Shown here: piece by piece, positions 1 through 27,449 of the stretch
Numbering within the stretch: position 1 is the stretch's first letter
Layout of the letters: the number at the start of each line of letters is the position of its first letter
From: a virus
DNA: 27,449 nucleotides
Direction: 5' to 3' (one strand)
Virus record (IMG/VR): IMGVR_UViG_3300044990_001107
Location: 1-27,449 of that record
Translations under genes and position numbers: made by a program
Notes under the pieces: generated by a model
Database searches by the model: none
Told to the model about the DNA's origin: nothing
What the model saw: only the letters and a program-made list of their open reading frames with translations

Positions 1-1631
1 ATTAGTTTTTTAATGAGCTGGCGAGGTTTGTTTTCGTAATACATCGGCATTTCATATCCAGCCGAGACAGGATCATGGTGAGACTCAAAGACTTGAAGCC
101 GTGCAATAAAACCATCCTGGAGATCGGTTGGTGTTATCTGCGCCCATAAATCGTCGGGTGTTGCGCTACCGATCATGGAGACATGTTGCCAGGGATATTT
201 TTTATTATTGGACGCATCTGCATAAGATTTTTCACCGGAAGCTCCAGAATATAATTCAAGAAAAGCAGAGCCTACAGTTTCAGCGGTATTGTTTTTTGCT
301 CGTTCACGCTTCAATATTTTTGCAAATTCATCCAGAAAGAAAATCTTTGAATACTTGTCAGGGATTAGTGATATGGCTGAATAAATGGCTGCGCCTCCGG
401 TGAATTTTGATCCACCCATGAAGTGCATTAAGTCCGGTGTATCGGATAAAATTTGTTTCACGATTGCTGGAGCGCCGTCTTTACCTGAACCAGAATGTCC
501 CAGGAGAAGACAATATAAGTTTGTCCTAATACCTGTTGGCCCACATATTTTATGTCCACCAACAGCGCCAAGTAACGCAAGTGAGCAACCCAGGTTAAAT
601 ATTGGCACTGACACCGGACACATCTTGTCCATGTAATCCAGCGTTTCTTGCAATATACCACCAGGATTTAAAAGGATGGCGGGGATTGGTTTGATAGAAC
701 ATCTATCAAATTTTTCGATAGATGTTGGTGTTATTATAGAGAGTACTGTGTGTTTTAATTCTGTAAACATTTTCAAAACAGCATTATCACCGGATTCATT
801 CGCCAAATCATTAAAATCAGATCCGGATGTTTCAGGCAAAAACACCTTTGCATTGATAGCTTCTCCGGCGATAGTGGCCTTTGTTGCGCCGATGTTATCC
901 TGCTTTTTAATGTCATTATCACCACATATAATAATGGTTGCTTCAAGGTTTTTGGATTTAACAAATTGAGCAACTGCAAGAATGTTTCCTGCTGAAAAAG
1001 CGCAATAAACGGTATGGCCGGTACACCTATGGAGAGTTGCGCCGGTTGCATAGCCTTCACAGATTAAAATGGTTGAACTGCCTTGGATGATGAAAAAGCC
1101 GCCTTTCATTTTACCTTTGGGTAGGTTTTTCTTATCACCTGATGGCCTGATGTATTGCAGGGATTGAATTTGAAAAGATTCTGAGAGAACGGGGATTACG
1201 AGCGAATTACCAGCCTGTTTAACCCCAGGATACGCTACAATGTTTTTCTTAATAAGGTACGCATGTTCAGATGGTGTTTTTGAAGCTGCATAAATTTCTT
1301 TCGCTGATTCGGCAGCTCTCGCATATTCAGCATCCTGTTGATTTTTACGATTTATCTCCGCCTGCGCCATAAATGCAGTGGCCTGCATTTGATCCAGGTA
1401 TCCAAGATTTGAATATTCATCAGATACCCACTTGACGCTTGTTCCCTTCCTCCAATCCCCGAAAAATCCAACTGGTACAGGACCATCTGTGTGAAAACAA
1501 TACCATCCTGACTTGCCATGAACACGGCCAGTGCCGTTTTCAACTGGATACCGGTGGATAACACCATCTGCAATGATGGATTTTGGTGGTGTTTGTCCGG
1601 CCTGTATCATGGCGGATGTAAAGTCTATCAT
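1..1631 (-). CDS. Toprim + DUF3987-type phage primase-helicase (3' end outside window)
   Basis: The frame is open from ATG 1631 to the left edge, about 543 codons, with no stop. Residues about 20-70 carry the HRYPVENG...GKSGWYCFHTDG...GFFGDWRKG block typical of phage/plasmid primase N-termini. A Toprim domain follows, with the acidic motif CEGYATG (about 191-197), then CGDND (236-240) and SDFND (271-275). A P-loop GHSGSGKD (about 378-385) and a Walker B-like IFFLDEF mark a DUF3987-type ATPase/helicase domain. From the family I infer primer synthesis and unwinding at the phage origin. The ATG overlaps the stop of the upstream zinc-ribbon gene as ATGA, so the two are translationally coupled. 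This is the main enzyme of the leftward operon controlled by the promoter at 2480-2509. The C-terminus and any winged-helix domain lie off the window. The family call is firm; the exact enzymatic activity is inferred. Confidence 0.9.
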   Translation of the reverse strand, partial: MIDFTSAMIQAGQTPPKSIIADGVIHRYPVENGTGRVHGKSGWYCFHTDGPVPVGFFGDWRKGTSVKWVSDEYSNLGYLDQMQATAFMAQAEINRKNQQDAEYARAAESAKEIYAASKTPSEHAYLIKKNIVAYPGVKQAGNSLVIPVLSESFQIQSLQYIRPSGDKKNLPKGKMKGGFFIIQGSSTILICEGYATGATLHRCTGHTVYCAFSAGNILAVAQFVKSKNLEATIIICGDNDIKKQDNIGATKATIAGEAINAKVFLPETSGSDFNDLANESGDNAVLKMFTELKHTVLSIITPTSIEKFDRCSIKPIPAILLNPGGILQETLDYMDKMCPVSVPIFNLGCSLALLGAVGGHKICGPTGIRTNLYCLLLGHSGSGKDGAPAIVKQILSDTPDLMHFMGGSKFTGGAAIYSAISLIPDKYSKIFFLDEFAKILKRERAKNNTAETVGSAFLELYSGASGEKSYADASNNKKYPWQHVSMIGSATPDDLWAQITPTDLQDGFIARLQVFESHHDPVSAGYEMPMYYENKPRQLIKKL

Positions 1632-1957
1632 TGATAATCCGTCGAAATAAATGTCTGGCCTTTATGTTGTGCAATAAAGATTGTAAATTCTCCGCTGCAT
1701 ATTTCACACATAAATTGAATTGAGACGCCATGTCTTCGGGGGCTTGGATTCCCATCCATAATTGTATCAATTCGCACCTTACATCGGTTACAAGTGGTAT
1801 GTTGACCAGTATCAGCATCTTGTTCACGATCAAAAACTTCCACCTTACCTTGATGTGTATGGTTGGACTTACATCTTGGGCATAAAAGAGATGTGTCATG
1901 TTTGTCAAAAGCAGGGTTATTGCATTCTCGATATTTGTATGAGTTATACGGGTTCAT
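1628..1957 (-). CDS. Zinc-ribbon phage protein, function unknown
   Basis: This 109-residue protein has CPRC (about 26-29), CNRC (about 56-59) and CEIC (about 84-87) knuckles, which could form one or two zinc ribbons. ATG 1957 has an AAGGA ribosome binding site 7-8 bases upstream, and the stop overlaps the primase-helicase start as ATGA. Its place directly ahead of the primase suggests a nucleic-acid-binding accessory factor in replication, as with separate zinc-ribbon proteins in other phage replication modules. That role is inferred from context only. I do not recognise a named family. Confidence 0.82.
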   Translation of the reverse strand: MNPYNSYKYRECNNPAFDKHDTSLLCPRCKSNHTHQGKVEVFDREQDADTGQHTTCNRCKVRIDTIMDGNPSPRRHGVSIQFMCEICSGEFTIFIAQHKGQTFISTDYQ

Positions 1958-1991
1958 TGGATTTTCCTTTGCATTTCGTAAATCCTTTGCT

Positions 1992-2192
1992 TTACGACTG
2001 TGGTGTTAAGTTCTCAGCAGAGTGTGGCAATAACTGTATCAGGTAGGGATGTCTTTCGATCTGTGGACCTGCGAGGTGAATACATGTGCGGATAAATTCT
2101 GACTGAGTGCAGTCGATCGCGATTATGGTTTTGCCGAGATACCTGGCCATTTTCTCATCAATTTTGATATTTACAGCGCAATCGTATTTCAT
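1992..2192 (-). CDS. Small protein, probable ribbon-helix-helix DNA-binding fold
   Basis: The product is 66 residues. The pattern VNIKIDEKMARYLGK (a beta strand leading into a helix) and then SEFIRTCIH (a second helix with the usual F-I-R spacing) resembles Arc/MetJ-type ribbon-helix-helix proteins. A GAGG ribosome binding site lies 7 bases before ATG 2192. It sits second in the leftward operon, 40 bases after the YdaS/Cro-like gene. A regulatory or plasmid-partition-like DNA-binding role is possible but not shown. The similarity is by pattern only, since no residue is diagnostic. Confidence 0.7.
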   Translation of the reverse strand: MKYDCAVNIKIDEKMARYLGKTIIAIDCTQSEFIRTCIHLAGPQIERHPYLIQLLPHSAENLTPQS

Positions 2193-2232
2193 CAGGTGGC
2201 CTCGTTTCGGTTGACGGATATTTTTCTGAGTG

Positions 2233-2472
2233 TTATTCGGTTAAGTTGTTTGATTTTTGAGTAGTGCTGGTGGCGTACAGTTCGGGATAAAGCATCATAT
2301 CGCGTGTGACTTGTCCACCGGTGGCTTGTTCAATACGGAGAGCGAGGCGGGGCGATGGCTTGGCAAAATACAACAGCCGATCAACATACGGCTTGGTCGT
2401 ACCGATTTTTAAGGCAAATTCAAAACGTGATTTGCCATTTAAATAATCTTTGAGTTTATTATTGATTATCAT
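2233..2472 (-). CDS. YdaS/Cro-like transcriptional regulator
   Basis: The 79-residue product has the YdaS/Cro helix-turn-helix layout: LKDYLNGKSRFEFALKIGTT, then PYVDRLLYFAKPSPRLALRI, then EQATGG and a short MLYPELY tail. YdaS proteins are Cro-type repressors found opposite CI-like genes in prophages. An in-frame ATG exists at 2481, but it lies inside the TAATAT element of the promoter at 2480-2509. The predicted RNA begins near 2474-2472, so ATG 2472 is the only sensible start and the message would be leaderless or nearly so. It is divergent from the repressor at 2536. No YdaT-like partner is seen, so I call it a Cro-type regulator and not an antitoxin. Confidence 0.85.
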   Translation of the reverse strand: MIINNKLKDYLNGKSRFEFALKIGTTKPYVDRLLYFAKPSPRLALRIEQATGGQVTRDMMLYPELYATSTTQKSNNLTE

Positions 2473-2479
2473 GTTTGCC

Positions 2480-2509
2480 ATATTAAACCATGACGGTTTA
2501 AGGTGTCAA
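2480..2509 (-). promoter_or_regulatory. Leftward early promoter
   Basis: On the minus strand there is a perfect TTGACA (2509-2504), an 18-bp spacer and TAATAT (2485-2480). The start of RNA would fall at A2474 or A2472, directly at the ATG of the YdaS/Cro gene. The spacer is occupied by the operator palindrome at 2483-2501. It drives the regulator, RHH, zinc-ribbon and primase-helicase genes. Confidence 0.85.
2483..2501. promoter_or_regulatory. Operator palindrome in the leftward promoter
   Basis: TTAAACC (2483-2489), a 5-base spacer and GGTTTAA (2495-2501) form a perfect 7-bp inverted repeat centred at 2492. It lies between the -35 and -10 and overlaps the -10. The inner core TAAAC-N7-GTTTA recurs with the same placement in the rightward promoter (3182-3198). 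It is the likely site of the repressor and/or the YdaS/Cro protein. Confidence 0.82.
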
Positions 2510-2535
2510 TGATTAAATTGAAAAGGTTTGATGTT

Positions 2536-3006
2536 ATGATAAATGTCAATGAAATCAGACGAAAAAACCTAAAAAGATTAATTAATGAATGCGGAATAGA
2601 AAAAACCGAGTTGGCTCGCAGGATAAAAACAAAGCCGCAGTATATTAATAATCTTTTGAATGAAGAAAAAGGACTTTCGGATAAAGCTGTATTGAAGATA
2701 GCAAATGCTTTGGGTGTTGAAGAAGTTGAATTTTATAAAGGACTGATTGTTGAAGAACGAACAGAATTGCAAGGAAACAAAAAACAAACTGATATTCCAG
2801 ATGAAAGGTCGCTTTTAGGTATAGCGACGTTTGTTATAAAATATGGTACTGGTGCTCAATATGAAAGATTTAGATCATTCGGTGAACTGATACGAAAAGA
2901 AATTGAAGATGTAAAAAAAGACAGATCATTACAATCCATGAGCGTGCCGGATTCTTCCCCAATGGATCGTCCGAATGGTCTAAAGGTCGTAAATGGAGGG
3001 AAATAA
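2536..3006 (+). CDS. HTH (Xre/CI-like) phage repressor
   Basis: The product is about 156 residues. Residues 1-65 form an HTH_3 domain: EIRRKNLKRLINECG, then KTELARRIKTKPQYINNLLN, then LSDKAVLKIANALGV. The C-terminal half is charged and partly helical. I see no S24 peptidase Ser/Lys motif, so it is not a LexA-style self-cleaving repressor. In-frame starts at GTG 2503 and ATG 2509 overlap the -35 of the opposing promoter. ATG 2536 has AAAAGG nine bases upstream and starts right at the HTH, so I prefer it. It lies between the two palindrome-bearing early promoters, so it is probably the immunity repressor. No good consensus promoter for it is visible. A terminator follows at 3051. Confidence 0.87.
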   Translation: MINVNEIRRKNLKRLINECGIEKTELARRIKTKPQYINNLLNEEKGLSDKAVLKIANALGVEEVEFYKGLIVEERTELQGNKKQTDIPDERSLLGIATFVIKYGTGAQYERFRSFGELIRKEIEDVKKDRSLQSMSVPDSSPMDRPNGLKVVNGGK

Positions 3007-3050
3007 CAAGTAACGGACGCAGGTTGTGTTTTAAACTCACCTTATTATAA

Positions 3051-3089
3051 GAGGCTCGTGTGACTTCGGTCATGCGGGTCTTTTTTTTA
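3051..3089 (+). terminator. Rho-independent terminator after the repressor
   Basis: The stem arms 3051-3064 and 3069-3082 pair around a TTCG tetraloop (3065-3068), with several G-U pairs. A run of eight T follows (3081-3088). It insulates the repressor transcript from the rightward early promoter about 85 bases further on. I see no gene in 3090-3172. Confidence 0.85.
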
Positions 3090-3172
3090 TTCAAATTTTT
3101 ATCTCTGCCTTTACCATCCATATCTTAATTTATTCTGTTAAAAAAATAATAAACAAGAGTTGGTTATTGTTG

Positions 3173-3202
3173 TTGACAGTGTAAACATATTTAGTTTAAT
3201 AT
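3173..3202 (+). promoter_or_regulatory. Rightward early promoter
   Basis: TTGACA (3173-3178), an 18-bp spacer and TAATAT (3197-3202) copy the leftward promoter exactly in both boxes and in spacing. RNA would start near 3209-3210. It should drive the whole early operon from 3356 onward. Confidence 0.85.
3182..3198. promoter_or_regulatory. Operator palindrome in the rightward promoter
   Basis: TAAAC (3182-3186), N7 and GTTTA (3194-3198) are centred at 3190, seven bases before the first base of the -10. The geometry is the same as at 2483-2501. It is presumably bound by the same repressor. Confidence 0.8.
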
Positions 3203-3355
3203 AAACCCAACATAACAACACCCCAACACAAATTCTTGAGCACTCTTGATTGAGCGCGCAGACGGAAGCTGTGTTCTCTGAACCAGATCGTGTTTGCACG
3301 TAGGCAGGGGAGAGGATCGGCGGATCGGAAACGCAAAAGAACGATAGGAGGCAGT
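3203..3355 (+). other. Untranslated leader of the rightward operon
   Basis: About 145 bases separate the predicted RNA start from the first well-supported start codon at 3356. An in-frame upstream extension to 3290 exists but lacks a ribosome binding site and is unusually basic. The leader could hold an antitermination site, but I cannot identify a boxA/boxB pair with confidence. Confidence 0.4.
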
Positions 3356-3517
3356 ATGAACGGAAAAGACGATATGGCGATTGCAAAGAAAATGGGAGTC
3401 AGTGTTCTTGATCTGCATGAGATTTTATCCAGGTTTGAGAAGCTGGACGCCAGAGAGCTTAACCTGGTGGCGATGCAATTGATCAATCGGTCGATAATGA
3501 AGCTGGAGAAACCATGA
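3356..3517 (+). CDS. Small early protein, function unknown
   Basis: This 53-residue protein is the first gene of the rightward operon. ATG 3356 is preceded by a strong AGGAGG (3346-3351). The text MAIAKKMGVSVLDLHEILSR looks like a helix-turn-helix-like start followed by an amphipathic helix, but it is too short for a family call. The stop overlaps another ATG at 3514 as ATGA, though that downstream start looks less likely than 3583. First genes of early operons are often host-takeover or regulatory factors. No function can be read here. Confidence 0.72.
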   Translation: MNGKDDMAIAKKMGVSVLDLHEILSRFEKLDARELNLVAMQLINRSIMKLEKP

Positions 3518-3582
3518 ATGGAAGTATTATCTGGTGGACGGGTTGCGGCAGGGATAATCCGGCCAAAAAAAAGGAGGTAGTC

Positions 3583-3786
3583 ATGGAGAATACGTGGCCA
3601 GGGGGAATAAGGCACGCAATGGATCAGGATGAACACGAAAGTTGGAATGCGGAACACTATCCTGGCACATTGGAGATTTGTGTAATCTGCGAACAACCGA
3701 CAGGACAATGTGAAGAAGACTCAATTTATTTTGAAGACACAGGTCCACTGTGTGGAGAGTGTAACCTTACACTAGAGACGAGATGA
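3583..3786 (+). CDS. Small CxxC/CxxC zinc-binding protein
   Basis: The product is 67 residues, with CVIC near residue 36 and CGEC near residue 58, a two-knuckle zinc-binding pattern. ATG 3583 has a strong AAGGAGG (3571-3577) with 5-base spacing. A longer form from ATG 3514 would add 23 residues and overlap the previous stop. I prefer 3583 because of the ribosome binding site. The stop overlaps the next start as ATGA, so the two small zinc proteins are coupled. Function unknown. Confidence 0.75.
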   Translation: MENTWPGGIRHAMDQDEHESWNAEHYPGTLEICVICEQPTGQCEEDSIYFEDTGPLCGECNLTLETR

Positions 3787-4013
3787 AATTCCATAAATTA
3801 AAACCATCATCGGCCTACCACCGGCCAGCAACCGCGCCAATAGCTGACACAGGCATCTGCTTAATATGCAACATCCGGCCAATTGCCGGGTATGTCCTGG
3901 GCAGCGGGCAGTATCTTTCAAGGACATGCCTTAGATGCTACCGGAGTGCGGGCATTGATTCGCATGAGCGTATGTCAAGAGCGCACGGAGCACACAAACA
4001 ATCACGCAGTTAA
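3783..4013 (+). CDS. Small CxxC/CxxC zinc-binding protein
   Basis: This 76-residue protein has CLIC (about 26-29) and CLRC (about 49-52) and a basic, Ser/His-rich C-terminus. It starts in an ATGA overlap with the gene before it, with GAGACGAG-like purines upstream. The spacing between knuckles is like that of its neighbour, so the two may be distant duplicates, although the rest of the sequence is not clearly alike. Function unknown. A GC-rich stretch of about 150 bases without a convincing gene follows. Confidence 0.7.
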   Translation: MKFHKLKPSSAYHRPATAPIADTGICLICNIRPIAGYVLGSGQYLSRTCLRCYRSAGIDSHERMSRAHGAHKQSRS

Positions 4014-4162
4014 TCCACAGCCCGGATCTCCAGGCGCGTCCCGATCGCGCGTTGCATACAAAGTCAGCTCGTTCGCCGGGCGGCAGTTATCTGTCATTGG
4101 TTAGAAAGCTGGTCAGATCGATTTTTTTTCAACCATGAATAAACATAACAGGAGAGCTAAAA

Positions 4163-4417
4163 ATGATACGAACAACAGCGAATATAGTCGCTAATATCTA
4201 CGAGGGTCGCTTTCAAGTCGATTTTGATTGCGTGGGGGAGTTAGCGTGTAGATTCGCGCTTTGCCATACGATGCCTCCTGATGGCAACGATGAATGTACA
4301 TACCGCGAATATAGCTCATGTTTATGTCAAACTGCAAAAATATCTACTTTGGAGTCTCTCAAAAAAAAAATCATGGGAATGATTAAGCAGTTAGAGGAAG
4401 AAGTAAATTCCAACTAA
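4163..4417 (+). CDS. Cysteine-containing early protein, function unknown
   Basis: The 84-residue product has several cysteines (CVGELACRFALC, then SSCLC) in its middle and a charged C-terminal helix (LESLKKKIMGMIKQLEEEV). AGGAGAG lies before ATG 4163. The start region MIRTT, together with its ribosome binding site context, is nearly repeated at the next gene (4448), suggesting a small local duplication. The cysteines could bind metal, but the spacing fits no family I know. Confidence 0.78.
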   Translation: MIRTTANIVANIYEGRFQVDFDCVGELACRFALCHTMPPDGNDECTYREYSSCLCQTAKISTLESLKKKIMGMIKQLEEEVNSN

Positions 4418-4447
4418 TATTCAACTAATTAAAATAGGAGAATCAAA

Positions 4448-4624
4448 ATGATACGAACCACAGGAAAGTTTTTATGGCTTTGGAGCAAGTATGAGGACTT
4501 TCAGAGCCGCTGGATTCTATTCACCGAATGGCTCACAGTTACAGAGCTTATTGATGAGAGATTCGATCTTGAAAGCCGGATCGAGTTAGGAGGGCCAGAT
4601 GGAGCAGCCTTACGGACATGTTGA
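4448..4624 (+). CDS. Short early protein (58 aa), function unknown
   Basis: This ORF starts MIRTTGKFLWLW and ends ALRTC, with ATAGGAGAATC just upstream as a ribosome binding site. It is tryptophan-rich with acidic stretches and has no recognisable domain. It overlaps the next gene by 26 bases in another frame, as expected for tightly packed phage genes. Its first five codons nearly match those of the gene at 4163. Evidence for reality is the ribosome binding site, the spacing and the absence of any alternative gene here. Confidence 0.65.
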   Translation: MIRTTGKFLWLWSKYEDFQSRWILFTEWLTVTELIDERFDLESRIELGGPDGAALRTC

Positions 4625-4928
4625 GATGAAAGATAAAATACTTGAATGGCTCATACATGGAGAACGCGGAGTCAGCTCTGAGTCAATGGCGTGCGCAGTA
4701 TTAGGGATGAAACCAAAATTTATGTGTCATCCGATCGACCATGCCGACTTTATGAGATGTGTGAAGTTTCTGGATGCCGTGCCAGAGGCAAGAAACCATC
4801 TTAAAGAGGTCGCTAAATTGAGTGCTACATGGGCGATTTTGGTAGAAAATTGGGATGAACTTGAAACGCTGTATCGTTCAGGTGATTCATCAAAATTATA
4901 TTCACAAATGAAGCGGCTTGGATGTTAG
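4599..4928 (+). CDS. Conserved phage protein of unknown function
   Basis: The 109-residue protein starts MEQPYGHVEM after GGAGG (about 4589-4593). The text GERGVSSESMACAVLG, HPIDHADFMRCVKFL, VPEARNHLKEVAKLS and WAILVENWDELETLY follows a pattern I know from hypothetical proteins in many proteobacterial phages near recombination genes. That family has no known activity. It is largely helical. It lies directly upstream of the Csx3-like gene, 16 bases away. Confidence 0.83.
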   Translation: MEQPYGHVEMKDKILEWLIHGERGVSSESMACAVLGMKPKFMCHPIDHADFMRCVKFLDAVPEARNHLKEVAKLSATWAILVENWDELETLYRSGDSSKLYSQMKRLGC

Positions 4929-4944
4929 GTCGCAAGGAGTAACA

Positions 4945-5253
4945 ATGATAATCGACTTGAGTTTGACAAACAACGATTTGTACGCAGGCTGTGAGGTTGA
5001 GTTGGTAGCAGGCAGGTTTAACTTAACGACACCTGTGTCCCAGGCGATTGAAATCGTTGGAACCAATATCGGCAATATGATTGCAACGATCCCGCAGGCG
5101 GATCGGAATTCAGTAACCCTTACCGGGCCTATGGCCGTGTGGTCGTATCTGGTTGTTTTCCATGCCATCGTTCACGCTTTTTCAGAGGTGAAATACAACG
5201 ATGGACGCAGTGATGATGTTGTAATAGCGCGGCACGGAGCCGCACAGGTTTAG
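4945..5253 (+). CDS. Csx3/Crn3-like protein, possible cyclic-oligoadenylate ring nuclease
   Basis: The product is 102 residues from ATG 4945, with AAGGAG (4934-4939) upstream. An in-frame ATG at 4918 lacks a site. The C-terminal half reads VTLTGPMAVWSYL (57-69), then H77, D86-G-R88 and VVIARH97. This follows the Csx3 pattern of a hydrophobic strand, a G..PIW helix, H-x8-D-x-R and a VVV..H strand. H77, D86, R88 and H97 match by spacing the His, Asp, Arg and His that I recall for archaeal Csx3. The helix between W66 and H77 is one residue longer than I expect. Csx3/Crn3 degrades the type III CRISPR second messenger cA4. A phage copy would act as an anti-CRISPR, as the unrelated viral ring nuclease AcrIII-1 does. 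The gene is sure; the family call is remote homology by eye, and the role is inference. Confidence 0.6.
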   Translation: MIIDLSLTNNDLYAGCEVELVAGRFNLTTPVSQAIEIVGTNIGNMIATIPQADRNSVTLTGPMAVWSYLVVFHAIVHAFSEVKYNDGRSDDVVIARHGAAQV

Positions 5254-5365
5254 AAAGGGAGGAAGCCGGGAGCAAACAAACAGTAACCAACAATCCGCTC
5301 GTAACAACAGCGAGCAATCCCGAAAACCGAGTCAACAAAATTAAAGGGCTGTAGTATCCATTAAC

Positions 5366-5391
5366 GCCTCCGTATCTTTCCATACGGAGGC
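5366..5391. promoter_or_regulatory. Perfect 10-bp intercistronic hairpin
   Basis: GCCTCCGTAT (5366-5375), a 6-base loop and ATACGGAGGC (5382-5391) pair perfectly. No T-run follows on either strand, so it is not an ordinary terminator. It lies in a 158-base gap without a gene, ending 6 bases before the AAAGGAG of the gene at 5412. It may stabilise the message or slow ribosomes or polymerase. Confidence 0.65.
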
Positions 5392-5411
5392 AACTTCAAA
5401 GGAGAAAACCT

Positions 5412-5633
5412 ATGAATCAATCTGAAGTGGTTTTTGACATGCGTAGAAGCGGCTGGGAACTGGATACCGTACGGGGGGATGGATTTGTTCACCTTTATAA
5501 ACGTGATAGAGAACGAAACTGTATTTACCCAGATTACACTGATGTGACGGTGTTCCCCAACGGAAGGGTAGCAGAAGGCGAATTTAATAAATATCCAAAA
5601 AAAGGGGCAGGCTTATGGGCACCAAGGAGTTAG
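5412..5633 (+). CDS. Early phage protein, function unknown
   Basis: The product is 73 residues, starting after AAAGGAG (5399-5405). It contains SGWELDTVRGDGFVHLYKR and a basic, aromatic middle, with a predicted mainly beta pattern. I know no family for it. It overlaps the following gene by 19 bases. Being first after the long hairpin-containing gap, it may begin a translationally separate block leading into the recombination module. Confidence 0.75.
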   Translation: MNQSEVVFDMRRSGWELDTVRGDGFVHLYKRDRERNCIYPDYTDVTVFPNGRVAEGEFNKYPKKGAGLWAPRS

Positions 5634-6022
5634 TAGTCAGAGGTTCTGAATTGAAATTGCAAATCAACGCAATGACAGAAGAATTACGCGGTATCAATCT
5701 TGAACTGTCGAGAACTGCGGAATATCGCAACGGAAGTAAAACCGGCCATCTGATGGAAGCCGGGATTAAAGTCACCGTGCAGTTGAAGGAAAATTGTAAA
5801 TGGTATCAGGACAGATTGGCACAGGTGAAAACCCTGCTTCCTGATGTGTTTAACGACACTTTCGTCTATGAGTTTAAACCGGCATCTTCTAAGACACTCG
5901 AATCAGCTATGCAGGATAACGCTGAATTTGCAAAGGCCATCGCCTGGAGCAGGGAGATTAAACCGGGGGCACCGCAGGTGGTGTTCGAGAAGCTTGAGGA
6001 TGAGTGCGAAATCCCGTTTTGA
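5615..6022 (+). CDS. Recombination-module protein with SSB-like C-terminal tail
   Basis: The 135-residue product has a coiled-coil N-terminal part (residues about 5-70) and a compact C-terminal part ending LEDECEIPF. The acidic stretch followed by I-P-F at the very end copies the SSB C-terminal tip (DDDIPF), through which bacterial SSB recruits PriA, RecO, RecQ, exonuclease I and others. It sits 24 bases before the Sak4-like ATPase. AAGGAG precedes its start at 5615. I infer a DNA-metabolism adaptor that either draws in host SSB partners or competes with SSB. The helicase at 7270 ends in a similar tail. The family is otherwise unknown to me. Confidence 0.8.
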   Translation: MGTKELVVRGSELKLQINAMTEELRGINLELSRTAEYRNGSKTGHLMEAGIKVTVQLKENCKWYQDRLAQVKTLLPDVFNDTFVYEFKPASSKTLESAMQDNAEFAKAIAWSREIKPGAPQVVFEKLEDECEIPF

Positions 6023-6046
6023 AACAATAAACAAGGAGATCAACCA

Positions 6047-6745
6047 ATGCTTAAACCAATAACCAGAGAGACAGCCAATAGATTGAATTGTTTGATAATT
6101 GGGGGAGCAGGAATTGGAAAAACCAGTTTACTCAGAACGATACCAGAAAATGAAAAAACACTGGTGTTGAGTTGTGAAGGAGGGTTGTTGGCTGTGCGTG
6201 ATTTGATTGAAGCCAGGCTGATCGAAGGATTTGAAGTTGGTTCTTTTGCAGACCTAAAAGAAGCATATCAATTACTTCTTTCACCAGATTTTAAAACTCG
6301 TTATCAGTATGTGTTCATTGACTCGCTTACCGAGATTAGCGGTAGATGCCTTGAAAGCGTAAAGGCAAAATATCCATCTAAAACAGACTCATTTAATTTA
6401 TGGGGAGAATTCTCAGATAATTTGACTCATATTATCAAGGCATTTCGCGATCTTACCGCATACTCTGTTGTCATGACATGCCTACCTGCTACGCAACTTG
6501 ACGATTTAAACCGTCGATATGTCGGGTGTGCTGTGTCTGGGAAACAACTCCAAGAAAGATTGCCAAGTTATTTTGACTTGGTTCTTTATATGATTAACAA
6601 AGAGGACGAAGATGGTACTGGACATCGTGTCTTTATCACTTCTCCAAGTGACAGATATCCGGGTAAGGATCGCAGTGGTCGTCTATCACAGATCGAAAAA
6701 CCTGATTTAGGTTATTTACGAAACAAAATTTTAGGAGGAATTTAA
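6047..6745 (+). CDS. AAA_24 / Sak4-like RecA-fold ATPase
   Basis: The 232-residue protein has Walker A GGAGIGKTS (19-27) and Walker B YVFIDS (88-93), and the layout of the AAA_24 family, which includes the phage single-strand annealing/recombination protein Sak4. Sak4-type proteins work with an ssDNA-binding partner, usually encoded nearby. Here the DUF669 protein starts two bases after this stop. The usual length of the family is 220-260. AAGGAG lies before ATG 6047. It should act in the cytoplasm in recombination-dependent replication and repair. The family is sure; annealing activity is inferred from relatives. Confidence 0.9.
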   Translation: MLKPITRETANRLNCLIIGGAGIGKTSLLRTIPENEKTLVLSCEGGLLAVRDLIEARLIEGFEVGSFADLKEAYQLLLSPDFKTRYQYVFIDSLTEISGRCLESVKAKYPSKTDSFNLWGEFSDNLTHIIKAFRDLTAYSVVMTCLPATQLDDLNRRYVGCAVSGKQLQERLPSYFDLVLYMINKEDEDGTGHRVFITSPSDRYPGKDRSGRLSQIEKPDLGYLRNKILGGI

Positions 6746-6747
6746 TT

Positions 6748-7221
6748 ATGGCTCAAATTTCAGTAGATCTAACGCAGTACGAAGCACAGGATTCCTTAGA
6801 TCTCCTTCCGCCAGGCTGGTACTCGGCGGAGATCATCAACTCGGAGATCAAGGAAGGGAAGAAAGGCCCGTATATCAACTGGACTTTTCAGATTATCGGG
6901 AAACCGAATCACATCTGGACTATCACCAGTCTCGGTAACAAAATCAGCATGAAGATTTTGAAAACGATGGCGACGTGCTGCGGTCACCGGAATCCGAATT
7001 ATATTGCCGACACCGAAGAACTGCACGGCAAAAAGTGCCAGATCAAAGTTAAAATCAAAACCGATGAGAACGGTGATTACGAGCCGAAAAACGAGATTTC
7101 GGGGTATAAACCACTGGACGGCGCAAAGGTGGCAGTCAATAATATTCCTCCGGCGCACATCGCGGCAGCGGCGATGACTACTGCAATACCGGCAGATATA
7201 AAAATGCCGTGGCAGGTTTAA
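6748..7221 (+). CDS. DUF669 phage ssDNA-binding protein
   Basis: The product is 157 residues. PPGWYSAEIINSEIKEGKKG at 21-40, then INWTFQIIGKPNHIWTITSL, then HGKKCQIKVKIKTDENGDY are typical of DUF669, an OB-fold-like protein that goes with Sak4 recombinases. GGAGGAAT precedes ATG 6748. The C-terminus ends in KMPWQV after an Ala/Pro-rich linker and lacks the acidic tip seen in its neighbours. It should coat ssDNA and stimulate the ATPase encoded just before. Confidence 0.88.
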   Translation: MAQISVDLTQYEAQDSLDLLPPGWYSAEIINSEIKEGKKGPYINWTFQIIGKPNHIWTITSLGNKISMKILKTMATCCGHRNPNYIADTEELHGKKCQIKVKIKTDENGDYEPKNEISGYKPLDGAKVAVNNIPPAHIAAAAMTTAIPADIKMPWQV

Positions 7222-7230
7222 AACATTGAA

Positions 7231-7251
7231 CCCCTGGGGAATACCCAGGGG
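7231..7251. promoter_or_regulatory. Hairpin before the helicase gene
   Basis: CCCCTGGG (7231-7238), GAATA and CCCAGGGG (7244-7251) form a perfect 8-bp stem, without a T-run. Its 3' arm is the G-rich stretch that would be the ribosome binding site of a possible TTG start at 7255. The hairpin may therefore hide that site and leave ATG 7270, with AAGG at 7261, as the working start. Confidence 0.6.
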
Positions 7252-7269
7252 GATTTGAGCAAGGTAAAG

Positions 7270-8979
7270 ATGGATTATACATTACGGCCATACCAAGAGG
7301 ATGTTTTAAAAGTCATTTGGGACGCTATACCGACTGATCAATTTATTCTGATTCAAGCGGCGACAGGTTCTGGAAAAACTATTTGCTTCTCTGAGTTGAT
7401 TAAACGTCTTCTGACACAATGGCCAAACATAAGGATCGGAATACTGGCGCATCGCAGAGAACTTATCACGCAGGCGCAAGACAAACTTCTTAAAGTGTGG
7501 CCGGAAGCGCCTATCGGTATTGCGTGCGCATCTATATCGGGTGATATTGATACAGATAAGCCTGTTGTGATTGGTAGCATACAAACGCTATCCAGACGTA
7601 CAGGGACAACCGTCCCATTTGATTTAGTGATAGTTGATGAAACACATAAAATACCTGCCATGAATATCAAGTCACAGTACAAATCATGGATTGAAACCAT
7701 GATCAAATATAATCCCAAGGTTAGAATAATAGGATTCTCTGCAACATGCTTCAGGCTTTCTCACGGATATATTTATGGGACTGCTTGTAAACCAGGCAAT
7801 ATTAATCTTTTTCCTGATCTACATTATCGAATATCAATCTCTGATCTTCAAAAAGATGGATATCTTTGCGGATACCGAGCTAAAACGATGGCGGATATTT
7901 CAAAAGACTTAGCCGGAGTACGGAAAACCAGAGATTATAATGTGGGTGATTTATCGGCAGTAATGAGCAAACAACAGCACGTAGGGTCTGCGGTGGCTGC
8001 ATTGAATGAACATGCCTCAGATCGAAAACACGTTATTGTTTTCGCTGTTACGATTGCTCACGCTGAAAAACTTCGTGAAGCGTTCGGAGAACAGGCAACC
8101 ATTATTCATTCAGAATTAAATGATGATGCCAGATACCAGGCACTTTCTGATTTTGAATCAGGCAAAATCAGGATAATCGTGAATGTCATGGTGCTTTCCG
8201 AAGGCTTCGATTCACCAGCAGTGGATTGCATTATCATGTGTCGTCCAACCATGTCCCCCGGACTTTTCATCCAAATGGCAGGCCGTGGCCTCCGTCCGCA
8301 TCCGGACAAAAAGGATGTGCTAATTTTGGACTTGGCTGAGAATTGCAAAACACATGGAGATCCGAATAACCCTCGTATAGAGATACCAGGGAGATCGAAA
8401 AAGAAGGAGATTGTGATTGAAGAAAAGAAAATTAAAACCTGTCCCAACTGTAGTGAAATTGTGGAACCACGCGCAACGGAATGTGAAATTTGCGGCTGGA
8501 CGTTTATTCAAGAAAGAAATGATCCAGTAGTGCTAACGGATTATCGGTTTGAAAAGGTGAAGTCAGCTTCGATGATTGGAGAAATCAGCGAAATAGAAAT
8601 GAGTAAGTATGTCAGCCGAGCAGGGGGGTTGATGGTTAAGGCTGTGATAACTGCTTGGGTGCCTGGTAGTATCAACCCCCACTTCATCAATTCGTTTCTA
8701 ATTTTTGGCGACGGGGGACACCCATTTGCCATTTCAAAAAATAAAGCTGTCTGGCGAAAACTGACTGGCTCTGAACCACCTTGTAGCGCACAGGAGGGCA
8801 TTGAGAGACAGGAAGAGTTCAAAACAGCATTAGGGACGCATGGCTGGATAGAAATTGAAGAAAATAATGGCTTCATGGGTGTGAAACGATGGAAAGTTGA
8901 TTCGCCACCGTCTGATTATTTAATACCAGTTCAAGAAGTTACAGAAGCACCATTGGATGAAGACCAAATACCATTCTGA
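7270..8979 (+). CDS. SF2 DEAD/DEAH-family DNA helicase with zinc ribbon
   Basis: This 569-residue protein has Walker A ATGSGKT (31-37), DETH (123-126), SAT (157-159) and motif VI QMAGRGLR (about 335-342), so both RecA-like lobes are intact. A CPNC...CEIC zinc ribbon follows (C391, C394, C405, C408), then a 150-residue C-terminal domain I do not recognise. The last residues are LDEDQIPF, an SSB-like acidic IPF tail. The family resembles phage and UvsW/RadD-type helicases used in branch processing or replication restart. ATG 7270 has AAGG five bases upstream; a TTG at 7255 in frame is less likely. It lies in the recombination block after the DUF669 gene. Confidence 0.92.
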   Translation: MDYTLRPYQEDVLKVIWDAIPTDQFILIQAATGSGKTICFSELIKRLLTQWPNIRIGILAHRRELITQAQDKLLKVWPEAPIGIACASISGDIDTDKPVVIGSIQTLSRRTGTTVPFDLVIVDETHKIPAMNIKSQYKSWIETMIKYNPKVRIIGFSATCFRLSHGYIYGTACKPGNINLFPDLHYRISISDLQKDGYLCGYRAKTMADISKDLAGVRKTRDYNVGDLSAVMSKQQHVGSAVAALNEHASDRKHVIVFAVTIAHAEKLREAFGEQATIIHSELNDDARYQALSDFESGKIRIIVNVMVLSEGFDSPAVDCIIMCRPTMSPGLFIQMAGRGLRPHPDKKDVLILDLAENCKTHGDPNNPRIEIPGRSKKKEIVIEEKKIKTCPNCSEIVEPRATECEICGWTFIQERNDPVVLTDYRFEKVKSASMIGEISEIEMSKYVSRAGGLMVKAVITAWVPGSINPHFINSFLIFGDGGHPFAISKNKAVWRKLTGSEPPCSAQEGIERQEEFKTALGTHGWIEIEENNGFMGVKRWKVDSPPSDYLIPVQEVTEAPLDEDQIPF

Positions 8980-8994
8980 AAAGGAAAAAAACAA

Positions 8995-9840
8995 ATGACA
9001 GAACTTGAACTAGTCGAGACAAAAACACTGAATGCTCTGGTGATTTTCACTGAACCAGACGGCCTGGACGCGATATTAAAAGGTATTGAAAAAAAGGTGT
9101 CGGGCATTGTCCCGGACATCAGCACAGTAAAAGGAAGAAAAGAAATAGCGTCTCTTGCTTACAAGGTAGCTCAGTCTAAGACGCTTCTGGATAAATTGGG
9201 TGCTGAGCTAACGACTGAGTGGAAAGAAAAAGCGAAAAAAGTTGATGTTTCTCGCAAGCATGCAAGAGATTTTCTGGATTCGTTGAAAGATCGGGTGCGC
9301 CAACCTCTCACCGGATGGGAAGAAGCCGAAGCGAAACGCATTGCAGACGAAGAAGCAAAATTGAAATACGCAGCAGAGTATGATGACGCGATTACACTGA
9401 ATTTACTATGGGATCGTGAGAAGGAAATTGCACGAAAGGAAGCTGAGATCGCTCGTATCCAGGCTGAACTGGATGACAAAGAGCGAAAAGAAAGAAACAG
9501 GTTGGAACAGGAAGAGAAGTATAAGTGGGTTGCCGAACGAGACGCAATGAGAGCCACCATTGAAAGAGAGATGAAACTGCAAGCTGCCAAGGATGCCGAC
9601 GAACGCCGGAGGCTTGCGGATATTCAAGCAATTGAAGACCGTATTGAGGCAGATCGTAAAAAAGTTGAAGCTACAGCAGTGCTGGAGGCGGCCAGAGTAG
9701 CGAATCAAGAACACAGATTCAAGATTCTAAATGAAGTATTGAATGATATTTTGGTTTTAGGTGTGGAAGAAACGATAGCGAAAGCCATTATTAAGGCGAT
9801 AGCAGACGGAAGAATTAGCCACGTCAAGGTGATATTTTGA
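8995..9840 (+). CDS. Coiled-coil recombination-module protein (DUF1351-like)
   Basis: The 281-residue protein has a globular N-terminus (residues 1-100, with a GRKEIASLAYKVAQSKTLLD helix) and a long coiled coil of R/K/E/A-rich heptads (about 105-235), ending in a small helical tail. Phage proteins with this arrangement, some annotated DUF1351 or as RecT/nuclease partners, are encoded beside exonucleases. Here the PD-(D/E)XK nuclease begins in a TTGA overlap with this stop. I infer a structural or loading partner of the nuclease. The long opposite-strand ORFs here are composition shadows of the coiled coil. Confidence 0.83.
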   Translation: MTELELVETKTLNALVIFTEPDGLDAILKGIEKKVSGIVPDISTVKGRKEIASLAYKVAQSKTLLDKLGAELTTEWKEKAKKVDVSRKHARDFLDSLKDRVRQPLTGWEEAEAKRIADEEAKLKYAAEYDDAITLNLLWDREKEIARKEAEIARIQAELDDKERKERNRLEQEEKYKWVAERDAMRATIEREMKLQAAKDADERRRLADIQAIEDRIEADRKKVEATAVLEAARVANQEHRFKILNEVLNDILVLGVEETIAKAIIKAIADGRISHVKVIF

Positions 9841-10664
9841 GCAAACTACCAGAATTCGATAAGATCGCAAATGAGATGTATGAAGCCGCCGCCAGAGCCA
9901 ACAGCAGTAAGCCGCGCCGATCGTACTTGGGGATGTCCGCAATTGGAGATCCCTGTACCAGAAAGTTATGGTTGTCATTCCGTGGATACACGCCTCTTCC
10001 ACTTGATGGTAGAGTCTTAATGTTGTTCAGATTTGGCGACCGGGTGGAAGAAGAAATCATTTACCACCTGCGCCTCGCTGGGTACAGTGTGGAAGGACAA
10101 CAAGAATCTTTTTCAGATCATGACAACTGGTTCTCAGGCCATTGTGACGGAATCATTCACGGTGTTACCAGCCACCAACATATTTTAGAGATTAAAAGCT
10201 GTAACGCCAGCAAATTCAAAGCATTTCAGCAGTACGGAGTACAGAAAACATACCAGGTATATTTTGATCAATCACAGTGTTATATGGGTTATGCCGGACT
10301 TGAAAGAGCTTTATTCGTCATTCAGAACAAAAACAATTCTGAAATCTACACTGAGCGGATTTACTTTGATTCAGAAGCGTTTAAGTCACTCAAACAAAAA
10401 GCATACCAGATTATCACGGCAAACGATCCGGCGCCGCAGCCTTTTACAGAAGATTCTCAGACATGCGGTTGGTGCGATCACAGGGTAACGTGCTGGATGC
10501 CATCAGAGGCGATCCAAACGCTGCGGGATTGCATGACGTGTGAGTATTTAAAGTGGACTGGACTTGTGCGAAGCTGTACGCACAGAGATCATCCTTATGA
10601 AATCAAGCAACGAACGAGAGTCTGCGGTGATTTTATTTTAAAAAACCTGGAGGGAGAGCTATGA
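9837..10664 (+). CDS. Cas4/AddB-like PD-(D/E)XK nuclease with four-cysteine (Fe-S type) signature
   Basis: The 275-residue protein carries the PD-(D/E)XK core GHCDG (D104), ILEIKS (E118, K120) and a later QVYFDQSQCYMGY helix as in RecB-family nucleases. C40 in the N-terminal part and a C-x2-C-x5-C group (CGWCDHRVTC) after the core match the Cas4/AddB iron-sulphur arrangement. A further Cys/His-rich tail (CMTC...CTHRDH...C) follows. The TTG start at 9837 overlaps the previous stop and has AAGGTG upstream; no better ATG exists. It should make 3' or 5' single-stranded ends for the Sak4/DUF669 pair. The nuclease call is firm; the Fe-S cluster is inferred from spacing. Confidence 0.87.
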   Translation: MSKLPEFDKIANEMYEAAARANSSKPRRSYLGMSAIGDPCTRKLWLSFRGYTPLPLDGRVLMLFRFGDRVEEEIIYHLRLAGYSVEGQQESFSDHDNWFSGHCDGIIHGVTSHQHILEIKSCNASKFKAFQQYGVQKTYQVYFDQSQCYMGYAGLERALFVIQNKNNSEIYTERIYFDSEAFKSLKQKAYQIITANDPAPQPFTEDSQTCGWCDHRVTCWMPSEAIQTLRDCMTCEYLKWTGLVRSCTHRDHPYEIKQRTRVCGDFILKNLEGEL

Positions 10665-10837
10665 CACGATCAAGAATAACAAGTGCGTTGAATGAGTTAC
10701 AGAAAAAGGTTAAGGCAAAAAAAACGATTAATGAAGCACTTGAAATTTGCCACCAGTGGACTTCTGAATTAATGGAAGTTTGCCGGAAAGAAGAAGCAGA
10801 TGGATACCGATACGGGATTAAAAATACAAGAAAATGA
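10661..10837 (+). CDS. Short helical protein (58 aa)
   Basis: The start overlaps the nuclease stop as ATGA, and GGAGGGAGAG lies directly upstream, one of the best ribosome binding sites in the operon. The product, MTRSRITSALNELQKKVKAK onward, is basic at the N-terminus and helical throughout. No family is recognised. It may be an accessory to the nuclease, judged only by coupling. Confidence 0.68.
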   Translation: MTRSRITSALNELQKKVKAKKTINEALEICHQWTSELMEVCRKEEADGYRYGIKNTRK

Positions 10838-10841
10838 TACT

Positions 10842-11015
10842 ATGAAGGCAATTATAGAGATTGAACTGGAAATGGACGGTCACTATCAAAAATCAGACAA
10901 TCAGGAAATTATTGATCAAATACTAACATCAATGGATAGTGCATGGGTGATTGAGAATAACAGGTTGATAGTGATTGCAGATTCAATAACATGCGAACTA
11001 AAAGGGAAGCCATGA
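10842..11015 (+). CDS. Short early protein (57 aa), function unknown
   Basis: From ATG 10842 the product starts MKAIIEIELEMDGHYQ and has alternating hydrophobic residues typical of small alpha/beta proteins. ATG 10800 in the same frame would add 14 residues and overlap the previous gene; neither start has a strong ribosome binding site. The stop overlaps the DUF1566 gene as ATGA. No family is recognised. Confidence 0.6.
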   Translation: MKAIIEIELEMDGHYQKSDNQEIIDQILTSMDSAWVIENNRLIVIADSITCELKGKP

Positions 11016-11428
11016 TCGACAACGGCAACGGTACTGTAACCGACGAATCCACTGGGCTTATGTGGCAGCAAGAAACGGCAATGTTTATGTCTTGGAAGGA
11101 TGCTTTGTCATATTGCGAAAAACTACAACTCGCAGGCTATACCGACTGGAGACTACCAGTATCGGCTGAATTAAATAGTATCATTGATGATATTGACGAT
11201 GATGATATTGACGATAAACCGGCAATAAACCGACAATATTTTCCAAGAGCGGTTGCGTCATTTTATTGGTCTTCCACTACATCCGCCTCCAATACGAGCT
11301 ATGCGTGGGGTGTGTTTTTTGATACCGGGAATAATTATGAAACGGATAAAAATGGACATTGGTTTGTTCGTGCTGTCCGGAATGTTTATCGGACAGGACA
11401 TAAGAAAGAGCAATTAACCCTGTTTTAA
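11012..11428 (+). CDS. DUF1566 (Lcl C-terminal-like) domain protein
   Basis: The 138-residue protein is a single DUF1566 domain: DNGNGTVTDESTGLMWQQ (3-20), then SWKDALSYCEKL, GYTDWRLPVSAEL, FYWSSTTSAS and NGHWFVRAVR. DUF1566 is a C-type-lectin-like fold, common in surface proteins of Desulfobacterota and used as the variable domain in some diversity-generating retroelements. There is no signal peptide, and it lies in an early operon, which is odd for a binding domain. ATG 11012 overlaps the previous stop, with AGGGA upstream. The role is unknown. No reverse transcriptase or template repeat is seen in the window. Confidence 0.85.
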   Translation: MIDNGNGTVTDESTGLMWQQETAMFMSWKDALSYCEKLQLAGYTDWRLPVSAELNSIIDDIDDDDIDDKPAINRQYFPRAVASFYWSSTTSASNTSYAWGVFFDTGNNYETDKNGHWFVRAVRNVYRTGHKKEQLTLF

Positions 11429-11441
11429 AGGGTAATACCAA

Positions 11442-11774
11442 ATGGCACATCCAAAAATTGAAAAACTCTACAAACAAATCCCGTCTTTCAAGTGCAAGGA
11501 CGGCTGCGCGGACTGCTGCGGGATTGTCCCCTGGGCGCGGAGCGAGTGGGAACCTATTACAGACAAACGAGAGCAAACATCAACAGAATGCCCTTACATC
11601 AGTGAAACAAACACATGCTCAATCTATAATCAACGGCCTTTTCTTTGCCGTATATTCGGTGCCGGCAAAGACCCAATGCTAAAATGTCCGCACGGTTGTG
11701 GACCGGAAAAGCCGCTTTCATGGCAGAAGGCAAAGAAGATGACGGATCGGTATCATGGTCTGATTGATAAATAG
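11442..11774 (+). CDS. YkgJ-family cysteine-cluster protein
   Basis: The 110-residue product has the YkgJ/UPF0153 signature: CKDGCADCC near the N-terminus (18-26), then ECPY, TCSIYNQRPFLCRIFG and CPHGC. The family is thought to bind Zn or an Fe-S cluster through this cysteine set; its reaction is not established. Length and motif order are complete. AAAGGG lies about ten bases before ATG 11442. It is found in bacterial genomes and some phages. Its role in an early operon is unclear. Confidence 0.87.
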   Translation: MAHPKIEKLYKQIPSFKCKDGCADCCGIVPWARSEWEPITDKREQTSTECPYISETNTCSIYNQRPFLCRIFGAGKDPMLKCPHGCGPEKPLSWQKAKKMTDRYHGLIDK

Positions 11775-11799
11775 ATCGAACAGCAGATATGGGTGAATT

Positions 11800-12204
11800 A
11801 TGGCTTTGAGCGAGGAAGAGAGGAAAGAGAAGGACAAGGCGAGACGTAAGGCATACCGTGAAGCCAATCCGGAGAAGGCGAAGGCGCAGAGCAAGGCATG
11901 GCGTGAAGCCAATCCGGAGAAGGTGAAGGCGACACGTAAGGCATGGAGTGAATCCAACTCCGGAAAGTTGAGGTTGGCGAGAAAAGTATGGAATGAAGCC
12001 AATATGGAGAAATTAATCTTATCAAAGTTGAAAGCAAAAGGCATAACAGACCCGCCAGAAGAATTGATAGAGTTGATGGTTGCAAGAAGAGAAGCAAATA
12101 AAACATTGAAGAAAATGAAGAAATGGAGAAAAGAAAATGACCCAACTATCACAGATGTTCAAGGAATCGAACACCAGAATGAAATACCTGATGGACTACC
12201 TTGA
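11800..12204 (+). CDS. Basic repeat protein with KAWREANPEK-type repeats
   Basis: The 134-residue protein has about four copies of a 15-residue unit (K-A-W-R-E-A-N-P-E-K and five variable residues) at residues about 17-75, then a charged helical C-terminal half. Such repeats occur in phage proteins, sometimes N-terminal to HNH domains, and probably form a long basic helix that could bind DNA. There is no nuclease motif here. ATG 11800 is preceded by weak purines only. The 3' end overlaps the next gene by 68 bases, so one of the two starts could be wrong. Confidence 0.75.
   Translation: MALSEEERKEKDKARRKAYREANPEKAKAQSKAWREANPEKVKATRKAWSESNSGKLRLARKVWNEANMEKLILSKLKAKGITDPPEELIELMVARREANKTLKKMKKWRKENDPTITDVQGIEHQNEIPDGLP
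11848..12024 (+). repeat. 45-bp in-frame tandem repeat, about four units
   Basis: The units begin near 11848, 11893, 11938 and 11983. The first two are nearly identical; the last two have diverged. They encode the KAWREANPEK repeats of the host gene. Confidence 0.8.
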
Positions 12205-12550
12205 ATCAGGGAGCCAAAAACCGGATATGGAAGTTATTGCAGCAACTCAGCGTGAGTTTGAAGGACAGACCAAGGCACTGAATGCGTTGGTTGGTATGTA
12301 CGCCATACAATCAAAAAACAAGCGAGCTATCGCCGGAATGGAAAGGATGAACATCATGGATGATACCACGGCGATAGACTTGATGCTTAGTGACCCCAAT
12401 ACCGATAAGGTTAAATGCCCGATGTTCGATGAATTGATAACGAGAGCGGATTGTCTTGATTACTCAGGATCAAATGGTGACGACTGCCGGGGGTGTGTGA
12501 TCGACCGCGCGACAAAGAAAAAGCTGTTGCCAGAAACAGAAGGCCGATAA
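12137..12550 (+). CDS. Cysteine-containing phage protein, function unknown
   Basis: The 137-residue protein has a helical N-terminal half and a C-terminal segment with C-x11-C, then C-x2-C (CPMFDELITRADC and DDCRGC), a plausible zinc site. The start at 12137 overlaps the previous gene by 68 bases; ATG 12179 (MKYLMDYLES) is an alternative with less overlap. No family is recognised. It is part of the run of cysteine-rich genes in the second half of the early operon. Confidence 0.75.
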   Translation: MTQLSQMFKESNTRMKYLMDYLESGSQKPDMEVIAATQREFEGQTKALNALVGMYAIQSKNKRAIAGMERMNIMDDTTAIDLMLSDPNTDKVKCPMFDELITRADCLDYSGSNGDDCRGCVIDRATKKKLLPETEGR

Positions 12551-12552
12551 AC

Positions 12553-12657
12553 ATGCTACGAAAACACCAGAAAATAACAGATGAAGTTTTTCCGGGCAAT
12601 AATCGCCGGGGATGCTACGGATACGATCATCCCGGCACCCTGGCCGTAAGGAATTGA
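12553..12657 (+). CDS. Possible 34-aa peptide
   Basis: ATG 12553 to TGA 12657 fills the gap between two genes, with only a weak AGG-like site upstream. The product MLRKHQKITDEVFPGNNRRG onward shows no motif. The stop is one base before the next ATG, which fits coupling. It could equally be plain spacer. Confidence 0.35.
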   Translation: MLRKHQKITDEVFPGNNRRGCYGYDHPGTLAVRN

Positions 12658-12658
12658 A

Positions 12659-13099
12659 ATGAAGAAATGCCTTTTTTGTGAAAAAGAAATACCGGTAAAG
12701 AGTCGCAGAGAAAAATACTGTTCAGATAGATGTGCCAACACACACAGAAATCACAGGAATAATCCTCTTGCGGTTCATGCAGACAGATCATGTATCCACT
12801 GTGGTAAACAATTCACGCCTACGCACTATTTATCAAAGTTTTGCAATGCTGAAAAATGCCTGAATGATCGTAAACAGAAACAAGATGAAAAATTAGAATC
12901 GTCTCTTCGACTTGGCAAAGTAGCGACTAAGGAAATCAGAAATACGAAATGCCCACGCTGCGAGAAGATATACAAAAAAATATTTATACCAGCATGGATA
13001 GGGAGGGGGATTCCAAGGATGCAGTGTGATGCCTGCAAGGCAACCAGTTATAATATCCAAAGCGCAATCTGGGGTAGCAATGAAGTATATAATATTTAA
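12659..13099 (+). CDS. Multi-zinc-finger protein
   Basis: The 146-residue protein has three Cys clusters: CLFC...CSDRC (4-24), CIHC...FCNAEKC (about 45-66) and CPRC...CDAC (about 98-123). The first resembles the C-x2-C...C-x3-C fingers common in phage and plasmid proteins with FCS-like or DUF2116-like folds. AAGGA precedes ATG 12659. It is very likely a nucleic-acid-binding protein; which target is unknown. Confidence 0.83.
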   Translation: MKKCLFCEKEIPVKSRREKYCSDRCANTHRNHRNNPLAVHADRSCIHCGKQFTPTHYLSKFCNAEKCLNDRKQKQDEKLESSLRLGKVATKEIRNTKCPRCEKIYKKIFIPAWIGRGIPRMQCDACKATSYNIQSAIWGSNEVYNI

Positions 13100-13110
13100 A
13101 GGAGGAACTG

Positions 13111-13566
13111 ATGCGCTCATTGATAACCGTAATATCAAAAATTGCAATAGCTTCTGCTATAGCGGAGAAAGCCATAGAAGCCTCAGTAGATGATGCTGAG
13201 GCAACAGAATTATATGCAAGTATGGACATTGCTGCGATGGCCGCGCTTGCTGCATTCCCTGGGGATTTAAATCAAAAGGAAATTGCTCTTGTCCAGAAAA
13301 AAATAACTCTATTCTGTGATGAAATGGGTTGGGATCATAAAAATCTACACATCCACAACTATCTGATTTTTTCTACCGAACAACTCGAATGTGTAAGAGG
13401 CGAACTTGTGGCGCACAACGCCGATACCCGGAAGATTGAAGCGATAGAGAGATTAATTGCAACAGAAGTTGATATTTATGAACGGTTTTCTGATTTGGGG
13501 GAATATCCTGAGTGCGCTATTGAGGGGCTGAAGGCCGCTGATATATGGAACCAAATCTGGAGTTAA
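13111..13566 (+). CDS. Helical phage protein, function unknown
   Basis: The 151-residue product starts after AAAGGAGG (about 13098-13105), one of the strongest ribosome binding sites here. The N-terminus (ITVISKIAIASAIAEKAIEA) is Ala/Ile-rich and helical, but it carries Lys and Glu residues, so it is not a clear membrane segment. The rest is acidic and helical. No domain is recognised. The stop lies two bases before the next start. Confidence 0.75.
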   Translation: MRSLITVISKIAIASAIAEKAIEASVDDAEATELYASMDIAAMAALAAFPGDLNQKEIALVQKKITLFCDEMGWDHKNLHIHNYLIFSTEQLECVRGELVAHNADTRKIEAIERLIATEVDIYERFSDLGEYPECAIEGLKAADIWNQIWS

Positions 13567-13568
13567 AA

Positions 13569-14240
13569 ATGATGCAAGATTTACGGAAAATATCATTGCC
13601 AGCCATAAATTACGACTGGTTCTGTCAAACCTACAACTGCAAGATGCTACGTTCCGCCTGCGAACGTCGCCAAGAACTGGCTAAATACACAGGCGTAAAC
13701 AAATCCCGTGCGCAGTATTCTTTCACCTGCGGACAGTGTAAACAAGTAGAAGGAGAAAGCAAAATGATAACAGAAGAAGAGGTGTTTACAATAGGACCAA
13801 CAGAAGCCGAGAACCAAAAAAACGAAACGACGAGAACTTGCAGAAATTGCAGAGAGATGCTCCCGATGGAATCTTTCATGAAAAACAACGAATGCGCCAA
13901 TGGGTATGAATGGACATGCAAAAAATGCAGGGCGGAAAAGAAAAGGCTGGCCGATGCTATACGGAAAATAGATGCCAGGAGGAAGAATGACGGAATGACG
14001 CCACCAATGCGTAAGTCACCGCCGAAATTGCCGATTGGATTACCGCCTGGTGTTTCGATACCTGTGGAAAATGATGACTTTCCTCTCACAAAAGATTTTA
14101 TCTGTGATTATGATCATTCGGTAACGTTAGATTTTTCGTATCATCCAGAATTGTTGAAATCAACTCTGGATGCAGCAAAAAGGGAGTTCCGGACGCCACA
14201 AATGCAAGTCCTTTACATGCTATCTAAATATGTTGATTAA
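13569..14240 (+). CDS. Two-zinc-ribbon phage protein
   Basis: The 223-residue protein has an N-terminal Cys set (C-x5-C...FTCGQCKQ, residues about 20-62) and a second set TCRNCREMLPMESF...CKKCRAEKKR (about 88-125), the latter a common phage module often fused to HNH domains. No HNH follows. The C-terminus is a separate helical piece after a proline-rich linker (PPKLPIGLPPG). ATG 13569 has GGAG six bases upstream; an in-frame ATG at 13545 overlaps the previous gene. Regulation of late transcription is possible from its position near the operon end, but this is a guess. Confidence 0.77.
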   Translation: MMQDLRKISLPAINYDWFCQTYNCKMLRSACERRQELAKYTGVNKSRAQYSFTCGQCKQVEGESKMITEEEVFTIGPTEAENQKNETTRTCRNCREMLPMESFMKNNECANGYEWTCKKCRAEKKRLADAIRKIDARRKNDGMTPPMRKSPPKLPIGLPPGVSIPVENDDFPLTKDFICDYDHSVTLDFSYHPELLKSTLDAAKREFRTPQMQVLYMLSKYVD

Positions 14241-14255
14241 AAGCGAGCTGATATT

Positions 14256-14501
14256 ATGTTGACGAATACTGAACTTGATGCGATAGCGACCCTCTTGGCC
14301 TCCAGAATCAGCGATATATTGTCTGCACAAAAGCCGATTACAAGATGGCTCTCAGTTAAACAAGCCAAAGAATATTCTGGTGTCAAATCAGACAATACGA
14401 TCAGAAAATGGATTACCGAGGGTTATATCCACGCCAACAGAACAACAGGGGAATGGAAGATCGACCGTGAATCAATCGACGATTGGTTCAAACAAGGTTG
14501 A
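14256..14501 (+). CDS. xis: Excisionase / HTH_17 DNA-binding protein
   Basis: The 81-residue product carries a helix-turn-helix of the MerR/excisionase type: WLSVKQAKEYSGV, then NTIRKWITEGYI, then GEWKIDRESIDDWF. HTH_17 proteins beside tyrosine integrases act as recombination directionality factors, bending attP/attR so that excision is favoured. It sits 30 bases before the integrase, as usual. The fold is well supported; the excisionase role follows from context. Confidence 0.85.
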   Translation: MLTNTELDAIATLLASRISDILSAQKPITRWLSVKQAKEYSGVKSDNTIRKWITEGYIHANRTTGEWKIDRESIDDWFKQG

Positions 14502-14531
14502 CAACACCATGTCAATCAGGTATTGCAAAGC

Positions 14532-15542
14532 ATGGCTACACTCTGGAAACATCCTCAATTCGGGACATATTCGGCTGTCTGGCAGGAAGGCCCTCGCCAA
14601 CGCCGAAAATCTTTGGATACCAAGGATGAGAGGATAGCAAAGAGGCGGTTCCGTGAATTTGAGCGTGAGCGACTTGCAGGAAAGATTATACCACTTCACG
14701 ACTCCACGTCGATCCTACTGAGCCAATTCCAAGAAGAACTCATCGGCCATATAGAACCAAGATTATCAAAAGCAACTGTAAAGATCACAGTGACAGCTTT
14801 AAAAAAGATATTCCATTATATTGGTGATATTAAATTGAGGTCTTTGACCACCAGACATCTGGAAAAACTGATGGAGTGCATGATTGCGGATAAAATTGCA
14901 AAACCGACAATCAATAAATATATGCGTCATATCAAGATGTCGATTAAGAAAGCGATTGAATGGGAATATATTGACAAATTCAGATTCCCAAAGCCATTTT
15001 CATTGCAAGAACAGATTCGGTATTTGACCACTGAGCAACTGTCAGCGTTATTTTCTGTAATCAACGACCAGGAGTTCGCTGATTTCTGCCTATTCTGTTG
15101 TTATACCGGCCTTCGTTCTGGGGAGATAATCAGGTTACAGTGGAGTGATATAAACAATCCACAGGGGTTTATCCGGATACGATCAGAACAGAAGAATAAG
15201 AAAGAGGACAGAATACCAATTCATGATGCTGCCTTGGTGATTCTCGAAGAATATAAAAAAGACATCGGGCCTGTGTTTAAATTTAAGTCAGTTCACGACA
15301 TTTCACACAAGTTTAAAGCGTATGCTGATATGGCGATGCTTACAGGATGCAGATTTCATGACTTGCGGCACACATACGCGAGCCACCTGGCTATGGCTGG
15401 AGAGGATTTGAAGAGCATACAGGAATTAATGCGCCATCGCTCGATAGCATCCACAATGGTTTACGCCAAGGTATCACCAGATCATCTACGTAAAGTCAAT
15501 TCCCGCCTTGATTATGGCTTCGCGCCGACTGTGAAAAAATGA
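14532..15542 (+). CDS. int: Tyrosine recombinase / phage integrase
   Basis: The 336-residue protein has an N-terminal arm-binding part (1-55), a SAM-like core-binding domain (about 60-150) and a catalytic domain with R195 (TGLRSGE), K around 221-224, H276-x-x-R279 (HDLRH), H302 and nucleophile Y311. All catalytic residues are present. ATG 14532 is chosen; a TTG at 14523 in the same frame has its purines too close. The stop is 5 bases before the first arm-type repeat of attP. It should insert the phage at a host tRNA-Leu(UAA) gene. Confidence 0.93.
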   Translation: MATLWKHPQFGTYSAVWQEGPRQRRKSLDTKDERIAKRRFREFERERLAGKIIPLHDSTSILLSQFQEELIGHIEPRLSKATVKITVTALKKIFHYIGDIKLRSLTTRHLEKLMECMIADKIAKPTINKYMRHIKMSIKKAIEWEYIDKFRFPKPFSLQEQIRYLTTEQLSALFSVINDQEFADFCLFCCYTGLRSGEIIRLQWSDINNPQGFIRIRSEQKNKKEDRIPIHDAALVILEEYKKDIGPVFKFKSVHDISHKFKAYADMAMLTGCRFHDLRHTYASHLAMAGEDLKSIQELMRHRSIASTMVYAKVSPDHLRKVNSRLDYGFAPTVKK

Positions 15543-15600
15543 GATTGTCACTATATTATCACTATGGCGATTTTACCTTGTTGATTTTATTGACTTTTTT

Positions 15601-15654
15601 TTCAAACCCGAAGGATTTTAAGTCCCTTGCGTCTACCTGTTCCGCCACCCAGGC
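15601..15654 (-). other. attP core: 5' half of a tRNA-Leu(UAA) gene
   Basis: On the minus strand these 54 bases match a tRNA-Leu from base 1 (GCCTGGG acceptor arm) through the D arm (TGGCGGAACAGGTAGACGCA) and anticodon arm (loop CTTAAAA, anticodon TAA) into the variable arm. The T arm and 3' acceptor strand are missing, and unrelated T/A-rich sequence follows. It is therefore a partial tRNA used as the recombination core and cannot make a working tRNA by itself. The anticodon stem gives the symmetric core sites. Confidence 0.85.
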
Positions 15655-15691
15655 TTTTACCGTAAACTCTTGTTTTCTTGTGCTTTATTGA

Positions 15692-15719
15692 CTTATGCTT
15701 GGTGCGATGATTATGTCAA
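15692..15719 (-). promoter_or_regulatory. Possible promoter for the hybrid tRNA-Leu after integration
   Basis: Reading toward the tRNA half there is a perfect TTGACA (15719-15714), 16 bp and CATAAG (15697-15692), four of six matches to a -10. RNA would start about 30 bases before tRNA base 1. A phage carrying a tRNA 5' half displaces the host promoter, so it would need its own. This is suggestive only. Confidence 0.4.
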
Positions 15720-15771
15720 ATTCAATCAAATATAGTGATATTTTAACTGTTTTTCACTATGGTATCACTAT

Positions 15772-15982
15772 AGTCCACTACACTGTAATGACCCAAGTCT
15801 GCGACATGAGCAACATGTACAAGGCCAACATATCAATTCCAAAAGGCCAATGCAATAACAAAAAGCGATTAACCGACATTGTACCCTAATACTTATTGAC
15901 GAATTCGAAAAGGAAGTGTAAGAGCAAATACACCCCCTGTGGTTTCGTCCCAGGGCTGCGGGGCTGCTCGGTGGCCCCTGCT
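15772..15982. other. Non-coding stretch between attP and the first leftward gene
   Basis: The short ORFs here look like chance. Positions 15930-15982 are clearly GC-richer than the surroundings and hold two small hairpins (CCCTG/CAGGG and GGGGC/GCCCC) without a T-run. They may end leftward transcription in a factor-dependent way or be leftover sequence near the attachment site. Confidence 0.5.
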
Positions 15983-16510
15983 TCACTTTTCAAACCTTCT
16001 CGACATCTGAAACAATTCATCCGTGCTGTATGCGTACATACCCTGTAGCGACCGGAAATAATCAGACTGGCTGTATTTCATCGAACGTTGTTTTTGGATT
16101 GTCGCCTGGAACAACATAATGGATTCCAACTCCAGACCGACAACTTTAATTCCCTGCAAAATATTCCGATCAAGCAAATAGAACTGAATCAGATTTTTAA
16201 CCTGGCCATCCTCACTCGCCATAAAACTGTCGATGGTTTTTTGATCGACAATGGCACTGTCGAAATTTGCATCCATTGAGTTCAGTGGCGATGGGAAATC
16301 CCATATCCACATTGCGATTGGTGGAGTGGTTCCAGATTCCAAGTATCCATAATTTGAAAATGACTGTTTAAAAGCCTGTTTTTCATCGCGAGTTAAACCG
16401 GGCATCTGGATATAACAAACCAATGCCCCGCCAGGCCCCATTTCCAACGTGCAGCCCTCGCTTTGTGGTACTGGACCTGGAAAAAGTTTTCCAACTTCTA
16501 TTATCTGCAT
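15983..16510 (-). CDS. Unknown protein next to attP, candidate lysogenic-conversion gene
   Basis: The 175-residue protein starts MQIIEVGKLF after TGGAGGAC. An in-frame extension to 16537 has no ribosome binding site. It is soluble, with a beta-rich N-terminal half (PGPVPQSEGCTLEMGPGGAL and then LVCYIQMPGL) and a helical C-terminal half; I recognise no family. It is cut off from the lysis operon by the terminator at 16588-16636 and has an inverted repeat before it. After integration it would lie at the prophage end opposite int, a usual spot for genes expressed in the lysogen. Confidence 0.82.
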   Translation of the reverse strand: MQIIEVGKLFPGPVPQSEGCTLEMGPGGALVCYIQMPGLTRDEKQAFKQSFSNYGYLESGTTPPIAMWIWDFPSPLNSMDANFDSAIVDQKTIDSFMASEDGQVKNLIQFYLLDRNILQGIKVVGLELESIMLFQATIQKQRSMKYSQSDYFRSLQGMYAYSTDELFQMSRRFEK

Positions 16511-16540
16511 ATTTGTCCTCCATTTAAAAAAAAACAAATA

Positions 16541-16560
16541 GTTAATGCGAGATAATTAAC
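16541..16560. promoter_or_regulatory. Inverted repeat upstream of the attP-proximal gene
   Basis: GTTAAT (16541-16546), 8 bases and ATTAAC (16555-16560) form a perfect 6-bp dyad in the 77-base gap before the ribosome binding site. It is a plausible operator. No consensus promoter is obvious around it. Confidence 0.45.
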
Positions 16561-16587
16561 ATTTTGTTTCCAAAAATACCATACAAA

Positions 16588-16636
16588 ACAAAAAAAAGGC
16601 AGAACAGACGTTAATCCGTTTGTCCTGCCTTTTTTG
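16588..16636. terminator. Bidirectional rho-independent terminator
   Basis: GGCAG-A-ACAGACG (16598-16610) pairs with CGTTTGT-C-CTGCC (16616-16629) around a 5-base loop. A run of A precedes it and a run of T follows, so it can work both ways. It ends the leftward late operon after the gene at 16670. Confidence 0.87.
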
Positions 16637-16669
16637 TTCAACTCAATTGCAATATGGTATGGATAGGGG

Positions 16670-16867
16670 TTATTTCTTCGGCCACTGAAACGGCAGTGGC
16701 ACGAAACTCGTCTTCGTATATGCGTAGTCTCTCGTCACTCCGTCAACAGTTATTGAGGCATTTCCAACGTCAGTTTTCCGGAAAGGACTTTCATCTGATG
16801 GATTGAAAAACACAACTACTTCCCTGCCATCCATAATAATTACAAAAGATTCAGTTAATTGAGACAT
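16670..16867 (-). CDS. Small late protein, function unknown
   Basis: The 65-residue product begins MSQLTESFVIIMDGREVVVF and is beta-rich; a strong AAAGGAG lies before its ATG. It is the last gene of the leftward operon before the two-way terminator. No signal peptide or membrane segment is present. No family is recognised. Confidence 0.72.
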   Translation of the reverse strand: MSQLTESFVIIMDGREVVVFFNPSDESPFRKTDVGNASITVDGVTRDYAYTKTSFVPLPFQWPKK

Positions 16868-16891
16868 AATTTTTTACTCCTTTTTTGATTG

Positions 16892-17212
16892 TTAATATTT
16901 ATCGAAAACGATTGTGGACGAACTGATGAACCACAACTTATCTTCATCGGAAACAAACTTTCCGAGTGTTGGGATATTTACAAAGTACAAACTTCGGACT
17001 GTGAAAGTATAAGTTCTTTTTTCCTTATCCCAGAATAATTGAGCAGTGCCGGAAGAACATGGAAGCAGAGGATCGGCAGATGTGAATTTGAGCAGGAAAT
17101 AAGTTCCATCTGAAATAAACATATACGAATTACCGCAAACATCTGGTGTGTCAGCGAACGCTGGTAATGACAATCCAGCCAATAAAATCATCGTTAATAA
17201 AAACTTTTTCAT
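16892..17212 (-). CDS. Secreted protein with signal peptide
   Basis: The 106-residue product has a classic Sec signal: MKKFLLTMILLAGLSLPAFA, with cleavage likely after AFA. The mature part has two cysteines that could form a disulphide (VCGNSY and LPCSSG) and alternating strands. AAAAGGGG precedes ATG 17212; the longer in-frame ORF lacks a start context. A secreted phage protein at the end of the lysis cassette could alter the envelope or exclude other phages; this is inference. No family is recognised. Confidence 0.82.
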   Translation of the reverse strand: MKKFLLTMILLAGLSLPAFADTPDVCGNSYMFISDGTYFLLKFTSADPLLPCSSGTAQLFWDKEKRTYTFTVRSLYFVNIPTLGKFVSDEDKLWFISSSTIVFDKY

Positions 17213-17231
17213 TTCGACCCCTTTTCTTTTC

Positions 17232-17321
17232 TTAACCAAAGAGCAGTGCGGATTCACAGGCACAACCGCCTGTAATGCTCGCCACGGCGTTTAAAAAGAA
17301 AACGAATACTATGGACAGCAT
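17232..17321 (-). CDS. Possible 29-aa lipoprotein-like peptide
   Basis: MLSIVFVFFLNAVASITGGC followed by nine residues has a hydrophobic stretch and a lipobox-like SITGGC. Tiny lipoproteins (o-spanins of the Rz1 type, entericidin-like peptides) occur in lysis cassettes. There is no clear ribosome binding site, so it may not be translated. Confidence 0.35.
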   Translation of the reverse strand: MLSIVFVFFLNAVASITGGCACESALLFG

Positions 17322-17334
17322 CAAATTTACATTA

Positions 17335-17571
17335 TTATTTTTTTGGCTTGAAAACTGCAATGACATCAATGATAATTCCAAACAAGTTTTGAATCTTTTC
17401 CCAAACCACATTATCCCCCACGATAGTCGCAAGGCTCTCCAGCACCGTGGACTTCTTCGCTTCTCCCGAACCGGCAGGGAATTCCTGCTGACAAATCAGC
17501 ATTAACTCCTTTATCAGTTTCACGAAACTTGCAATTCCCATTAATATTGTAAACACACTCTCGGCATTCAT
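17335..17571 (-). CDS. Holin-like small membrane protein
   Basis: The 78-residue protein has a hydrophobic segment at 6-26 (VFTILMGIASFVKLIKELML) and a second near 62-74 (IIIDVIAVF). Between them lies FPAGSGEAKKSTVLESL, which recalls the F-P-G-x-G-x-x-K-K-x-x-V-L stretch of LL-H-type phage holins. AAAGGAT precedes ATG 17571. It is near the endolysin gene. It overlaps the gene at 17411 by 161 bases in another frame. The membrane nature is clear; the holin function is inferred. Confidence 0.72.
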   Translation of the reverse strand: MNAESVFTILMGIASFVKLIKELMLICQQEFPAGSGEAKKSTVLESLATIVGDNVVWEKIQNLFGIIIDVIAVFKPKK

Positions 17572-17713
17572 AAATAATCCTTTCTTTTTCGTACTTCTTA
17601 ATTTTTTCAAGTCTATTCTTCAACCGCCAGTCCTTCAAAAATTGATAAGCGGCTGTGATATTCACAAAGAATGTATTTTCATTCTCTGGTGGTTGATCTC
17701 GGTTCATCGGCAT
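17411..17713 (-). CDS. Cysteine-containing protein overlapping the holin-like gene
   Basis: The 100-residue ORF starts MPMNRDQPPENENTFF, has a basic helical middle (LKDWRLKNRLEKIKKYEKER) and a Cys group ECRECVYNINGNCKF...GIPC that looks like a small zinc or disulphide domain. The N-terminal 48 residues lie outside any other gene, so something is coded here. The rest shares DNA with the holin-like gene. GGAAG precedes the start. Overlaps this long are rare, but nested genes are known in lysis cassettes. Confidence 0.55.
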   Translation of the reverse strand: MPMNRDQPPENENTFFVNITAAYQFLKDWRLKNRLEKIKKYEKERIIYECRECVYNINGNCKFRETDKGVNADLSAGIPCRFGRSEEVHGAGEPCDYRGG

Positions 17714-17840
17714 TCGTTTCTTCCTTCGGCTTTACAAGCCGTGCAATATCACGAGCTATATCAGTGTTTTTGTATAGATGGTAGGCAACTCTATAGTTGT
17801 CGTAGTATGATTCAGGTGGAGGTTTGTCACTTGGTTTCAT
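17679..17840 (-). CDS. Short proline-rich acidic/basic peptide (53 aa)
   Basis: ATG 17840 opens a frame reading MKPSDKPPPESYYDNYRVAY and ending STTRE. It overlaps the end of the gene before it by 14 bases and the start of the next by 35 bases. It is Tyr-rich with no membrane segment. No family is recognised. Fit in the gap is its main support. Confidence 0.58.
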   Translation of the reverse strand: MKPSDKPPPESYYDNYRVAYHLYKNTDIARDIARLVKPKEETNADEPRSTTRE

Positions 17841-18063
17841 TTACTTTATCGTCCTGCTTTTTAAACGGTAACTTTGCAATGTTCCCCACTGCACTGCCCA
17901 TGCTTTTAATCATGTCGAAAGTATCTGATAACAGTTTCACGGCTGAATCGTCAGTATTTGACGGCGTAAGGACTGCAATGATTTTTAACAGATTAATTGC
18001 AACCATAATGCCTATCCAGTTTTGCCCGAAAAACTCTATGATTATTGCGTTTGTGTTGATCAT
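17827..18063 (-). CDS. Small membrane protein in the lysis cassette
   Basis: The 78-residue product has one hydrophobic segment at about 5-31 (IIIEFFGQNWIGIMVAINLL and on) and a charged C-terminus (KKQDDKVNETK), a class III or pinholin-like outline. Its start overlaps the previous stop as ATGA. It could be a holin or antiholin acting with the gene at 17335. Function is inferred only from topology and place. Confidence 0.68.
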   Translation of the reverse strand: MINTNAIIIEFFGQNWIGIMVAINLLKIIAVLTPSNTDDSAVKLLSDTFDMIKSMGSAVGNIAKLPFKKQDDKVNETK

Positions 18064-18245
18064 TCAAAATCCTCGATAGTATCTTCAATCGGAGTTCCGT
18101 TCAATTCCTTGATAATTCTCCGTGACAATGAATCATTCACGCATTCAGAGTTTTTAGCGAGCAACCGAGCATACACAACAACATTTTGTGTATCACCATC
18201 TAACGCGGCTCTGATAATTCTTATGATTTCAGTATTCATCAGCAT
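18060..18245 (-). CDS. Small helical protein
   Basis: The 61-residue protein starts MLMNTEIIRIIRAALDG and contains NVVVYARLLAKN, like the helical N-termini that occur before some AAA ATPases and alone in phages. The ATG at 18245 overlaps the previous stop (TAATG); ATG 18239 has better spacing to AAGGA. The stop overlaps the next gene. Function unknown. Confidence 0.68.
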   Translation of the reverse strand: MLMNTEIIRIIRAALDGDTQNVVVYARLLAKNSECVNDSLSRRIIKELNGTPIEDTIEDFE

Positions 18246-18421
18246 TAATCCTTCATTTCCCTGGGAGATAGTCGCAATTTAACGACTCTATCAGGTCGGC
18301 TTGTAGAAACAAATCTATGAGTTGGGCGATCCCATATTGTAGTAGATTCTATTTTCCAAGGAAGAACAAAATTGTCATCTCGATAATATCCTGTGGGATA
18401 CTCTGACACAGTATCGGTCAT
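18245..18421 (-). CDS. Small protein with VKLRLSPREM tail (copy 2)
   Basis: The 58-residue product reads MTDTVSEYPTGYYRDDN...RVVKLRLSPREMKD. Its end, VKLRLSPREM, and its YPxGYY motif recur in the gene at 18615, so the two are paralogues. ATG 18421 overlaps the previous stop as ATGA, with AAGGG nine bases upstream; the in-frame ATG at 18430 is too near that site. Function unknown. Confidence 0.68.
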   Translation of the reverse strand: MTDTVSEYPTGYYRDDNFVLPWKIESTTIWDRPTHRFVSTSRPDRVVKLRLSPREMKD

Positions 18422-18618
18422 CTTTCCCATCCCTTCTTTTTGCGAATATGATGCGGTTTTCTTTTCTTTTCAACAAATTCAAACTCTTCGACTTCTGCAA
18501 ATGGCCGCGAATAAGTGTAATAATTATTGTCAGGATTTATGTTAATCGTAGCGCTGTCACCATTATGCTTGTAAACGAAAGGGTCTGTTCCTGATGTTAG
18601 TTCATAGTGATGGATCAT
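18418..18618 (-). CDS. Small basic-tailed protein
   Basis: The 66-residue protein starts MIHHYELTSGTDPFVYKHNG, has Asn/Tyr-rich strands in the middle and a very basic end (KKRKPHHIRKKKGWER). It is tied to both neighbours by ATGA overlaps and lies between the two VKLRLSPREM paralogues. No family is recognised. Confidence 0.66.
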   Translation of the reverse strand: MIHHYELTSGTDPFVYKHNGDSATININPDNNYYTYSRPFAEVEEFEFVEKKRKPHHIRKKKGWER

Positions 18619-18830
18619 CTCATTTCCCTTGGAGATAGACGCAATTTAACAATCCCCTCTGTTCGATTTGTAGAATTGTATATGTGCTTGACAGGTTGCT
18701 CGCATGTTTCAATCGACGGGTAACTCGTTGTATAGTATCCTATGGGATAAGACAATTCAACTGGACAGGTCGAATCATCCTCAAAATATTCCACGCAAGT
18801 ATCATTTGTTTTGATTGTTTGTAAAATCAT
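18615..18830 (-). CDS. Small protein with VKLRLSPREM tail (copy 1)
   Basis: The 71-residue product reads MILQTIKTNDTCVEYFEDDS, then YPIGYYTTSYP, then GIVKLRLSPREMR. It shares the tail and the YPxGYY motif with the gene at 18245. It has three cysteines. It starts in an ATGA overlap with the endolysin stop. Function unknown; a virion or lysis accessory is possible. Confidence 0.68.
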   Translation of the reverse strand: MILQTIKTNDTCVEYFEDDSTCPVELSYPIGYYTTSYPSIETCEQPVKHIYNSTNRTEGIVKLRLSPREMR

Positions 18831-19264
18831 TTTTCAATATCCCGATCCAAGTTATAAAATCTAAGTCTTCCTATTTGTTTCACAAATGTCTCAGGTGTTG
18901 CCCATTTCGGCGGAGGTATGGATATGTCGTAATATCCATCTGCACCTGGTACTGCATTCTCTGATATTCCGTCAACCGCATTACTTGTAACCAGTAAACA
19001 CTCAAGCCAATCAACTGCGGTTTTTCGTGGCCATGTCGTAAGCTGCTTATCTTTCGGGTCAGTCATGGATGAATATTGCCATTTCTTGAAAATAACTGAG
19101 AGCAAGTCATTACCCCACCATGATGGTCTGGCAACACGGTTCATGATACTTGATGCCACCGCCACCTTTCCTTCGTAGGGTTCCCCGCGTGCCTCGCGCC
19201 AGACGACCAGAGCAAGAAAAACCTTGTCCGTTGCTTCGTGCGCTAATATTTCAAAGTCAATCAT
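18827..19264 (-). CDS. Endolysin: SleB/CwlJ-type cell-wall hydrolase (Hydrolase_2)
   Basis: The 145-residue protein has LALVVWREARGEPYEGKVAV, then SSIMNRVARPSWWGNDLLSV and IFKKWQYSS, the marks of the Hydrolase_2 family. In spore SleB these enzymes are lytic transglycosylases that use the Glu in W-R-E-A-R-G-E. Phage forms serve as endolysins. The domain fills the whole protein; there is no signal peptide, so a holin is needed. ATG 19264 is used; the in-frame TTG at 19282 adds six residues and overlaps the upstream gene. It lies beside membrane proteins of the cassette. Confidence 0.9.
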   Translation of the reverse strand: MIDFEILAHEATDKVFLALVVWREARGEPYEGKVAVASSIMNRVARPSWWGNDLLSVIFKKWQYSSMTDPKDKQLTTWPRKTAVDWLECLLVTSNAVDGISENAVPGADGYYDISIPPPKWATPETFVKQIGRLRFYNLDRDIEK

Positions 19265-19271
19265 ACCAAGT

Positions 19272-19907
19272 TCACTCTTCAATATCAGGAACTATTAAAC
19301 TACCACCACTCACTTTTCTGCGATCTGGCCCTATGTAATCAGTATGACCAATTCTATCTTCATTAAAAATACGTTTTGTGTTTACAACTTGACCGTCAAT
19401 AATGCCTGATAATTGTATTTCCATCACAGAAATACGTCTTGCATGTCCTCTTCTTTCGTTAAGAGTAGTTTCAATCACAGATAATCTTGATAATACACTG
19501 CTTAATTCATCCTTTGCCTCTGATGAATGTCCATAGTGCCTAATTTCTATGACCTTTATGATTTCTTTTAATTCAGCAATTTGACATAATAACTGAGCTT
19601 TGATATTATTTTGAATCTCTGTGGTATTGTACATGTCTTCTTTGCAATCTATTTTCAGAGTTAAGGTTTCCTGCATTTTAACCATAAGTGTGTCTAATTT
19701 AGAATTTGTAGTGCCAAATTCCTCTTGAAAATAGTCCCTCCAATTTAATATATCCTCCTTTATTTTTTCGATCATTGTCGAATGCTCTTTTAGTAAAGCA
19801 GAAAATTGACCGAATTTAACTGACCCTGCTATGGCAGGTATAAATAGACCTGTAATAAATACAAACATTTCCCAATGATCTATAAAAAAAGAAAGAATAG
19901 AGTTCAT
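19272..19907 (-). CDS. Membrane-anchored coiled-coil protein of the lysis cassette
   Basis: The 211-residue product has an N-terminal hydrophobic segment (about 11-28, HWEMFVFITGLFIPAIAG), then a long coiled coil (about 38-160), then a beta-ended tail (YIGPDRRKVSGGSLIV). ATG 19907 overlaps the HNH stop as ATGA; an in-frame extension to 19961 is inside the HNH gene. The outline, one membrane anchor and a long periplasmic or cytoplasmic coil, suits a holin partner, a spanin-like protein or an XhlA-like protein. Which one cannot be told. Confidence 0.75.
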   Translation of the reverse strand: MNSILSFFIDHWEMFVFITGLFIPAIAGSVKFGQFSALLKEHSTMIEKIKEDILNWRDYFQEEFGTTNSKLDTLMVKMQETLTLKIDCKEDMYNTTEIQNNIKAQLLCQIAELKEIIKVIEIRHYGHSSEAKDELSSVLSRLSVIETTLNERRGHARRISVMEIQLSGIIDGQVVNTKRIFNEDRIGHTDYIGPDRRKVSGGSLIVPDIEE

Positions 19908-20410
19908 TTTATGTATGATCGTCTTTGCGATTCTACAGCAAATGTCTTTCGGCTTTTCCACTCTTTAAATCTTCTAAGTCTGTCAGACACCTGCCGTTCA
20001 CATATATTTAATACAAGAGCTATTTGCTTGAGCATTAAACCAGTTTTTTGTAAATTATATGTTTCTTCACAACGTACAATGTGATTTGATTCTCTTGCTA
20101 TTCTTGCGTTTTCAACCATCGTCCTTGGATTCTTAATACCTTTATTCCAAGGAGGATGAGCATGAATACGATTATGTTCCGTTGATGTTACAGCCATCAG
20201 ATTTTCGATACGATTATCTTTGGGATCATGATTTATGTGGTGAATCATCATATCGTCTGGTATCTGCCCATGCACATCTTCATAAACAAGTCTATGTAAA
20301 CTGGTATGCAATCCATTTCTTTGCTTTCTTTTATAACGTGTCGTACCAGTCGTTAATGGAAAAGTTCCATCTGGCAGTCTTCCAAATATCTTACACGTTC
20401 TTGTTTTCAT
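19904..20410 (-). CDS. HNH homing endonuclease
   Basis: The 168-residue protein has an HNH core: SLHRLVYEDVHG, then IHHINHDPKDNRIENLMAVT and HNRIHAH, typical of HNH_3 free-standing endonucleases. A C-terminal helix-turn-helix-like part (LKQIALVLNICERQVSDRLR) likely gives target specificity. AGGAGG precedes the ATG. It interrupts the tail-to-lysis gene order and has its own promoter and structured leader, so it behaves as an inserted mobile gene. Its target is probably a related phage lacking it. Confidence 0.9.
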   Translation of the reverse strand: MKTRTCKIFGRLPDGTFPLTTGTTRYKRKQRNGLHTSLHRLVYEDVHGQIPDDMMIHHINHDPKDNRIENLMAVTSTEHNRIHAHPPWNKGIKNPRTMVENARIARESNHIVRCEETYNLQKTGLMLKQIALVLNICERQVSDRLRRFKEWKSRKTFAVESQRRSYIK

Positions 20411-20444
20411 ATTTTACCTCCTGTCGTAAATCCTGATTAGAAAA

Positions 20445-20494
20445 CTTGGGAAGCGGTTCAGGAAAACCGTTTTCGGGGATCAACCTATCCCAAG
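20445..20494 (-). promoter_or_regulatory. Nested stem-loop leader of the HNH gene
   Basis: An outer stem CTTGGGA/TCCCAAG (20494-20488 with 20451-20445), an inner GGTT/AACC and a central GAAAAC/GTTTTC pair within 50 bases. RNA from the promoter at 20505-20532 would start about four bases before it. It could block early translation or read-through, as hairpins before some homing endonuclease genes do. Confidence 0.6.
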
Positions 20495-20504
20495 AATATG
20501 TTGA

Positions 20505-20532
20505 ATTATAGCATAAACTATTTATTAGTTAA
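20505..20532 (-). promoter_or_regulatory. Promoter for the HNH gene
   Basis: On the minus strand TTAACT (20532-20527), 16 bp and a perfect TATAAT (20510-20505) lie just after the NrdD-like gene. They overlap an imperfect dyad (TAGCAT...ATGCTA). Confidence 0.6.
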
Positions 20533-20535
20533 ATG

Positions 20536-20877
20536 CTAAATAGAGTTAATATCAAACATTTTTCGGCTTTCAACCTCTGCAAGCTTACCTGGATTAAATT
20601 GGTTTTTTGCTCGTAAATAGCCAACGCAGCGGGAATAAATTTCTGTTCGAGGGTTAAACACAGGATTCTTTTCATAGCATCCATCGCACTTCATCAGATA
20701 CTCTGTCGGAGAATGCCAGTCACCAGGCGGTTGAAACACTGCACCGCCAACGATAGTTGTTTCATCGCCGTCCTGAGTGGCTGTGACGATTACAGATGAA
20801 TGGCAGTCCATACATTCTCCTTCAAAAATGAAAGGGTTCTGTGTTTTTAGCATTTCTTTTAGCTTGTCTAATTTCAA
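20536..20877 (-). CDS. Stand-alone NrdD C-terminal-like protein with zinc site
   Basis: The 113-residue protein has C-x2-C pairs (CMDC and CDGC) and ends in TEIYSRCVGYLRAKNQFNPG then KLAEVESRK. This closely follows the C-terminus of class III ribonucleotide reductase NrdD, where the Gly of R-V-x-G-Y carries the radical and N-x-G-K-x-x-E follows. There is no catalytic barrel and no NrdG activase in the window. Short proteins like this occur in phages with unknown purpose. A radical-repair part, as GrcA/YfiD is for pyruvate formate-lyase, is one idea; a zinc-binding relic is another. TTG 20877 has GGGAGG eight bases upstream. Confidence 0.78.
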   Translation of the reverse strand: MKLDKLKEMLKTQNPFIFEGECMDCHSSVIVTATQDGDETTIVGGAVFQPPGDWHSPTEYLMKCDGCYEKNPVFNPRTEIYSRCVGYLRAKNQFNPGKLAEVESRKMFDINSI

Positions 20878-20878
20878 T

Positions 20879-21103
20879 TTAAAAGCCTCCCTTGATGTTT
20901 ACATAAACACGGATAGCAGCATACATCAGTAACGCTATACAAGGATGTCCCTTTGCAGATACACACCACCTGAGTTCTTGATCGGCTTTCAGACGCATGG
21001 AAGAAGACTTTTGACACTCAGCATCAGCAACAGAGTAATCATGCGACTGGCAGCACTCAAGCCAGTTTCCGTTTGGAAATCCTGTACAGCGGTTATCCTG
21101 CAT
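20879..21103 (-). CDS. CCxxHD protein, phospholipase A2-like
   Basis: The 74-residue product begins MQDNRCTGFPNGNWLECCQS and continues HDYSVADAEC, then LKADQELRWCV and a hydrophobic MYAAIRVYV helix. C-C-x-x-H-D with a helix holding a later A-D pair is the active-site layout of phospholipase A2-type enzymes (His-Asp dyad). Such small proteins recur near phage tail and lysis genes. A Ca-binding loop cannot be assigned. It may act on host membranes at entry or lysis. It overlaps the previous gene by 11 bases. The fold call is by motif only. Confidence 0.72.
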   Translation of the reverse strand: MQDNRCTGFPNGNWLECCQSHDYSVADAECQKSSSMRLKADQELRWCVSAKGHPCIALLMYAAIRVYVNIKGGF

Positions 21104-21695
21104 TAATTATCTCATCCTTCAATCTCCACGTCTCAGCCAAAAACGCCTGTCCCCACGCTGCGACCTCAGACATCATGGGAATTGCTTCTGTTGATGTATT
21201 GAGAGTGTGGACTACGTTATTGTAATCCCGGATTTGTACAGTCGGCGGGGAGAAAGCCATGATGTTCATCATAAGCTGAGTCCACCTAAGAAGATCATCC
21301 TCCCCGACTTGCAACTTAATTCCATTCGAGCAAGTCATTCCAGCTTCCTGAATTGCTTTTCGGGATATTGTGAGTTGAGCAAGAGACTTTTGCTTATTTA
21401 TCTCAATTATCTCTTCTGGAGTTTTTCCGTAAAGTGGTTGTCTTTTTTCTTCTTCCAAAGCATCTCTTTGTGCCCTGGTCTTATAATCAGGATTCTCAAT
21501 ATATTCTTCATCTCCAGTATCATCGCTTATCCCAATAGAGATATATTTTGCATCAAAATACTCTTGACGGTATTTATTAATCTTCTCTTGAATAGCAAAC
21601 TCAAGATTATTTGCTATTGCATTGTCGATCCATGCTTGTGGATCAACTATGCAGTGAGTGAGGATTGCTTGATCTTCTTGTGATAAGTTTTGCAT
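21093..21695 (-). CDS. Tail-fibre assembly-type protein (DUF4376-like C-terminus)
   Basis: The 200-residue protein has a helical, charged N-terminal part and a C-terminal part with LTISRKAIQEAGMTCSNGIK, then LLRWTQLMMNIM, TEAIPMMSEVAAWGQAF and LKDEI. That pattern is typical of DUF4376 proteins encoded directly after tail fibres, regarded as tail fibre chaperones or cap proteins. AAAAGGAT precedes the ATG. It begins 13 bases after the fibre gene stop, the usual place. Confidence 0.8.
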   Translation of the reverse strand: MQNLSQEDQAILTHCIVDPQAWIDNAIANNLEFAIQEKINKYRQEYFDAKYISIGISDDTGDEEYIENPDYKTRAQRDALEEEKRQPLYGKTPEEIIEINKQKSLAQLTISRKAIQEAGMTCSNGIKLQVGEDDLLRWTQLMMNIMAFSPPTVQIRDYNNVVHTLNTSTEAIPMMSEVAAWGQAFLAETWRLKDEIINAG

Positions 21696-21708
21696 TATTA
21701 AAATCCTT

Positions 21709-23346
21709 TTAGCAAATTAACGAACCGGAAAACCATGAATAAGTTCGAATGTCTGTTTGTTGAGTTCCACTTTGTTGCTTTGTAGTTACATACGCAGTAT
21801 CTCCAACATCCATATCAAATACTCCAAGTAAAGGCATTGTAAAGTAAGTAGCGTCCTTAGAGTAAGTATCTACTGAAAATATATTGCGGAATGTTCTATT
21901 AGAAGTCACAATCGCTGCATAATAATAAGCACTTGCAGAATCAACTTCATTTAGTTCAATAAATACTGTTAATAGATATTTGCCTGTCACCGGAGCAGTA
22001 AATGTATTAGATGTGAAATTTCCACCTTGATCAAAAATTTCCGTTCCCCAAACAATAGTAACATCAGAGCCTACAGCAATATCTGTTTGATCTGCTGCTG
22101 GAACCACTAAAAACGCCGGCTGCGCAGTATTCACCCTCGGCACATTCAACTTCCTCGTCAAACTCCACCCAGTAGCAGGGTAACTCGCATTAAGGTTATT
22201 GGAGGATGAGTCATACCAAAGATTGTTTTGAATTCCTTCTGGTTCGAGTGCGAGTGTTGCTCCTGTTTTCACCAAAGAACTTGAATGCGCCCAATGAGTA
22301 GGAGTTGTTCCAGTTGCAATAAATTCATTTCCTGTAACATTTGTTCCGCCAATATTAGTGAAATCGTCATCAGACACATAAGTATTGATTCTGTATTTGT
22401 ACCCAACTACCAATGTTCCACTTGTGATAGCGGTTTGTGCTCCCCATTTGTCAGCATAACTAATCCCATTCCTATACAAATCAAGCACTTCCGCTGCTGT
22501 TAATGCTCGGTTGTAATCGTAGGTGTCATAGACATCCATTGCGAACATGGCCGCTGAAGTACCACCAGTGTACATGTCTCCAGTAGTTGTAACATCTACA
22601 TTATTCTGAGCTGCGGTAGTGCTAAGCAAAAATCCATCGAGATAAAAGGATACTGTAGTAGTTGTTGCGCCAACTATTGGAACCGCAATGATATTATGCT
22701 TTGTGCCGGCGACAAGATTTGATGTAGCGCCTCCACCTGGAACTGCTGAAGTGTAAACGGTAGCATTCAGATAAAGAACAAATGCGCCAGAAGTTGCAAC
22801 AACCTCCAGTTTGTAACCAACATTTGCTGCCCATTTATTTCTCAGAGTTTGATTCGCAGCGGGAGTCCATGAAGGTAGTCCGAACTCACCACCAATGATA
22901 AAACTATTTGTTGTATTTGAAAACACCAATGAATGGAGATTTTTAATAGCTGCAACAGCTCCAGCAACAAGATGAATGGCTTGATTCGGCAACCTCGCCA
23001 GAACAGCATCCTGAGACTTTGCGAAAGCTGTACTCGCAAGTGCTGTTGTAGCAGTGTTATCTGCTGCTGTTGCTGTTGTGCAAGCTGTGAGGACACCAGC
23101 ACTTGGTGTACCCAAATTAGGTGTAACCAGCGCAGGAGACGTTAAATTCGCCTTTGCGCTCAAAGCCGCTGTTTCATCAACAGTCAGCGTTTTTGATGTT
23201 GTTCCTCCGGCGATGGTAAAGCCTGTAGATTGTTTAGCCAATGTCAAATCGTTTGTTAGGACAGATTGCACATTAGCCCACTTCTTCGCTGCCGTACCTA
23301 TACTGCCTTCGTTATTTGCCTGGGGGGCTATATCTCGTGTGGCCAT
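21709..23346 (-). CDS. Modular tail fibre / receptor-binding protein (LamG-like and C1q-like)
   Basis: The 545-residue protein starts with an assembly module (GSIGTAAKKWANVQSVLTND, then TLTVDETAALSAKA). A concanavalin/LamG-like sandwich follows (about 115-300, ending RALTAAEVLDLYRNG), then a DDFTNIGG...EFIATGTTPTHW insert (about 302-350), and a C1q/TNF-like jelly roll (about 405-545; TSNTFTAPVTGKYLLTVFIE and a YSWFSGSLI end). LamG and C1q folds bind sugars or proteins, so this is the probable host-recognition protein, likely trimeric. AAAGGAT precedes the ATG. The modules recur in other tail genes here. Confidence 0.85.
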   Translation of the reverse strand: MATRDIAPQANNEGSIGTAAKKWANVQSVLTNDLTLAKQSTGFTIAGGTTSKTLTVDETAALSAKANLTSPALVTPNLGTPSAGVLTACTTATAADNTATTALASTAFAKSQDAVLARLPNQAIHLVAGAVAAIKNLHSLVFSNTTNSFIIGGEFGLPSWTPAANQTLRNKWAANVGYKLEVVATSGAFVLYLNATVYTSAVPGGGATSNLVAGTKHNIIAVPIVGATTTTVSFYLDGFLLSTTAAQNNVDVTTTGDMYTGGTSAAMFAMDVYDTYDYNRALTAAEVLDLYRNGISYADKWGAQTAITSGTLVVGYKYRINTYVSDDDFTNIGGTNVTGNEFIATGTTPTHWAHSSSLVKTGATLALEPEGIQNNLWYDSSSNNLNASYPATGWSLTRKLNVPRVNTAQPAFLVVPAADQTDIAVGSDVTIVWGTEIFDQGGNFTSNTFTAPVTGKYLLTVFIELNEVDSASAYYYAAIVTSNRTFRNIFSVDTYSKDATYFTMPLLGVFDMDVGDTAYVTTKQQSGTQQTDIRTYSWFSGSLIC

Positions 23347-23355
23347 AAATATCCT

Positions 23356-24162
23356 TTATACCGCTTTCGGCATTACAGCGCCGTTTATATCAAGTTCAAA
23401 ATACGGATCAGATGTCACTGTATTTTTAGGCATTAACGCGCCGTAAATATCTATCTCAAACATCCCATAATCCAGAATCGCCTTTGTTTCAGCCAATGTT
23501 TTTTTAACGAATGTGCCGAAAGGGGTTGGAGCGCCAATGAGAAAGTCATTTTCAGCAGTTGCTAAAGAGTGTGGAACATAATCTGTCGAGGCTGTATAAG
23601 CCGCCGTTCCAAGTCCAAGTATCGTTTTAAATTCAGCAATAGTTTTTTTAACCCAACTCCCAAATGGTGTTGGGGCGCCCACAAGAACATCATTCTCGGC
23701 AGTTGTCTGTGAATGTAGTGGAACATTGGCTGTTGCCGCCTTGGTTGATATTGCTACAGTTTCATCCACCGTTAGAGTCCGGATAGCTGTACCGCCAGCA
23801 ATTGTGAAGCCCGTAGCCTGAGATGTTAATGTTAAATCATTGAAAAGCTCTGAATAGACATTTGCCCATGTATTTAATGCCGTGCCTACAGTTCCGCTCC
23901 CTGACTGTATCGGGATCAAATTTTCATTTACAACACTGCACAGAATCCACCGTTTGTTTACCGCGTTAGTATCTGGTGCGATTATCAATGGAGAGTTTTC
24001 ATCGGCGCCGGATGCCGATTCCATTTTATAGTGGTACACAATGCCTTCTGGGCTGAGTACTATGGCCATATCCCCGGTTGCCAGGGCTACCCCGTCCAGC
24101 GAATCCAAAGTCCCAGCAGTTCCGCCAGTTAATCCGTATCGTCTATAAGTTGAAGCTATAAT
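23356..24162 (-). CDS. Tail-fibre-like protein with repeats; non-canonical start
   Basis: The frame is open from 24171. The conserved start of this protein type, ASTYRRYGLTGGTAGTLDSL, extends above the first TTG (24108), so translation must begin at ATT 24162 or ATA 24159, with AAGG about seven bases before ATT. The product is about 268 residues: a GVALATGDMAIVLSPEG head, an assembly module shared with the next fibre, two copies of a TAEND-(VF)-L-(VI)-GAPTPFG-(ST)-(WF)-VKKT unit, and two copies of F-E-(IL)-D-I-x-G-A-(LV)-MPK. It should be a structural fibre or fibre connector. The decayed HNH gene ends just before it. Confidence 0.8.
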   Translation of the reverse strand: MIASTYRRYGLTGGTAGTLDSLDGVALATGDMAIVLSPEGIVYHYKMESASGADENSPLIIAPDTNAVNKRWILCSVVNENLIPIQSGSGTVGTALNTWANVYSELFNDLTLTSQATGFTIAGGTAIRTLTVDETVAISTKAATANVPLHSQTTAENDVLVGAPTPFGSWVKKTIAEFKTILGLGTAAYTASTDYVPHSLATAENDFLIGAPTPFGTFVKKTLAETKAILDYGMFEIDIYGALMPKNTVTSDPYFELDINGAVMPKAV

Positions 24163-24171
24163 ATCACGTCC

Positions 24172-24444
24172 TTAGAGATTGAGTGTCTCTTTTGTTCTCT
24201 GCCTAAGAGTACTTAGATTATCGTGATCTATTATCCAATCCATTCCCATTTATATGATCTGTTACTAAATTATTAACTGGATGCCCAATAACAAAATGGT
24301 GCATCAAAATATTTTTCTTCCTATTTTGGCCTGAGCATAATTTATTTTTTTATTTTTTAAAATACACCATTTATATTTATCCAATATCGGATACATATCG
24401 TTATCGACTACTATTTGATGTTCTCCAATAACTATATTCGCCAT
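24172..24444 (-). pseudogene. Decayed HNH homing endonuclease
   Basis: ATG 24444 follows the upstream stop directly and reads MANIVIGEHQIVVDNDMYPI, then YKWCILKNKKINYAQAKIGR. It then hits a stop. Adding one base at the A5 run (24312-24316) restores ILMHHFVIGHPVNNLVTDHI then NGNGLDNR, a clear HNH_3 core. A second shift near 24221-24228 is needed to reach DNLSTLRQRT and the stop at 24172. Two breaks argue for real decay over one sequencing slip. It is inserted between tail genes and differs from the intact HNH gene at 19904. Confidence 0.75.
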
Positions 24445-25152
24445 TTACACCGCCTCTTGCAATGAGAAACTGCATTTTAAATGAGAGTGATATTCATATC
24501 CAGCAGAAGGAGGATCAACGATGTGGAAAAAGCCTGACCATTGATCATCTGAATCTGTTTCATCTGCGATTAAAAAAGCTAACGGGATGCTGCCATTGGC
24601 AATAAATAAAGCATCTATCGTATTATACTCGGCGTATGTCATTAAAAACGATAGGTCGTACTGCCTGGGAGTATGCCTATTGTAAATATACAATCCGCCG
24701 TTGCTTAATTCTTTTTTGATTGAATAATCCTGTCTTTTTTGCGTCAAACCGTATTGCGGATTAGGGAATGATAATAGCGTACCAGCTCGGCATACCCCGG
24801 CATAAACAGTCATACCCGCTGTCAAACTGACAATGATACGTAAAGTTGAAGCATACACAGCATCGAATTTAACAAAGAACTGGCCGAATGTACCAGCTAA
24901 AGTATGTGTTTCGTGCGTAATTGTTTCAGAAGAATTCTTAACAGTTATAGTCCCGGAAATAGCATTTGTTCCTGCGATATGGATGCCCGCAACAGTACCA
25001 GTCGTTACTATTGTCAAAATAGCTGTAGTAACACCTGCCACTGCTTTCCATACTTTAGATGGATGATCGTCAAGCAAATTGGCAACAGGATATTCAGCAT
25101 CAAATGAATTTGCAGACAAATAATATATGCAATCTGGGTATATGATTTTCAT
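24445..25152 (-). CDS. Tail protein, distal-tail-like
   Basis: The 235-residue protein begins MKIIYPDCIYYLSANSFDAE, has AEYPVANLLDDHPSKVWKA and a Thr/Val-rich sandwich (about 40-120), then a second part with QYDLSFLMTYAEYNTIDALF and a C-terminal strand pair. The first half resembles galactose-binding (F5/8 or discoidin) folds by the L-x-D-x-x-x-x-x-W pattern; the second half looks like a tail ring domain. It starts in an ATGA overlap with the hub-like gene. It is a structural tail-tip protein, more exact role unknown. Confidence 0.78.
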   Translation of the reverse strand: MKIIYPDCIYYLSANSFDAEYPVANLLDDHPSKVWKAVAGVTTAILTIVTTGTVAGIHIAGTNAISGTITVKNSSETITHETHTLAGTFGQFFVKFDAVYASTLRIIVSLTAGMTVYAGVCRAGTLLSFPNPQYGLTQKRQDYSIKKELSNGGLYIYNRHTPRQYDLSFLMTYAEYNTIDALFIANGSIPLAFLIADETDSDDQWSGFFHIVDPPSAGYEYHSHLKCSFSLQEAV

Positions 25153-26669
25153 ACTACGGTTCCTTCGCCTGCTATCATAATTGTGTGATTTTCAAAATCA
25201 TATTCAATATCGCGCGCATGAATCGTGATTTGTATTCCTTGCCCCATAGATTCATCGTATGCAGATATTTTTGATCCGGGAAGTGGTAGTGGGTCTTTTA
25301 TCGGTATTGATGTTTCCCAACGTGTGGCTTTTACGTAAGAAAGTATTCGGGTCAATGAAGATACTACGTCTGATCTTGATGTTTGAAAACAATCAATCGT
25401 TTCTTCACTACCGTAGGGATGCAGACCAGATATTGAAACTTCATGGGATATTTCCTTGATGTGTTTACCAATTGTTTCTTCCACAGGTATTCTATCAGTC
25501 CACGTTGTTTTTATTAGCGCAACTGGAGCCGCAAATGTGATTGATGAAGGAAAGAAATCAGCCTCGGTTAAATTGAAATCATTACCGACATCGCTATCCA
25601 TATCAATCAATGTCATAGTATCATTTTTAATATGAAATATGTGACAAGCAGAAGCAGCAATCCTGTCGAGAAATGACACCAATACTTCTTGACTATTTGC
25701 CCAATGTGAAAGGCTATATGCAGTAGCATATATCGAATTATAAGACAAATTAAGTCGAGATGCAGCGCACGTCCATTCAAAAATATCAATCAAGCTGGTA
25801 TCTTCACCGGTTCCTGATATAGTGACTTCCCCGACTGGACTTGCAGTTAATTCGAAAACATTATCAATTATTTCAGTTGCATTTGAGCATATATCGACAC
25901 CATCGTCGTAAACGTGCCAATCTGTATGTTTCGATCCTATCAGATACCCTGCGCTATATCTGATGTTGCCAGATTCGGCGTCTATAAGTCGGACAGGTTG
26001 TTGGTGTGTTATCAACCCGAAGGCTCTTGGAATTGGAACTGTCGTATGTAATGAGGATGAATGTTCCCAATGGTTTGGTATCGTTCCTACGGCTATGAAC
26101 TCAGCACCATCAACATTAACACCACCAACATTTGTGAAATCGTCATTGTCATTCCAATACTCAATTTTATATCGTTTTCCAATTGTTAGAACACCACTTT
26201 CTTGTGCTGTATCATAACCAAACTCTGTATCCTCATCTAAAAGCAACTGATCGAAAGTGCGCTCATAAAACTGGTACGTATAGCCATCTCTTGATATTTT
26301 TTGTCTGTGCGCTGTCCCGTTGAAAAGTTCGGTAATTACATCGTTTTCATCAGCATACGATATGACTACTGGAGTTGATTGAGGAGGAGGCCAGATTGAC
26401 GCTATGCTAAAAACATCTCTGGTTAATGTGATATCGCCAAAACTTAGCTTGCAATATCCACCCGACGCATGGTCAGTTCGGAATTGCGGAGGCGTTACAG
26501 ATATGATAGTTTGATCCCAATACTTTTTACCAGCATACCCTTGTTGACAAGCATTCACCACGATATTTGTGTCAACCCAATGCTCATCGTCAGAATCCAG
26601 CCACACAAACTCAGTGTTTGATTCCCAAGAATCACCAACAAATAATGTCATTTCAACGAGCATCGGCAT
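25149..26669 (-). CDS. Tail hub-like / tail-tip protein
   Basis: The 506-residue protein follows the tape-measure gene (TAATG overlap), as tail-tip proteins usually do. Strand-rich N-terminal domains are followed by a DDFTNVGG...AEFIAVGTIPNHW insert (about 177-205) that recurs in the fibre at 21709, and a C-terminal half with WANSQEVLVSFLDRIAASAC and DTMTLIDMDSDVG, similar in layout to phage central hub proteins. No catalytic motif is seen. I call it hub-like from position and layout; identity to a known hub family is not shown. Confidence 0.8.
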   Translation of the reverse strand: MPMLVEMTLFVGDSWESNTEFVWLDSDDEHWVDTNIVVNACQQGYAGKKYWDQTIISVTPPQFRTDHASGGYCKLSFGDITLTRDVFSIASIWPPPQSTPVVISYADENDVITELFNGTAHRQKISRDGYTYQFYERTFDQLLLDEDTEFGYDTAQESGVLTIGKRYKIEYWNDNDDFTNVGGVNVDGAEFIAVGTIPNHWEHSSSLHTTVPIPRAFGLITHQQPVRLIDAESGNIRYSAGYLIGSKHTDWHVYDDGVDICSNATEIIDNVFELTASPVGEVTISGTGEDTSLIDIFEWTCAASRLNLSYNSIYATAYSLSHWANSQEVLVSFLDRIAASACHIFHIKNDTMTLIDMDSDVGNDFNLTEADFFPSSITFAAPVALIKTTWTDRIPVEETIGKHIKEISHEVSISGLHPYGSEETIDCFQTSRSDVVSSLTRILSYVKATRWETSIPIKDPLPLPGSKISAYDESMGQGIQITIHARDIEYDFENHTIMIAGEGTVV

Positions 26670-27449
26670 TAGTTATACAGCCTCCGCCTGGACACGCCTT
26701 TCCGTTCATTTGCTGAAACGCGCACAGTATCAGCCTCACTTCTGATATACCCTGACAGCTCCTTTCCATTATCGAGCGCCAGAGTTACTCGCTGTTTTTG
26801 TCTGCCTTGTGCCACTAACTCTCGGAGCAATGATTTAGTTTCTGGATCGTTATATCCTCCAGCGGCATTGCCAGATGATAACTGTACCGGTACGGAACCA
26901 TTTTTCAACGGGATGACGGCTTCTGTACCATGCAGAGTGGCGGAATACCCTGATAATGGCCCTGACGCAATACCTCCATCCGCGTAATGCCGCATGGGGC
27001 CACAGTTGAAATATCTACATAATTGTATCGAGTTATCTGCTATTGTCCAAAGAAATTGTGTAAAAGCACTATAATAAAAAAGCATTAATTCCATTATTGA
27101 CAATAATGCACCAGCATCAGACGTATCGCCATAAACATTGTATCCACTGGATAGGATAGCGGTTACCTGTTGAGCTGTTAAACCTGCTGCCCCACCAGAA
27201 GTACCAAACACGAGTTTGGTTTCAATATCCCCAAGTTTTAGCGTTCCACCTTTCATCCAGTTTGTGATAGCTGTAGTTTGACCGGTAATGATCGCAGAGA
27301 ATGTAACGTTTATTGGAACACCACCTGACGCTGAATACTTATCTATCCACGTCAGCAATGCTTCAGAATTAACGTCATCTACGTTTTTGATAGCCGTAAA
27401 TAAAATGTTTATTGGAATACCACCTGACGCTGAATACTTATCTATCCAC
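26669..27449 (-). CDS. Tape-measure protein, C-terminal part (5' end outside window)
   Basis: The frame is open to the right edge, so the start lies beyond it; the TTG at 27358 is an internal Leu codon. The 259 residues seen include two copies of W-I-D-K-Y-S-A-S-G-G (99-bp repeats), then YADGGIASGPLSGYSATLHG and TEAVIPLKNGSVPVQL, the usual C-terminal signature of tape-measure proteins, then a basic end. It sets tail length and passes through the tail tube at injection. Its place before tail-tip genes agrees. Confidence 0.88.
   Translation of the reverse strand, partial: WIDKYSASGGIPINILFTAIKNVDDVNSEALLTWIDKYSASGGVPINVTFSAIITGQTTAITNWMKGGTLKLGDIETKLVFGTSGGAAGLTAQQVTAILSSGYNVYGDTSDAGALLSIMELMLFYYSAFTQFLWTIADNSIQLCRYFNCGPMRHYADGGIASGPLSGYSATLHGTEAVIPLKNGSVPVQLSSGNAAGGYNDPETKSLLRELVAQGRQKQRVTLALDNGKELSGYIRSEADTVRVSANERKGVSRRRLYN
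27303..27449. repeat. 99-bp direct repeat in the tape-measure gene
   Basis: Positions 27303-27350 recur at 27402-27449 with few changes, a period of 99 bp or 33 codons. The array may continue beyond the window. It encodes W-I-D-K-Y-S-A-S-G-G-(VI)-P-I-N units. Confidence 0.85.

Follow-up and report, generated by a model that had tools for sequence, protein, structure and literature searches.

The window, that is the whole 27,449-nucleotide stretch of viral DNA analysed here, encodes a 102 aa protein (4945−5253, + strand, ATG start) that is a true relative of the Csx3/Crn3 proteins. Crn3 is the enzyme with which bacteria break down the type III CRISPR alarm molecule; on balance, the window protein is probably a Crn3-like cyclic-nucleotide ring nuclease used for early phage counter-defence, its most likely opponent being the cyclic oligoadenylate of type III Cas10. 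The ORF is a real gene. A ribosome-binding site (AAGGAG, 4934−4939, + strand), read from the sequence, lies 5 nt before the ATG, and the gene is under purifying selection, with dN/dS values of 0.05/0.33 against another phage contig (L001) and 0.16/1.47 against a related prophage (L013), giving ratios of approximately 0.11−0.18.

The window phage is temperate, as it carries a tyrosine integrase (14523−15542, + strand; phrog_1, E 2e-62), and the Crn3-like gene lies in a same-strand run of early genes, the setting that the first-pass annotation had recognized. A repressor-type HTH phage regulator (2503−3006; phrog_3, E 5e-10) precedes the gene; a Sak4-like ssDNA annealing ATPase (6047−6745; phrog_124, E 6e-44), a DNA helicase (7255−8979; phrog_16, E 5e-93) and a Cas4-domain exonuclease of the phage recombination type (9837−10664; phrog_1990, E 7e-66) follow it, all on the + strand. 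A putative sigma-70-like promoter, TTGACA-18-TAATAT (3173−3202, + strand), stands at the head of the early operon as a consensus match only, and promoter-like sites are no commoner in the window than expected from shuffled sequence. The upstream neighbour is a phage protein of unknown function (4599−4928, + strand; phrog_1229, E 6e-29); the downstream neighbour (5412−5633, + strand), also of unknown function, is collinear in prophage L013. No cas interference genes were found in the window phage, in agreement with the earlier remark that none lies nearby; the accompanying suggestion that 3356−5633 forms an anti-defence block was not borne out, since the other ORFs there lack a convincing match to a defence or anti-defence model and gave weak chance matches only. 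Further along the window, the ORF at 10991−11428 is DUF1566-like by eye; its DNA resembles many short stretches at other places in host genome G001 and may belong to a family of repeats or of diversity targets.

Kinship with Csx3 is decided by the relatives of the window protein, as the signal from the single sequence is weaker. The protein itself matches the PADLOC Csx3 model PDLC01040 (E=2.1e-6) and scores 12.7 bits against the NCBIfam Crn3 equivalog TIGR02579, under its curated cut-off of 55.4; a Pfam scan gave no family at E≤1, hence no DUF1874, SAVED or Crn3 match, and a PHROGs search of the protein returned nothing. A small custom Crn3 HMM ranks it top among all window ORFs at 15.5 bits, with one of 2000 shuffles close behind at 15.1 bits. 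AfCsx3 (AF_1864; PDB 6YUD/3WZG) was not found when PDB sequences were searched with the window protein by phmmer or profile; only L015, a homologue from the CPR, matched 6YUD, and weakly (E 1.2). The profile check proposed in the first-pass annotation came out in favour of homology, with the family profile matching that of canonical Crn3 at E=7.3e-6 by hhalign. The Csx3 model is also matched by 14/14 of the homologue-bearing GTDB genomes (E≤6e-4). In the reverse direction, the family profile searched against 389 genomes of the prophage host's class returned only the L013 prophage and seven small Csx3-like genes; two of the seven exceed the Pfam Cas_csx3 cut-off, each flanked by a CARF-like gene and a reverse transcriptase-like gene. 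The Desulfobacterota Csx3-like proteins of L061−L067 keep HxxH and are missing D69/R71 (YRSPVTGD); CARF-like and reverse transcriptase-like genes adjoin theirs where the flanks were read.

The window protein is predicted to have the CARF-related Csx3 fold. AfCsx3 is the top Foldseek match (E about 0.03) for AlphaFold models with pLDDT of 90 and 92.5, and it aligns structurally with Z about 6 and an rmsd of 2.0−2.4 over 70−72 residues; this comparison with archaeal Csx3, also suggested at first pass, gave the expected match, but SAVED/CARF sensor chains tie with AfCsx3 in Z, so the fold match fails to separate Csx3 from its superfamily. A BFVD fold search gave no significant match. Alphavirus macro-domain matches were set aside as involving a larger domain, with an rmsd of 9−10 Å.

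In AfCsx3, H60 and D69 are essential, R71 and H80 are important and H57 is conserved; cA4 also contacts S44, G45, R46 and I49 (PMC7371418). The motif read at first pass as Csx3-like (H77-x8-D86-x-R88 and D86-x10-H97, after G61-P62-x-x-V65-W66) is present in the window protein with all of its residues. H73 (codon 5161−5163, + strand) aligns with H57, D86-G87-R88 (5200−5208, + strand) correspond to D69-P70-R71, and H97 (5233−5235, + strand) corresponds to H80. In an alignment of the 21 intact family members, from which the frameshifted copy L026 was excluded, H73, H77, D86, G87 and H97 are invariant (21/21) and R88 is R in 19/21 and K in 2/21; these are sequence positions, with D86 and R88 assigned to the substrate face by alignment. 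Four of the five catalytic positions are thus conserved, and the fifth is shifted. The claimed motif layout stands in its spacing, which equals that of H60/D69/R71/H80; it does not hold column by column, as the gap-free alignment with the phage Crn3 L052, from the glycine through the D-x-R motif, puts the invariant H77 (5173−5175, + strand) one residue past the H60 column. That column is V/L/G in all members of the window clade (Val in the window protein), which makes the site HxxxH and not HxxH; the H77−D86 spacing equals H60−D69 only owing to a loop that is shorter by one residue in AfCsx3. Of the other cA4-contacting positions, T60, G61 and V65 fit S44, G45 and I49, and R46 is replaced by P62, a proline invariant in the family. 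The C-terminal strand that follows H80 in AfCsx3 is absent; the window protein ends around H97, and H97-G98 fall at the AfCsx3 end (80−81) in the structural alignment. Its N-terminal half is longer, with invariant G23-R24 and N41. Due to the differences at H60, R46 and the C-terminal strand, together with its separate clade, the protein is named Crn3-like and is not filed as Crn3.

The hydrophobic H60 column, shared by all members, is also what would make cleavage very slow or absent if the protein were a sponge that binds a cyclic oligonucleotide between its dimers, a reading considered improbable. AfCsx3 H60A retains cA4 binding and loses cleavage (PMC7371418), and Csx15 is a CARF-family sponge with very slow ring nuclease activity (PMC13148439), both of which speak for a sponge; however, the invariant H73, H77, D86 and H97 and the near-invariant R88 exceed what binding appears to need. 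Paired histidines at i and i+4 of a helix commonly form a metal site, which argues further against this reading. As a ring nuclease, the favoured reading, the protein would be a small enzyme of the CARF superfamily whose clade is sister to Crn3/Csx3. It would be made early in infection and would open a cyclic oligonucleotide alarm, most likely the cyclic oligoadenylate produced by Cas10 of type III CRISPR. If it works as AfCsx3 does, the ring would be enclosed between two dimers, one of which may use D86 and R88 to hold and polarise the phosphodiester; the next would bring the Mn ion and pin the ribose through H73, H77 and H97. Such an enzyme would have an anti-CRISPR effect.

The window-clade family (n=22, from IMG/VR and GTDB scans) consists of the window phage, at least seven further phage contigs, one Desulfobacteraceae prophage (L013, collinear with the early region of the window) and 13 CPR chromosomes, so that phage homologues, which the first-pass annotation had proposed to look for, do exist. 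The distinct phage or virus contigs with members are L001/L006, L002 and L007−L012. The tree separates the window clade from canonical Crn3, with 100/100 support for each, and phage and CPR members are intermixed within the window clade. No window-clade homologues were found in INPHARED phages or PLSDB plasmids; four weak Streptomyces phage matches overlap capsid genes and were rejected as chance. One phage (L010) carries two tandem Csx3-like genes, at 7511−7843 and 7995−8288, of which the diverged copy has Arg where H73 would be, and His at the H60 column as well as at the residue after it.

A host that makes cyclic oligoadenylate is plausible for this phage group, as the MAG with prophage L013 encodes two III-A Cas10s (one seen with GGDD) and a Csx1-type CARF-HEPN protein. 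It also has a CRISPR array, the spacers of which do not match the window phage; the best match of a spacer from this host is 16 nt in L013 and is not significant.

The CPR homologues are chromosomal, mostly near a TrmB regulator. That gene copies sit in TrmB-linked CPR loci, and that the window phage is temperate, would suit a lysogen-expressed regulator that dampens host cyclic-nucleotide signals for the benefit of the host, or a CARF-fold phage protein of unrelated role; this is considered quite improbable, given that the gene lies in an early operon behind a repressor gene and that phages of widely differing kinds carry members. In the 13 CPR genomes with a homologue, neither a Cas10 over the cut-off nor a SMODS cyclase was found, negatives that are limited by MAG incompleteness; a weak Cas10-palm match in genome G012 turned out to be a GGDEF protein. 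The CPR homologue adjoins a short SAVED-TM gene in 3/3 of the genomes with such a gene, and in five genomes it adjoins a viperin-like radical SAM gene; the loci with the Csx3-like gene beside SAVED-TM and/or viperin-like (pVip) genes are L014:8659−10297, L015:4312−5946, L020:394−1568, L016:1690−2969, L017 and L021. This Csx3-like/SAVED-TM/pVip neighbourhood is a possible cyclic-nucleotide defence locus of an undescribed kind, and points to possible cyclic-nucleotide immunity where no Cas10 is found.

Homologues in CPR genomes without a detectable Cas10 indicate that the family is not confined to type III signalling, and their SAVED-TM and viperin-like neighbours call for caution on a purely anti-CRISPR role. 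The window protein could be a phosphodiesterase of the Crn3 fold that acts on another cyclic nucleotide, one that serves as messenger in a defence independent of CRISPR (a CBASS-like system or the CPR SAVED-TM locus), in which case HxxxH and the loss of R46 would mark a change of substrate. The CPR neighbourhoods, which lack Cas10 and SMODS cyclase, and the invariant proline at the cA4-contacting R46 position favour such an enzyme; it is nevertheless thought unlikely, if a serious alternative, as no cyclase turned up next to the CPR genes and the genome holding the related prophage has type III Cas10 and Csx1. A broader and rather doubtful proposal is that of a second Crn3-fold family, common to phages and CPR and bearing a rearranged HxxxH metal site, which degrades the messenger of an undescribed CRISPR-independent SAVED-TM/viperin-like immunity; the phage copies would counter that or a related system.

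Canonical Crn3 was also found in phages. NZ_CP133039 (L053), an 18-kb Pyramidobacter record labelled as a plasmid, is in reality a temperate phage element. It encodes an integrase, a LexA-type repressor, Rha and a holin; an annotated canonical crn3 lies at 11361−11645 of NZ_CP133039.1, shortly after a cro-like gene. Nine IMG/VR contigs (L057, L058, L059 and L079−L084) carry canonical Crn3, in several of which the gene adjoins terminase, lysis, ThyX or replication genes; the L083 contig is 272 kb. In L081/L082 the canonical Crn3 is fused behind a longer N-terminal region. None was found in INPHARED phages. A survey of 28,114 phage genomes lists AcrIII-1, Csx20 and Csx16 and does not list Crn3 (PMC12409355); the viral ring nucleases published so far comprise AcrIII-1, AcrIII-2 and a small number of Crn4/Csx16/Csx20 genes, and no report of a phage Crn3 was found in a literature search that left most subscription journals out of reach. 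Crn3-type proteins of two lineages, the canonical one and one whose metal site has changed, recur in phages known mainly from metagenomes; both lineages are a ready source of candidate new anti-CRISPRs against type III systems, and the divergent one could be used to test how a ring nuclease alters its site or its substrate.

Compared with known systems, the window protein shares with Crn3/Csx3 (TIGR02579, PF09620) a compact single domain of CARF-related fold, the G-x-x-x-[IV]-W helix start and equivalents of H57, D69, R71 and H80. It differs from AfCsx3 in the residues and strand described above, and its gene is phage-encoded in an early operon without cas genes, whereas Crn3/Csx3 is normally found at type III CRISPR loci. 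The canonical Crn3 of phages is likewise phage-borne, has the same core and in several cases lies in the early or replication region; however, it keeps HxxH, G-[RW]-[AG]-P, D-P-[RK] and the C-terminal strand, and those members placed in the tree fall outside the window clade (100/100). AcrIII-1/Crn2 (DUF1874) resembles it in the role proposed, in which a virus destroys a CRISPR second messenger, but has an unrelated fold (PMC7371418) and a domain that the window protein does not match. Further viral ring nucleases are AcrIII-2 (vSAVED) and Crn4b (PMC12751052, PMC12830947); AcrIII-2 is a 230-aa SAVED protein, its SAVED domain being close to CalpL, and Crn4 has a different fold from the window protein, which does not match Pfam SAVED, yet ties structurally with SAVED-fold chains.
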